DNA of 51,592 nt. Origin: Eubacteriales bacterium. GTDB taxonomy: Bacteria; Bacillota; Clostridia; Lachnospirales; Lachnospiraceae. A model generated the notes under the pieces. That model did not search any database, was not told where the DNA came from, and saw nothing but the letters and a program-made list of their open reading frames with translations. The position numbers were made by a program, and so were the translations under genes. The stretch's first letter is position 1; each line of letters opens with the position of its first letter. Shown here piece after piece: positions 1 through 51,592 of this stretch. The stretch is taken from NCBI GenBank assembly GCA_030524745.1, contig JAUNGC010000027.1:1-51592 (forward strand), given 5' to 3'.

Positions 1-2
1 TA

Positions 3-3000
3 AATCCCAATCTCAAAAAAGTAATGGTCATCGGCTCCGGCCCCATCGTCATCGGCCAGGCCGCTGAATTTGACTATGCCGGCACACAGGCCTGCCGCGC
101 TTTAAAAGAGGAAGGTCTGGAAGTTGTTCTGGTCAACTCCAATCCCGCCACAATCATGACCGACGCCGCCATGGCGGACCACGTCTATGTGGAACCTCTG
201 ACGCTGGACTTTTTGAAAAAAATCATCCGGAAAGAAAAGCCCGACAGCATTCTTTCCACGCTCGGCGGCCAGACGGGACTGACCCTTTCCATGCAGCTTG
301 CAAAGGAAGGCTTTCTGGAAAAGGAAGGCGTCACCCTGCTCGGCGCCAATCCCGAAACCATCGATAAGGCGGAAGACCGGCAGGTCTTTAAATCCACCAT
401 GGAATCCATCGGCGAGCCGATCATCCCTTCCGTGGTAACGGGCACTTTAGAGGGCGCCGTCAATTTTGCCCACGCGGCCGGCTATCCCGTGATTGTACGT
501 CCCGCCTTTACCCTTGGCGGAACCGGCGGCGGTATCGCAAAGGATGAAGCCCAGTTAAAGGAAATCGCTGCGGCGGGACTGCGTCTCTCCCCCATCACGC
601 AGATTCTGGTGGAAAAATGTATCGCCGGATGGAAGGAAATTGAATTTGAAGTGATGCGGGACGGCGGCGGCAACGTCATCACCATTTGTTCCATGGAAAA
701 CCTGGATCCCGTCGGCATCCACACGGGAGACTCCATTGTCATCGCGCCCGCCGTGACGCTGGCGGATAAGGAATATCAGATGCTGCGCAGCGCGGCCCTT
801 CATATCATCGAAGCGATGGGCATTGAAGGCGGCTGCAACGTCCAGTTCGCGCTCCATCCTGAAAGCTTTGAATATGCGGTCATTGAAGTAAATCCCAGAG
901 TTTCCCGCTCTTCCGCCCTGGCCAGCAAAGCCACCGGCTACCCGATCGCAAGGGTGGCGGCAAAAATCGCCGTGGGCTATCGGATGGACGAAATCAAAAA
1001 CGAGATTACAGGCAAAACAAAGGCGTGCTTTGAACCGGCGCTGGACTATGTGGTGGTCAAATTCCCGAAATGGCCTTTTGACAAATTCGTTTACGCTACA
1101 AGAAAGTTAGGCACCCAGATGAAAGCCACCGGCGAAGTCATGGCCATCGGCAGAAACTTTGAGCAGGCGCTGATGAAAGCGGTGCGCGGCGCGGAAATTT
1201 CCCACGACTGCCTCGCCGACGCAAAAATGCGCGCGCTGGACGACGAAGCGCTTACGCGGAAAATACTGGCTCAGGACGACGAACGGATCTTCGCCCTGTA
1301 CGAAGCGCTCTTTCGCGGATTCACCGTGGAAAAACTGCACAGCCTGACCATGGTGGACGAATGGTTCCTGGAAAAAATCCTGCATCTGTGCGAACTGGAA
1401 AAGAGACTCCTGACGGAAGAACTGACTGCCGGATTCATCCGGGAATTAAAACAAAACGGCTTTCCCGACAAAACAATTTCCCGCTTAAGCGGCGGCAAAA
1501 AATTCGCTCACATGCCCTATATCTATAAGATGGTGGATACCTGCGGCGCGGAGTTTGCGGCGGAAACGCCTTACTTTTACTCCACCTGCGACGAGGAGGA
1601 CGAGGCGGAAAGCTTCATTGCGGAACACACTACCGGCAAGCCGGTGGTCATCGTTTTCGGCTCCGGTCCGATCCGCATCGGCCAGGGCATCGAATTTGAC
1701 TATGCCTCCGTGCACTGCGTCTGGGCGTTGAAGGAAGCGGGCTATGAGGTGGTCATCGTCAATAACAACCCGGAAACGGTTTCCACGGATTTCAACACCG
1801 CCGACCGCCTTTATTTTGAACCGCTGACTCCGGAAGATGTGGCCGATATCATCCGCATCGAAAAGCCGGTGGGAACGGTGGTCGCATTCGGCGGCCAGAC
1901 GGCAATCCGCCTGACCAAATGGCTTTCCGAAAACAATATTCCGATCCTGGGCACCCCCGCCGACTCCATCGACGCCGCGGAGGACCGCGGACGCTTTGAA
2001 GCGCTGTTAAAACAACTGCATATCCGCCAGCCGGAGGGAACCACCGTGCACACGGCGGAGGAAGCGCTGGAAGCGGCAAACCGCCTGGGCTATCCGGTAC
2101 TGCTGCGCCCCAGCTATGTGCTGGGCGGCCAGAACATGATTATCGCCTTCTCCGACGCGGACGTCAAAGAATATATGGACATCATCCTGTCCCATATGGA
2201 AGGCAATCTGGTGCTGATCGACAAATACCTGATGGGCACCGAACTGGAAGTGGACGCCATCTGTGACGGAGAAGACGTACTGCTTCCCGGCATCATGGAG
2301 CACATCGACCGGGCGGGCATCCATTCCGGCGATTCCATCGCCGTCTATCCGGCATGGAATTTAAGCCCTGCCAAAACCGCAAAGCTGGTGGACTACTCCA
2401 CCAGGCTTGCCCTCTCCCTTCACACCAAAGGGCTGATTAACATCCAGTATGTGATCCATCAGGATCAGGTATATGTGATCGAAGTCAATCCCCGTTCCTC
2501 CAGAACGGTGCCCTATCTGAGCAAGGTGACGGGCATTCCGATGGTGGATATTGCGACCCGCGTCATGCTGGGAGAAAAGTTAAAAGACATGCCTTACGGA
2601 ACGGGACTTTATCCGTCCTCTTCCTACACCGCGATCAAGGTTCCCGTCTTTTCCTTTGAAAAGCTTTCCGGTCTGGATACCCAACTGGGACCGGAAATGA
2701 AATCCACCGGAGAAGTGCTGGGCATCGCGCCCACTCTGGAAGAAGCGCTGTACAAAGGGCTGGTCGGCGCAGGCTACCAGTTGAAACGAAACGGCGGCAT
2801 TTTCATCACCGTCCGGGATACCGATAAGGGTGAAATTCCCGAAATCGCCCGCCACTTTGCGGATCTTGGCTTCCATCTGTACGCGACGGAGGGCACCGCG
2901 AAGGTGCTGCGCGAACACGGCATGCAGGCCACCATGGTTCACAAGATCAGCGAATCCGAACACAACACCATCGCCCTTTTGGAAAGCGGCAAGATCAACT

Positions 3001-3191
3001 ATATCATCTCCACCTCCAAAAAGGGACGCACGCCTGCCCGGGACAGCGTGAAGGTGCGCAGAAAGAGCGTGGAACTCGGCATCCCCTGCCTGACCAGCCT
3101 GGATACCGCGCTGGTGCTGGCGGACATCATCCGGGGCGGCCATACCCCCGAAACGGCAGAACTGGTGGATATCTGTACGCTGCAAAAATAA
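3..3191 (+). CDS. carB: Carbamoyl-phosphate synthase large subunit, 5'-partial
   Basis: This enzyme makes carbamoyl phosphate from bicarbonate, ATP and glutamine-derived ammonia for pyrimidine and arginine synthesis, working in the cytoplasm with the small subunit CarA. The frame is open to the left edge (N-P-N-L-K-K-V before the first ATG at 24), so the true start lies just outside the window and only about ten residues are missing. Two homologous ATP-grasp halves are visible, each opening with a G-S-G-P-I-x-I-G-Q motif (near residues 4 and 550 of the visible protein). The last 130 or so residues form the methylglyoxal-synthase-like allosteric domain. The length of about 1060 residues is normal for CarB. 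carA is presumably upstream. The identification is secure; whether this copy serves pyrimidine or arginine synthesis cannot be told here. Confidence 0.97.
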   Translation, partial: NPNLKKVMVIGSGPIVIGQAAEFDYAGTQACRALKEEGLEVVLVNSNPATIMTDAAMADHVYVEPLTLDFLKKIIRKEKPDSILSTLGGQTGLTLSMQLAKEGFLEKEGVTLLGANPETIDKAEDRQVFKSTMESIGEPIIPSVVTGTLEGAVNFAHAAGYPVIVRPAFTLGGTGGGIAKDEAQLKEIAAAGLRLSPITQILVEKCIAGWKEIEFEVMRDGGGNVITICSMENLDPVGIHTGDSIVIAPAVTLADKEYQMLRSAALHIIEAMGIEGGCNVQFALHPESFEYAVIEVNPRVSRSSALASKATGYPIARVAAKIAVGYRMDEIKNEITGKTKACFEPALDYVVVKFPKWPFDKFVYATRKLGTQMKATGEVMAIGRNFEQALMKAVRGAEISHDCLADAKMRALDDEALTRKILAQDDERIFALYEALFRGFTVEKLHSLTMVDEWFLEKILHLCELEKRLLTEELTAGFIRELKQNGFPDKTISRLSGGKKFAHMPYIYKMVDTCGAEFAAETPYFYSTCDEEDEAESFIAEHTTGKPVVIVFGSGPIRIGQGIEFDYASVHCVWALKEAGYEVVIVNNNPETVSTDFNTADRLYFEPLTPEDVADIIRIEKPVGTVVAFGGQTAIRLTKWLSENNIPILGTPADSIDAAEDRGRFEALLKQLHIRQPEGTTVHTAEEALEAANRLGYPVLLRPSYVLGGQNMIIAFSDADVKEYMDIILSHMEGNLVLIDKYLMGTELEVDAICDGEDVLLPGIMEHIDRAGIHSGDSIAVYPAWNLSPAKTAKLVDYSTRLALSLHTKGLINIQYVIHQDQVYVIEVNPRSSRTVPYLSKVTGIPMVDIATRVMLGEKLKDMPYGTGLYPSSSYTAIKVPVFSFEKLSGLDTQLGPEMKSTGEVLGIAPTLEEALYKGLVGAGYQLKRNGGIFITVRDTDKGEIPEIARHFADLGFHLYATEGTAKVLREHGMQATMVHKISESEHNTIALLESGKINYIISTSKKGRTPARDSVKVRRKSVELGIPCLTSLDTALVLADIIRGGHTPETAELVDICTLQK

Positions 3192-3219
3192 GGGGGCGGG
3201 TTCCACTATAAAAAATATC

Positions 3220-3288
3220 TTTCCACCGTCGAAAATTGCGCTATAATAGTTTTCATCAGCATTCCATGCATAACATGAGGAGCACAAT
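3220..3288 (+). promoter_or_regulatory. Probable promoter and ribosome binding site of the family 2 glycosidase gene
   Basis: The 97-bp gap after carB holds a perfect TATAAT at 3242-3247 with a weak -35 (TTTCCA about 16 bp upstream), followed by a GAGGAG ribosome binding site before the ATG at 3289. This suggests the glycosidase is transcribed separately from carB. No obvious terminator hairpin was seen between the two genes. Confidence 0.5.
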
Positions 3289-5625
3289 ATGAGAACTTTA
3301 AAAGTGATAAACGACGGCTGGTACTTTTCAAAGGAGGCCGCACGGCCTCCTTTGATTTTGCCCCAAAACTGGACGCAGGTTAACCTGCCCTATACCTGGA
3401 ACGGAAAAGACGGGCAGGACGGCGGCAATGATTATTACCGCGGCGCCTGCTTTTTTGCCAGAAATATCAAGGCGTCGGACCTTCCCGCCGGAGAGGAATT
3501 CTATCTTCAGTTTGACGGCGTCAATTCCTCCGCAGCGGTCTTTTTCAACGGGGAAAAAATCTGCGCCCATGACGGCGGCTACTCGACATTTCGCGCAAAG
3601 CTGTCCGGCATTCGGGAGGATAATCTTCTTGTCGTTTCTGTGGATAACGCGCCCAATGACAGCGTTTATCCCCAACTGGCGGATTTCACCTTTTACGGCG
3701 GCATCTACCGGGATGTGACTGTCATAGGCGTTCCCCATTCGCATTTTGATCTGGACTTTTACGGCGCGCCCGGCATCAAAGTAACCCCTGTCCTTACGGG
3801 GCCGGAGGAAGCGACGTCCACACCGCCAGGACAGGAAGCGACGTCCACACCGCCGGGACAGGAAGCGGATATCCAGCTGCAGGCTTTTTCAGAAGGGACC
3901 GTGCGATTTGAAATCCTGGCGGACGGCAATGTGATCGCATCTGAAACAAAAACCGGCAAAAATCCGGAGACATCCATAAGGCTTAAAAATCCCCGTTTAT
4001 GGAACGGACTGAAGGATCCTTATCTTTATACGGCAAGGGCCTGTCTTCTCGTAAACGGGGAAACGGCGGATGAAATTACCGCCCGCTTCGGCATCAGAAG
4101 CTTCTTTGTCGATCCGCAAAAGGGCTTTTTCTTAAACGGAAAGGAATATCCGCTCAGAGGCGTATCCCGGCACCAGGACAGACCGGATATCGGGAACGCG
4201 CTGCTGCCTGCACATCACCGCGAGGATATTGACCTGATCTGCGAAATGGGCGCAAACACCGTCCGCCTCGCCCACTATCAGCATGCGCAGCTTTTTTATG
4301 ATCTGTGCGACGAAAAAGGGCTTATCGTCTGGGCGGAAATTCCCTACATCAGCAAACACATGCCGGGCGGCGTTGCAAATACAAAATCCCAGATGTGCGA
4401 ACTGATTTATCAGAATTATAACCATCCGTCAATCGTAGCCTGGGGGCTTTCCAACGAAATCTCCATGTCGGGCGCGGCCGGTGAAGCGCTGGTTGAAAAC
4501 CACCGCATGCTCAACGATCTGGTCCATTCACTTGATCCGGCCCGGCCTACCGTGCTCGCTGCGGTGAGCATGTGCCCGATTGACGAAAAATATATCCATA
4601 TATCCGACCTGCTCTCCTATAATCACTATTTCGGCTGGTATGGCGGCAACGTCGCCATGTACGGCCCGTGGTTTGACGCTTTCCATCAAAAATATCCGGA
4701 TAAGCCCATCGGCATCAGCGAATACGGCTGCGAAGCCTTAAACTGGCATACCTCCAATCCCCAACAGGGCGACTATACGGAGGAATATCAGGCTTTCTAT
4801 CACGAAGAGGTAATCAAACAGATCATGGACCGCCCCTATCTGTGGGCAACCCATGTCTGGAACATGTTCGACTTCGCCGCCGATTCCAGAAACGAGGGCG
4901 GCGAAAGCGGGATGAATCACAAGGGCCTTGTAAGCTTCGACCGGAAATACAAAAAGGACAGCTTTTATGCCTATAAAGCCTGGCTCTCCGACGCCCCCTT
5001 CGTTCACATCTGCTCCAAACGATATGTGGAACGGACAGAACCTTTGACGAAAATCACGGTTTATACCAATCAAAAGGAAGTGGAGTTATTTACAAACGGG
5101 AAAAGCGTCGGAAAACAGACGAGGGAAAAATACCCCTTTTTCTATTTTGAAGTAAAAAACGAAGGGGAAACGCAGCTTCTTGCCAGAGCCAGCTCCTGCT
5201 GCGACAGCGCAGTCATAAAAAAAGTACAGCAGCCAAACCCGGATTACATCTTAAAGGAGGAAGGCGACGTCATCAACTGGTTTGAAATCGACACGCCCGC
5301 AGGTTACTGCTCCATCAACGATCCCCTCAGCGATATCTGGGCGTCCTTCCGGGGTAAACTCGTGCTGCTCTCCCTGATTCCTTCGCTGACAAAAACGCTA
5401 AACGGCGGCAAACCGGAGGAATCCGGCAGGAAAGATAAAAAGCGCGAAGCCAAATCCGAAAAGAGCAAGGGCCCGTCTGTTGCAGGCTTCCCGGTGAACC
5501 GGACGATGCTCCAAATGGCAATGGGCTTTTCCTTCAAACGGATCCTTTCCATGACCGGCATAAAGCTTTCCAAAGAGGAACTCCTCGCCATCAACAGAAA
5601 GTTCAATAAAATCAAAAAGCGCTGA
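3289..5625 (+). CDS. Glycoside hydrolase family 2 protein (beta-galactosidase/beta-glucuronidase-like)
   Basis: The protein has 778 residues and the GH2 layout: an N-terminal jelly-roll sugar-binding domain (about 1-170), an immunoglobulin-like domain (about 190-270), a TIM barrel (about 280-570) and a C-terminal extension. The general acid/base is E390 in the W-G-L-S-N-E-I-S motif and the nucleophile is E478 in G-I-S-E-Y-G. There is no signal peptide, so it probably acts in the cytoplasm on imported beta-glycosides. Two perfect 9-residue repeats (EATSTPPGQ, residues 174-191) sit in the linker between the first two domains. The last roughly 120 residues include a Lys/Glu-rich stretch and a basic tail (residues about 700-778) that I do not recognise. 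The substrate is not determined; beta-galactosidase and beta-glucuronidase are equally possible. Confidence 0.9.
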   Translation: MRTLKVINDGWYFSKEAARPPLILPQNWTQVNLPYTWNGKDGQDGGNDYYRGACFFARNIKASDLPAGEEFYLQFDGVNSSAAVFFNGEKICAHDGGYSTFRAKLSGIREDNLLVVSVDNAPNDSVYPQLADFTFYGGIYRDVTVIGVPHSHFDLDFYGAPGIKVTPVLTGPEEATSTPPGQEATSTPPGQEADIQLQAFSEGTVRFEILADGNVIASETKTGKNPETSIRLKNPRLWNGLKDPYLYTARACLLVNGETADEITARFGIRSFFVDPQKGFFLNGKEYPLRGVSRHQDRPDIGNALLPAHHREDIDLICEMGANTVRLAHYQHAQLFYDLCDEKGLIVWAEIPYISKHMPGGVANTKSQMCELIYQNYNHPSIVAWGLSNEISMSGAAGEALVENHRMLNDLVHSLDPARPTVLAAVSMCPIDEKYIHISDLLSYNHYFGWYGGNVAMYGPWFDAFHQKYPDKPIGISEYGCEALNWHTSNPQQGDYTEEYQAFYHEEVIKQIMDRPYLWATHVWNMFDFAADSRNEGGESGMNHKGLVSFDRKYKKDSFYAYKAWLSDAPFVHICSKRYVERTEPLTKITVYTNQKEVELFTNGKSVGKQTREKYPFFYFEVKNEGETQLLARASSCCDSAVIKKVQQPNPDYILKEEGDVINWFEIDTPAGYCSINDPLSDIWASFRGKLVLLSLIPSLTKTLNGGKPEESGRKDKKREAKSEKSKGPSVAGFPVNRTMLQMAMGFSFKRILSMTGIKLSKEELLAINRKFNKIKKR
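3808..3861 (+). repeat. 27-bp in-frame tandem repeat, two copies, inside the GH2 gene
   Basis: Two adjacent 27-bp units (3808-3834 and 3835-3861) differ at one position (CCAGGA versus CCGGGA). Each encodes EATSTPPGQ. The unit length is a multiple of three, so copy-number change would lengthen or shorten the linker without breaking the frame. Confidence 0.95.
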
Positions 5626-5673
5626 ATCGGCCGCGCCGCTGCGATAAACGGACCCGACATGCGTAAAAAGACA

Positions 5674-5717
5674 CCCTCTGTCAGATCAAAACGAAAAATC
5701 TGACAGAGGGCATTTTA
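5674..5717. terminator. Perfect 13-bp hairpin, probable bidirectional terminator
   Basis: The arms 5674-5686 and 5698-5710 are exact inverted repeats (CCCTCTGTCAGAT) around an 11-nt A-rich loop. A T-rich run follows on the plus strand (CATTTTAT) and another on the minus strand (TCTTTTTA). It lies between the 3' end of the GH2 gene and the 3' end of the convergent DUF2828-like remnant and can serve both. Confidence 0.8.
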
Positions 5718-6080
5718 TGCCGGAATATAATTCTCCACCTTTTGATATCTTTGCCCGTCCAGTATTTTCTTCAGACACGCAAACGGATCCAGTTCATTGG
5801 AAAGTACCATCCGGCAGACATTGACGGAAAAACCGCTGACAAGTCCCACGCCCAATTCGTTCTCCCGGACCGGAATCACATTTGTTCTGCTGTTCACATT
5901 CCAGAAAACCAGCCTCGGCATTTTGTAGCCGTATTTCGCATAGCGCATCCGGATCGTATCAAACAGCGTTTCCAGATGGTGTCCTCTCGTTGCCATGTCG
6001 AACTCCATATCGGAAATCACAAGTATGGTCTGCGGTAACTCCTTCTGCTTCAAACGATATTTCAAAGCGGTTCCCAGTAA
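5715..6080 (-). pseudogene. C-terminal fragment of a DUF2828-like (vWA-fold) protein
   Basis: About 120 residues remain. The recognisable signature is a strand ending in V-I-S-D-M-E-F-D, then a helix, then L-V-F-W-N-V-N-S and L-V-S-G-F-S, which matches the C-terminal von Willebrand A-like half of DUF2828 proteins. Those proteins are usually several hundred residues long, so most of the N-terminal part is absent. The only possible start is a TTG at 6065 without a convincing ribosome binding site, and homology seems to continue slightly upstream of it (about 6080). The fragment abuts a WYL fragment pointing the other way, so both genes lost their 5' ends at one breakpoint. Assignment to DUF2828 is from remembered motif pattern only. 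I infer that it is non-functional. Confidence 0.6.
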
Positions 6081-6757
6081 AGGAAATCGCCGGGCTAAAC
6101 GCCGCTCTATCAGGCGCAGAGCCGCTTTTTACCCCGGAAGATTTCTGCTATTATGACCGTTTTTCGGACCGAGACAACTATCGTGACCCGGATTACCGAA
6201 GGCATTTCCGGACGATCATTGCCGCCATCAAAAATCACGATTATCTGGATATTCTTTATGAATCGCGCACCGGCCAAATGGCGCGCCACCATTATCTGCC
6301 CTGCCGGCTTGAGTATTCCATCAAGAATGACCGGTTCCGCCTGCTTGCTGTGGAAAAACATACGATCAGAAATCCCCGAATCGAAATTCTGAATCTGGGG
6401 CGCATCCGGAAGGCGACTCCAAGCGGAATCACCGCCAAAAGGCTTCCGGATATCAACCGTTCCCTGCAGCGCTCTTACGAAAAAGAACCTGTGCGAATCA
6501 TCATTCAAGACCGGCGCAACGCTCTGGAGCGCGCAATGCTGCAATTTGCAAATTATGAAAAAAGCACGCGCAAAATTGACGATCATACCTATGAATGCCT
6601 GATTTACTACAATAAGAAGACGGAGACAGAACTTTTAATCGAAGTTCTGTCCTTTGGGCCGATGCTTAAAGTTGTGGGAAATGAAAACTTTCTCCGGCTT
6701 GTAAAGGAACGGCTGGCACGCCAGCACATGTTATTACATCATACCCACGAATCGTAG
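6075..6757 (+). pseudogene. C-terminal fragment of a WYL-domain protein
   Basis: The translation from about 6075 shows the middle and WYL part of a WYL-family regulator or ligand-sensing protein: a Y-Y-D-R-F-S-D segment, an H-F-R-T-I-I-A-A-I helix opening the WYL fold, and a C-terminal WCX-like region ending at 6757. The usual N-terminal helix-turn-helix is missing. The reading frame stays open upstream to 5882 only because it runs across the reverse complement of the DUF2828 remnant, and that upstream part has no protein-like character. No ATG/GTG with a ribosome binding site lies inside the WYL-like part. Family members normally exceed 300 residues. This is best read as a 5'-truncated relic. 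Confidence 0.65.
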
Positions 6758-6763
6758 AGTTGC

Positions 6764-8758
6764 TTATTTTTTGTTCTCCCGAAACTGCAGCGGCGTCATC
6801 CCGTAGGTTTTCTTAAACAACCGGATAAAATGCTCCGCGTTCTCATAGCCCACGCTCTCGGCCACGCTTTCCACCTTCTGCGCAGAATCCTTCAGAAGAA
6901 TGCGCGCCTTTTTCATCCTCGCTTTTTTCACCGCTTCCTGAAAAGTCTCCCCGGTTCTTTGTTTGATATACTTGGACAGGTAAGGCGCAGAAAGGTGAAA
7001 ATTCTGAGCGAGTTCTTCCAGCGTCACATCCGCATAGTGATTCTGAATATAATTCATGATATCGATGATGCGCTCTTCCCGCCCTTCGGTGCAGTTTTCA
7101 CTCTTCGCCAGATGATTCGCGGCGGCGACCAGCGCGGCTATGGAACTCTTAATAATATCCTCATCAATCCCGACGCCCCAGAACATTTTTCCCTGACAGG
7201 AAATGCCCACATAGGCCGCCGCTTTGGAGGAGGAACCTCTGGAAATTGCATGTTCCTCATAAACTGTCAGTTCATAGCTGATGCCGAAATATGTCTTGAT
7301 CGCATTGCTCACCGCGTCCAGACGACCGTTGCCTGCCGCTTCGACTACGCGGTGCTCCCTGTTCTGCTCAATCGTAACGGACGCCAGAATTCCGTCCACC
7401 TGCTTGAAGTGACATTCCGGCACGTCGAAAACTTCTCTCTGGTTGATATAGTGATCCTCAAAGATCTGATAAATTTCCGCCGGCGTAAGTTCCTGATGCT
7501 TTCTGTCGGATACTCCTTTTATCAGATAACCCACTTCCTCTTTCATCTGGTTGGGCATGCTGATGCCGAAATTCTGTTTCAGAATAAAGGCTACGCCGCC
7601 CTTTCCGGACTGGCTGTTGATGCGGATGACGTCGGATTCATATTCCCGTCCCACATCCATGGGATCGATGGGAAGATAGGGAACATCCCAGCGCTCTCCG
7701 CTCTTTCCTTCGCTTCTCCATGCCATTCCTTTGGAAATGGCATCCTGATGGGAGCCGGAAAAGGCGGTAAACACCAGATCGCCCGCATAAGGCGTCCGCT
7801 CATAAACCTTCATGCCGGTCAATCTCTCATATACCTCCCTGATCCGGTTGATATCGGAAAAATCCAATCCGGGTTCCACGCCATGACAGACCATGTTCAT
7901 GGCCACCGTCACCAGATCCACATTTCCGGTCCGCTCTCCGTTTCCAAACAGCGTCCCCTCGATTCTGTCTGCGCCCGCCAGCACGCCGAATTCCGCATCG
8001 CTGATTCCGCAACCTCTGTCGTTATGGGGATGAACGCTCAGTACAACGGCATCGCGGTATTTCAGATGTTTGTGCAAATACTCCACCTGACAGGCGAACA
8101 CATGGGGCATCGCAATCTGCACTGTCGTAGGAATGTTGATAATCACCTTTTTAGAAGCGGTCGGCTGCCATACGTCCAGCACAGCGTTGCAGACCTCCAG
8201 CGCATAATCCACTTCCGTCCCCGGAAAACTCTCCGGACTGTATTCAAAGGTGAAATTGCCCTCTGTCTCTTCCGCGATCTGCTTAAGCAAAACCGCGCCG
8301 TCCACCGCAAGCTGTTTCACTTCCTCTTTGCTCTTCTTAAAAACCTGCTCCCGCTGCGCCACCGAGGTGGAATTATAAAGATGAATGACCGCATGAGGCG
8401 CGCCCTTTACCGCCTCAAAGGTTTTACGGATGATATGATCCCTGGCCTGGGTCAATACCTGAATTGTCACGTCCTCCGGAATCATATTCCTTTCGATCAA
8501 GGCACGCACAAACTGATATTCCGTATCGGAAGCTGCCGGAAATCCCACTTCGATTTCCTTAAAGCCGATTTTCACCAGCATTTCAAAAAATTCCAGCTTT
8601 TCATCCAGACTCATCGGCTCCACAAGCGCCTGATTCCCGTCGCGCAGATCCACGCTGCACCAGACAGGGGCTTTTTCGATAGTGTCCTTTTTCACCCAGT
8701 CGTATGTGACTTCGGGCGGCATAAAATAAGATTTTCCATATTTTTTTGTGATGTCCAT
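6764..8758 (-). CDS. leuA: 2-Isopropylmalate synthase fused to a C-terminal AraC-type HTH domain
   Basis: The enzyme condenses acetyl-CoA with 2-oxoisovalerate, the first committed step of leucine synthesis. The start is the ATG at 8758 (MDITKKYG) behind AAAGGAG; the frame is open further upstream but crosses the leader. Of 664 residues, about 30-310 are the HMGL-like TIM barrel with D-L-R-D-G-N-Q at 37-43, metal ligands H243/H245 (S-V-H-P-H-N-D) and G-N-G-E-R-T-G-N at 272-279. Residues about 440-550 form the LeuA regulatory/dimer domain. Residues about 558-664 are a complete two-helix-turn-helix AraC/XylS domain ([11 protein letters not shown], then [18 protein letters not shown]). LeuA proteins normally end after the dimer domain. 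Expression is under a leucine T-box. Enzyme call secure; DNA binding by the HTH is inferred. Confidence 0.95.
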
Positions 8759-8797
8759 AGTATGTGACTCCTTTCCTGTATTTTGAAAAAACCGGAC

Positions 8798-8913
8798 GAG
8801 CAGCACCGGAAATGCTTCGCATTTCCGGGCTCGCGTTGCTCGCCCCGCCATCGCCAGAATGCGAATGCCGATGCGAGCATCGCATTCGCCTTTTGGCGAT
8901 GGCGCTGCTCTGC
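8798..8913. repeat. Modular palindromic intergenic element, copy in the leuA leader
   Basis: The element opens with GAGCAGC (8798-8804) and closes with the near-complement GCTGCTCTGC (8904-8913). Inside are a 10-bp hairpin (CCGGAAATGC at 8806-8815, loop TTC, complement 8819-8828), a GGCTCGCGTTGCTCGC segment, and a long imperfect hairpin from GCCATCGCC to GGCGATGGC with a GATGCGAGCATC core. The first half is clearly related to 20552-20600. It lies between the T-box terminator and the leuA ribosome binding site, so it is in the transcribed leader. Confidence 0.75.
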
Positions 8914-8921
8914 TTATCGCG

Positions 8922-9271
8922 CAAAAAAACGTCTCCATAAAACCATCGTTTGTGATAGTTTCATAGAGACGCAAAATTCATTTACGCGGTACCACTCTAT
9001 TTCATGGCAGACGGCCATGCACTCACCGGCACTGCCGCTTGCGGCGTGATGCCTTTCCCCTTTGTACGGCGGGAAGTTCCGTCCGCTCCTACACAGCCGT
9101 ATCAGCCTTCGGGCAGCCGCTCCGAGGTCAGTTCACGCACTGTTTTCTGACTGCCTCGCACCGCCCGGCAGTTCTCTGATTTCCGACAGACCGCTACTAC
9201 TCCTCTTCATCGCGTTTTCCATATTGCAGCAGATATGCTTTACCGATCTATCATGATCCGCTGTTTTCACT
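8922..9271 (-). promoter_or_regulatory. T-box riboswitch (leucine specifier) upstream of leuA
   Basis: Read on the minus strand, the leader has a probable promoter (TTGCTG at 9306-9301, 17-bp spacer, TAAGAT at 9283-9278). Next come the GAGGAGTAGTA start of stem I, a GGGCGGTGCGAGGC distal loop, and a GAACTGACCTC specifier-loop strand, which offers CTG (9131-9129) directly after GAA. The alternative triplet CTC at 9126-9124 is also leucine. The canonical antiterminator T-box AGAGTGGTACCGCG is at 8998-8985. A terminator hairpin (GAGACG/CGTCTC arms at 8966-8971 and 8930-8935) ends in a T7 run at 8929-8923. Uncharged leucyl-tRNA should prevent termination and turn leuA on. Confidence 0.92.
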
Positions 9272-9338
9272 TTACACATCTTAACACAGGCATCAGGACA
9301 CAGCAAGGTGCAAATTTAATCAATTTAACTGATCTATT

Positions 9339-10112
9339 TTATCCCGCAGTCAAATTAAGGCCGTTCACCCAATTTGCAACATCGTTCTCCGCTCCCGATA
9401 CACTGTTTCGGGAGATGGAAAGTCCGTCAGAAATAACGTTCGCGTTCGGCTGCAATTCCGAGATCGTCTGAATGGTTCTGGAAAATCCGCTTCCGCCATG
9501 GGTGGTGAACGGAATAATAGTCTTACCACTGAAATCATATTCTTCAAGAAATGTATAGAGCGGCATCGGCAGATCGGCGTTCCAGTTAGGATAGCCAAGG
9601 AAAATCACGTCATAGCTGTCGGGGTTTTCAATCTGTGCCGCAAGTTCCGGTCTGGCATCGTCTGCCTTTTCATTGTAGGCGAATTCCAGAAGAGGATCGT
9701 GGGTCGTAGGATAATCCTGCACCGTTTCGATCGCAAACAGATCTCCGCCCGTTTCCCGCTGAATAATCCGGGCAATGTACTCGTTATTTCCCAAAACCTC
9801 ACCGTTCACTGCCACACGGCTCGCGCCGGCCACAGTATCCACGCCGTCTGTTTCCATGACAGAAAAATATGCAATCAGTATATTACCGTTTTCTGTTTCA
9901 CCTTCTGCGGATTCCCCTGTACTTTCTTCTGTACTTTCTTTTGTGCTTTCTCCTGTACCTCCTTCTGTACTGCTGTCATCGGATTCTGTGGTCAAAGCCG
10001 CCGTTTCCGTCTCTGCCGGCGTATCCGCTGTCGCATTCTGATTGTTGTTTCCGCAGGCTGCCAGAGAAAAAACCAACAGCGCCGAAAGAAGTGAGACTGT
10101 TATTTTTTTCAT
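9339..10112 (-). CDS. Flavodoxin-like lipoprotein
   Basis: The protein has 257 residues: a lipoprotein signal (positive MKK, hydrophobic run, lipobox L-A-A-C with Cys20), a low-complexity Ser/Thr/Glu spacer of about 55 residues, then a flavodoxin fold from about residue 77 (I-L-I-A-Y-F-S opening the FMN phosphate loop; V-I-F-L-G-Y-P-N-W; F-T-T-H-G-G-S-G). It resembles the flavodoxin_4 type lipoproteins of Clostridia. It should hang from the outer face of the membrane with FMN bound, perhaps moving electrons to or from partners at the surface. It is the last gene of the MerR-facing operon. The electron partner is unknown. Confidence 0.85.
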   Translation of the reverse strand: MKKITVSLLSALLVFSLAACGNNNQNATADTPAETETAALTTESDDSSTEGGTGESTKESTEESTGESAEGETENGNILIAYFSVMETDGVDTVAGASRVAVNGEVLGNNEYIARIIQRETGGDLFAIETVQDYPTTHDPLLEFAYNEKADDARPELAAQIENPDSYDVIFLGYPNWNADLPMPLYTFLEEYDFSGKTIIPFTTHGGSGFSRTIQTISELQPNANVISDGLSISRNSVSGAENDVANWVNGLNLTAG

Positions 10113-10153
10113 AGAATTTTGCTCCTTTATTTTAATCTTTTTAATCTTTATTT

Positions 10154-10711
10154 TTATTTTAATCTATATGAACGGATGCTTTTACCCATCCGGTAGGCTT
10201 CCTGCATGGCAGGGTTTCTTTGAATATCGCCAAGCTGCCACGCCTCTGCGCCATAGATAACGCCCATTTCTTTTGCTCCCGGCAGGCATTCTATGTAACC
10301 GCGCAGTCCGTCAATCGTCCGTTCCATTGCAGCCTTTCCATCGGCGGCGGTGGCAATCAGATAAAACTCTTTGTTTTCCAGCCCTGCTCTCTGCGCTCCA
10401 CCCAAAGTACGGTCGATCATGGTTTTCATCTGCGCGCACATCGTGTAAAAATATACAGGAGTTGCCAGAACGATCACATCCGCATTCCGCATTTTCTCAA
10501 CGACCTGTTCCATATCGTCCTGCTTCACGCAATGTCCCAGCTTTTTACAGGCATAACAGGCGGAGCAATAGTCAATCGTAAGTTCCCCCAGCCGAATTTT
10601 ATCCACCCGGTTGCCCGCTTCTTCTGCGCCTTTCATAAACTGATCGCAAAGAGTGTCTGAATTTCCTCCCTTGCGGGGGCTGGCTGAAATAATCAATACA
10701 TTTTTACTCAT
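10154..10711 (-). CDS. NADPH-dependent FMN reductase / flavodoxin-fold oxidoreductase
   Basis: The 185-residue cytoplasmic protein opens with I-I-S-A-S-P-R-K-G-G-N-S, the phosphate-binding loop of the NADPH-dependent FMN reductase / iron-sulfur flavoprotein superfamily. It carries C-S-A-C-Y-A-C near residue 50 and the A-T-P-V-Y-F-Y-T-M motif of this clade. It probably reduces FMN or a small quinone or disulfide substrate with NAD(P)H. Its start (ATG at 10711) overlaps the stop of the upstream cyclophilin-like gene by 8 bp, so the two are translationally coupled. It is the only soluble member of an operon of lipoproteins and could supply electrons or reduced flavin, though that is inference. 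Confidence 0.85.
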   Translation of the reverse strand: MSKNVLIISASPRKGGNSDTLCDQFMKGAEEAGNRVDKIRLGELTIDYCSACYACKKLGHCVKQDDMEQVVEKMRNADVIVLATPVYFYTMCAQMKTMIDRTLGGAQRAGLENKEFYLIATAADGKAAMERTIDGLRGYIECLPGAKEMGVIYGAEAWQLGDIQRNPAMQEAYRMGKSIRSYRLK

Positions 10712-11216
10712 TTTCTGTTTGTTCTCCTTTCTCGCTCACTAATTCCAGGCGCACTGTTCCGGATTCATTTGCCATTGTCCCGGCTCCTGTTTCTGCATGG
10801 CCTAAGGGGATCACCTCCACAATGGTCTGTTCGTAAATATCGTCATAGAATATCGCAAGATCAGGCCCGGTGTTCCAGTATCCGAAGTCACCTATCTCAT
10901 ATTCTCTTGTTGTTGTCTCTATGGAGGAAAGATGCTCCGGCAGCGTCATGCCTTTCGCAAAACCGTTCCTCTCGATCAGAGTCATTTCCAGCGGCAGCAT
11001 TGCCACCAGATCCGCAGCGGCCCTCGAATCATTTAATGTAATAACTACCTCTGTATTTTCGGTAATCATTTTGATTTGAGTACCTTCCACACTCTCATAG
11101 CCGCTGTTTTCAGATACGTCGGGCGTTCCCGTATCCCGCTGTCCGGCCGCTCCACAGGCCGCCAGAGAGCAAAGCATGAGAAAAAGCAATCCGACTCTGA
11201 GCGCTTTTTTGAACAT
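10704..11216 (-). CDS. Cyclophilin-like domain lipoprotein
   Basis: The 170-residue protein has a lipobox (L-A-A-C, Cys21) followed by a short linker and a compact beta-rich domain from about residue 48. The pattern I-K-M-I..V-I-T-L-N-D-S-R-A-A-A-D-L..L-P-L then G-D-F-G-Y-W-N-T-G-P-D-L-A-I-F-Y-D-D matches the bacterial cyclophilin-like domain often found beside flavodoxin lipoproteins in gut Firmicutes. No peptidyl-prolyl isomerase activity can be claimed. The gene sits between a flavodoxin lipoprotein gene (12 bp upstream) and the FMN reductase gene (8-bp overlap), within one operon. Confidence 0.8.
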   Translation of the reverse strand: MFKKALRVGLLFLMLCSLAACGAAGQRDTGTPDVSENSGYESVEGTQIKMITENTEVVITLNDSRAAADLVAMLPLEMTLIERNGFAKGMTLPEHLSSIETTTREYEIGDFGYWNTGPDLAIFYDDIYEQTIVEVIPLGHAETGAGTMANESGTVRLELVSEKGEQTENE

Positions 11217-11228
11217 AGCCTTTCTCCC

Positions 11229-11909
11229 TTATTCCATCAGTCCAAGTCCCTGAATCCATGGTTCAATATCATTCAGATCATTTGCGGTAAGTCCTTCTGC
11301 AATCTCCGCATCCGGGCAGAGTTCGCCGAAAATATGGAGGCTGTTGCCAATGTCGTCGCTGGAGCTGGTGCAGAAGGGAATGACCGTCTTACCCGAAAAA
11401 TCATTTTCTGCGAGGAAAGTCGCTATCATGGCCGGAGCCTCATCCCACCAAATCGGATAGCCCACAAAGATCGTGTCATATCCCTCAATACTATCCACCG
11501 ACACAGTGATCTGCGGGTGTACGCCATCTAAAATTTCCGCTTCCGCTTCTTCCTGCAAATCTCCGTATTCCTCTGCCCGCTGAATCTCAGCCATAGTGCC
11601 GCCTGTGTATTTTGCAATCATTCGCGCTGCTTCCTCCGTATTTCCCGTATAGGAAAAATACGCGACCAAAACATTCCCGGCAGGCGCTTCCGCCTCTGCG
11701 GTTTCCGGTTCCGTCGTTTCCGGCTCTTCTGCAGGTTCCTCATTTACCTCTTCCTCAGGCGCTTCTGTTTGCAGCGTCTCCGGCACAGTTTCGGTTTCGC
11801 CGGCCGCGGAAGCTGTTTCCTCAAAAGAATTACTGCTGCCGCAGGCTGCCAGTACGAAGCTGAGAGCCGACGCTAAAGTAAAAAATAAAATGCTTTTCCT
11901 GATTTTCAT
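11229..11909 (-). CDS. Flavodoxin-like lipoprotein, second copy in operon
   Basis: The protein has 226 residues, with a lipobox at L-A-A-C (Cys23), a very acidic Glu/Thr/Pro spacer (about 30-78), then a flavodoxin domain: V-L-V-A-Y-F-S-Y-T-G-N-T-E-E-A-A-R is a canonical FMN phosphate-binding loop, followed by D-T-I-F-V-G-Y-P-I-W-W and T-S-S-S-D-D-I-G. It is closer to classical flavodoxins than its paralogue at 9339-10112, whose loop is degenerate. It is expected to be membrane-tethered and extracytoplasmic. It lies 22 bp downstream of the alpha/beta hydrolase gene. Confidence 0.87.
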   Translation of the reverse strand: MKIRKSILFFTLASALSFVLAACGSSNSFEETASAAGETETVPETLQTEAPEEEVNEEPAEEPETTEPETAEAEAPAGNVLVAYFSYTGNTEEAARMIAKYTGGTMAEIQRAEEYGDLQEEAEAEILDGVHPQITVSVDSIEGYDTIFVGYPIWWDEAPAMIATFLAENDFSGKTVIPFCTSSSDDIGNSLHIFGELCPDAEIAEGLTANDLNDIEPWIQGLGLME

Positions 11910-11931
11910 GGTGTCCCATCCTTTCTTGAAA

Positions 11932-12876
11932 TCATTCTTTGTGTGTATTCAAATATTCCAAAGTCCAGTCGATTGCCTGCCTGGCGTCCCCGCCCGAAAA
12001 GCCATGCCCGGCTCCCGGAAGCACTTCCAGCCTGGCCGAATCATAAGCTTCCACCGCTTTTTCCGAATAGGAAAGCGGAACTATGCCGTCAGCGTCACCG
12101 TGGATCAGCAGCACGTCCTTTTTATAAGCTGAAATCGCTTCATAAATGTCATAATCCAGCAAATTCTCCGCAAAGACACGGCCCACCGTCATCCACATGT
12201 GATGATAGCTATCCGGAATATCTTCCACACTGTCAAAGCGTCTCTTTGCATCGTCCACCATAACAAAGGCGGGATATAAAAGAATTTCGCCCCGTATTTC
12301 TTCTTCATGCGCCGCGGCGGTAATCGCTGATACCGCGCCGCCCATGCTGGTCCCCATAAGGAAAATATTATCGTTGTCTACAAATTCCTGTCCCTGCATC
12401 ATACGAATTACCGCTTCTAAATCCGCCTGCTCCGTGAAAACAGACATTTCCAGGGTGGAACCGTCGCTTCTGCTTCCCGGGCTTCCGCCGCAAAAATCAA
12501 AACAATAGACCACATACCCTTTCTGCGCAAGAGCCTCCGCATATTGCGCGCCCACCTGATGATTCCCTCCAAAGCCATGGGAGAAAATAACCGCCGGCAT
12601 TTTTTCACCTGCGTCCTGTGGAATATAGAGCAGTCCATAAATCTGCTTCCCATCCCGCCGGGCATATAATTCCTTCATTTCGTATTCATAAGTAAGCGTT
12701 TCATACATCTGCATGCTTTCCCTTTCCGAAGCCGCCGCTGCCTCTGCTTCCTCTTCAGCCGCGCCACTGGCGGACGGCTCTTCCGGTAACACAGGATCGT
12801 TACCGTTGGCGCATCCGCTTAAAGTCAATGGCAGGAACGTGAAAAGGCAAGCTATAAAAAGTACACTCTTTTTCAT
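11932..12876 (-). CDS. Alpha/beta hydrolase lipoprotein
   Basis: The protein has 314 residues with a lipobox (L-S-G-C, Cys22) and a serine-hydrolase domain. The nucleophile elbow is G-T-S-M-G-G near residue 175, the acid is in H-G-D-A-D-G-I-V-P, and the catalytic His is in G-A-G-H-G-F near the C-terminus. H-G-F-G-G-N-H supplies the oxyanion region. It is likely a surface-anchored esterase or acyl hydrolase with unknown substrate. It is the first gene of the operon, directly downstream of a MerR-type promoter (-10 at 12904-12899). Confidence 0.87.
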   Translation of the reverse strand: MKKSVLFIACLFTFLPLTLSGCANGNDPVLPEEPSASGAAEEEAEAAAASERESMQMYETLTYEYEMKELYARRDGKQIYGLLYIPQDAGEKMPAVIFSHGFGGNHQVGAQYAEALAQKGYVVYCFDFCGGSPGSRSDGSTLEMSVFTEQADLEAVIRMMQGQEFVDNDNIFLMGTSMGGAVSAITAAAHEEEIRGEILLYPAFVMVDDAKRRFDSVEDIPDSYHHMWMTVGRVFAENLLDYDIYEAISAYKKDVLLIHGDADGIVPLSYSEKAVEAYDSARLEVLPGAGHGFSGGDARQAIDWTLEYLNTHKE

Positions 12877-12898
12877 ATCCGTCTCCTTGTTGTAACCG

Positions 12899-12929
12899 AT
12901 TATATTTTGCGGTTGTTACTATCGGTCAA
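12899..12929 (-). promoter_or_regulatory. MerR-type promoter of the lipoprotein operon
   Basis: On the minus strand TTGACC (12929-12924) and TATAAT (12904-12899) are separated by exactly 19 bp, the over-long spacer typical of MerR-activated promoters. An imperfect dyad (CGATAGTAACAACCG) is centred in the spacer. It sits just upstream of the hydrolase start. Confidence 0.85.
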
Positions 12930-12996
12930 TAATCTTTTGAAAAGTTTTTCGTGAATTTTTTGTGTTTGCCAACACGCATTTGCAATTGCCCTTTCT

Positions 12997-13041
12997 TATC
13001 ACTCTTTAACCTATCACTCCTTAATCTGTCACTCCTTAATC
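12997..13041. repeat. Three tandem 15-bp repeats between the two MerR-type promoters
   Basis: Units begin at 12997, 13012 and 13027 (TATCACTCTTTAACC, TATCACTCCTTAATC, TGTCACTCCTTAATC). Read on the minus strand each carries AAGGAGTG or AAAGAGTG, which resembles a ribosome binding site followed by GTG, but the frames that follow close at once or within 28 codons. The function is unknown. Confidence 0.85.
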
Positions 13042-13078
13042 TTGCGATTCTGCAGTTTTTATGCTACAATACGTTTGT

Positions 13079-13130
13079 TTGAACCGATTTTCACAACCGA
13101 TTATAATTTCCGGTAGTAACTACCGGTCAA
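13079..13130. promoter_or_regulatory. Overlapping promoters: merR (plus) and a second MerR-type promoter (minus)
   Basis: Plus strand: TTGAAC (13079-13084), 17 bp, TATAAT (13102-13107), pointing at merR. Minus strand: TTGACC (13130-13125), 19 bp, TATAAT (13105-13100), pointing toward the lipoprotein operon. The 19-bp spacer holds a perfect dyad (CCGGTAG-TAA-CTACCGG, 13110-13126). Regulator binding there would cover the merR start site (autorepression) while twisting the minus-strand promoter into register. The 40-odd bp block is an imperfect direct copy of 12893-12935. Confidence 0.8.
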
Positions 13131-13187
13131 TAGCTTTTATTTGATTTTTTTATGAATCTTTGATGAACAATAGAGGAGGCTGGAAAT

Positions 13188-13586
13188 ATGTATACGATGA
13201 TGCAGGTCTGCCGTGAGTTGGACATAACCTATCAGACCTTAAAATATTATTGTAATGAAGGATTGATTCCGGGCGTTAAACGGGACAGTAACAACCGCCG
13301 GATTTTCGATGAAAAAGACGTTAAATGGATCAAAGATCTGACCTGTTTAAAAAAATGCGGCATGAGTATTCTGGAAATGAAAGACTATCTGGCGCTTTGC
13401 CTGCAAGGTGAATCCACCATCATGCTGCGCAAGAAAATGCTGGAAAAAAAGCGTGAGGCGTTGCTCGGTTCCATCAAAGAATTAGAGGACAGTATTGCAT
13501 ATATTGATTGGAAGCAGAATTTCTACGATGAAGTGCTGTCAGGCGCGCGCCCGTATGTCAGCAACCTGATCCGGACAGAAGAATAA
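13188..13586 (+). CDS. MerR family transcriptional regulator
   Basis: The 132-residue protein has an N-terminal winged HTH (Y-T-M-M-Q-V-C-R-E-L-D-I-T-Y-Q-T-L-K-Y-Y, then the R-R-I-F-D-E-K-D wing) and a long C-terminal dimerisation coiled coil (about 75-120, Lys/Glu rich). There is no conserved metal-binding cysteine cluster at the C-terminus, so a metal sensor is unlikely; AdhR/small-ligand or redox-sensing types fit better. GAGGAGG precedes the ATG. Divergent placement against 19-bp-spacer promoters makes the lipoprotein operon the likely target. Confidence 0.9.
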   Translation: MYTMMQVCRELDITYQTLKYYCNEGLIPGVKRDSNNRRIFDEKDVKWIKDLTCLKKCGMSILEMKDYLALCLQGESTIMLRKKMLEKKREALLGSIKELEDSIAYIDWKQNFYDEVLSGARPYVSNLIRTEE

Positions 13587-13589
13587 CAT

Positions 13590-13629
13590 AAAGGACTGAG
13601 ATGGTTTTTACGCCTTCCCAGTCCTTTTT
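13590..13629. terminator. Rho-independent terminator between merR and the oxidoreductase beta gene
   Basis: AAAGGACTG (13590-13598) pairs with CAGTCCTTT (13619-13627), and TT follows. It lies between convergent 3' ends and is T-rich on the plus side and T-rich on the minus side (TTTATGT), so it may serve both genes. Confidence 0.75.
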
Positions 13630-13637
13630 CGTTTCCA

Positions 13638-14576
13638 TTACATATCGCATTTCTTTTTCAGTTCTTCCCATCTTCTGTCCACTTCCGCCTGGAACAGTCC
13701 GATCAGATCTTCGTTTCCGGGCTTGAACAGATGCTGAAAGCGCTTCTGCGGGCGCAGGAAATCCTCCACCGGCAATTTTTTCCTGGGCTCATAGCTTAAA
13801 ATCCACTTTCCGTCGGCGACCTCATACAGCGGCCAGTAGCAGGTATCCACCGCCAGCCTGCAAATGGTCATCAGTTCCGAAGGATCATAGCCCCAGCCAC
13901 GCGGGCAGGGGGACATCACATTTAAGAAAGCCGCTCCCGGCGTATAAATCGCTTTTTCCGCCTTGGTATGCAGATCCCTGAAGTTTGCCGTAAAGGTGGT
14001 CTGTCCCACATAAGGAATATGGTGCTCCGCCATGATCGCCGCCAGATCCTTGCGAATCTGCACCTTTCCGTTGGATACTTTGCCCGCCGGGGTCGTCGTG
14101 GTATCCGCAAACTGCGGCGTCGCGGAGGAACGCTGGGTTCCGGTGTTCATGTAAGCGCCGTTGTCATAGCAGACATAAACCATATCATGTCCGCGCTCCA
14201 TTGCGCCGGACAAAGACTGAAATCCGATGTCATAAGTGCCGCCGTCACCGCCGAAGGTGATGAATTTATAATTTTCCGTAATCTTTCCTTTTTTCTTTAA
14301 AACCCGATAAGCAGTCTCAACGCCGGATAAGGTCGCTCCCGCATTTTCAAAAGCGTTATGAATGTAGCTGTCTTCATACGCGGTATAGGGGTACATGAAG
14401 GTGGATACCTCCAGACAGCCCGTGGCATTGCCCACCACCGCTTTATCCTCCGGACGCAGGGCCCGCAGCACGCTCCGCACCGTCACGGTTCCGCCGCAGC
14501 CCGCGCACATCCGGTGGCCCGGCGCCAGACGCTCCGGTCTGCTCATCACTTCTTTAAAATTATAAGCTGTTTCCAT
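13638..14576 (-). CDS. porB: 2-Oxoacid:ferredoxin oxidoreductase, beta (TPP-binding) subunit
   Basis: The start is the ATG at 14576 (METAYNF) behind GGGAGG, rather than the longer frame to 14609. Of 312 residues, C24-A-G-C27 near the N-terminus begins the 4Fe-4S ligand set and G-D-G-G-T-Y-D-I-G is the thiamine pyrophosphate/Mg motif (near residue 120). The protein decarboxylates a 2-oxoacid, passing electrons to ferredoxin and the acyl group to CoA, with the alpha, gamma and delta partners encoded immediately upstream. It overlaps the alpha gene by 17 bp. Subunit order gamma-delta-alpha-beta is that of porGDAB/vorGDAB operons. Pyruvate versus branched-chain substrate cannot be settled from these residues. 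Confidence 0.93.
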   Translation of the reverse strand: METAYNFKEVMSRPERLAPGHRMCAGCGGTVTVRSVLRALRPEDKAVVGNATGCLEVSTFMYPYTAYEDSYIHNAFENAGATLSGVETAYRVLKKKGKITENYKFITFGGDGGTYDIGFQSLSGAMERGHDMVYVCYDNGAYMNTGTQRSSATPQFADTTTTPAGKVSNGKVQIRKDLAAIMAEHHIPYVGQTTFTANFRDLHTKAEKAIYTPGAAFLNVMSPCPRGWGYDPSELMTICRLAVDTCYWPLYEVADGKWILSYEPRKKLPVEDFLRPQKRFQHLFKPGNEDLIGLFQAEVDRRWEELKKKCDM

Positions 14577-15768
14577 GACGATCTCCCTCCCTGAGTCCGA
14601 TATAGGCATACATATCCTTCACCACATGGGTTTTTGCCATTTCTTCCAGATTCTCGTACACCCGTTCAAAATCCTCTACGGTAATGTCCCTGCCGCCCAG
14701 TCCGTAAAAATAGTTTACAACTTCCGCTTCCAATTTCGCGCCGTAAAGCGCCGCGCGCACTTCTGCTCCCAGCGGTCCGCTCGTGGCGGAAAACATCTCG
14801 GAACGGTCCAGCACAGCGATCGCCTTCATTCCCTTCAGCGCGGCAGCCAGTTCTTCCTCCGGGAAAGGGCGGAACACTCTGATTTTCACAAGACCGGCCT
14901 TTTTCCCTGTGGTCTCCCTGATTTTATCCACCGCGGCCTTACAGGTTCCCGCCGCTGAACCGATAACCACTACCGCATATTGGGCGTCCTCCATCCGGTA
15001 TTCTTCAAAAAATCCGTACTTTCTGCCCGTCATCCTCTCGAATTTTTCCGCCGTTTCCAGAATGACCTGCTTCGCGTTCTTCATAGCCTCACGCTGCGCC
15101 CGCTTTGTTTCCATATAATAATTGGATACGGCATAAGGACCCACCGCCATCGGCTCTTTTTCATTTAACAGATAATGTTCCGGACAATATTCTCCCACAA
15201 ATTCTTTTGCCTTTTCGTCCTCCACCAGCAAAATATTTTCTACGCCGTGACTGGTGATAAAACCGTCCTGACAGATCATGACCGGAAGGCGCACCGCCGC
15301 ATTTTCCGCAATCGGATAGGCCTGTAAAAAATTATCGTATACTTCCTGGTTGGATTCCGCATAAATCTGAATCCATCCCGAATCCCTCGCGCCCATGCTG
15401 TCCGAATGATCCGCGTTAATATTGATCGGACCGGTCAAAGCGCGGTTCACGAGCGCCAGCACCACAGGCAGCCGGTCGGACGCCGCCACATACAGTTCTT
15501 CCCACATCAGAGCCATGCCGCAGGACGAAGTCGCCGTAACCGTCCGCGCTCCCGCCGCGGATGCACCGATCGCCGCGCTCATAGCGCTGTGTTCGCTCTC
15601 CACATGGATGAATTCCGTGCCGATTTCGCCGTTCGCAATATAATTTGCCACATACTGCGGGATCTCCGTGGAAGGCGTAATGGGAAAAGCCGGCATCACG
15701 TCGGGATTGATCTGTTTAATCGCATATGCCACGGCCTCATTGCCGGATAAACGTTCTCTGACCGCCAT
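14560..15768 (-). CDS. porA: 2-Oxoacid:ferredoxin oxidoreductase, alpha subunit
   Basis: The 402-residue protein carries F-P-I-T-P-S-T-E-I near residue 30, the pyrimidine-domain hallmark of POR/VOR alpha subunits, and E-S-E-H-S-A-M-S-A-A-I-G-A-S-A-A-G-A-R around 57-75. Domain II (transketolase C-terminal-like) covers about 250-390. It forms the catalytic heterodimer with the beta subunit. The delta gene ends one base before it (stop at 15769), so the genes are tightly packed. The gene symbol follows operon structure; vorA would be equally valid if the substrate is a branched-chain 2-oxoacid. Confidence 0.92.
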   Translation of the reverse strand: MAVRERLSGNEAVAYAIKQINPDVMPAFPITPSTEIPQYVANYIANGEIGTEFIHVESEHSAMSAAIGASAAGARTVTATSSCGMALMWEELYVAASDRLPVVLALVNRALTGPININADHSDSMGARDSGWIQIYAESNQEVYDNFLQAYPIAENAAVRLPVMICQDGFITSHGVENILLVEDEKAKEFVGEYCPEHYLLNEKEPMAVGPYAVSNYYMETKRAQREAMKNAKQVILETAEKFERMTGRKYGFFEEYRMEDAQYAVVVIGSAAGTCKAAVDKIRETTGKKAGLVKIRVFRPFPEEELAAALKGMKAIAVLDRSEMFSATSGPLGAEVRAALYGAKLEAEVVNYFYGLGGRDITVEDFERVYENLEEMAKTHVVKDMYAYIGLREGDRHGNSL

Positions 15769-16065
15769 TTATTTTCCCTCCTTCATTTCAATCGCGCCAA
15801 AAGGGCAGACCTTTGCGCAGATGCCGCAGCCTTTACAATGATCGTAGTCAAAATCCTGCCGTTTTCCTTCCGAAACCGGAATCGAAGAATCCGGACATAC
15901 CGGCGCGCACAGCAGGCACTGCTTACATTTTTCCTTTATGAACAAAGGAGTGGATGTTCTCCATTCCCCTGTGCAGAATTGTCTGGAAGTAGCGGGTTCA
16001 TAAATCTGATTTCCTTCCGTAATATCCTGCCAGGGACTTCTCTCGTTAATATTCTCGCTTTTCAT
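15769..16065 (-). CDS. porD: 2-Oxoacid:ferredoxin oxidoreductase, delta (2x[4Fe-4S] ferredoxin) subunit
   Basis: The start is taken at ATG 16065 (MKSENINE) behind AAAGGACTG; a longer frame to 16110 lacks a better site and would overlap the gamma gene. The 98-residue protein has two ferredoxin motifs, C-K-Q-C-L-L-C-A-P-V-C-P and C-K-G-C-G-I-C-A-K-V-C-P, which bind two 4Fe-4S clusters and carry electrons from the catalytic core to external ferredoxin. The N-terminal about 45 residues are the extension typical of POR/VOR delta subunits. Confidence 0.93.
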   Translation of the reverse strand: MKSENINERSPWQDITEGNQIYEPATSRQFCTGEWRTSTPLFIKEKCKQCLLCAPVCPDSSIPVSEGKRQDFDYDHCKGCGICAKVCPFGAIEMKEGK

Positions 16066-16100
16066 CCCGTTATCAGTCCTTTCTTTGTGTCTTCCGTATT

Positions 16101-16712
16101 TCAGGCGCATACCGCCTGCCTGTCCGTCCCGTTCGAGTTCTCTTCAATCGCTTCAAAGGTGAGTTGAAGCGCTTTCATATTGCCTTCTATCACTTCCGGC
16201 TTTTTGGCAAATTTATGTTCAAAGGAAGCCTGCATTTCCTTTAGGAAAACTTCCTGCTCCATCACGCCCGATACCGCCACCACCGCGGCCAGCATGGGCG
16301 AATTGGGATAGTTCTTCCCCAGCGCGCTGACGGATATTTTCCTTGCGTCAACGGTAAAAACCTTTCCTTCAAAACCGTGCAGCATCGGGAGGATCTCTTC
16401 TTTACTGCGGGAAGTGTTCACGATTACCGCCCCGTCTTTTTTCAGCCCCGCCGTCACGTCGATGCTTTCCAGAAGCCCATCGTCCACCACGACCACATAA
16501 TCCGGAAAATAAATGTTGGAATGAATGGTGATCGGTCTGCTGCTGATTCTGTTATACGCCGTAATCGGCGCGCCCATCCGTTCCGGTCCGTATTCCGGAA
16601 AGCCCTGCACATACTTTCCCGTCTGAAACGCCACATCCGCCAAAAGCAGCGCCGCCGTTTTGGCTCCCTGGCCGCCGCGTCCATGCCATCTGATTTCAAT
16701 TGTGTCCTTCAT
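16101..16712 (-). CDS. porG: 2-Oxoacid:ferredoxin oxidoreductase, gamma subunit
   Basis: The start is ATG 16712 (MKDTIEIRW); an upstream in-frame start at 16730 is disfavoured because the AAAGGAG ribosome binding site overlaps it. The 203-residue protein opens with I-R-W-H-G-R-G-G-Q-G-A, the family signature, and belongs to the POR/KOR gamma family that binds CoA and helps electron transfer. It is the first gene of the four-gene operon, downstream of a T-box-like leader and a strong promoter. Confidence 0.93.
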   Translation of the reverse strand: MKDTIEIRWHGRGGQGAKTAALLLADVAFQTGKYVQGFPEYGPERMGAPITAYNRISSRPITIHSNIYFPDYVVVVDDGLLESIDVTAGLKKDGAVIVNTSRSKEEILPMLHGFEGKVFTVDARKISVSALGKNYPNSPMLAAVVAVSGVMEQEVFLKEMQASFEHKFAKKPEVIEGNMKALQLTFEAIEENSNGTDRQAVCA

Positions 16713-16792
16713 AAAACTCTCTCCTTTCATTTACCCCTGTATTTTGCAGACGTCAAAACGCTTCCGGATTCGCGGTTCCCGCCGGATAAAAC

Positions 16793-16825
16793 ACAGCCGG
16801 CCTGTTTTCACACATAGCCGGCTGT
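16793..16825. other. Hairpin between T-box leader and porG
   Basis: ACAGCCGGC (16793-16801) and GCCGGCTGT (16817-16825) are perfect 9-bp arms. On the minus strand the stem is followed by GTTTTAT. It lies downstream of the leader terminator and upstream of porG, so it could act as a second attenuator or an RNA-stability element. Confidence 0.5.
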
Positions 16826-16850
16826 CTGGTTCATGCTTTCAAAAAAGCGT

Positions 16851-17090
16851 ATAAAAAAACTTCCACCGTAAACGGCAGAAGCTTCATCCTCACATTCCAT
16901 TTACGACATACCAACATATGCGTCCTCTGTCACGGAAGGAACCCGTCAGCATCTACTCGCTCTCGCTTTGGTGCTGCAACTCGGGAGGGATTTTCCATAA
17001 ATTCTACTGGTACCGCTTCTCAGCAAACGCGGCTCTCTGTGACTCTTTGAATGAATGTACTGTCTCCGTCATCGTTTTTCATAATTCAAC
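16851..17090 (-). promoter_or_regulatory. T-box-like leader upstream of the oxidoreductase operon
   Basis: On the minus strand the leader shows, in order, GGAGACAGTA (stem I base and AGTA bulge), ACAGAGAGCCGC...GAGAAGCGG (distal AG-bulge/terminal loop), GAATTTATGGAAAATCCC (specifier strand), a GAGCGAGTAGATG stem II, and GACGGG...CCGTGACAGAGG, the IIA/B pseudoknot pattern. A terminator follows (CTTCTGCCG/CGGTGGAAG, 16881-16860, then T7). The antiterminator motif is divergent: TTGGTATGTCG in place of TGGNACCGCG. The specifier may be ATC (Ile; 16991-16989) or AAT (Asn; 16992-16990); I cannot fix the register. It is called a T-box from these ordered motifs, with the weak T-box sequence as the main doubt. 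Confidence 0.72.
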
Positions 17091-17097
17091 TTATATT

Positions 17098-17126
17098 ATT
17101 ATATTAGCGCGTTGAAGTATTGTCAA
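17098..17126 (-). promoter_or_regulatory. Consensus sigma-A promoter for the T-box leader and porGDAB
   Basis: TTGACA (17126-17121), 17-bp spacer, TATAAT (17103-17098) on the minus strand: a perfect housekeeping promoter placing the transcript start near 17090, at the beginning of the leader. Confidence 0.88.
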
Positions 17127-17172
17127 GCATTTTTCCAACTATTTACCGCCGGTCACGGAATGGACCGTAACG

Positions 17173-17646
17173 CTATTCCTGCCAGCCTTTGCAGACGTCC
17201 ACCCATTCTTTGGCGCCGGAATACCGCTCCAGTTCCTCCATATCCAGTTCTATCGCGCTGTTGTCGCTGCCGCACGCCGGAAATACCGTCTCAAACCGCC
17301 GCAGGGACACATCCAGATATACCAGAATTCCTTCCTTGACGCCAAAGGGGCACACGCCGCCGACGCCATGACCGATTGCGGGCTCCACCTCCTCAAAGGC
17401 GAGCATTTTGGCCTTTACGCCAAATTTCGCCTTATACTTAGCGTTATCAATCTTGGCGTCTCCCGCCGTCACAATCAGAACCGGCCGTTCATGAACCCAG
17501 AAGGAAAGCGTCTTTGCAATCCGCTTTCCTTCCACGCCCACAGCTTTGGCCGCTAACTCCACGGTAGCGGAGGAAACCTCAAATTCCCGGATTCTGTCCG
17601 CCACGCCAAACTGTCTTAAATATTCTCTCGCTCTTTCGATTGCCAT
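17173..17646 (-). CDS. YbaK/EbsC-family aminoacyl-tRNA deacylase-like protein
   Basis: The start is ATG 17646 behind AGGGAG, giving 157 residues; the long frame to 17838 runs through folT and is not real. The sequence fits the YbaK/ProX editing fold: A-K-T-L-S-F-W-V near residue 44, a K-Y-K-A-K-F-G-V-K segment and H-G-V-G-G-V-C-P-F-G, the conserved substrate loop. Such proteins hydrolyse mischarged Cys- or Ala-tRNA. The gene begins 2 bp after the folT stop, so it belongs to the same riboswitch-controlled transcript, an unexplained pairing. Confidence 0.88.
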   Translation of the reverse strand: MAIERAREYLRQFGVADRIREFEVSSATVELAAKAVGVEGKRIAKTLSFWVHERPVLIVTAGDAKIDNAKYKAKFGVKAKMLAFEEVEPAIGHGVGGVCPFGVKEGILVYLDVSLRRFETVFPACGSDNSAIELDMEELERYSGAKEWVDVCKGWQE

Positions 17647-17648
17647 TT

Positions 17649-18236
17649 TTATCTCCCTGAAGCTTTTCTCTTTTTCCCCGGCACATAAATATTCATCAGC
17701 CGAAATACTCCCGAAATCTCCAGAATTTTCAGGATCAGATAAAGGACTCCGGAATTGAACGGCCACAAAACGATATTTTTGATAAAACGCGCCGGAAGGA
17801 TCGCCCAAAAAGCATTTCCGTACAGCATGGAATTCCATAAGGTTCCCAGCCCTACATTAATGATAATCGCCACCAGCAATTTAGCCGCCAGAATTCTCCA
17901 GATCCGGATCGGCTTTTTGTACAGAAAAGATCCGTAAATCAGGCCCGCCAGAAAAGCGTTCAGCGTATAGCCGAAAAAATAAGCCCCTGTGGGATGTACC
18001 ATCCATTTAAATACGTCCATCACGGCCGCAAAAATACAGCCGACCACAGGTCCGAACAAAAAATCCACCATTTCGTTCGGGATGCCGGAGAAACCGATCT
18101 TAATATAATTGGTCAACTGAATGGAAAAAGATTCCAGAACAAACGCAAGAGCCGCAAAAAGCCCGCACAACGCAATGGTGCGCACGTTTTTGAACTCCTG
18201 CGCGGAATCTGTGAATAAGGCTGCAAATTTCTTCAT
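17649..18236 (-). CDS. folT: Folate ECF transporter substrate-binding (S) component
   Basis: The start is ATG 18236 (MKKFAALF) behind GAAGGAGG. The 195-residue protein has about five to six hydrophobic segments and the ECF S-component layout (R-T-I-A-L-C-G-L-F-A-A-L-A-F entering TM1; G-P-V-V-G-C-I-F-A-A-V-M-D; H-P-T-G-A-Y-F-F-G-Y-T-L-N-A). The upstream THF riboswitch assigns folate as the ligand with good confidence. It docks with a shared EcfAA'T energising module encoded elsewhere. Confidence 0.9.
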   Translation of the reverse strand: MKKFAALFTDSAQEFKNVRTIALCGLFAALAFVLESFSIQLTNYIKIGFSGIPNEMVDFLFGPVVGCIFAAVMDVFKWMVHPTGAYFFGYTLNAFLAGLIYGSFLYKKPIRIWRILAAKLLVAIIINVGLGTLWNSMLYGNAFWAILPARFIKNIVLWPFNSGVLYLILKILEISGVFRLMNIYVPGKKRKASGR

Positions 18237-18335
18237 AAAAAACCTCCTTCTACAGACATCCGGCCGCAAAAGGAGATAAAGAATAGACGTATCGTCAGAG
18301 ATGACTTTCTCTGAAAATGCTGATTATCTTCCGCT

Positions 18336-18435
18336 GCAGCGAGATGCGATCCATATACCGCAAGCGTCTGCCGCTTTTCGTCCGACCGGCAACTCTCTGT
18401 CCGGAAGGCACTTAACGCATATGGGTCTACTCTGC
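18336..18435 (-). promoter_or_regulatory. Tetrahydrofolate (THF) riboswitch
   Basis: Read from 18435 downward: GCAGAGTAGACCCATATGCG, then TTAAGTGCC, GGACGAAAAGCGGCAGACGC, GCGGTATATGG, and the closing GCATCTCGCTGC. These match the THF (folE-type) riboswitch: a GAGTAGA 5' helix, GCGTTAAGTG internal loop, a three-way junction and a 3' strand that closes P1. Folate excess should reduce folT expression. The ligand call follows from the RNA class and the folT target. Confidence 0.9.
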
Positions 18436-18473
18436 AATAAAATAAATGATTAACAGTTACTACACCGGGCTTT

Positions 18474-18502
18474 ATTATAGCAGTGTAACAGAGAAAGTGC
18501 AA
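18474..18502 (-). promoter_or_regulatory. Promoter of the folT-ybaK transcript
   Basis: TTGCAC (18502-18497), 17-bp spacer, TATAAT (18479-18474) on the minus strand, ending about 40 bp upstream of the riboswitch. Confidence 0.8.
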
Positions 18503-18532
18503 GCAATATCGGGTTTATTTGCAATATCGGAT

Positions 18533-19459
18533 TTATTCCGTTATTTGTCCGTCAAAATATTTTCCCATGTCCGCAAACAGCTTCAGCACCGCCGGATGCA
18601 GTTCGCGCGGAAAACTGTTCATACAGCGGAAGGTTTCAAAATTGAGCACGCCCCGGTATCCGATTTCTTTCAGGCCCCGTAAAAATCCGTTCCAGTCCGT
18701 CGCAATGGGATTCCAGCTTCTTTCAAATGTAAACGGCATGGTATGTAAGTCGCTGACGCCGTCGTTATCATGGATATGCAGGATTTTCAGTCTGCTTCCC
18801 AGGGTCACGACCGACTGGTACATATTTTTCCCCAGAATATTCGCATGTCCCACATCGAAGCAAAAGCCGAAGAGTTCCTCCCCTGCAAGGCCGTTTAATT
18901 CGTCTATCATGGCCGCCGCTTCCGTAAAGTCGGAACAGACGCCTTCCATCAGGTGACCGTTTACTTCATGGAACATGTTTTCCAGACAAACCACCAGTCC
19001 CAGCCTTTTCGCGGCGGGTATCAGTTTCTGATACATGCCGATATTGTATTCATACTCTTCTTTCTTACTGTGGTCATACGCCAGCGTGACCGGATGCACC
19101 ACAATATAACGCCCGCCCATGCGCGCGCACAGTTCCATACAGTTGATAGTTATGCGGGTCATTTTCTCATTCACGCTGTCCATCCCCGGCTGCATCATTG
19201 GGAACGGCGCATGCATCTGCTCAAAGGTCAATCCATATTTTTCTGCCGCCTGCGCATGCGGCGCAAAATCTTCCCACGTTTCTTCCATGGAACGGTCAAA
19301 AAGATCGTGAATCCGTCCCGCCCTCACATCATTCACGCTCAGATATTCGTCAAAATTGAAGTCCACGCAGTCAAATCCCGCTTCCTTTATCAGCCGGTAT
19401 CCTTCTTCCGGATTTTCTTTTCTGATTGTCCCTGTGGACTGTATTCCGATTCTATGCAT
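18533..19459 (-). CDS. Sugar phosphate isomerase/epimerase-like TIM-barrel protein
   Basis: The 308-residue protein starts at ATG 19459 behind AAGGAGAA. It has the xylose-isomerase-like (AP endonuclease 2) TIM barrel: F-D-C-V-D-F-N-F near the N-terminus, V-V-H-P-V-T and L-V-V-C-L-E-N-M-F-H-E-V carrying a metal-binding Glu, F-C-F-D-V-G-H-A-N and L-H-I-H-D-N-D-G, the usual divalent-metal ligands, and an N-F-E-T C-terminal strand. Reactions in this family include isomerisation or epimerisation of sugars, inositol intermediates and hydroxypyruvate. It stands alone between the folate unit and hicAB, so context gives no substrate. Confidence 0.85.
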   Translation of the reverse strand: MHRIGIQSTGTIRKENPEEGYRLIKEAGFDCVDFNFDEYLSVNDVRAGRIHDLFDRSMEETWEDFAPHAQAAEKYGLTFEQMHAPFPMMQPGMDSVNEKMTRITINCMELCARMGGRYIVVHPVTLAYDHSKKEEYEYNIGMYQKLIPAAKRLGLVVCLENMFHEVNGHLMEGVCSDFTEAAAMIDELNGLAGEELFGFCFDVGHANILGKNMYQSVVTLGSRLKILHIHDNDGVSDLHTMPFTFERSWNPIATDWNGFLRGLKEIGYRGVLNFETFRCMNSFPRELHPAVLKLFADMGKYFDGQITE

Positions 19460-19723
19460 GTCCCTATTCTCCTTTTTCTTTCTGAACTATAGAGTAACAA
19501 CTCTCATTATTTTAGCATAGACCCGGCGTTTTTTCCATCCCCGCTGTGCTCCGGACTGGTTTTTTCTCGATGCGGATTAAAAAAAGAATTATATTGACCA
19601 AATATCTTGATTTTTTATTGTCTTGCATTATACTTATTTTATTGTCTGAATTCTATTTGTTTCTTATAATCATTTTCCATATTTTTAATCCCAGCGAAAT
19701 GCAGCATACAAAGGAGGTATTTT

Positions 19724-19822
19724 ATGACAAAAAATCTTTCAATCACATATTTTATTTGCGTTGTTGAAATACGTGTTAATACGTGTTATAATTCATTTGT
19801 AAATAGGAGGAGCAACTTATGA
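19724..19822 (+). CDS. Possible 32-residue ORF overlapping hicA start
   Basis: An ATG at 19724 follows an excellent AAAGGAGG (19710-19717). The frame runs 32 codons to a TGA that overlaps the hicA ATG (TTATGA). The peptide is not recognised (MTKNLSITYFICVVEIRV at its start) and the hicAB promoter lies inside it, so it may be a leftover 5' end of a gene disrupted by hicAB arrival, or a coupled leader. The rest of the AT-rich 19460-19723 interval shows no gene. Confidence 0.25.
   Translation: MTKNLSITYFICVVEIRVNTCYNSFVNRRSNL
19764..19792 (+). promoter_or_regulatory. hicAB promoter with direct-repeat operator
   Basis: TTGAAA (19764-19769), 17 bp, TATAAT (19787-19792). The spacer is filled by two direct copies of ATACGTGTTA (19769-19778 and 19779-19788). 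A repeat placed between the promoter hexamers fits autoregulation by the DNA-binding antitoxin HicB. Confidence 0.8.
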
Positions 19823-20004
19823 AGGTATCAGAACTCACCAAATTGCTCCGAAAAAATCATTGTTTCTTTGTGGAGCATGGTCATGAACATGATAAATGGC
19901 ACAGCAACATAACCGGAAAAGATTTTCGTATTCCACGTCATAAATCCAAAGAACTTCCCAAAGGAACGCTCAGCAAAATATTAATAGATGCAGGTCTGAA
20001 ATAG
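19819..20004 (+). CDS. hicA: HicA-family mRNA interferase toxin
   Basis: The 61-residue protein has the HicA (YcfA) double-stranded-RNA-binding-like fold: L-T-K-L-L-R-K-N-H-C-F-F-V-E-H-G-H-E-H-D-K-W-H around residues 6-28 with the candidate catalytic His, then I-P-R-H-K-S-K-E-L-P-K-G-T-L and the I-L-x-D-A-G-L end typical of the family. It cleaves mRNA when free and is blocked by the HicB product encoded 27 bp downstream. The ribosome binding site is AGGAGGAG. Confidence 0.9.
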   Translation: MKVSELTKLLRKNHCFFVEHGHEHDKWHSNITGKDFRIPRHKSKELPKGTLSKILIDAGLK

Positions 20005-20031
20005 CATCAACATGAAAAAGGAGGTCTTTCA

Positions 20032-20439
20032 ATGAGATATGCTTTTCCGGCAGTTTTTACTCCTGAAGATAATGGACAGTTTTCCATTTATTTTCCGGAT
20101 CTTGAAGGCTGCTACACATGCGGCGACTCCATGCAGGACGGAATCCTTATGGCACAGGATATTCTCGCCTATACGTTGTATGATGAATATGAGAAAAAAG
20201 GCATCCCAGTCCCAGTTCCTTCCACGATTGCAGACATCCGGCTTTCCGGCGGGGAATTTATAAACTTTATCGCATGTGATACGATTGTCTATGCAATGCG
20301 TCACAGTAACCGCGCTGTAAAGAAAACGCTTACCATACCTGAATGGCTGGATTTTGCCGCGTCCGAACGCGGATTGAATTTTTCGCAGGTGCTGCAGGAG
20401 GCATTGAAGAAAAAGGTGCTTGCGGATGACGGGCGATGA
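20032..20439 (+). CDS. hicB: HicB-family antitoxin
   Basis: The 135-residue protein has the HicB degenerate RNase-H-like domain (F-P-A-V-F-T-P-E-D-N-G-Q-F-S-I-Y-F-P-D-L-E-G-C near residues 4-26, then G-D-S-M-Q-D-G) and a C-terminal ribbon-helix-helix-like segment (L-T-I-P-E-W-L-D-F-A-A..L-N-F-S-Q-V-L-Q-E-A-L). It neutralises HicA and probably represses the promoter at 19764. AAAAAGGAGG precedes the ATG. Confidence 0.9.
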   Translation: MRYAFPAVFTPEDNGQFSIYFPDLEGCYTCGDSMQDGILMAQDILAYTLYDEYEKKGIPVPVPSTIADIRLSGGEFINFIACDTIVYAMRHSNRAVKKTLTIPEWLDFAASERGLNFSQVLQEALKKKVLADDGR

Positions 20440-20478
20440 TGGGGAATGGTTGAGAGGTCGCTCGCATCGTTCCGAAAC

Positions 20479-20519
20479 AAAAAGGCGACCGCTCATGCAA
20501 GCATGGCGGTCGCCTTTTT
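20479..20519. terminator. Terminator hairpin with ATGCAAGCAT loop (hicAB 3' end)
   Basis: Arms 20479-20492 and 20506-20519 (AAAAAGGCGACCGC and complement) enclose TCATGCAAGCATG, itself self-complementary. The run of A before and T after makes it a bidirectional rho-independent terminator. The loop is shared with 20628-20640, 50006-50017 and the 50.1 kb hairpin. Confidence 0.88.
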
Positions 20520-20547
20520 ATAAAGATAAGGGGCATTGGCAAGCCAC

Positions 20548-20675
20548 GGCAGAGCAGCCTGGAAAAATGCTCCGCATTTCCCCAGGCTCGCTTCGCTCGC
20601 ACCGTTTAGAAATAAAAGGGCGGCCGCTCATGCAAGCATGGCGGTCGCCCTTTTATTTCTAAACTCTGCTCTGCC
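20548..20675. repeat. Modular palindromic element with second ATGCAAGCAT terminator
   Basis: The outer inverted repeat is GGCAGAGCAG (20548-20557) and CTGCTCTGCC (20666-20675). Inside are an AGCCTGG...CCAGGCT hairpin with an ATGC-TCC-GCAT tip, then GGCTCGCTTCGCTCGC, then a 24-bp hairpin (20604-20627 and 20641-20664, one G/A mismatch) with loop TCATGCAAGCATG. The last hairpin terminates the ABC exporter transcript on the minus strand. Its first half is homologous to the element in the leuA leader. Confidence 0.82.
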
Positions 20676-22429
20676 TAATACGAATACTGGCTGTTATACA
20701 GATTCGCGTAAAAGCCTTTCTTTTCCAGCAGCGTTTCATGATTTCCCTGTTCTATGATCTGTCCGTCCTTCATGACCAGAATGATGTCCGCATTCCGGAT
20801 TGTGGAGAGGCGGTGGGCGACGATGAAACTCGTGCGGCCTTCCATCAATTTGGCGAAGGCGTTCTGAATTTTGATTTCCGTGCGGGTATCGATGGAGGAG
20901 GTCGCCTCGTCCAGAATCAGCATGGGCGGTTTACACAGCATAACGCGTGTGATGCACAAAAGCTGCTTCTGGCCCTGGGACAGGCTGCCGCCGTCTTCGC
21001 CGATCACGGTATCGTAGCCGTTGGGAAGGCGTCGGATGAAACTGTCGGCATGGCAGGCTTTTGCCGCCGCGATCACTTCCTCATCCGTCGCATCCGGTTT
21101 TCCCACCGTGATGTTGTCACGGATGGTTCCGCTGCGCAGCCAGGTTTCCTGCAGCACCATACCATAACCGGCCCGCAGGCTCTTTCTGGTCATTTCCTGA
21201 ATATCGATATCTTCCACCTTGATGGAGCCTGCCGTCACGTCGTAAAAACGCATCAGCAGATTGATGACCGTCGTCTTGCCGCAGCCGGTAGGGCCGACGA
21301 TCGCCACTCTCTGTCCCGGCTTTACGGTGAGATTGAAATTCTCAATCAGTTTCTGCTCCGGCACATAGGAGAAGCACACGTCCTGTAAATCCACTTTTCC
21401 GTCGATATCCTTCAGCACCGCGGCATTTTGCGCTTCCGGCACCTGAGGCTCCTCTTCGATCAGTTCAAAGACGCGTCCCGCACAGGCGATGGCGTTCTGC
21501 AGTTCCGTCACAACGCCGGAAATTTCATTGAAGGGCTTTGTGTACTGGTTTGCATAGCTTAAGAAGCAGGAAAGCTGGCCGACGCTGAGCCTTCCGGAAA
21601 TCGCCGCCAGCGCGCCCGTCACGCCCACGCCGGTATAAACCAGGCTGTTGACAAAGCGGGTTGCAGGATTGGTGATGGAGGAGAAGAAAATCGCCTGCAG
21701 GGAATATTTCTGCAGTCTGCCGTTGATTTCATCAAATTTCTCCAACGCTTCATCCTCGTGGGAAAACGCCTGCACCACCTTCTGATTGCCGATCATCTCG
21801 TCGATCAGCGCGGTCTGCTCGCCTCTGGTTTCGGACTGGAGTTTGAACATTTTAAAGGTGCGTTTTGCGATGAAGGACGCCACAAACAGCGATACCGGCG
21901 TCACCACCAGCACCACCAGCGTGATGCCCACGTTCACGCTCAGCATGAAACCGATCGTTCCCACGATTGTAATAACGCCTGTAAACAACTGGGTAAAGCC
22001 CATCAAAAGGCCGTCCGCAAACTGGTCCACATCGGCGATCACGCGGCTGACAATTTCGCCATGAGCATGTCCGTCAATATATTTCAGCGGCAGAATTTCC
22101 AGTTTCTGAAACGCTTCGTTGCGGATATCCCGCACGATCTGATAAGTCATCTTGTTATTGCAGACATTCATGATCCACTGGGCGAGCGCCGTTACGAGAA
22201 TGACGACTCCCATCTTTTTTAAGATCGCAAAAATTGCCGCAAAATCCACATTTCCCTTTCCCACGATGCAGTCCACCACATCGCCTGTCAAAAGAGGAAA
22301 ATACAGGGTGGAGGCGACGGTGACCGCCGCCAGCACGATGGAAAGTCCGAGGAAAAACCAGTACGGTTTCATATAGCGCAGCACTTTTTTCAGGGTCTGC
22401 ATCTGTCTGGAATCCATTTTCTTAGCCAT
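20675..22429 (-). CDS. ABC exporter half-transporter (second gene of pair)
   Basis: The 584-residue protein has an N-terminal six-helix ABC exporter domain (about 20-310) and a C-terminal nucleotide-binding domain with Walker A G-P-T-G-C-G-K-T-T, signature L-S-Q-G-Q-K-Q, Walker B L-I-L-D-E-A-T-S-S and H-loop A-H-R-L-S-T. It resembles the catalytically canonical partner of heterodimeric multidrug-type exporters. Its start overlaps the preceding ABC gene by 8 bp, so the two should form a heterodimer in the cytoplasmic membrane. Confidence 0.93.
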   Translation of the reverse strand: MAKKMDSRQMQTLKKVLRYMKPYWFFLGLSIVLAAVTVASTLYFPLLTGDVVDCIVGKGNVDFAAIFAILKKMGVVILVTALAQWIMNVCNNKMTYQIVRDIRNEAFQKLEILPLKYIDGHAHGEIVSRVIADVDQFADGLLMGFTQLFTGVITIVGTIGFMLSVNVGITLVVLVVTPVSLFVASFIAKRTFKMFKLQSETRGEQTALIDEMIGNQKVVQAFSHEDEALEKFDEINGRLQKYSLQAIFFSSITNPATRFVNSLVYTGVGVTGALAAISGRLSVGQLSCFLSYANQYTKPFNEISGVVTELQNAIACAGRVFELIEEEPQVPEAQNAAVLKDIDGKVDLQDVCFSYVPEQKLIENFNLTVKPGQRVAIVGPTGCGKTTVINLLMRFYDVTAGSIKVEDIDIQEMTRKSLRAGYGMVLQETWLRSGTIRDNITVGKPDATDEEVIAAAKACHADSFIRRLPNGYDTVIGEDGGSLSQGQKQLLCITRVMLCKPPMLILDEATSSIDTRTEIKIQNAFAKLMEGRTSFIVAHRLSTIRNADIILVMKDGQIIEQGNHETLLEKKGFYANLYNSQYSY

Positions 22430-24266
22430 TTCGTTTTTCCTCCTTTCTCGCCAAAGACGCCTTTTTTAACGGACCGGCGCCGGCCGTATTTTTATCAAAC
22501 TGCGAATAATAAATTTCCTGATATACCGGACAGTTTTCCAGCAATTCCTGATGGGTTCCCATTCCCACCGCTTCGCCGTCGTCCAGCACGATGATCTTAT
22601 CCGCATGCTGAATGGAAGAAGTTCTCTGGGAAACGATAAATACAATGGGACTGCCCTCCATCTCCCGGATCGCTTTGCGCAGCGCCGCATCCGTCGCAAA
22701 ATCCAGCGCGGACGCGGAGTCGTCCAGAATCAGCACATCCGGCTTTCTCACCAGCGCCCTTGCGATCGTCAGACGCTGCCGCTGCCCGCCGGACAGATTC
22801 TTACCGCCCTGCGCCACGGCGGAATTTAAGCCGCCTTCCTTTTTTACCACGAATTCCTTCGCCTGGGAAATTTCCAGCGCCTTCCACAATTCCTCTTCGG
22901 TCGCGTCGTTTTTCCCCCAGCGCAGATTGTCCGCGATGCTTCCCGCAAACAATACCGCTTTCTGCGGCACAACGCCGATCTTTTCCCGCAGCGTTTCCAG
23001 ATCGTACTCTTTCACGTCTTGTCCGTCAACCAGCACTTTTCCCTTCGTCGCATCGTAAAAACGGGGAATCAGATTGACCACGCTGGATTTTCCGGAACCC
23101 GTACCTCCGATAATGCCGATCGTCTCACCAGCGTTCGCAATAAAATCGATATCCGTCAAAGATTCGTTGCCGCCTCCGGCATAGGTCAGGCTCACATGAT
23201 CGAACTGTACGGAATGATTGCAGACCGTTTCCGTCCGGCGCGCCGCCGCTAAATCCGCTTCTGTCTGTTTCCTGACGTCCGCATCGCCTTTGTCCGCTCC
23301 CAGGAAGCTTCCGTTTGTCAGACTGCTTTCCATTTCAAATACGCTCTGCACCCGGTTGCCGCAGGCGATCGCCTTTGTCACGGTGATGATCAGATTCGCC
23401 AGCTTCACAAGTTCCACCAGAATCTGAGACATGTAATTGACCAGCGCCACCACTTCGCCCTGGGTCAGAATGCCCGTGTCCACCTGGATCGCGCCCATGT
23501 ACAAAAGCACCACGATCGCGCCGTTGACAATCACATAGGTGACAGGATTCATCAGGCCGGAAATTCTGCCCACGAATTTCTGCAGGCCGGTCAGCGTTTC
23601 ATTGTCCCGTTCAAAATGCTTCCATTCCTCTTCTTCTTTGTTAAAAGCGCGGATGACTCTGACGCCTGTCAGATTTTCCCTTGTAAGCCCCAACACCTTG
23701 TCCAGCGCGGACTGCACCTTTTTATACATCGGCATGGTCCAGAGCATGATGCCGAATACCACGAGGGACAAAAGCGGAATCGTTACCACAAAGATGAACG
23801 CCGCCTTTACATTCACCGTAAACGCCATAATCATCGCGCCGAACACGATGAACGGGGAACGCAGAAACAGGCGGAGCACCAGATTGACGCCGGACTGCAC
23901 CTGATTGATGTCGCTGGTCATCCGGGTGATCAGCGTGCTCGTTCCCACCCTGTCCATTTCCGTGTAGGACAGGCTCTGAATATGCGCAAAAAGCGCGTGA
24001 CGAAGTTTCGTGGAAAATCCTGTGGCCGCCTTCGCCGCAAAAAACTGCGCCGTAATGGAGCAGACCAGTCCGATAATTCCAAGCGCAATCAGAATCAGAC
24101 ACATCCTGACGACATACCCCTGATCCTTGTTTGCAATGCCCGTATCGATAATCGCCGCCATCACAAGCGGCACGAACAATTCAAACAGCGCTTCCAGCAT
24201 TTTAAACAGAGGGGCCAGAATGGTTTCTCTCTCATACCCTCTTAAGTAAACCAGTAGTTTTTTCAC
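22422..24266 (-). CDS. ABC exporter half-transporter (first gene of pair)
   Basis: The 614-residue protein starts at GTG 24266 behind GGAGGAG. The six-helix membrane domain covers about 15-310, followed by an insert of about 30 residues, then the nucleotide-binding domain: Walker A G-G-T-G-S-G-K-S-S, signature N-L-S-G-G-Q-R-Q-R, and Walker B L-I-L-D-D-S-A-S-A-L-D. The residue after the Walker B Asp is Asp instead of the catalytic Glu and the H-loop reads S-Q-R-T, so this half probably carries the degenerate ATP site of the heterodimer. The substrate is unknown; a divergent LysR regulator is the likely controller. Confidence 0.93.
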   Translation of the reverse strand: MKKLLVYLRGYERETILAPLFKMLEALFELFVPLVMAAIIDTGIANKDQGYVVRMCLILIALGIIGLVCSITAQFFAAKAATGFSTKLRHALFAHIQSLSYTEMDRVGTSTLITRMTSDINQVQSGVNLVLRLFLRSPFIVFGAMIMAFTVNVKAAFIFVVTIPLLSLVVFGIMLWTMPMYKKVQSALDKVLGLTRENLTGVRVIRAFNKEEEEWKHFERDNETLTGLQKFVGRISGLMNPVTYVIVNGAIVVLLYMGAIQVDTGILTQGEVVALVNYMSQILVELVKLANLIITVTKAIACGNRVQSVFEMESSLTNGSFLGADKGDADVRKQTEADLAAARRTETVCNHSVQFDHVSLTYAGGGNESLTDIDFIANAGETIGIIGGTGSGKSSVVNLIPRFYDATKGKVLVDGQDVKEYDLETLREKIGVVPQKAVLFAGSIADNLRWGKNDATEEELWKALEISQAKEFVVKKEGGLNSAVAQGGKNLSGGQRQRLTIARALVRKPDVLILDDSASALDFATDAALRKAIREMEGSPIVFIVSQRTSSIQHADKIIVLDDGEAVGMGTHQELLENCPVYQEIYYSQFDKNTAGAGPLKKASLARKEEKRNG

Positions 24267-24305
24267 CGTATTTCTCCTCCTGCCGAAACATCCCGAAAGA
24301 TTTCC

Positions 24306-24335
24306 TTGACATTATAACATAGCAGAACCTATATT
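24306..24335 (+). promoter_or_regulatory. Probable lysR promoter in the divergent intergenic region
   Basis: TTGACA (24306-24311), 18 bp, TATATT (24330-24335) points at the LysR gene. On the minus strand a TATAAT (24317-24312) could serve the exporter genes. The AT-rich palindrome TATATTTAAAATATTA follows, a plausible LysR-type binding site. Confidence 0.6.
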
Positions 24336-24389
24336 TAAAATATTAGTTACATATATTTACCATACGAAATTCCTATAGGAGAGGTAAGG

Positions 24390-25292
24390 ATGGAACTCAA
24401 ACAGCTTTCTTATTTTGTCACTGTAGCGGAAGAAGGCACCATCTCTTCTGCAGCCCGCAAACTGAATCTCACCCAGCCGCCGTTGAGCGCCCAGATGAAG
24501 CTTTTAGAGCAGGAATGCGGCTGCCTGCTGTTTGAACGCGGCTCCCGCCGGATTCACCTGACCGAAGCGGGGCGAATGCTCTATAACAGGGCGGTTGCCA
24601 TGCTGGAATTTGCCGACCTCACCCGCCAGGAAATCAGGGATTACCGGGAAGGCACCAGCGGCACACTGCGGCTCGGCGTCGTTTCCTCCGTCAGCAGCAC
24701 CCTGCTCACCCATATTGTCTGCGGATTCCATGAGAAACATCCCAGGATCGCCTTTGAATTAATAGAAGCCAACACCTATCAGCTTCTGGAGCAGCTTCAG
24801 TCCAATCTTCTGCAACTCGCTATCGTGCGCACCCCCTTTTTGGCACAGGGCCTGGAGTCCTTCTGCCTTCTGGATGAACCTATGCTCGCCGTAGGACATC
24901 AACGCTATTTTTTACAACAGGCCGCCGGCAGAACGGCGCTCCCTTTGAGCTCTTTAGGACAGACTCCCCTGATTTTATACCGCCGCTGGGAGGACATTCT
25001 GCAGAACCGTCTGAAGGAATCTGGCATTGTGCCTTTTGTATTCTGCAGAAACGACGACGCCCGCACCTGCGCCCTCTGGGCGGATGCCGGTCTGGGGGTT
25101 GCCGTGCTGCCCGCCTCTGCCGCCGCTCTTGTGCGAAATCCCGAAACAGCCATATACCAGATTGACGACCGCCAACTGCACTCCGGCATCTGTGTTGTAC
25201 ACAACAGGGATACCCGGCTGTCTGCGATCGCCAAATCTTTTCTCATTTATTTGAGAAGTTCCTTTAATTCCAATAACGAGCCGATCTCGTAA
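24390..25292 (+). CDS. LysR family transcriptional regulator
   Basis: The 300-residue protein has an N-terminal winged HTH of LysR type (M-E-L-K-Q-L-S-Y-F-V-T-V-A-E-E-G-T-I-S-S-A-A) and a C-terminal periplasmic-binding-like effector domain (about 90-295). It faces the ABC exporter pair across 123 bp and probably regulates it, itself, or both. Its 3' end overlaps the convergent HAD gene by 46 bp. Confidence 0.93.
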   Translation: MELKQLSYFVTVAEEGTISSAARKLNLTQPPLSAQMKLLEQECGCLLFERGSRRIHLTEAGRMLYNRAVAMLEFADLTRQEIRDYREGTSGTLRLGVVSSVSSTLLTHIVCGFHEKHPRIAFELIEANTYQLLEQLQSNLLQLAIVRTPFLAQGLESFCLLDEPMLAVGHQRYFLQQAAGRTALPLSSLGQTPLILYRRWEDILQNRLKESGIVPFVFCRNDDARTCALWADAGLGVAVLPASAAALVRNPETAIYQIDDRQLHSGICVVHNRDTRLSAIAKSFLIYLRSSFNSNNEPIS

Positions 25293-25933
25293 TCCGGCTG
25301 TATGCCGCTTTCATTTTTGCGGCGCTCCGGATTAAACCAGCAGGAGGCAATTCCCGCATTTTTCGCGCCCAGAATATCCGAGGTCAGAGAATCTCCGATC
25401 AGCAATACCTCTCCCGGCAGGACGGACGGCTCTATCCGGGAAAAGCAGGCGTCAAAAAACTCCTTTTTGGGCTTTTGATATCCGATTTCCTCCGAAATGA
25501 AAATCTGCTCCATGAAGCCTTCTATTCCCGCAAGTTTCAGACGGTTTCTCTGCACGTTTGCAAATCCGTTGGTCGTCACATAGAGCGGATACCGCCCGGC
25601 CAGAAAAGTTAAAACCTCCCGGGCATGGGGAATCAGTTCATGTCCCTCGCCCAGAAAAATCTCATAGTCCCGCTCGACGGCTATGCCGTCCGCCGAAATG
25701 CCAAGCTGTTCAAAAAGCCTGCCAAACCTGCTGTTGCGGATCTGTTCTTTCTCAATTTCCCCGCGTTCAAAGGCTTTCCAGAGTTCATCATTGATCCTGC
25801 TGTAGAGCAAATAATGCTCTTTTTCAGGCACTTTGCCGGTTTTGCCAAAGGCTTTATCAAAAGCCTCCCGTTCCGCCGCATGAAAATCAAGAAAAGTGCC
25901 GTCCATATCCAGAAAAAGCGCCCGGTATTTCAT
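25247..25933 (-). CDS. HAD-superfamily hydrolase (YjjG-like nucleotidase)
   Basis: The 228-residue protein has HAD motif I F-L-D-M-D-G-T-F-L-D at residues 7-16, motif II T-T-N-G-F, motif III K-P and motif IV I-G-D-S-L-T-S-D. The helical cap between motifs I and II, and the overall length, match the YjjG/YfnB noncanonical nucleotide monophosphatases. The natural substrate is unproven. Confidence 0.88.
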   Translation of the reverse strand: MKYRALFLDMDGTFLDFHAAEREAFDKAFGKTGKVPEKEHYLLYSRINDELWKAFERGEIEKEQIRNSRFGRLFEQLGISADGIAVERDYEIFLGEGHELIPHAREVLTFLAGRYPLYVTTNGFANVQRNRLKLAGIEGFMEQIFISEEIGYQKPKKEFFDACFSRIEPSVLPGEVLLIGDSLTSDILGAKNAGIASCWFNPERRKNESGIQPDYEIGSLLELKELLK

Positions 25934-25955
25934 TCGTATTCCTCATTTCTTTTTA

Positions 25956-26483
25956 TCAGTATTCAATGCCTTTTCTCGCGGCAATCCCCTTTTGAAAGGG
26001 ATGCCGCACCTCCTGCATCTGCGTCACATAATCCGCGCAGTCCATCAAAAAATCCGCCGGATTTCGCCCGGTCAGCACCAGTTCCGGCGCGCCTTCCCCA
26101 CAATTTTGGACCATCGAAATCAGTTCTTTCAGCCGCGCAGCCTCTATCAGCGCCCAGTTTACCGGATAGGTGATCTCATCCAGAATCACCATATCGCACG
26201 CCCGCTTTTGCACCGCTTCTATAATCTCCTCCAGCAGTCCGTCATGAATACGGGTAAGTTCAACTTTTTGATCTTCCCGCAGCGTTTTATAGAATCCGAA
26301 CTGCTTTTGGCTGCGCAAAATCCTCACATTGGACAATTCCTGCAAAACATGCAGTTCTCCCGTGTCGTTTCCTTTCATGAACTGGGCGAAAATCACCCGC
26401 ATGCCGGAACCGGCGGCTCTCACAGCCAGTCCCACCGCCGCAGTCGTCTTTCCCTTTCCGTCGCCCGTGTACAGATGAATCAT
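25956..26483 (-). CDS. cobO: Cob(I)yrinic acid a,c-diamide adenosyltransferase-like protein
   Basis: The start is taken at ATG 26483 (MIHLYTGDG), 10 bp after the upstream stop. The 175-residue protein has a P-loop G-D-G-K-G-K-T-T at residues 7-14 and V-I-L-D-E-I-T-Y-P (Walker B region), both diagnostic of CobO/BtuR ATP:corrinoid adenosyltransferases, which form the Co-C bond of adenosylcobalamin. A partner MetH-activation-like gene lies immediately upstream. Confidence 0.9.
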   Translation of the reverse strand: MIHLYTGDGKGKTTAAVGLAVRAAGSGMRVIFAQFMKGNDTGELHVLQELSNVRILRSQKQFGFYKTLREDQKVELTRIHDGLLEEIIEAVQKRACDMVILDEITYPVNWALIEAARLKELISMVQNCGEGAPELVLTGRNPADFLMDCADYVTQMQEVRHPFQKGIAARKGIEY

Positions 26484-26493
26484 GATTTGGCAC

Positions 26494-27156
26494 CTACTTT
26501 CCCAGAATCCTCGCATAACCATAAGGCAACGCCCGATCCGTCAGATCCGGCCAGCGCAGGCGTTCCCTTTCATCCGCTTCCTCACATCGGTTCGGACAAT
26601 CCCCGCGGCCGCATCCCATACAGATGCCCTCGCACCGCACAGTTTCCTCCTCCGTCAGTTCCGCCAGAAAAACCACGCTTTTTTTCGGCGTCAGGCAGCA
26701 TGCCCGGTTGCATTTCACTTCCTGCTGCCCAAGCATCTTAAGCGCTGCCGGCAGTTCGCCAAGCGGATATGTATCCTGAGCCCCGAAAAAAAAGTAACGC
26801 GCCACATGCCGTCCGGTCTTTTTCTCCACCCATCTGTTGAAACTCCGGTACGCGGCCAAAAGCAGTTCTCCCGCAATCGTCTCCGCCATGTACGTTTCTG
26901 TCAGCAGTCCTTCTTTGGCATACCGTTCCTGAAGTTCGTCCACACCTGCGCCCAGCGTCAGCGCGATCACCGCCGGATTTTGACTTTTTTCCCCATAATC
27001 ACCGCACCAGAACCCGGCTTTTTTTTGTACGGCAGCTTCCACTTCCGCTCCGATCCTCCGGAACAGTTCCCGATCCTCCTGCCCGAAATGAAATTTCTTC
27101 ATAACCGAATACAGAAAGTCTTCCGTAACCTTCAAATTCAATTCCGTCTTTTCCAC
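26494..27156 (-). CDS. MetH activation-domain-like protein with C-terminal cysteine cluster
   Basis: The 220-residue protein uses a GTG start at 27156 with AAGGA about 14 bp upstream. The middle (A-E-T-I-A-G-E-L-L-L-A-A-Y near residue 90, then P-L-G-E-L-P-A-A-L and L-T-P-K-K-S-V) follows the pattern of the AdoMet-binding activation domain of cobalamin-dependent methionine synthase, which clostridia often encode as a separate protein. The tail C-E-G-I-C-M-G-C-G-R-G-D-C-P-N-R-C could bind an iron-sulfur cluster or zinc. Neighbouring cobO supports a corrinoid role, perhaps reductive reactivation. An alternative is an uncharacterised metal-binding family, since homology here is judged by eye. Confidence 0.55.
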   Translation of the reverse strand: MEKTELNLKVTEDFLYSVMKKFHFGQEDRELFRRIGAEVEAAVQKKAGFWCGDYGEKSQNPAVIALTLGAGVDELQERYAKEGLLTETYMAETIAGELLLAAYRSFNRWVEKKTGRHVARYFFFGAQDTYPLGELPAALKMLGQQEVKCNRACCLTPKKSVVFLAELTEEETVRCEGICMGCGRGDCPNRCEEADERERLRWPDLTDRALPYGYARILGK

Positions 27157-27162
27157 GTCCGC

Positions 27163-27873
27163 TCATTCCTTCATGATTTCAGCAAAATATCCCATATGGG
27201 AAGCGGGCTCCCCCGCCGCATATAAATGGGAAATATCCCCCAGCGTCTGACAGCGGAAATAGGCTTCTCCTTCCCGCACTTCCTCCGTGGATACAATCGT
27301 CACCGAGGAGGGCGCCAGAAACATGCCGTGAATCAGATTCACGGGAGAGATATTGAGCAGGTGGGACAGCATGAAAAAGGTCACGCCCATATGACAAAAC
27401 AGCACCACCGTATCCTCGTTATGGGAGGCGGTACGGTACAGCTTTCCTTCCCGCACATAACCGTGGGCGGCGATAATGCCGTCGATGCCGTCGCACACCC
27501 TCTGATATTCTTCCTTCACCTTTCCGGTGCGCATCAGATCCGTATCCGCAAAAGTTTCCACGCTGTGCATGCCGGGAATATTGGTCCAATAAGCGGGAAG
27601 CAGATCCCAGGGAATGCGCTCCTTTTTGCTTTCCGGATCCAGCACGGGCGCATGAAACTCCCGCAGCCAGTCATAAACCACCGCTTCTCTTCCCAGCTTC
27701 TGAAGCGTCAAAGAAGCGGTATCTTTCGCCCTCCCAAGAGGAGAACAGTAAAATTCATCCACCTTCCACCGGGCAGTGCGCTGCGCCAGAAGGGCCGCTT
27801 CCCGCCAGCCCTTTTCCGTCAGGCTGTCACGGGCGTAATCAGGTTCCGCATGTCTGATAAAAATCAGTCTCAT
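27163..27873 (-). CDS. Histidine phosphatase family protein
   Basis: The 236-residue protein has the phosphohistidine motif F-I-R-H-A-E-P-D-Y (H8) and the second catalytic His in F-C-H-M-G-V near residue 165. Family members include phosphoglycerate mutase-like enzymes and CobC alpha-ribazole phosphatases. It sits 6 bp upstream of the MetH-like gene and in line with cobO, so a corrinoid-related phosphatase is possible, but it is longer than typical CobC and the substrate is open. Confidence 0.85.
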   Translation of the reverse strand: MRLIFIRHAEPDYARDSLTEKGWREAALLAQRTARWKVDEFYCSPLGRAKDTASLTLQKLGREAVVYDWLREFHAPVLDPESKKERIPWDLLPAYWTNIPGMHSVETFADTDLMRTGKVKEEYQRVCDGIDGIIAAHGYVREGKLYRTASHNEDTVVLFCHMGVTFFMLSHLLNISPVNLIHGMFLAPSSVTIVSTEEVREGEAYFRCQTLGDISHLYAAGEPASHMGYFAEIMKE

Positions 27874-27887
27874 AACACTCTCCGTCC

Positions 27888-28763
27888 CTAAATCTCAATC
27901 GAATATTGGGTTTCAAAACTCTGGAACGCATCCAGCGCGTTCCCCCATTCCCGGTCCTGTAGCGTGCCGGAGAAATTCTCATGATCGCATCTGCCATACC
28001 AGGGTTCAATGCAGACAAACGGGGCGGATTTACCGGGCACCGACCAGACGCCGAAAAGCGGCGCGTCAAAGGACACGGTAACGTAAGGCTTTTTATCCGG
28101 CGTGCACAAAGATACCTTCTGCGCCTGATGATTTTCTATCACAAGAGCATCAAAATCAAACAAATCCTCCGCAATCCGCAGATATCCGTCTTCCAACGCA
28201 TAAGGCACAAGCGTATCCGTCGCCAGCCCGCTGCCGCCGATTCTGCGGCTCACCACTTCCTGATTGGCATCGAACAAAAGATAATAGTCGGACTGCTTTT
28301 CGTCCTTTTTCAGCGGGCAGACAAACGCGGGATGGCCGCCGATGGAAAAATACATCGTTTCTTTCCCTTTATTCACAACCCGCCAGATAACTTTCAGGCT
28401 TCTTTCTTCCAGCTTGTAGCCGATTTCCAGACGAAACAAAAAAGGATATTTCCGCAGCGTCTCCGGACTGGAGGAGAGACCGAACCAGATTTCACTCTGG
28501 GTCAGGGAGATCAGTTCAAATTCCATATCCCGTGCAAATCCATGCTGGGGCAGGCTGTATACGTGGCCATTGTGCCGGATTTCCTTATTTTTATAATTTC
28601 CTACCAGCGGAAACAGCACCGGAGACGTGCGCTTCCAGAAATCCGGATTCGCATTCCACATATACTCCCTCCCTGTTTTGCAGTCTTTCAAAGACTTCAG
28701 TTCCGCCCCCGTCGATATGAACAAGGCGGACAGATCTCCGTTTTTCAATGAATAAAATCCCAT
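27888..28763 (-). CDS. Aldose 1-epimerase family protein (LacX-like)
   Basis: The 291-residue protein has a beta-sandwich mutarotase-like pattern: E-Y-M-W-N-A-N-P-D-F-W near residue 33, L-P-Q-H-G-F-A-R (catalytic His region), G-G-H-P-A-F-V-C-P (second His) and C-I-E-P-W-Y-G-R-C-D near the C-terminus. LacX-type members interconvert sugar anomers or bind sugars; the substrate is unknown. It starts at ATG 28763. Confidence 0.87.
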   Translation of the reverse strand: MGFYSLKNGDLSALFISTGAELKSLKDCKTGREYMWNANPDFWKRTSPVLFPLVGNYKNKEIRHNGHVYSLPQHGFARDMEFELISLTQSEIWFGLSSSPETLRKYPFLFRLEIGYKLEERSLKVIWRVVNKGKETMYFSIGGHPAFVCPLKKDEKQSDYYLLFDANQEVVSRRIGGSGLATDTLVPYALEDGYLRIAEDLFDFDALVIENHQAQKVSLCTPDKKPYVTVSFDAPLFGVWSVPGKSAPFVCIEPWYGRCDHENFSGTLQDREWGNALDAFQSFETQYSIEI

Positions 28764-28878
28764 TTTTCCATTCTCCTCTCCGGTATTTTGTAACAGCCGG
28801 CCATTTAAGCTGCCACGTATTTTCTTTTATGTTAAGTATACCCTTAGTCTCCCTAAAAATCCACCGCTATCCCGACGG

Positions 28879-29412
28879 TTAAAAACCGCTTTTTTCCGTT
28901 TTTCTTTTCCCGCTCCGCCTGCAGAAGTCGAAGAGAAAAAAGCCCAGCATGCAGCCGGCGCAGTTTAACAGAATATCATCCACGTCAAAGGCGCCGAACG
29001 CCGTAATCAATTGAAAGATTTCGATTGCGCAGACAAGCAGAAAGGAATTGATCAGCAGAACCCACCAGTGCCTGCTTTCTCTGTGCAGAAAAGGTAAAAT
29101 AAAGCCATAGGGCACAAAACTCAGCACGTTTCCAAACAGGTTTTCAAAACTGTTGAGCCTCCCCCAATAGCAAATATACATTTTTATCGTTTTAAACAGC
29201 GTAAAATTTGCGGTATCCAGACCTTCCAGAATCACTTCCCGCGTCCAGGACTGCGTGATCAGCGCAAGCTGATCCATCGGATATTTGAATACAATTACTT
29301 TCAACAGTACAAGAAAATAAAGAAAAAATACGACCTTCAAGATATTTTTGATTTTCCGGCCATATGCATCATCCGTAAAAAGACAGTGTTGCAATGCATT
29401 CCAGATTTTCAT
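28879..29412 (-). CDS. VanZ family membrane protein
   Basis: The start is ATG 29412 (MKIWNALQ) behind AAAGGA. The 177-residue protein has four to five hydrophobic segments and the VanZ hallmark N-x-x-x-F-x-P-Y-G-F near the middle (N-V-L-S-F-V-P-Y-G-F) and C-A-I-E-I-F-Q, then D-V-D-D-I-L-L-N. VanZ-like proteins are integral membrane proteins sometimes linked to glycopeptide tolerance. No van genes are nearby, so resistance should not be assumed. Confidence 0.88.
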   Translation of the reverse strand: MKIWNALQHCLFTDDAYGRKIKNILKVVFFLYFLVLLKVIVFKYPMDQLALITQSWTREVILEGLDTANFTLFKTIKMYICYWGRLNSFENLFGNVLSFVPYGFILPFLHRESRHWWVLLINSFLLVCAIEIFQLITAFGAFDVDDILLNCAGCMLGFFLFDFCRRSGKRKTEKSGF

Positions 29413-29468
29413 AAAAATCCTTTCAAATATTGTATCAGCTTTGCCTGCCGGCAAAACTGCTGCCAAAT

Positions 29469-30218
29469 CTATTCATAAAACACTTCCATCAGCGCAAGTC
29501 CCCGGGCAGGCGCAAGTTCTCCCGCCTGCTGTCTGTCGCATGCGGCCAGAATCTTTTTCATGTCGGCGCTGTTTCGTTTGCCAAGTCCCACTTCCAGAAG
29601 CGTACCCGTCAGAATCCGGACCATATGAAACAGAAAACCGTCGCCCGTAAAGACGAGCCGGATCTCGTCTCCCGCGCGCGCGATTTCGATGGACTCGATT
29701 GTGCGCACAGTGGACTTTTTGCTTTTTTTTGCAGAAGTGAAGGACTTAAAATCATGGGTTCCGGTCAGAAAGGAAGCCGCCTGACGCATGGCCTCCACAT
29801 CCAGCTTTTCCGGCACCTGCCAGACAAACTTCCGGTCAAACACATGGGGAACGGCGCTGTTTAAAACCCGGTAACAGTAGGTTTTTTTCTTCGCATGCAA
29901 TCTGCTGTGAAAGCGCCCGTCCGCCTCGCTGCAGGCAATGACCGCCACGTCCTCCGGCAGATACCGGTTGATCTGTTCCATCAGTTCCCCGGGCGTCATC
30001 GTCGTGTCCATATGGAAATTGGCCACCTGTCCGTATGCGTGCACCCCGGCGTCAGTCCGTCCTGACGCGGCAATTTCCACCGTTTCCCCTGCCAGCCGGG
30101 AGAGCAGCGTTTCAAATTTTCCCTGAAGGGTATTGTCCGTACTGCCCTGTTTCTGCCATCCCTGATACCGGGTCCCCTCGTACTGAATCGTTATTTTAAA
30201 GTTGCGCAAATCAGACAA
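29469..30218 (-). CDS. truA: tRNA pseudouridine(38-40) synthase
   Basis: The 249-residue protein has catalytic D56 in S-G-R-T-D-A-G-V-H-A and the conserved Y-E-G-T-R-Y-x-G-W-Q start, plus F-L-F-H-M-V-R near residue 205. It converts uridines 38-40 of the anticodon arm to pseudouridine. It overlaps the upstream dehydrogenase stop by 8 bp, so it is translated with it. Confidence 0.96.
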   Translation of the reverse strand: MSDLRNFKITIQYEGTRYQGWQKQGSTDNTLQGKFETLLSRLAGETVEIAASGRTDAGVHAYGQVANFHMDTTMTPGELMEQINRYLPEDVAVIACSEADGRFHSRLHAKKKTYCYRVLNSAVPHVFDRKFVWQVPEKLDVEAMRQAASFLTGTHDFKSFTSAKKSKKSTVRTIESIEIARAGDEIRLVFTGDGFLFHMVRILTGTLLEVGLGKRNSADMKKILAACDRQQAGELAPARGLALMEVFYE

Positions 30219-31194
30219 CCTCCCAGGGATTTTCTTTTCCTTCCATGAAAAGCCTGCAACTGCTCAGAGAATCCCGGACGACGGTCTTCACCTCGTTATC
30301 CGTATAAAAAGCCATATGATGAGAAACCGTCACATTCGGAAAGCTTCTTAAAATCGCCAGTTCCCTGTTATCCAGAATATCATTTTTATGGTCATAATAG
30401 TACAGACCGAATTCTTTTTCCACAACGTCCAGACCCGCGGCTCCCACTTTTCCGCTCTCCACCGCTGCAATCAGCGCCTGGGAATCGATCAGTCCTCCTC
30501 TGGCGGTGTTCACAATCACCACGCCGTCCTTCATCCGCGCAATCGTATCCGCGTTAATCAGGTGGAAATTATCGTTTGTCAGCGGCGTATGCAACGTAAT
30601 CACATCCGCCTGCTCCCAGATCGTCTCAAGGGGCACATACTCCGCATATTGTCTGACCTCTTCGCTTTCATACAGATCATGGGCGAGAATTCTGCAGCCA
30701 AAGCCGGACAGATCCCGGATCAGGGTGCGGCCGATGCGTCCCGTGCCGATCACGCCCACCGTCATATCCTTCAGTTCTTTTCCCTGGATGCCGCAGAGGG
30801 TATAGTCCTGCATGTTTGTCCGCTGCATGATCCGCTTCATCCTGCGGATGCTCATGAGAATCAGCATGACCGCATAATCCGCCACGCCGTTCGGCCCATA
30901 AGGCGCGTTTCCCACATGAATGCCGAATTCCTTCGCCGCCGCCAGATCGATATGGTCATAGCCGATCGTTCTCGTCACCAGATATTTCACACCGCAGGCG
31001 GCAAACGCCGCCATCAGTTCCCGGTCGATGGGCGATGTGATGATATCCACACAGTCGCAGCCTTCTGCCAGCGCCGCATTTGCAAGGCTTGGCGCGTCGG
31101 GACAGGTCACCAGCGTAAGCCCCAGTTCTTCCCCATATTTTTCAAACCATTCCTTTTCATCAAAAGGACGCAAGTTATATACCGCTACTTTCAT
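30211..31194 (-). CDS. D-lactate dehydrogenase-like 2-hydroxyacid dehydrogenase
   Basis: The 327-residue protein has the D-2-hydroxyacid dehydrogenase architecture: Rossmann motif G-T-G-R-I-G at 150-155, catalytic Arg in N-T-A-R-G-G, Glu in the following substrate loop, and the His in T-V-S-H-H-M-A-F-Y. The Y-x-L-R-P-F/Y-D start and G-Y-D-H-I-D-L motif favour NAD-dependent D-lactate dehydrogenase. Its ATG overlaps the stop of the AI-2E gene (ATGA-type, 4 bp). Confidence 0.9.
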   Translation of the reverse strand: MKVAVYNLRPFDEKEWFEKYGEELGLTLVTCPDAPSLANAALAEGCDCVDIITSPIDRELMAAFAACGVKYLVTRTIGYDHIDLAAAKEFGIHVGNAPYGPNGVADYAVMLILMSIRRMKRIMQRTNMQDYTLCGIQGKELKDMTVGVIGTGRIGRTLIRDLSGFGCRILAHDLYESEEVRQYAEYVPLETIWEQADVITLHTPLTNDNFHLINADTIARMKDGVVIVNTARGGLIDSQALIAAVESGKVGAAGLDVVEKEFGLYYYDHKNDILDNRELAILRSFPNVTVSHHMAFYTDNEVKTVVRDSLSSCRLFMEGKENPWEVV

Positions 31195-32342
31195 TTGATA
31201 TCCTTCTTATCCTCCTCCGTCAGACGACGGAAATTATTGAATCCCTTCACCAGAATTTTCACGCTGTCCACCGTTGTCTGAAAAAATCCGGCCTGATACA
31301 TGTTCACTAAAATGATGCCCACCGGCACCGCTATAATCATGCCGCCGACGCCGCCTACTTTATATCCCACATACAGCAAAATGATGGTGGGAAGCGCGGG
31401 CAGCCCCACGGAATCCCCTACGATTTTGGGCTGAATCAGTTGTCTGGCAAGCTGTCCCACGCCCCAGATGATCAAAAGTCCCAGCGCCATCGTATAATTA
31501 CCGCCAAGAATCTTCACGACCGCCCAGGGAAGCAGCACCGTACCCGTTCCGAAAACCGGCAGAAAATCCAGGAAAGCGGTTGCCAGCGCGATCAGAGCAG
31601 CATAGTCCACGCTCAGGATCAGAAAACCGATCAGCAAAAGCACATACATCCACACTTCAATTTTAAGCTGCGCCTTAAAATAGCCGCCCACCGCATTTTT
31701 TAAGCTATAGGAAAGAACATTCCACTTTTCTAAAATTCCTTTCGGCATATACGTCCGAAAGGCATGAAGCACTTCTTCCCTCTGCGCAATAAAGAAATAA
31801 GACGACAGCAGGCACATGATCACCGCAATAAAGACGGTTGGCAGATTCTTCGCAAAATTTCCCACCGCTTCCGCCGTAGGCGTGCTTAAACTGTCCGCCA
31901 TACCGCTGACGAAATCCACAAGCGTATCCACGATATTTACAACCTGCTTCTGGAAATCCGGCGGGAAATGCTGGGCAAAATTTTCCAGCGTTTTTCCGGC
32001 GCTGGCAAAATCCGCCTCCACGCCCTTCCACATCTGGGGCAGTTGCTGAACAAAGCCGCTCAATTCCCGGATCAGAATGGAACAGGCCCCGTATACCGCG
32101 CCGACCACCAGCGCAATGACCGCCACGATGACGATCGCCGAACCTGCCTTTCTTCTGATTTTAATTTTTTCATCCAGAAACCTGACCAGCGGATTGGCAA
32201 TCAGCGCGATGATCCACCCAACGATAAACGGCATAAAAAAGCCGATGAGTTTGGGCAATACAAAAATCACAAGCAGAAGAAGAATCAGCGCCGTAAGTAA
32301 ATTTAACAGTACCTTGATATATTTTTTGTAAGGTTCTTTCAT
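31191..32342 (-). CDS. AI-2E family transporter
   Basis: The 383-residue integral membrane protein has eight predicted hydrophobic segments, including the paired N-terminal helices (L-L-N-L-L-T-A-L-I-L-L-L-L-V-I-F..G-F-F-M-P-F-I-V-G-W) and a C-terminal G-L-L-I-I-W-G-V-G-Q-L-A-R-Q-L-I-Q-P-K-I-V-G motif typical of the TqsA/YdiK/YtvI family. Members export diverse small molecules or ions; autoinducer-2 transport is a historical label only. Confidence 0.9.
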   Translation of the reverse strand: MKEPYKKYIKVLLNLLTALILLLLVIFVLPKLIGFFMPFIVGWIIALIANPLVRFLDEKIKIRRKAGSAIVIVAVIALVVGAVYGACSILIRELSGFVQQLPQMWKGVEADFASAGKTLENFAQHFPPDFQKQVVNIVDTLVDFVSGMADSLSTPTAEAVGNFAKNLPTVFIAVIMCLLSSYFFIAQREEVLHAFRTYMPKGILEKWNVLSYSLKNAVGGYFKAQLKIEVWMYVLLLIGFLILSVDYAALIALATAFLDFLPVFGTGTVLLPWAVVKILGGNYTMALGLLIIWGVGQLARQLIQPKIVGDSVGLPALPTIILLYVGYKVGGVGGMIIAVPVGIILVNMYQAGFFQTTVDSVKILVKGFNNFRRLTEEDKKDIK

Positions 32343-32379
32343 TCCGGAATCCCCATATACTGTAACAGTTCAGACAATC

Positions 32380-32976
32380 TCAATTATCGCTTTCAGCAAA
32401 CAATGTGTCCAGAAGATCATAGATTTCATCTCTGCCCTGCTTTGAGAGCGCGGAAAACGGAATGACACTCGTTTCTTTTTCCGCCTCCAAGCCGTCCCTG
32501 ACGGCTTTTACATGCTTTGCGATCTGGCTTCTGTTGATTTTGTCCAGCTTCGTGGCAATGATGATCGGATGATACCCATAATGCAGCATCCACTGGTACA
32601 TTTCTCTGTCGTTGGCGGAAGGATCATGCCGGATATCGATCAGCAGAAAAACAGCTTTCAGTTGTTTTGAACTGTGCAGATACCGTTCGATCATCTTTCC
32701 CCACTGAGCCTTCACCTGCTCATTCGCCCTGGCATAGCCGTAGCCGGGCAGATCGACCAGATAAAAGGCGTCGTTCACATTATAGAAATTAATCGTCTGC
32801 GTCTTGCCGGGCTGGGAAGAGGTGCGGGCCAGACTTTTCCGGTTCATGATCGCATTGATCAGGGAGGATTTCCCCACATTGCTCTTCCCCGCAAAAGCGA
32901 TTTCCGGCAGCATATTATCCGGCAGCTTGCTTGTGACGCCGCACACCGTTTCCAGATTCACCGTTTTTATGATCAT
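32380..32976 (-). CDS. engB: Ribosome biogenesis GTP-binding protein YsxC/EngB
   Basis: The 198-residue protein has G1 G-K-S-N-V-G-K-S-S at 30-38, G3 D-L-P-G-Y-G-Y-A and G4 T-K-L-D-K. This GTPase helps assemble the large ribosomal subunit. It follows lon, the order seen in many Firmicutes. Confidence 0.96.
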   Translation of the reverse strand: MIIKTVNLETVCGVTSKLPDNMLPEIAFAGKSNVGKSSLINAIMNRKSLARTSSQPGKTQTINFYNVNDAFYLVDLPGYGYARANEQVKAQWGKMIERYLHSSKQLKAVFLLIDIRHDPSANDREMYQWMLHYGYHPIIIATKLDKINRSQIAKHVKAVRDGLEAEKETSVIPFSALSKQGRDEIYDLLDTLFAESDN

Positions 32977-32991
32977 ATTGTTAACTTCTCC

Positions 32992-35304
32992 TCAATTCTT
33001 CACGAAGGCGTGCGCAATGACATCATCCATCGTTTCCACATAAACAATTTCCAGCCCTGACCGGATCTCAAAAGAAATTTCTTCCACATCCGCCTTATTC
33101 TTAGCGGGCACCAAAACAACTTTGACACCTGCCGTTTTGGCCGCCAACGTCTTTTCCTTTAAGCCGCCGATCGGCAATACGCGTCCGCGCAGGGTGATTT
33201 CCCCCGTCATGGCCACATCCGCCCGGACGGGCGTTTGGGTCAGCGCGCTGAGCAGTGCGGCCGCCATCGTTATGCCGGCGGAAGGGCCGTCCTTCGGCAC
33301 CGCGCCTTCCGGAATATGAATATGGAAATCGCTGTTTTGGAAGGTCCTGGCTTCAATTCCGTATTTATCGCTGACGGACCGGATATAACTGATACCGGTC
33401 ATGGCGGATTCTTTCATCACATCTCCGAGCTGTCCTGTCAGTTCCATCTCGCCCTTTCCCGGCATGATGTTCACTTCGATCTGCAATGTCTCGCCGCCCA
33501 CGCTGGTCCATGCCAGTCCGCGCACAATGCCGATCTCATCCGACTTATTCACTTTGATCGGGGAATACCTGCGTTTGCCCAGATAGCGTTCCAGATTTTT
33601 TCCGGTCACCTTCACGCATTCCTTATTCTCCTTTAAAAGTTCCCGGGCCGCTTTCCGGCAAATCTCCCCGATCTTGCGTTCCAGTTCCCTGACGCCCGCT
33701 TCCCGCGTATAAGAACTGATGATTTCTCTGAGCGCGTTGTCGCTGACCGTCAGCCGCCCTCCGTCCATTCCGTTTCGGGAAAGCTGCTTTGCAAGCAGGT
33801 GTTCCTTTGCGATATGGAATTTCTCATTGGCCGTATAGCTGCTCACTTCAATCACTTCCATGCGGTCCAGAAGCGGTTTCGGGATTGTCTCCACCGTATT
33901 GGCCGTCGCAATGAACAACACGCCGGACAGATCGATCGGAATCTCCACATAATGATCCCTGAAACGGTTGTTCTGCGCGCTGTCCAGCACCTCCAGCAGC
34001 GCGGAAGAAGTGTCGCCTCTGTAATCCGCCGATACCTTATCGATTTCGTCCAGCAGCATCAGGGGATTTTTCACCCCCGCCTGCTTCATGCCCGCCACGA
34101 TCCGTCCCGGCATCGCGCCCACATAAGTTTTTCTGTGTCCCCGGATCTCCGCCTCGTCTCTGACGCCGCCTAAGCTGATCCGGACATATTTCCGGTTGAG
34201 TGCCTCCGCAACGCTTCTGGCAATGGAGGTTTTTCCCGTTCCCGGAGGACCGACCAGACAAATGATCGGACTGTCCACGCTTTTGGTCAGGGCATGCACC
34301 GCCAGAAATTCCAGCATCCGCTCCTTGACCTGTTCCAGACCGTAATGATCCCGCTGCAAAATCTTCTCCGCCCGGCCGATATCCGTATTATCCTTCGACG
34401 CCTTATCCCAGGGCAGTTCCAGCAGCGTCTCGATATACCCCCGTTCCACCGCCAGTTCCGCGTTGTTGCCGCCCAGTCTCTTATAACGCGCAATTTCCTG
34501 CGCGATCTTATCCTTTACTTCCCTGGAAGCTTTCAGCCCTGAAAGCCGCTCTTCAAACTGCTGGCTTTCCGACAGACCGTCCTCTCCCAGTTCTTCCTGA
34601 ATATAGCGCATCTGCTCCCGCAGAATATAATCCTTCTGATTTTTTTCCACGCGCCCCTTCACTTTGTCCGATAATTCCGCGCGAATCTTCGCCACCGCAA
34701 TTTCGGCCGATAAAATGGCGGAAAGCGCTTCATAACGTTCCCTGAGCCCCGGCGCGTCCAGAACTCTCTGCTTCACCGAATAATCGACGGATATATTTTC
34801 CGTCATCTTATCCATCAGCCTGCCCGCATCCGTAAGTTCTTCCAGGTGCCGCTGCAGCGTTCTCGCCGTTCTGGGATAGAAACGGCAATACTCCTGAAAC
34901 AGTTCCTTAATGCTGCGCACAATCGCCTCTTCCTCATTGGGATCTCCGCTTTGCTCCCGCTGCGCCACGGTTTCCACTTCCGCCAGAAGGTACGCCTCCT
35001 CCTCCGTGAAACGAATGAATTCGCAGCGGCAAATGCCTTCCACAAGCACCCGCACAAGGCCGTTTGGAAGCTTCGTCACCTGCTTGATGTGGGCAACGCA
35101 GCCGATCCGGCATACGTCCTCCTGTCCGGGATTTTCCGTCTCCGCTCTCTTCTGCATGATGAGAAAAATGCGCTGATCCAGGCTCATTGCCCGCTCCACC
35201 GCCGAAATGGACTTTTCTCTGCTCACGTCAAAATGTATCATCATTCCCGGCAGGACTGACAGCCCTCTCAACGCCACTGCCGGAAGTATCTCCTGTATCT
35301 CCAT
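32992..35304 (-). CDS. lon: ATP-dependent protease Lon
   Basis: The start is ATG 35304 (MEIQEILP) behind GGAGAGACGG. The 770-residue protein has an N-terminal substrate-binding domain (about 1-200), a coiled-coil linker, an AAA+ module with Walker A G-P-P-G-T-G-K-T at 352-359, and the protease domain with catalytic S675 (G-P-S-A-G) and K718. It degrades damaged and regulatory proteins in the cytoplasm. Length is normal for LonA. Confidence 0.97.
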   Translation of the reverse strand: MEIQEILPAVALRGLSVLPGMMIHFDVSREKSISAVERAMSLDQRIFLIMQKRAETENPGQEDVCRIGCVAHIKQVTKLPNGLVRVLVEGICRCEFIRFTEEEAYLLAEVETVAQREQSGDPNEEEAIVRSIKELFQEYCRFYPRTARTLQRHLEELTDAGRLMDKMTENISVDYSVKQRVLDAPGLRERYEALSAILSAEIAVAKIRAELSDKVKGRVEKNQKDYILREQMRYIQEELGEDGLSESQQFEERLSGLKASREVKDKIAQEIARYKRLGGNNAELAVERGYIETLLELPWDKASKDNTDIGRAEKILQRDHYGLEQVKERMLEFLAVHALTKSVDSPIICLVGPPGTGKTSIARSVAEALNRKYVRISLGGVRDEAEIRGHRKTYVGAMPGRIVAGMKQAGVKNPLMLLDEIDKVSADYRGDTSSALLEVLDSAQNNRFRDHYVEIPIDLSGVLFIATANTVETIPKPLLDRMEVIEVSSYTANEKFHIAKEHLLAKQLSRNGMDGGRLTVSDNALREIISSYTREAGVRELERKIGEICRKAARELLKENKECVKVTGKNLERYLGKRRYSPIKVNKSDEIGIVRGLAWTSVGGETLQIEVNIMPGKGEMELTGQLGDVMKESAMTGISYIRSVSDKYGIEARTFQNSDFHIHIPEGAVPKDGPSAGITMAAALLSALTQTPVRADVAMTGEITLRGRVLPIGGLKEKTLAAKTAGVKVVLVPAKNKADVEEISFEIRSGLEIVYVETMDDVIAHAFVKN

Positions 35305-35347
35305 ATTTCCGTCTCTCCAAACGTTACGCTGTTCCTCAAAACACAGC

Positions 35348-35374
35348 ACGCCGCCCCTGTTTTAAGGGCGGCGT
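35348..35374. terminator. GC-rich hairpin between clpX and lon
   Basis: ACGCCGCCCCT (35348-35358) pairs with AAGGGCGGCGT (35364-35374). On the minus strand it is followed by GCTGTGTTTTG, a poor T-tract, so it may be a leaky terminator after clpX or a processing structure. Confidence 0.55.
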
Positions 35375-35385
35375 TACCTCTCTGC

Positions 35386-36660
35386 CTATTTTGCCTCTCT
35401 AAAGCCGTCCAAAAGTCCCTGTTTTTCTTTCCGCACCACCATCGGCTCACTCGTTCCTTCTACGGCTTCTTTTGTAATAATACACTGAGTAATGCCGGGA
35501 TCCGAAGGAATCCGGTACATAATATCCATCATCGCTTTTTCCATGATGGAACGCAGTCCTCTCGCTCCGGTTTTTCTTTCCAGCGCCCTGTCCGCTATCG
35601 CTTCCACCGCTTCCGTTTCAAAAGTCAGCTTCACATGATCGTAGCCAAACAGCTTCTGATACTGCTTTATCAATGCGCTCTTTGGCTCCGTCAGAATACG
35701 GATGAGCGCTTCCCGGTCCAGTCCCTGCAGCGAAACATTGATCGGCACGCGGCCCACAAACTCCGGAATCAGGCCGTATTTGACCAGATCCTGAGGCGTT
35801 ACTTCCGCATACAGTTCTCCCAGTTCTCTGTCAACATTGGAGGTTACCTTCGTATTAAAACCAATGCTTTTCCGGTCCAGACGCGCTTCCACAATACGGT
35901 CGATTCCGTCGAACGCGCCGCCGCAGATGAACAGAATATTGGTGGTATCGATCTGAATCAGTTCCTGCTGCGGATGCTTGCGCCCGCCCTGGGGCGGAAC
36001 GCTCGCCATGGTACCTTCAATAATTTTTAAAAGCGCCTGCTGTACCCCTTCTCCCGACACGTCCCGGGTGATGGACACATTTTCGCCCTTTTTGGTAATC
36101 TTATCAATTTCGTCAATATATACGATGCCCAACTGCGCGCGTTCCACATCGTAATCGGCCGCCTGGATGAGCTTTAACAGAATGTTCTCCACATCCTCGC
36201 CCACATATCCCGCTTCCGTCAGCGTAGTGGCATCCGCAATCGCAAAAGGCACGTTGATGATCTTTGCAAGCGTCTGTGCGAGATAAGTCTTTCCGCTGCC
36301 GGTCGGGCCGAGCATGAGAACGTTTGATTTCTGAAGTTCCACATCATCCTGCTCATCCTTCGCCATCACGCGCTTGTAGTGATTGTATACGGCAACGGAC
36401 AGCACTTTCTTCGCCTCTTCCTGACCGATTACATAATCATCCAGAAAATTCTTGATCTGCGCCGGTTTAAGCAGATTAATCTGCAGTGAATCCTTCACCG
36501 GCTCTTCCTCATATTCCTCTTCGATGATCTCTGCACAGATATCCACGCACTCATCACAGATAAATACGCCGTCCGGCCCTGCGATCAGCTTGCGGACCTG
36601 GTCCTGTGTCTTATGACAAAACGAACACCTCACCTGATCATCAGAAATTCTGCCTGCCAT
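35386..36660 (-). CDS. clpX: ATP-dependent Clp protease ATP-binding subunit ClpX
   Basis: The start is ATG 36660 (MAGRISDD), giving 424 residues; the longer frame to 36723 reads through a hairpin and is unlikely. The zinc-binding domain uses C12, C15, C35, C38. The AAA+ domain has Walker A G-P-T-G-S-G-K-T at 118-125 and pore loop G-Y-V-G. ClpX unfolds tagged substrates and feeds them to ClpP encoded upstream. Confidence 0.97.
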
Positions 36661-36690
36661 TTCCAGTCTTGCTCCTATCTCTGTCCCGTA

Positions 36691-36724
36691 ATTGTCCGGC
36701 AGGCGTCTGCTCCTGCCGGACAAT
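36691..36724. other. Perfect 13-bp hairpin between clpP and clpX
   Basis: ATTGTCCGGCAGG (36691-36703) and its exact complement (36712-36724) flank an 8-nt loop. On the plus strand a T8 run follows; on the minus strand (the sense of clpP and clpX) no T-run follows. So it is not a good terminator for this operon and may instead stabilise or process the clpP mRNA. Confidence 0.7.
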
Positions 36725-36749
36725 CACTTTTTTTTGCTTCTCCAAATTC

Positions 36750-37346
36750 TTACTTTTCCAGATCCCCGCGGGAAGAAATCACCAGATCGATCAGCCCGTA
36801 CTCCAGCGCTTCCTGCGCCGTCTTCCAGTTATCCCGTTCCGTATCCGCCGCAATGACTTCGTATTCCCTGCCGGTATTCTCCGCCATGATGCGGTTCATT
36901 CTTTCCCTGATTTTCAAAATATGCTTCGCGTTGATCTCGATTTCCGTCGCCTGCCCCTGCGCGCCGCCGGAAGGCTGATGAATCATGATCTCGGCATTGG
37001 GAAGCGCCATTCTCTTTCCCTTCGTGCCGCCCGCCAGCAAAAACGCGCCCATGCTGGCAGCCATGCCGATGCAGATCGTGGATACGTCGCACCGGATGTA
37101 TTTCATCGTATCATAAATCGCCATTCCCGCGGAAATGGATCCGCCGGGACTGTTGATATACAACTGGATATCCTTGTCAGGATCTTCCGACTCCAGAAAC
37201 AATAACTGCGCTACAACAAGGCTCGCCGTTGCATCGTTGACCTCTTCTCCCAGAAAAATGATTCTGTCCTTTAACAGTCTGGAGAAAATATCGTAGGAAC
37301 GTTCGCCGCGACTCGTCTGTTCAATGACATAAGGCACTAAACTCAT
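36750..37346 (-). CDS. clpP: ATP-dependent Clp protease proteolytic subunit
   Basis: The 198-residue protein has catalytic S98 (G-M-A-A-S-M-G), H123 (M-I-H-Q-P-S-G-G) and D172. It forms the tetradecameric serine protease chamber used by ClpX and other unfoldases. The gene lies 33 bp after tig. Confidence 0.98.
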
Positions 37347-37379
37347 AAAATGAGCACACTCCTTTCACAACCTCTGCGT

Positions 37380-38666
37380 TTATTTTTCCGTTGCTTCACT
37401 TACGACAAACTCAGCAGCCTTCTTTACCGCCAGATCTTCCATGATCTGCTTCTTGCCGTTTTCGCCCATCACTTCTTTGATCTTATCCGCTTCCATCTGG
37501 TACATTTCGGCCATTCTCTTGATCTCTTCCTCATAGTCCTCTTCGGTGGCCGTAATATTTTCAGCCGCCACAACAGCCTCTAACACCAGTCTGGATTTGA
37601 TCTTGCGCTCCGCCTGGGGCTTCACCTGCGCAAGCATTGCATCGTGATTCAGACCCGTGAACTGGAAATACTGATCCAGGGTAAGGCCCTGCATCTGCAG
37701 TCTCTGCGCGAAATCGTCCACCAACTGTCTCTGCTGGGTCTCCACCATCGCATCCGGAATCTCCATCTTGGCGTCTGCGATGATCGCATCGATCACGGCG
37801 TCCTCTTTCGCATTCTTCGCATCTTCTTCTTTCTTCTCCGCCAGTTTCTTTCTGATATCTTCCTTATACTCTTCCAGCGTGTCGAATTCGGAAACTTCGC
37901 CTGCGAATTCGTCATCCAGTTCCGGAAGCTGCTTCTCCTTGATTTCCTTTACGATAACTTTAAACATTGCAGGTTTGCCCGCAAGTTCCGCCGCCTGATA
38001 ATCCTCCGGGAAAGTCACGTTCACTTCGCACTCTTCGCCGGCATTTTTACCGATCAGTTGTTCTTCAAAATTGTCGATGAAGGAATGGGAGCCGATGGTC
38101 AGGCTGTAATTCTCGCCTTTGCCGCCTTCAAACGCGACGCCGTCCGTAAAGCCTTCAAAATCGATCACAGCGATATCGCCGTCCTGTACGCCTCTGTCCT
38201 CCACGGTAACGGTTCTCGCATTGTTCTCTCTCTGCTTTGCAAGATCTGCGTCCACTTCTTCATCCGTCACAGTCACGTCAGCCTTTTCCACTTCCACGCC
38301 CTTGTATGCGCCCAGTACAACTTCCGGCTTCAACGCAACTTCTGCGGTAAAGATAAAGGGCTTGCCTTCCTCGATCTGCTCCACATTCACCTTCGGAGCG
38401 GAAACGATGGTCTCTGTGCACTCTTCCAGCGCTTTCTCATATGCGTCCGGAATCAGGGCGTTTGCAGCCTCTTCATAGAAAACTCCCTTGCCGTACATCT
38501 GCTCGATCATCTTTTTGGGCACCTTGCCTTTGCGGAAGCCCGGAACAGAAATCTTGCTCTTATTCTTCTGATAAGCAGCTTCTACTGCCTTGGAAAATTC
38601 TTCTGCGGAAACTTCAATCGTCAGCTTCGCCATGTTCTTTTCGAGTTTTTCAACCTGTAAACTCAT
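37380..38666 (-). CDS. tig: Trigger factor, ribosome-associated chaperone
   Basis: The start is ATG 38666 (MSLQVEKL) behind GAGGAGG; the in-frame TTG two codons earlier is not favoured. The 428-residue protein has an N-terminal ribosome-binding domain with G-F-R-K-G-K-V-P at about residue 43 (the L23-docking loop), a PPIase FKBP-like domain (about 160-240) and a helical C-terminal chaperone domain. It folds nascent chains and precedes clpP-clpX in the classic order. Confidence 0.97.
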   Translation of the reverse strand: MSLQVEKLEKNMAKLTIEVSAEEFSKAVEAAYQKNKSKISVPGFRKGKVPKKMIEQMYGKGVFYEEAANALIPDAYEKALEECTETIVSAPKVNVEQIEEGKPFIFTAEVALKPEVVLGAYKGVEVEKADVTVTDEEVDADLAKQRENNARTVTVEDRGVQDGDIAVIDFEGFTDGVAFEGGKGENYSLTIGSHSFIDNFEEQLIGKNAGEECEVNVTFPEDYQAAELAGKPAMFKVIVKEIKEKQLPELDDEFAGEVSEFDTLEEYKEDIRKKLAEKKEEDAKNAKEDAVIDAIIADAKMEIPDAMVETQQRQLVDDFAQRLQMQGLTLDQYFQFTGLNHDAMLAQVKPQAERKIKSRLVLEAVVAAENITATEEDYEEEIKRMAEMYQMEADKIKEVMGENGKKQIMEDLAVKKAAEFVVSEATEK

Positions 38667-38809
38667 GTTCAAATCCTCCTCGTATTTCTTTTGTCGTTTG
38701 AAACAATTCTTTTCTTTGTTTTGAAGAACGGATACGCCCGCCGTTACTTTTTATTCGTTGTACCGTTTAAAAAAACGGCCTGTCAAGGCATACCCACAGT
38801 CATTTTACG

Positions 38810-38815
38810 ATTATA
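38810..38815 (-). promoter_or_regulatory. Extended -10 promoter element upstream of tig
   Basis: On the minus strand TGCTATAAT is an extended -10 (TATAAT at 38815-38810) about 145 bp upstream of tig. No good -35 is seen. The 38667-38909 interval otherwise holds a small CCGTTT/AAACGG hairpin (38763-38778) and the importer ribosome binding site AAAGGAGGAG. Confidence 0.55.
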
Positions 38816-38909
38816 GCATAAGTGTTTCCAAAATACCAGCCTTTTTTCTCCTATGGTTCTATGCTATTCTTTGTTTGTTATAGCTAACTCAAAGGAGGAG
38901 TTATTTATT

Positions 38910-40025
38910 ATGAAAAAAAAGATTTCGATATTGCTCGCCGCGGCCTGTCTCGCCGTTCTTTTTACCGGCTGCGCATCCTCATCGCCGGACGGTTCCGCAG
39001 CAGAAACTTCTGCGCCTGAAACCTCTGCCGTTGAAGCATCCGTCCCGGAAACCGCGACGGCGGCTGCGCCCGCCGAAACAGAAACCGGCGAATCCGCAGA
39101 CGTTCCGGATTTTGCCGCGGGCGATGAAACAATCGTCCGTGTGGGCGGCTTAAAAGGTCCCACCACCATGGGACTCGTCAAACTGATGGACGATTCTGCG
39201 GCGGGAACCTGTGCAAACAACTATGAATTTACCATGGTGACGGCAGCGGACGAACTGACCGCCCTCGTGGCCGGCGGCAAGGTGGACATTGCGCTGCTTC
39301 CCGCCAACGTCGCCTCCACTCTTTACCAGAAAACGGAGGGCAATGTCCGTGTTATCGACATCAATACGCTGGGCGTGATTTATCTGGTATCCTCCGATAC
39401 CTCCATCCAAACCGTCGATCAGTTGAAAGGAAAAACCGTCTATCTCCCCGGCAAAGGAACGACGCCCGAATATGCGCTTCGCTATCTGATCAAAAAAGCC
39501 GGACTTACCGAAGAAGATGTGACGCTGGAATTTAAATCGGAATCTGCGGAAGTGGTTTCCATCCTGACTGAAAATCCCGAAGCCATCGGACTGCTTCCCC
39601 AGCCCTTCGTGACCTCCGCTCTCGCCCAGAGCGACTCCCTGTCTGTCATCATGGATCTGACCCAGGTGTGGGACAGCTTTCAGACTGCGGAAAATCCCGG
39701 CCGTCTCGTGACCGGCGTAACGATCGTCAGCAAAAGCTTTCTGGAAGCCCATCCGGATCTTGTAAACACATTTTTGCAGGAACATGAGATGTCCGTTCGT
39801 TTTACCGGCGAAGATCCGGAAACCGCGGCGGCTCTGATCGAGCAGGCCGGCATTGTGGCCAAAGCGCAGTTGGCGCAGAAGGCGCTTCCTTATTGTAATA
39901 TCACCTATATTGACGGTTCCGATATGAAGGACGTGCTTGGCGGTTATCTCAACGTGTTATTCGAGGAAGAACCCGCTTCCGTGGGCGGCCAGCTTCCGGA
40001 CGATGCGTTTTACTATATCCCGTAG
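38910..40025 (+). CDS. ABC transporter substrate-binding lipoprotein (NitT/TauT-like)
   Basis: The start is ATG 38910 (MKKKISIL) behind AAAGGAGGAG. The 371-residue protein has a lipobox L-F-T-G-C (Cys21), an Ala/Glu/Thr-rich linker to about residue 70, then a periplasmic-binding-fold domain of the NMT1/SsuA type (V-D-I-A-L-L-P-A-N-V-A-S; L-K-G-K-T-V-Y-L-P-G-K-G-T). It captures a ligand at the cell surface for the permease and ATPase downstream. The ligand is not predictable: nitrate, sulfonates, thiamine precursors and others use this fold. No TPP or other riboswitch was seen upstream. Confidence 0.88.
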   Translation: MKKKISILLAAACLAVLFTGCASSSPDGSAAETSAPETSAVEASVPETATAAAPAETETGESADVPDFAAGDETIVRVGGLKGPTTMGLVKLMDDSAAGTCANNYEFTMVTAADELTALVAGGKVDIALLPANVASTLYQKTEGNVRVIDINTLGVIYLVSSDTSIQTVDQLKGKTVYLPGKGTTPEYALRYLIKKAGLTEEDVTLEFKSESAEVVSILTENPEAIGLLPQPFVTSALAQSDSLSVIMDLTQVWDSFQTAENPGRLVTGVTIVSKSFLEAHPDLVNTFLQEHEMSVRFTGEDPETAAALIEQAGIVAKAQLAQKALPYCNITYIDGSDMKDVLGGYLNVLFEEEPASVGGQLPDDAFYYIP

Positions 40026-40087
40026 GATCTGATCCCTGTGCTTGGCATCCGCACAATCCTTTTTCTGAAGAAAGGGAACTCTCACGT

Positions 40088-40855
40088 ATGAATAAACTCC
40101 CGGACTGGTTCCAAAAAACCGCAATCATTCTGTTCTGGCTCGCTCTCTGGCAGCTTGCATCCGGCCTTATCCATAACCGGATTCTTCTGGTCGGACCGCT
40201 CGAAACCTTAAAGACGCTGGCCGGACTGTCTCTCACGCTTTCCTTCTGGAAGGCGGTCGGTTTTTCATTCTGTCGGATCAGTCTGGGATTTTTTCTGGCC
40301 TTTTTTGCAGGCATTCTCACCGGCGCGCTCTCCTGTTGGAAACCTGCCGTCGGTGCGTTTCTCGCTCCGCCGATCCAGTTCATGAAATCCATTCCGGTCG
40401 CCTCCTTTGTGATCCTGGCCCTCATCTGGGCCGGTTCCAGAAACCTGTCCGTATGCATCGCCTTCGTTGTGGTTTATCCGGTCATTCATATCAATACCGT
40501 TTCCGGACTTTGCAGCGCCGATCCCATGCTTTTGGAAATGGCCGGCGTTTTCCGGGTACCGCTGCACCGGAAGGCCCTCTTCATTTACCGGATTTTTCTC
40601 GGTCCTTATCTCGTAAGCGCCTGTAAGACAGCGCTCGGCATGGCTTTCAAATCCGGCATAGCGGCCGAGGTCATCGGCGTGCCGGGCGGCTCCATCGGCG
40701 AAGGACTTTATCAGGCCAAGATTTACTTAAGCACCGGCGAACTGTTCGCATGGACCCTCACGATCATCCTAATCAGCGCGGCGTTTGAAAAAATATTTCT
40801 GCTGTTTTTACAAAAACTAACCCGGACGAATTGCCGCCCGCCTCACAAACAATGA
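40088..40855 (+). CDS. ABC transporter permease (NitT/TauT-like)
   Basis: The 255-residue protein has about six membrane segments and the EAA-type cytoplasmic loop G-M-A-F-K-S-G-I-A-A-E-V-I-G-V-P-G-G-S-I-G. It starts 62 bp after the binding-protein gene. It forms the membrane channel of the importer; the substrate follows that of the binding protein. Confidence 0.9.
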   Translation: MNKLPDWFQKTAIILFWLALWQLASGLIHNRILLVGPLETLKTLAGLSLTLSFWKAVGFSFCRISLGFFLAFFAGILTGALSCWKPAVGAFLAPPIQFMKSIPVASFVILALIWAGSRNLSVCIAFVVVYPVIHINTVSGLCSADPMLLEMAGVFRVPLHRKALFIYRIFLGPYLVSACKTALGMAFKSGIAAEVIGVPGGSIGEGLYQAKIYLSTGELFAWTLTIILISAAFEKIFLLFLQKLTRTNCRPPHKQ

Positions 40856-40878
40856 CCGGAAAGGAGCATATTGTCAGA

Positions 40879-41466
40879 ATGTCCAGAAATGATATCGTCA
40901 TTCAAAATCTTTCCAAAGCTTATGGAAAAACCGTCGTCTTTTCCGGCCTTTCCTGCACTTTTGACGCGGGAAAGCGCTATTGTCTGACCGCGCCCTCCGG
41001 CGCCGGAAAAACTACGCTTTTTAAAATTCTTCTGGGCCTGGAAAAACAGGATTCCGGTGAGATTACGGGATTGAAGGGCCAACGCGCAGGAGCCGTTTTT
41101 CAGGAAGACCGGCTCCTGGAGGATTACAGCGCGCTCTCAAATATCCGCTTTGTGACCGGAAACCAGCTTTCCGTTTCGGAAATAAACCAATATCTGCTGC
41201 GCCTGCTTCCGGAAGACGCTCTGCAAAAACCGGTGCGCGAATTTTCCGGCGGCATGAAACGGCGGCTGTCCGTTCTTCGCGCGCTTCTTGCGCCTTCCGA
41301 TTTTCTTCTCATGGACGAGCCGTTCGCAGGTCTGGATCAGGAAACCAGACTTTTGACGATCCGGCTGATTGGCGAGTTGAGAAAGAACAGGCTTTTGGTT
41401 GTAGCCACCCACGATCCTTTCGATGCAGAACTTTTGGACGCGGTCACCTTCCGGCTTTTTGACTGA
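40879..41466 (+). CDS. ABC transporter ATP-binding protein (NitT/TauT-like)
   Basis: The start at ATG 40879 (MSRNDIVI) lies 13 bp after AAAGGAG; the frame is open back to 40831, inside the permease gene, so the exact start is uncertain. The 195-residue ATPase is compact: Walker A A-P-S-G-A-G-K-T-T, signature F-S-G-G-M-K-R-R, Walker B L-L-M-D-E-P-F-A-G-L-D, and A-T-H-D. It powers the upstream permease. Confidence 0.9.
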   Translation: MSRNDIVIQNLSKAYGKTVVFSGLSCTFDAGKRYCLTAPSGAGKTTLFKILLGLEKQDSGEITGLKGQRAGAVFQEDRLLEDYSALSNIRFVTGNQLSVSEINQYLLRLLPEDALQKPVREFSGGMKRRLSVLRALLAPSDFLLMDEPFAGLDQETRLLTIRLIGELRKNRLLVVATHDPFDAELLDAVTFRLFD

Positions 41467-41541
41467 TCCTTTCCGCTTTTCTTCCGGCTTTTCCGTTTCC
41501 TGATACTTTCATTTCAGACTTTAATTTTCCAGAAACTCCCA

Positions 41542-41570
41542 TAATAATTCCCGAAACGCCGTACATACTA
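41542..41570 (+). promoter_or_regulatory. Possible sigma-G-type promoter of the SASP gene
   Basis: CATACTA (41564-41570) matches the forespore sigma-G -10 element, with TAATA 17 bp upstream as a weak -35. An SASP gene is the expected target. A roughly 170-nt leader follows, with inverted repeats AGATAAGCGT (41632-41641) and ACGCTTATCT (41669-41678). Confidence 0.5.
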
Positions 41571-41754
41571 AGGTCAAGATAAGTGATGACAAAGAACGTT
41601 AATCAATTACGGGTATCTGCAGAGCCGCAAAAGATAAGCGTTCTTCACGATGAAAACCGTTATGTCAGACGCTTATCTTACGGCGGCAGGCAAAAAATAT
41701 GGCTGTCACCAAAAATAAAAAACAGAAACACAACGTTTATGGAGGTGAATGACA

Positions 41755-41964
41755 ATGGCAAGTTCTTCTGGTAAATCTTCTAATAGAGTAGAGGTCCCTG
41801 AAGCAAAGGCAGCCCTGGACAGATTCAAAACCGAGATCGCTTCTGAATTAGGTGTAAACTTAAAGGAAGGCTACAACGGCGATCTGACTTCCCGTGAGGC
41901 TGGTTCTATCGGCGGTGAAATGGTCCGCAGAATGATCAAGAAGCAGGAAGAAGAAATGAAATAA
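41755..41964 (+). CDS. Small acid-soluble spore protein, alpha/beta type
   Basis: The start is ATG 41755 (MASSSGKS), 9 nt after GGAGG; the ATG at 41749 is too close to it. The 69-residue protein has the family core: the protease-sensitive site T-E-I-A-S-E-L-G (cleavage expected between E27 and I28) and N-G-D-L-T-S-R-E-A-G-S-I-G-G-E-M-V-R-R-M-I. These proteins coat and protect spore DNA, which indicates that the organism sporulates. Confidence 0.96.
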   Translation: MASSSGKSSNRVEVPEAKAALDRFKTEIASELGVNLKEGYNGDLTSREAGSIGGEMVRRMIKKQEEEMK

Positions 41965-41992
41965 GACCCGTACGGGCCGCCCATAAATGGGC

Positions 41993-42027
41993 AAAAGGCT
42001 GTTGCACTAACGTGCAACAGCCTTTTT
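41993..42027. terminator. Bidirectional terminator between SASP and CBS genes
   Basis: AAAAGGCTGTTGCA (41993-42006) pairs perfectly with 42013-42026 around a 6-nt loop, with A and T runs on the two sides. The stem includes the stop codon and last codons of the CBS protein gene on the minus strand. Confidence 0.9.
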
Positions 42028-42438
42028 CACACTGCTTCCCTGATGTTGCCTGGCCAGATAATGCAGCACTTCCCGCCGGGTAACAATGCCGATAAAGATT
42101 TTATCGTCATCCACCACCGGCACGAAATTCTGTACCGTCACCTTTTCCAGCAAACCTTCCATGTTCTCGCTGGCAAATACCGGCCTGTTATCATAACGCC
42201 GTCTGATTTCCATAACGGAAATCTCTTCCATCTCCCGCAGACTGGGAAACCCCTGTCTCTTCAATCCCCAGAGAACATCCCCGTCTGTCAGAGTCCCGAT
42301 ATATTTTCCGTCTACGGACAAAAGCGGCACCGCCGCATATCCGTGATGCTCCATTTTCTCAAGCGCCTGCCGCAGCGTGTCATCTTCCCGCACGTAAGCG
42401 ACCTCGCTCTTCGGTGTTAAAAAAAATAAAATATTCAT
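42007..42438 (-). CDS. CBS-domain pair protein
   Basis: The 143-residue protein consists of two CBS motifs (about residues 15-65 with V-P-L-L-S-V-D-G-K-Y-I-G-T-L-T-D-G-D, and about 85-135 with V-P-V-V-D-D-D-K-I-F-I-G-I-V-T-R-R). Stand-alone CBS pairs bind adenosine nucleotides and act as energy or ligand sensors. The target is unknown. The C-terminal codons form half of the terminator stem. Confidence 0.88.
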   Translation of the reverse strand: MNILFFLTPKSEVAYVREDDTLRQALEKMEHHGYAAVPLLSVDGKYIGTLTDGDVLWGLKRQGFPSLREMEEISVMEIRRRYDNRPVFASENMEGLLEKVTVQNFVPVVDDDKIFIGIVTRREVLHYLARQHQGSSVKKAVAR

Positions 42439-42452
42439 TCCTAACGCTTCCG

Positions 42453-43010
42453 CTACCTTTCGTACACGATACTCTCCGCCAGCTTGTCAGCCGCTTCGGG
42501 CGATATCAGTTTCTCCACGATTTTCAGGCCAAAGTCAATCGCTCCGCCCATGGCTTGACCCGTGATCACCTTGCCGTCCTCCGCCGCGCTCGTACCGGCC
42601 AACGCAACTCCGGCTTCCGCCAGTTCCTTTTCAAAGGACGGATAACAGGTCGCCTTCCGGCCCTTCAAATAGCCCCTATGCGCAAATATGCTCGGCGCCG
42701 CGCAGATCGCTGCAATCCATTTGCCGTTGTCATAGAAACTGTCAAGCTGCGCCATCAGCCGGTCATCTTTTTCCAGATTTTTCGTTCCCGGCATGCCCCC
42801 CGGCAGCACGATCATATCCAATGTATCAAAATCCACCTGCGCCAGCGCAGCATCCATCTTCACCCCGATACCGTGAGAACCGGTCGCCGTCTCAGAACCG
42901 TCCACGGAAACCATGCATACCTCGATTCCCGCGCGCCGGCACAGATCCACGACCGTGAGCGCTTCTATTTCTTCGTATCCTTCCGCAAAAAACACTCCGA
43001 TTCTTGCCAT
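42453..43010 (-). CDS. DJ-1/PfpI family protein
   Basis: The 185-residue protein has the DJ-1 fold with conserved Glu (G-Y-E-E-I-E) and nucleophile Cys in A-A-I-C-A-A-P near residue 103. Family members act as glyoxalase/deglycase-like enzymes or chaperones. It precedes the CBS gene by 14 bp and both are likely co-transcribed. Confidence 0.92.
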   Translation of the reverse strand: MARIGVFFAEGYEEIEALTVVDLCRRAGIEVCMVSVDGSETATGSHGIGVKMDAALAQVDFDTLDMIVLPGGMPGTKNLEKDDRLMAQLDSFYDNGKWIAAICAAPSIFAHRGYLKGRKATCYPSFEKELAEAGVALAGTSAAEDGKVITGQAMGGAIDFGLKIVEKLISPEAADKLAESIVYER

Positions 43011-43174
43011 ACGATACCCTCCTTTCTGCTCTTATCATACCAGATAATATGTGACCATTAAAGGGTGAAAATATGAATTCTTTCTAAAAAATTGTATAAA
43101 TCGCCTCATATGTGATACAATTAGCACAAAACAGGCGGCCGGACAGTTCCGGCAGGAAAGGAGACATTGACGCC

Positions 43175-43624
43175 ATGGAAATCGAGCGAAAATTCACCAT
43201 AAAAAAGCTGCCCGACGATCTGACTTCCTATCCCTGTCATATCATCGAGCAGGCTTATTTAAATACGGAGCCTGTCGTGCGGGTACGCCGCCAGGACGAA
43301 GATTACTATCTGACCTATAAAGGAAAGGGACTTCTGGCCCGGGAAGAATATAATCTTCCCTTAAACCGTCCTTCCTATGAGCATCTTCGCCAAAAGGCGG
43401 ACGGCAACCTCATCTCAAAAAGGCGCTATCTGATTCCCTGCGATCCTTATACGATCGAACTGGATATTTTTGAACCGCCGTTTTCGCCGCTTATCATCGC
43501 AGAAGTGGAATTTCCCAGCATTGAAGAAGCACAGAATTTTTCCGTGCCGGACTGGTTTGACCAGGACGTGACAAACGATCCCGCCTATCACAATTCCACC
43601 ATGAGCCGGCAGGAATTCGACTGA
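43175..43624 (+). CDS. CYTH domain protein
   Basis: The start is ATG 43175 (MEIERKFT) behind AAAGGAG. The 149-residue protein opens with the diagnostic E-I-E-R-K-F and continues with V-R-V-R-R, Y-L-T-Y-K-G-K-G and E-L-D-I-F motifs lining the triphosphate tunnel. It is likely an inorganic triphosphatase or thiamine-triphosphatase-like enzyme; adenylate cyclase activity is less likely for this short form. Confidence 0.92.
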   Translation: MEIERKFTIKKLPDDLTSYPCHIIEQAYLNTEPVVRVRRQDEDYYLTYKGKGLLAREEYNLPLNRPSYEHLRQKADGNLISKRRYLIPCDPYTIELDIFEPPFSPLIIAEVEFPSIEEAQNFSVPDWFDQDVTNDPAYHNSTMSRQEFD

Positions 43625-43682
43625 TTCGTTCCCGACGTTCCTGACAGGCGGCCGGACCGCCGCATTTTTCCGGACGGATAGG

Positions 43683-43717
43683 AAAAACGCAGGCAAAGCC
43701 AAAAGCTTTGCCTGCGC
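43683..43717 (-). terminator. Terminator of the glycogen phosphorylase gene
   Basis: GCAGGCAAAGC (43689-43699) and complement (43705-43715) with a 5-nt loop; on the minus strand the stem is followed by GTTTTT (43688-43683). Confidence 0.9.
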
Positions 43718-43731
43718 CCCATATCGTTTCA

Positions 43732-46053
43732 TCAAATCTGCTTTTCATTTAAATTCCAGATATCGCGGTTATACTCTGCAATCGTTCTGTCGGAAGAGAA
43801 GAATCCTGCCTTTGCGATGTTGACAAGCATCATGCGTTTCCACTTCGCCTGATCTTCATAATCTGCAAACATACGATCCTTGGTTTTGATATAGTCTTCC
43901 AGATCCAGCAGGGTCATAAACCAGTCTTTGTTCAGCAACTCATTGTAAAGACGTTCCAGATTTTCCTTATGTCCTACAGCCAGCGCCTGTTCGCTGACGA
44001 TGAAGTCTACCGCCTCTTTGATCACAGGGCTGTTTTCATAATAGTTTCTGGAAACATAGTCGCCCTTTTCGTAATGCGCGATTACCTGCTCGCTCTTTTC
44101 CCCGAAGATATAAATGTTGTCGTCTCCGACCAGTTCGTGAATTTCCACATTCGCACCGTCAGATGTGCCCAGCGTCACCGCACCGTTTAACATGAACTTC
44201 ATATTGCCGGTACCGGAGGCTTCCTTGGACGCGAGGGAAATCTGCTCGGAAATATCGCATGCCGGGATCAGCTTTTCCGCATAGCTGACATTGTAGTTTT
44301 CAACCATAACGACTTTCATGTAGTCTTTTACATCAGGATCGTTGTCCACGATTTCCTGCAGTACCAGAAGCAGGTGGATGATATCCTGCGCAATGACATA
44401 AGCGGGCGCCGCTTTCGCGCCGAACAGGAAAGTAATCGGTCTTGCAGGCTTCTTGCCGCCCTTGATCTCCAGGTACTTATGGATGATATAGAGCGCATTC
44501 ATCTGCTGACGTTTGTACTCATGCAGACGCTTGATCTGGATATCGAAAACGGAATCCGGATTTAAGGAAACGCCCTCTTTCTCTCCGATATAAGCAACCA
44601 GTTCCTGTTTTTTCAGCCTCTTGACAGCGACAAGTTTATCCAGAAATTCCTCGTCATCTGCAAATGCCAGCAATTTTTCCAGTTCATCGGCATTTCTCTG
44701 ATATCCCTTGCCGATCGCTTCCGTAATCAACGCGGACAGTTCGCGGTTACAGGACAGCAGCCATCTGCGGAAGGTGATGCCGTTTGTCTTATTATTGAAT
44801 TTTTCAGGATAAATCTTGTAAAAAGCGTTCAGTTCCGTATTCTTTAAAATCTCGGTATGGATGGCAGCCACGCCGTTTACGGAGAAGCCGTAGTGAATAT
44901 CCATATGCGCCATATGAACTCTGCCGCTCTCATCGATGATCTGCACCTTGGGATCGTCGTATTTTGCCGCCACTCTGTCGGACAGTTCCTTAATGATCGG
45001 CACAAGCTGAGGCACAACCTTTTCCAGATAAGCGAGCGGCCATTTTTCCAGCGCCTCTGCCAGAATCGTATGATTCGTATAAGCGCAGGTCTTGCTGACA
45101 ACTTCAATCGCCTCATCCATGGTGAACGCCTTGTCATGTACCAGAATGCGGATCAGTTCCGGAATAATCATGGAAGGATGGGTATCGTTAATCTGAATCA
45201 CCGCATGGTCATACATCTTGCGCAGGTCATAATGCTTTTCTCTCATTTCCTTCAAAATGAGTTGCGCGGCGTTGCTGACCATAAAATACTGCTGATAGAT
45301 GCGCAGCAGGTTGCCGGCTTCATCGGAATCATCCGGATATAAAAACAGGGTCAGGTTCTTTTCAATCGCCTCTTTGTCAAAGCTGATGCCTTCTTTTACA
45401 ATGCTCTCATCCACGCTCTCAATATCAAACAAACGCAGCTTATTGACGCCGTTTTCATAGCCGATTACATCAATATCATACAATCTGGAAGTCACTTTTC
45501 TGTCTCCGAAGAAAACGTCGAAGCTTACATCCGTTTTTGTCAGCCAGGAATCTTCTGTGATCCAGTCGTTCTTTTCCGCAGTCTGCAGTCTGTCCTTAAA
45601 TACCTGTTTGAACAGGCCGTAGTGATAGTTTAATCCAATTCCTTCGCCGGGCAGACCGAGCGATGCAATGGAATCCATAAAGCATGCAGCCAGACGGCCA
45701 AGGCCGCCGTTTCCTAAAGAGGGCTCCAGTTCCACTTCTTCGATTCTGGACAGTTCTTTGCCTTTGCTCTTTAAGATCGCTTCCACCTTATCATAGACGC
45801 CAAGATTGATCATATTGTTGGACAACAGCTTTCCGATCAGAAACTCTGCGGAAATGTAATAGATCTTCTTGTCTCCGTCATTCGGAACGGTGGTGTTCAT
45901 CAGACCTTTTACCAGATATAAAAGCACAACGTACACTTCTTCATCCGTAGCGGTCTCCATCGTTTTTCCAAAGAGTTTTTCCGCGAGATTTTCCATTTCC
46001 TTGTCAAGTCTCTGTTCCAGAATTTCTCTCTGAATCGTTTCTTCCTGTCTCAT
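43732..46053 (-). CDS. glgP: Glycogen/starch/alpha-glucan phosphorylase
   Basis: The start is ATG 46053 (MRQEETIQ) behind GGAGG. The 773-residue protein is a full GT35 phosphorylase: A-E-F-L-I-G-K-L-L near residue 69, [14 protein letters not shown] in the N-terminal domain, and K619 in [14 protein letters not shown], the pyridoxal phosphate lysine. It releases glucose-1-phosphate from storage or dietary alpha-glucans. A LacI regulator gene is immediately upstream on the same strand. Confidence 0.97.
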
Positions 46054-46144
46054 TTTGTTCCTCCATTCTGCCGCCTTTCGCGGTCCTTTCATAATGTATA
46101 TGCCTCTGTCTTTATCTGCCGGCAAGTGGCCGGCTCCTCTATAT

Positions 46145-47137
46145 TCAATTGATAATATCCTGATACTTCATGCGTACCAATTCATACTCCGGCGTCAGCT
46201 TTCTTCCTTTTTCTCCATGCATCAGACGGCTCAATTCCTCCACCGCCAGCCCTGAAATCCTAAAAAAGTCCTGCTTTACCGTATTCATCTGCTTTCCCGC
46301 ATATCCCATCAGCGTAATTCCGTCAAATCCGCAGACCGGATGAAATACATCGAGTTCCATCAGCGCGCGCATGGCGCCAATCGCCATCAGATCGGAGGCA
46401 CAGACAAACACATCCATGCTGTCCGCATACTGAAAGGTCAGTTCCCTTGCTCTCCTCTCGCTGAAATTTCCGTATTCCACGGTGAGTTCCAATTCCAGTT
46501 CTTCCGCCAACTGATGCATACCCGCTATCCGTTCATCTGTCGCAAAGGCCTCGCTGTTCCCGGCAATATACAGGATTTTTCTGCAATGCTCGTTCTCCAT
46601 AATTGTCTTTTTCGCCACGTCATACTGGGCCTTTCTCTGATCCAGACAGATAGATGACGTATTCTCATCACAGAACGGCGCGTTTACCGTCACGATCTTA
46701 AACATACCGGATTTTATCACACTCTCGATCAGACGGTCCTGCCTGCTCATCCGGTAGACAATAATGCCTTCCACGCTTTGCGCTTTCAGATAGTTTATTA
46801 CTTCCTCCGGCTCTTTATCCTGCAGCATGGAAAAAAACAGCGTAATCACATCCAGTCGCAATTCTCTCGCCCGGTGAATCGCTCCCGCCAGATACTGCAG
46901 ATCGATCTCATCCACCGCCTGGTTTTTTTCCGTCAGATTCAACAGAATTGCCACACGGCCGGACTGTTTGGAAGAGAGCGCTGCCGCCACGGCATTCGGC
47001 ATAAAATTCAACTCCGCGATCGCCTGATTCACTTTTCTTTTGGTTTCCTCGCTGACTCCGGCATATCCGTTCTGCACTTTGGAAACCGTGGAAATTGCAA
47101 CTCCTGCTTTTTTTGCCACATCTTTTATGGAAGACAT
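46145..47137 (-). CDS. LacI family transcriptional regulator
   Basis: The start is ATG 47137 (MSSIKDVA) behind AAAGGAGGAA. The 330-residue protein has the LacI HTH ([19 protein letters not shown] at 2-20, hinge about 45-60) and a sugar-binding periplasmic-like domain. Two GAAAACGTTTTC palindromes bracket its own promoter, so it is probably autoregulated and may control glgP 91 bp downstream. The effector is unknown. Confidence 0.93.
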
Positions 47138-47251
47138 CAGATTCCTCCTTTCAATAGTCCCGGACAAATCACATCCTATGCGCTGCCAGCTTTTGCTCCT
47201 TTTGCGGACTATTTTGAACAACCGGAAAATATTTCCTACTCCCAAAACGAC

Positions 47252-47308
47252 AGAAAACGTTTTCCCCTGTTCCTTCCTTATCATATAACGGAAAACGTTT
47301 TCTGTCAA
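47252..47308 (-). promoter_or_regulatory. LacI-regulator promoter with two operators
   Basis: Minus-strand TTGACA (47308-47303), 17 bp, TATGAT (47285-47280). Operator 1 (GGAAAACGTTTTCT, 47290-47303) fills the spacer; operator 2 (AGAAAACGTTTTCC, 47252-47265) lies downstream of the start site, with centres 38 bp apart. Both have the central CG and inverted symmetry of LacI/CcpA-type sites. Confidence 0.9.
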
Positions 47309-47379
47309 TGTTGAATTTTTTTGTTTTGTTAAAGTTTTTTATGACTACAAACAGCGCGGATAAAAATATTTTTGTCCGT

Positions 47380-48003
47380 CTATATCTTCAGATTATAAAT
47401 TTCTTTCTGCAGATTTTCTAAAAATCTGCCGGCATGTGCGCCATCCATTTGCGTGTGATGAAACTGAAAAGATACCGTTAACGTGCTTTTAAACATTTTT
47501 CTTCTATATCTGCCCCAAATCATGAATGGATTATTAAAAATTCCGCTGTTCATGCCAACGGCACCATCGATTTCCGTATTTGTAATGGCTGACGTACCGA
47601 TAACCATGCTATCTGTCAGGTCTCTGTTTTCACATGTTTCTGCAACCTGCGCCGTATATTTCAAATAGTCCCGGTTAAACTCCCGCAAATTACTATTATA
47701 AAGAATATCGCAAGAACTGACTTCTCCTTCCTTGTTCTTTACAATGGTATTTACGGCAATCGTATCATACTGTATCAGCCTGTCGCCAACGGGCAAAGTG
47801 TAAAATTCTTCAATATCCGCAGCCGCTTTTCCGATGCAATAATCGAACAGCATATTAAATTTCAGTTTTTTCTTTTTACTTATTCTTAGCAGCGGGGTAA
47901 CATCCAGCGTTTTAAAAAAAGTCACCATCGGATTTGGCGCTTTCATCCATAGTTCGAAAGCTGTGCTCCGCTTTGACTGATTCGGGCTGATTTCTTTTGC
48001 CAT
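47380..48003 (-). CDS. Chloramphenicol acetyltransferase-like (CAT family) protein
   Basis: The 207-residue protein fits the trimeric type-A CAT family in length. The catalytic motif is H-H-T-Q-M-D-G with H183, D187 and G188 (HxxxDG). It has the T-x-F-x-x-T-L-D-V-T-P-L start and a F-N-M-L-F-D-Y-C-I-G-K-A helix. It would O-acetylate chloramphenicol or a related hydroxyl substrate using acetyl-CoA. Clostridia carry many uncharacterised CAT-like proteins, so actual resistance is not shown. The gene is AT-richer than neighbours and follows a GNAT acetyltransferase gene by about 60 bp. Confidence 0.82.
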   Translation of the reverse strand: MAKEISPNQSKRSTAFELWMKAPNPMVTFFKTLDVTPLLRISKKKKLKFNMLFDYCIGKAAADIEEFYTLPVGDRLIQYDTIAVNTIVKNKEGEVSSCDILYNSNLREFNRDYLKYTAQVAETCENRDLTDSMVIGTSAITNTEIDGAVGMNSGIFNNPFMIWGRYRRKMFKSTLTVSFQFHHTQMDGAHAGRFLENLQKEIYNLKI

Positions 48004-48064
48004 TTTTTCTTATCCTCCAGTGCATATCTGTTAATCTCACAAATTCGATTTCCATTGCTTATCC

Positions 48065-48466
48065 TTATAGTTTCATAAATCCACAACAGCCAATTTCGGA
48101 CATTTTCCGAAAGCCCATAGACTTATAGAAAGCGATGGTTTTCGGCGTGCTATCCGTTGCCAACTCAATTTGGCGCACATGGATATATCTGTCCAGAATT
48201 GCTTGCATAAGTGCTGTGCCAATACCTTTATGCTGATGCTCCGGGAACACCAGAATGTCCTGCACAAACACAATGGTATGACCATCACCCACAGTGCGAA
48301 TGATGCCCGTGAGCTGCTCGCCCTCGTATGCTGCCAATGTCAGCATAGAGTTTTCAAATCCCCTCTGCAGCACATCCGGATGATCAGTGTAGGCAGTCCA
48401 ACCCACACTTGCGTACAGGCGCAGAATCTCCGTTTCCTTGTATGTTCTGTATTCTCTGATTTCCAT
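48065..48466 (-). CDS. GNAT family N-acetyltransferase
   Basis: The 133-residue protein has the GNAT acetyl-CoA loop in Q-H-K-G-I-G-T-A-L-M-Q-A-I near residue 84, preceded by V-F-V-Q-D-I-L-V-F-P-E. It starts at ATG 48466 behind GGGAGG. Substrate unknown; the small size and context with a CAT-like gene leave both antibiotic and metabolic roles open. Confidence 0.88.
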   Translation of the reverse strand: MEIREYRTYKETEILRLYASVGWTAYTDHPDVLQRGFENSMLTLAAYEGEQLTGIIRTVGDGHTIVFVQDILVFPEHQHKGIGTALMQAILDRYIHVRQIELATDSTPKTIAFYKSMGFRKMSEIGCCGFMKL

Positions 48467-48487
48467 ATAAACCTCCCGTAATTCAAT

Positions 48488-48571
48488 TTATCCACATCCT
48501 CTGTTGACAGTATTATCCCGGAGGCTTTCAGTTTTCAGACCCTTCAGCCACCTATATTGCCCGGTACTCAT
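48488..48571 (-). CDS. Micro-ORF 2, coupled to micro-ORF 1
   Basis: A 27-codon frame starts at ATG 48571, whose ATG overlaps the TGA of the preceding micro-ORF (ATGA). The peptide (MSTGQYRWLKGL... ending T-V-N-R-G-C-G) is not recognised with confidence; it may be the tail of a mobile-element gene. It ends 21 bp before the GNAT start. Confidence 0.3.
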   Translation of the reverse strand: MSTGQYRWLKGLKTESLRDNTVNRGCG

Positions 48572-48639
48572 ACCGGCCCATTGTAGACGCGGATTGCTGC
48601 AAACCGCTGGATCACGTTGTTGTCGTTTACTTCGCTCAT
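48568..48639 (-). CDS. Micro-ORF 1 upstream of the GNAT/CAT genes
   Basis: A 23-codon frame from ATG 48639 with a good AGAGGTG ribosome binding site 7 nt upstream; the peptide begins MSEVNDNNVIQRF. A candidate promoter (TTGACC at 48695-48690, 18 bp, TTTTAT at 48671-48666) lies just upstream. A hairpin (CCGGTA-TGAG-TACCGG, 48561-48576) sits exactly at the junction with micro-ORF 2. It could be a leader peptide or a gene remnant. Confidence 0.35.
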   Translation of the reverse strand: MSEVNDNNVIQRFAAIRVYNGPV

Positions 48640-48782
48640 AACTATGCACCTCTCTTTTGCAAGAGATAAAACTATTTTACGTTATCTGCGGTCAAAAATC
48701 CACCTGTACCTACATTTTCGACAATCCGGTTTTACAGGCCGCTTTCACATCTGCGCCGAAAGCTTCAAAGCCGGGATAACCT

Positions 48783-48825
48783 TTACACAGTGCAAAAAGT
48801 TTCACAGCCCGGCAGACTGTGAAAC
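48783..48825 (-). terminator. Terminator of the AraC regulator gene
   Basis: GTTTCACAG arms at 48799-48807 and 48817-48825; on the minus strand the stem is followed by TTTTTGCAC. Confidence 0.88.
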
Positions 48826-48847
48826 CATAATAAATCTCTGTTCAATT

Positions 48848-49816
48848 TTATTGCTTTCTCACCGGTCTGATATATTTCCAGAACCGCTCCGGATCATGGT
48901 AACAATAAACGATTCTGCCGGGAGAAGTATCGAGACAGTAACCAGTGCCTGAAAAATCAAACTCAGACATCGCTTTTTCAATCTTTTCCTCCACACTGCG
49001 GTTTTCCTGTTCATAATCAAAAGGTCCGTGTTCAAAGACGATATACTCCGCTTCCGGAACATCAATCAAAAGCATTTGCGGCGGCACTTCCCCTTTATAG
49101 TCTGCCGGAAGCCGCACGCCATAACATTCCGTGCGCAAAATCCCCCAGTCGCAGAGCCGGCCTTCCGGGTCGTTGATATATGCCATAATCTGACCGCCGC
49201 CGCTGTTGGATTCGCTTCCGCCGTTGTCATCCAGTTTGCCCTTGATGCTGTCAAGCAGACCGCAGATCGTTTCACAGTCCTGACCGGGAATCAGACTTTG
49301 TTTCTGCCAGAAATCCCAATATCCGTTGCTTTCATAATTTTTGATATGCAGAAATTTGTGGGCGGGCATCGTTACAAAATAAATTTTAATATCATCTGTG
49401 GATTTTATCATGCCAATCTCTCCTAATCCTAAAAAGTAGCGGTCGAAAGGGTTGATTTTTGTACGAAGAACGACTGGCCTCGGATTTTTGCGATATTCAG
49501 CGGGAGTAATACCGTATGTCGCCTTAAACGCCCGGGTAAAAGCTTCATGGGATGAAAAACCGGAATCAAAAGCGATCTCCAGAATGCTTTTTTTGCTGTC
49601 TCTCACTTCTTTCAGCGCAAAAGCCAATCTTCTGTTCCGCAGGTAATCCCGAAACTGTATGCCCGATATTTCTTTAAATTTCCGGGTCATATAAAATTCG
49701 GAATACCCCAGTTTGCCGGAAAGATACCGCAGCGTCAACGCTTCATCATCATGATTTTTAATACATACGTCAATTTCATCCACGATTATCTGAATTTGCT
49801 TCTGCCATTCGTACAT
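48848..49816 (-). CDS. AraC family regulator with GyrI-like effector domain
   Basis: The 322-residue protein has an N-terminal AraC double HTH (about residues 10-110, with L-G-Y-S-E-F-Y-M-T-R-K-F-K-E and G-F-S-S-H-E-A-F-T-R-A-F-K-A) followed by a GyrI/SOUL-like small-molecule-binding domain (about 135-320). This order is that of Rob/MarA-like ligand-sensing regulators of drug efflux and stress genes. A terminator separates it from the GNAT/CAT genes downstream. Confidence 0.92.
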   Translation of the reverse strand: MYEWQKQIQIIVDEIDVCIKNHDDEALTLRYLSGKLGYSEFYMTRKFKEISGIQFRDYLRNRRLAFALKEVRDSKKSILEIAFDSGFSSHEAFTRAFKATYGITPAEYRKNPRPVVLRTKINPFDRYFLGLGEIGMIKSTDDIKIYFVTMPAHKFLHIKNYESNGYWDFWQKQSLIPGQDCETICGLLDSIKGKLDDNGGSESNSGGGQIMAYINDPEGRLCDWGILRTECYGVRLPADYKGEVPPQMLLIDVPEAEYIVFEHGPFDYEQENRSVEEKIEKAMSEFDFSGTGYCLDTSPGRIVYCYHDPERFWKYIRPVRKQ

Positions 49817-49920
49817 TCGTCTTTACACCTCATTTCAACCACCCTGTATTCATTATAGGAGAATAGAAAAAATTCCGCTTGATTTTACTTGCCAACATGA
49901 ATCCGCCAAAAGACCTGCCT

Positions 49921-50140
49921 CAACTCGCGTGCTGCCAGATTTTGCAGGCAAAATCCGGCAGGCGCGTTACACGCGCCTATGATCGCATAAGAATAGCCCC
50001 GCTTTCATGCAAGCATGAAGCGGGGGAGCCTGGCGCAACTCGCGTGCTGCCAGATTTTGCAGGCAAAATCCGGCAGGCGCGTTACACGCGCCTATGATCG
50101 CATAAAAATGACCCCGCTTTCATGCAAGCATGAAGCGGGG
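49921..50140. repeat. 115-bp-period tandem repeat of palindromic modules
   Basis: Two nearly identical copies start at 49921 and 50036 (period 115). Each holds a CTGCCAGATTTTGC...CAAAATCCGGCAG hairpin, an AGGCGCGTT-ACACGCGCCT hairpin, ATGATCGCATA, and the CCCCGCTTTCATGC/GCATGAAGCGGGG hairpin (49997-50025 and 50112-50140). The loop ATGCAAGCAT is shared with the 20.5 kb terminators. Copies differ only by a few bases before the last hairpin. Confidence 0.95.
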
Positions 50141-50157
50141 CCTTTTTTATGCGATCG
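50097..50157. terminator. Long palindromic terminator of pfk
   Basis: The second repeat copy extends its hairpin outward: GATCGCATAAAAA on the left pairs with TTTTTTATGCGATC on the right around the CCCCGC...GCGGGG stem. T-runs occur on both strands, so pfk transcription from the right should stop here. Confidence 0.85.
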
Positions 50158-50179
50158 CACGCTCGGGTGTTTATCGCGA

Positions 50180-51409
50180 CTATTTGCGAACCAGGTGTCT
50201 GGGGAGTCCGTTTACGAAGAGAGGGGTAAGTTCGCCCATGATAAGCGGACGAGCGTATTTCTCATAGCCTTCGTTTAAGCCGCAGCCGTCTTCTGTGATC
50301 CATTCTGCGGGAACAGGTCTTTCTACGTTTGCGATAGCGTGAATATCATATGCGCTGGTGCCGCACTGATAAGGCGCGTCGCCGTTGCGGTCCAGTGTAA
50401 TCATCATGCCTGTCTTGCCTTCTTCTGCTGCCAGAACCGCATCGTAACCAACCTGGAATGCCTCGTTGATATCTGTCAGGGAAGCGAGATGGGTCGCCGC
50501 TCTCTGCAGAGTGGAGAACTCGATTGCACGGGTCTTTAAGCCTGTTTCAGCCGCTACCAGGTTAGCCAGATAAGCCGCTGTACCGGAAAGCTGCTTGTGG
50601 CCGAAAGCGTCTACAGCCTTGTCGCCGCTTGCCAGTTCGCATACGAAACGTCCGTCTGCCAGATGAACGCCTTCAGAAACAGCGATCACAACGGAAGATC
50701 TTGTTGCTGCCAGTTCCTTTACCTTTGCCATAAATGCATCTACGTCAAAATCCTTCTCAGGCAGATAGATCGCATCACAGCCGGAGCAGTCGTCGCCCTT
50801 TGCCAGAGCGGCAGCCGCTGTCAGCCAGCCTGCATGACGGCCCATGATCTCAACGATACAGATGGTGGGCTTCTTTGCGCCGAAGGATTCGTTGTCGCGG
50901 ATTACTTCTTTAATGGAAGCTGCGATATATTTCGCTGCGGAGCCATAACCGGGGCAATGGTCTGTGATCGGCAGATCGTTGTCGATGGTCTTGGGCACGC
51001 CCATGAATCTCTGCGGTTTGTTATGAGCAGCCGCATAATCGGACAGCATCTTCACGGTATCCATGGAATCGTTGCCGCCCGCATAGAACAGACACTCGAT
51101 ATCATGTTTCTCCATGATCTCAAAAACTTTCTCATATACATCTTCATGTCCTTCAATCTTGGGCATCTTGAAACGGCAGGAGCCAAGAAATGCGGAAGGA
51201 GTTCTCTTTAACATTTCAATACCGGTGGGATCATCCAGATATTCTCCAAGATCGATCATCTTATCTTCCAGAAATCCTTCGATACCGTGTACCATACCAT
51301 AAACCTTGTTCACGCCCAGCTTCTTTGCAGCAGCGAACACACCAGCTACAGAAGAGTTGATTACGGCTGTAGGGCCGCCGGACTGTCCAACTACAATGTT
51401 ACCTTTCAT
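50180..51409 (-). CDS. 6-Phosphofructokinase, probably PPi-dependent type
   Basis: The 409-residue protein begins G-Q-S-G-G-P-T at 8-14 and carries G-G-N-D-S at 111-115 and P-K-T-I-D-N-D at 139-145. The Asp after Asn (in place of the Gly of ATP enzymes) and the Lys of P-K-T-I-D-N-D are the residues associated with pyrophosphate use. Asn113 sits where most families have the Mg-binding Asp. It phosphorylates fructose-6-phosphate in glycolysis, reversibly if PPi-linked. Confidence 0.92.
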   Translation of the reverse strand: MKGNIVVGQSGGPTAVINSSVAGVFAAAKKLGVNKVYGMVHGIEGFLEDKMIDLGEYLDDPTGIEMLKRTPSAFLGSCRFKMPKIEGHEDVYEKVFEIMEKHDIECLFYAGGNDSMDTVKMLSDYAAAHNKPQRFMGVPKTIDNDLPITDHCPGYGSAAKYIAASIKEVIRDNESFGAKKPTICIVEIMGRHAGWLTAAAALAKGDDCSGCDAIYLPEKDFDVDAFMAKVKELAATRSSVVIAVSEGVHLADGRFVCELASGDKAVDAFGHKQLSGTAAYLANLVAAETGLKTRAIEFSTLQRAATHLASLTDINEAFQVGYDAVLAAEEGKTGMMITLDRNGDAPYQCGTSAYDIHAIANVERPVPAEWITEDGCGLNEGYEKYARPLIMGELTPLFVNGLPRHLVRK

Positions 51410-51491
51410 GTCGACATCTCCTTTATTCTATTTGATATTTTTTTGACATATGAGCACATTCTAACTTTGAATACGGGCCCATTTCATATGC

Positions 51492-51520
51492 AGTATAGCA
51501 GATTCCCTTTTTTCTGACAA
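51492..51520 (-). promoter_or_regulatory. pfk promoter
   Basis: TTGTCA (51520-51515), 17 bp, TATACT (51497-51492) on the minus strand, about 85 bp upstream of the pfk ATG. AAAGGAG precedes the start codon. Confidence 0.82.
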
Positions 51521-51542
51521 GTCCAAAAAACGATCCGCTGTT

Positions 51543-51588
51543 ATTCACTTGTGATAATGTCACCTTAGGATTCACTTGAGATTTTGTC
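51543..51588. repeat. 27-bp-period direct repeats at the right edge
   Basis: ATTCACTTGTGATAATGTC (from 51543) and ATTCACTTGAGATTTTGTC (from 51570) match at 16 of 19 positions. Repeated motifs of this sort occur at the ends of IS21-type elements, so the window may stop just inside an insertion sequence. Only the edge is visible. Confidence 0.5.
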
Positions 51589-51592
51589 TCTT

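Follow-up and report, generated by a model that had tools for sequence, protein, structure and literature searches.

The window analysed here, a 51,592 nucleotide stretch of a Lachnospiraceae genome, carries on its reverse strand a gene in which a 2-isopropylmalate synthase (LeuA) runs on, in a single reading frame, into an AraC-type DNA-binding domain. The best reading of this protein, drawn from comparison of sequences, is that of a trigger enzyme, in which LeuA would carry an autoregulator for branched-chain amino acid genes, and we hold it probable that the fusion is both a working 2-isopropylmalate synthase and a leucine-tuned transcription factor of its own gene, likely an activator. New here is a putative binding site, a dyad-symmetric 31-bp candidate operator at the fused genes.

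Domain organisation and the leucine pocket

The fusion gene and its parts are as follows.

6764..8758, reverse strand: leuA-araC fusion gene, 664 amino acids by translation, ATG at 8758
7835..8665, reverse strand: HMGL-like catalytic TIM barrel of 2-isopropylmalate synthase, residues 32-308, catalytic motifs intact (Pfam, E 4.1e-70)
7577..7780, reverse strand: IPMS_D2 post-catalytic domain, residues 327-394 (Pfam)
7109..7492, reverse strand: LeuA_dimer regulatory (leucine-binding) domain, residues 423-550 (Pfam)
7013..7108, reverse strand: variable linker joining the LeuA and AraC parts, residues 551-582, with the highest dN/dS among the parts (0.152, a rough value)
6776..7012, reverse strand: AraC-type double helix-turn-helix domain (HTH_18), residues 583-661 (Pfam, E 1.5e-21)

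Translated from its ATG, 8758-6764 gives 664 residues with a single stop and no frameshift, and every Pfam domain of the fusion lies above its cut-off, HTH_18 with 76.9 bits (cut-off 33.6) and HTH_AraC with a match at residues 624-660. The LeuA part, all three of whose domains exceed their cut-offs, belongs to the PRK03739 subfamily of 2-isopropylmalate synthases and scores 799.8 bits against the NCBIfam subfamily model NF002991 (cut-off 455), while the AraC module, including its leading helix, extends over approximately residues 562-662. The unbroken frame and the Pfam matches thus agree with the sequence-only reading, which had described a full LeuA with intact domains continuing into an AraC module with no stop or frameshift. 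Sequence comparison with solved structures pairs the LeuA part with M. tuberculosis LeuA (507 bits) and the tail with the DNA-binding domains of AraC and MarA (2k9s, 1bl0). An AlphaFold2 monomer model built from a 58-row alignment has a mean pLDDT of 78.1 and a pTM of 0.57, is weakest at residues 321-342 and 353-386, and folds the AraC tail into seven helices with block pLDDT values of 82-89. In a Foldseek search with this model the top match is M. tuberculosis LeuA (TM 0.46 over the query), and no AraC chain is among the best 50 matches listed. Met568, a possible internal start that would yield a free AraC domain, is not conserved across genera.

The M. tuberculosis enzyme is a dimer, and its substrate-binding and catalytic residues include D81, H285, H287, E309, N321, H379 and Y410 (PMC2704214). 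Their equivalents in the fusion, D40, H243, H245, E267, N279, H337 and Y361, mapped by sequence alignment with the M. tuberculosis LeuA structure, are present in 85/85 fused and 22/22 unfused proteins, which agrees with the earlier description of the catalytic motifs as intact. Among the residues that form the M. tuberculosis leucine pocket, G531, G533, L535, Y554 and A567 are kept in the fused proteins, the A558 position is Ala in 78/85 and the A565 position Ser in 82/85, and V551 is replaced by Leu. The leucine-contacting A536 aligns with Asp481, an Asp in 85/85 fused and also in 16/22 unfused proteins. As the pocket residues are mostly kept, leucine feedback on the fusion enzyme is plausible.

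The exchange of Ala536 for Asp481 is one of two points for a different effector, in which DNA binding would be tuned not by leucine but by a compound that the enzyme consumes or makes (2-ketoisovalerate, acetyl-CoA or 2-isopropylmalate); the other is the presence of candidate operators, in one group of loci, at the ilvN-ilvC genes of the route to 2-ketoisovalerate. Against this stand the position of the AraC domain directly after the leucine-binding domain and a pocket in which GNG, Tyr500, Ala504 and Ala513 (fusion numbering) are largely kept, and we regard a ligand other than leucine as unlikely, though deserving some weight.

Spread, descent and selection of the fusion

The fusion is found full length and free of stops in 17 of 61 genomes of relatives, the window's own included: in 10/13 of the same genus, 17/37 of the same family and 0/24 from other families of the order. 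A class-wide draw gave it in 13 of 391 genomes, a count to which matches cut by contig ends (e.g. in G434 and G166) could add, and three of the 13 lie in other families (G273, G135 and G275). It is also present in two complete genomes, AP025576.1 and AP018536.1. This full-length recurrence rules out an assembly-made fusion, which the sequence-only reading had named as its first possible refutation, and its proposal that LeuA-AraC fusions be sought elsewhere is answered by these counts. Among 562 confirmed relatives of the C-terminal part, 80 were listed, at least 72 of them complete fused frames, with titles mostly from Lachnospiraceae (Eisenbergiella, Roseburia and Acetatifactor among them). 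Removing eight without a usable complete frame, six that were training loci for the operator matrix described below and nine more than 97% alike leaves 57 non-redundant listed loci; 11 fused loci fetched later were not filtered against these or each other, and L212/L214 and L209/L164 are near-copies on the tree.

In a quick tree of the LeuA part (77 rows, with every second one of the 57 listed loci used and L028 and L034 omitted), the 57 fused rows form one side of a branch with SH-aLRT 99, nested among unfused LeuA. One clade placed in this way fits a single, old fusion event. The fused genes of other families, L217, L218 and L219 (from G273, G135 and G275, respectively), carry the candidate operator and branch within the fused clade or at its base; transfer or bin contamination must be assumed for them. 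The window's genome has in addition a second, unfused LeuA (L055, G000:C59:58760-60418) that is 50% identical. Stretches of 5.7-27 kb surrounding 17 fused and four unfused loci show no operon partner conserved across genera: the clusters found in at least three of those loci are LeuA and, within the genus only, carB, carA, purC and an antisense frame (carB, carA and purC are named from sequence, carB also by Pfam).

Within the genus dN/dS is 0.083 for the helix-turn-helix domain, 0.098 for LeuA_dimer, 0.061 for the catalytic domain and 0.152 for the linker, all rough values as dS exceeds 1, and by these ratios the AraC tail is under purifying selection. Y593, S595, E642 and R646, which are recognition-helix residues of the two helix-turn-helix units, are identical in 85/85 fused proteins; loss of conserved helix-turn-helix residues, which would have spoken against the original proposal, is not seen. 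The variable linker before the tail could be taken as the mark of an accidental fusion, whose AraC part would be a decaying passenger devoid of DNA-binding function, but the four invariant residues, the low dN/dS of the tail and its seven predicted helices make this extremely improbable.

The DNA-reading parts are especially uniform. Over 20 diverse fused proteins the mean frequency of the top residue in the two recognition helices is 0.82 and 0.85 (whole domain 0.72), as against 0.49 and 0.52 (whole domain 0.50) in 20 AraC paralogs of the relatives, although greater likeness within a family is expected by descent anyway. Residues specific to the fused AraC domain include K596, Y597, E642, H643 and N645. 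One operator and one set of DNA-reading residues have been retained together in the fused family.

Candidate operator, T-box leader and further sites

The region upstream of the fusion gene contains the following elements.

9311..9341, reverse strand: candidate operator of the AraC domain, dyad-symmetric TAAAATAGATCAGTTAAATTGATTAAATTTG (motif matrix and comparison)
9301..9306, reverse strand: -35 element TTGCTG, 4 bp downstream of the operator (read by eye)
9278..9283, reverse strand: -10 element TAAGAT with TGn extension, 17 bp from the -35 element (read by eye)
8962..9219, reverse strand: T-box leader (RF00230), 97.3 bits (gathering threshold 93), CUG (leucine) at the specifier position
8923..8972, reverse strand: terminator hairpin and T run of the T-box leader (read by eye)

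An AT-rich sequence just before the promoter is common to those 15 of the 17 fused loci that have enough upstream DNA, and in the fused genes it takes the form of a 31-bp dyad-symmetric candidate operator, TAAAATAAATCAAtnAAaTTGATTAAATTT, whose distance to the -35 and -10 elements downstream of it is fixed. A matrix built from those 15 sites was scored on loci outside the training set, where 55 of 68 held-out fused loci, and 3 of 3400 dinucleotide shuffles, reach 15 bits, leaving 13 of the 68 below. None of 22 leuA genes counted as unfused does so (one of these, L028, is cut by a contig end at residue 503, so that its tail is not visible); the largest score among them, 14.0 bits at L030, comes from a match that extends into the apparent start of that gene's T-box, and the next is 0.5. 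In the 57 non-redundant listed loci the median best score is 26.8 bits upstream and -10.8 downstream (largest 4.6, n=55). Because the operator is nearly palindromic, scores are also elevated on the opposite strand of those upstream stretches, where the median is 3.6 and the maximum 24.0, and with the matrix reversed, where they are 2.4 and 18.8. All 11 newly fetched fused loci, three of them from other families, score at least 23.4 bits, whereas all nine unfused leuA genes at 63-66% identity remain at or below -0.1. A larger matrix of 70 sites gives 10 bits or more at 80 of 85 fused loci, most of the scored sites being inside that matrix; of the five under 10, three have less than 360 bp of upstream sequence, with L191 at 10.0 and L192 at 6.4. 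The operator has no match in G006, a genome of the same genus that lacks the fusion, or at the second, unfused leuA that the window's genome carries. One fused locus, L186, has two operator-like sites, approximately 40 and 119 bp before leuA-araC.

Dyad symmetry about operator position 16 is 0.549 (shuffle mean 0.358), a value reached by 2 of 5000 column shuffles; the direct-repeat scores of 0.504 (period 9) and 0.496 (period 13) come near it, and the shuffle test covers symmetry only. Relative to the operator, the TTG of the -35 element lies at position 35-36 in 60 of 80 loci and TGnTA at 55-57 in 69 of 80. Such a fixed distance between operator and promoter is what an activator touching RNA polymerase needs.

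This conserved sequence looks like the site bound by the fused AraC domain. As the fused genes form one clade, the joint occurrence of operator and tail does not count as wholly independent evidence: a gene can pass on an upstream site that its own product does not bind. These genomes are rich in AraC paralogs, and another transcription factor might read the operator while the AraC tail serves as a scaffold, binds elsewhere or is idle. We judge such a division of labour decidedly unlikely. The operator accompanies the fused gene into other families (G273, G135 and G275) and is missing at the unfused leuA genes tested, in G006 and at the second leuA of the window's genome; its dyad symmetry suits a dimer, and those copies elsewhere that have the native spacing sit at branched-chain amino acid genes.

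The candidate operator and its promoter lie upstream of a leucine T-box leader in the window, with antiterminator TGGNACCGCG and specifier context GAA-CUG-ACC. A simple antiterminator rule, which can miss T-boxes, finds one in 28 of 85 fused leaders (26 with a Leu codon, two without by this rule) and in 11 of 22 unfused leaders (10 with a Leu codon). The remaining 57 of 85 fused loci have no T-box-like antiterminator in the upstream sequence, which covers up to 900 bp and less in some. T-boxes in both fused and unfused leaders suggest that control by a leucine T-box probably came first, and that many fused genes have since dropped the T-box yet retain the protein operator.

Other leader elements were seen in the window. 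A long palindromic GC-rich element lies between the T-box terminator and the start codon (approximately 8795-8915, reverse strand); a 16-base core of this element occurs once in the window, and a related stretch is present in the leader of L007. A weaker T-box (16916-17081, reverse strand, 68.5 bits, gathering threshold 93) precedes 2-oxoacid:ferredoxin oxidoreductase genes at 13638-16730 (Pfam POR, POR_N, PFOR_II and TPP_enzyme_C), and a tetrahydrofolate riboswitch (18335-18436, reverse strand, 83.7 bits) lies upstream of frame 17173-17838, whose Pfam match is an aminoacyl-tRNA editing domain.

In the window's genome a first operator pattern, allowing up to three mismatches, finds the gene's own promoter (no mismatches) and one three-mismatch site, dismissed as a target for want of a sensible gene; a second pattern finds one other three-mismatch site. 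With its own promoter as the only good site, the AraC domain looks there like a dedicated autoregulator and not a controller of many promoters. A strict variable-gap pattern gives 44 matches in 69 fused genomes and one with the pattern reversed. Of these 44, 35 are at leuA-araC (28 in the genome's own locus and seven in a matching named locus), and only two of the other nine have the native spacing, at leuC (G280) and at ilvN-ilvC (G456); the seven with non-native spacing, in or near unrelated genes, we take as chance.

The leuC site, approximately 90-120 bp upstream of the gene in G280, is also the only other one found at up to one mismatch in 28 fused genomes. It is present in 5/5 genomes of that genus, scoring 29.1-38.8 bits in four; the G440 site, one base longer, scores 3.4 bits ungapped and was recognised by eye. 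The other 23 of the 28 fused genomes have no such leuC operator (best 6.3 bits, one lacking upstream sequence), and leuCD of the window's genus has no operator site. A gene named from its sequence as LysR-type (L102, 335-1291, reverse strand) is divergent from leuCD in the window's genome, and TTATACTATAAC...TTATAGTAAA, perhaps a LysR site, is common to several leuC upstream regions of the window's genus.

In G456 the operator lies between ilvN and a second ilvN, with ilvC next. Over 30 second-ilvN loci, 12 score 8.3-33.8 bits, 91-97 bp upstream and just before TTGACTTTT; G447 is a thirteenth ilvN-ilvC locus, with the same left arm by eye, and the remaining 17 stay at or below -1.4. Within one ilv locus a control stretch scored as high as 15.4 bits, so that only seven of the 30 loci exceed it by score and the rest rely on position and alignment. 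Being related, the leuC and ilvN-ilvC loci amount to only a few independent events. Even so, the extra native-spacing sites at leuCD and ilvN-ilvC are hard to put down to chance. The sequence-only reading had suggested direct control of branched-chain or other genes, and for the branched-chain genes the suggestion gains strong support from comparison, though it stands in part only: the candidate operator is present at the fused gene and, in some lineages, at leuCD or ilvN-ilvC, but in the window's genome at its own promoter only.

Weaker patterns are less selective. In 17 fused genomes a weak pattern gives 23 matches, 13 at leuA-araC and 10 elsewhere (eight with the pattern reversed); in all 61 genomes, approximately 114 against 56 reversed by hand count; and in 28 fused genomes 64, of which 20 are at leuA-araC and 44 elsewhere, one at leuC, against 26 reversed. 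This excess may reflect further real sites, or the reversed pattern may be an imperfect control. One-mismatch sites in the unfused G036 and G055 have no branched-chain amino acid gene nearby, and a one-mismatch operator-like site also occurs in the unfused G049.

The promoter at ilvN-ilvC in G456 is near-consensus, TTGACT-17-TAAAAT, and so looks good without help. It is above all for this reason that repression is kept as a rival: leucine-loaded LeuA-AraC would occupy the operator and shut off the promoter of its own gene, as well as the leuCD and ilvN-ilvC promoters of some lineages, a simple feedback logic. Yet the operator ends upstream of the -35 element and does not cover it, and a spacing fixed within 1-2 bp over most loci, together with leuA-araC promoters in which only the TTG of the -35 element is conserved, fits an activator better. 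Members of the AraC family mostly activate. We therefore give autorepression only a minor share of the probability, and activation at low leucine, ceasing at high leucine, is most likely the direction of control.

Proposed mechanism and known enzyme-regulators

We infer binding of the operator by the AraC tail, with leucine as the effector and activation as the outcome. The LeuA homodimer would present two AraC domains to the 31-bp inverted-repeat operator, which ends approximately 4 bp upstream of the -35 element; two tails on the two-fold axis of the dimer suit an inverted repeat. Once bound, the fusion would govern transcription initiation from its own promoter and, in some lineages, from those of leuCD and ilvN-ilvC. 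When leucine is low, the dimer, bound to the operator beside the -35 element, would assist polymerase at a promoter in which only the TTG of that element is kept. Leucine bound in the LeuA regulatory domain would alter the DNA-binding state, stopping catalysis and ending activation, so that one binding event could feed back on both catalysis and transcription. The leucine T-box, where kept, would supply a second read-out through the charging of tRNA-Leu. Slightly better than even, in our estimate, is the chance that the whole of a broader account is right, in which the allosteric leucine pocket steers catalysis and own-gene transcription, operators were gained in separate lineages at leuCD and ilvN-ilvC after a single fusion, the T-box was lost in many descendants, and the arrangement is common in gut Lachnospiraceae.

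No report of a LeuA-AraC fusion was found in the open PMC literature, and the available text of PMC9026213 treats LeuA solely as a pathway gene and contains no 'AraC'. Enzyme-regulator fusions are known, and none built on LeuA was found in that open literature. If the proposal is true, a regulator of leucine synthesis was born from the first enzyme of the pathway, showing how a single step can turn a feedback-regulated enzyme into a transcription factor, and how control by RNA (the T-box) can give way to control by protein at one gene. The proposal would give a large group of gut bacteria a predicted leucine regulator, and since a candidate DNA site and a small putative regulon accompany the fusion, the idea is directly testable with one protein and one 31-bp DNA.

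M. tuberculosis LeuA (1SR9, 3FIG) shares with the fusion its fold, its domains and most of the leucine pocket, but ends after the regulatory domain and has no DNA-binding domain. The leader in the window (8962-9219), with its CUG specifier, is of the same type as the leucine T-boxes that control leuA in Clostridia; unlike plain T-box leuA genes, the fused loci add a candidate protein operator upstream of the T-box promoter. PutA is a trigger enzyme of proline catabolism, a flavoenzyme that represses through a ribbon-helix-helix domain, and so is likewise a metabolic enzyme controlling its own gene by a built-in DNA-binding domain, as is proposed for LeuA-AraC; PutA, however, is catabolic and a repressor, whereas the fusion is biosynthetic, carries an AraC-type domain and probably activates. 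Ada of E. coli is a methyltransferase with an AraC-type helix-turn-helix that regulates its own gene. Ada and LeuA-AraC would thus both be enzymes fused to AraC-type units and acting on their own genes, but Ada senses DNA damage by methylating itself, whereas LeuA-AraC is a biosynthetic enzyme with an allosteric amino-acid pocket and has its helix-turn-helix units at the C-terminus.
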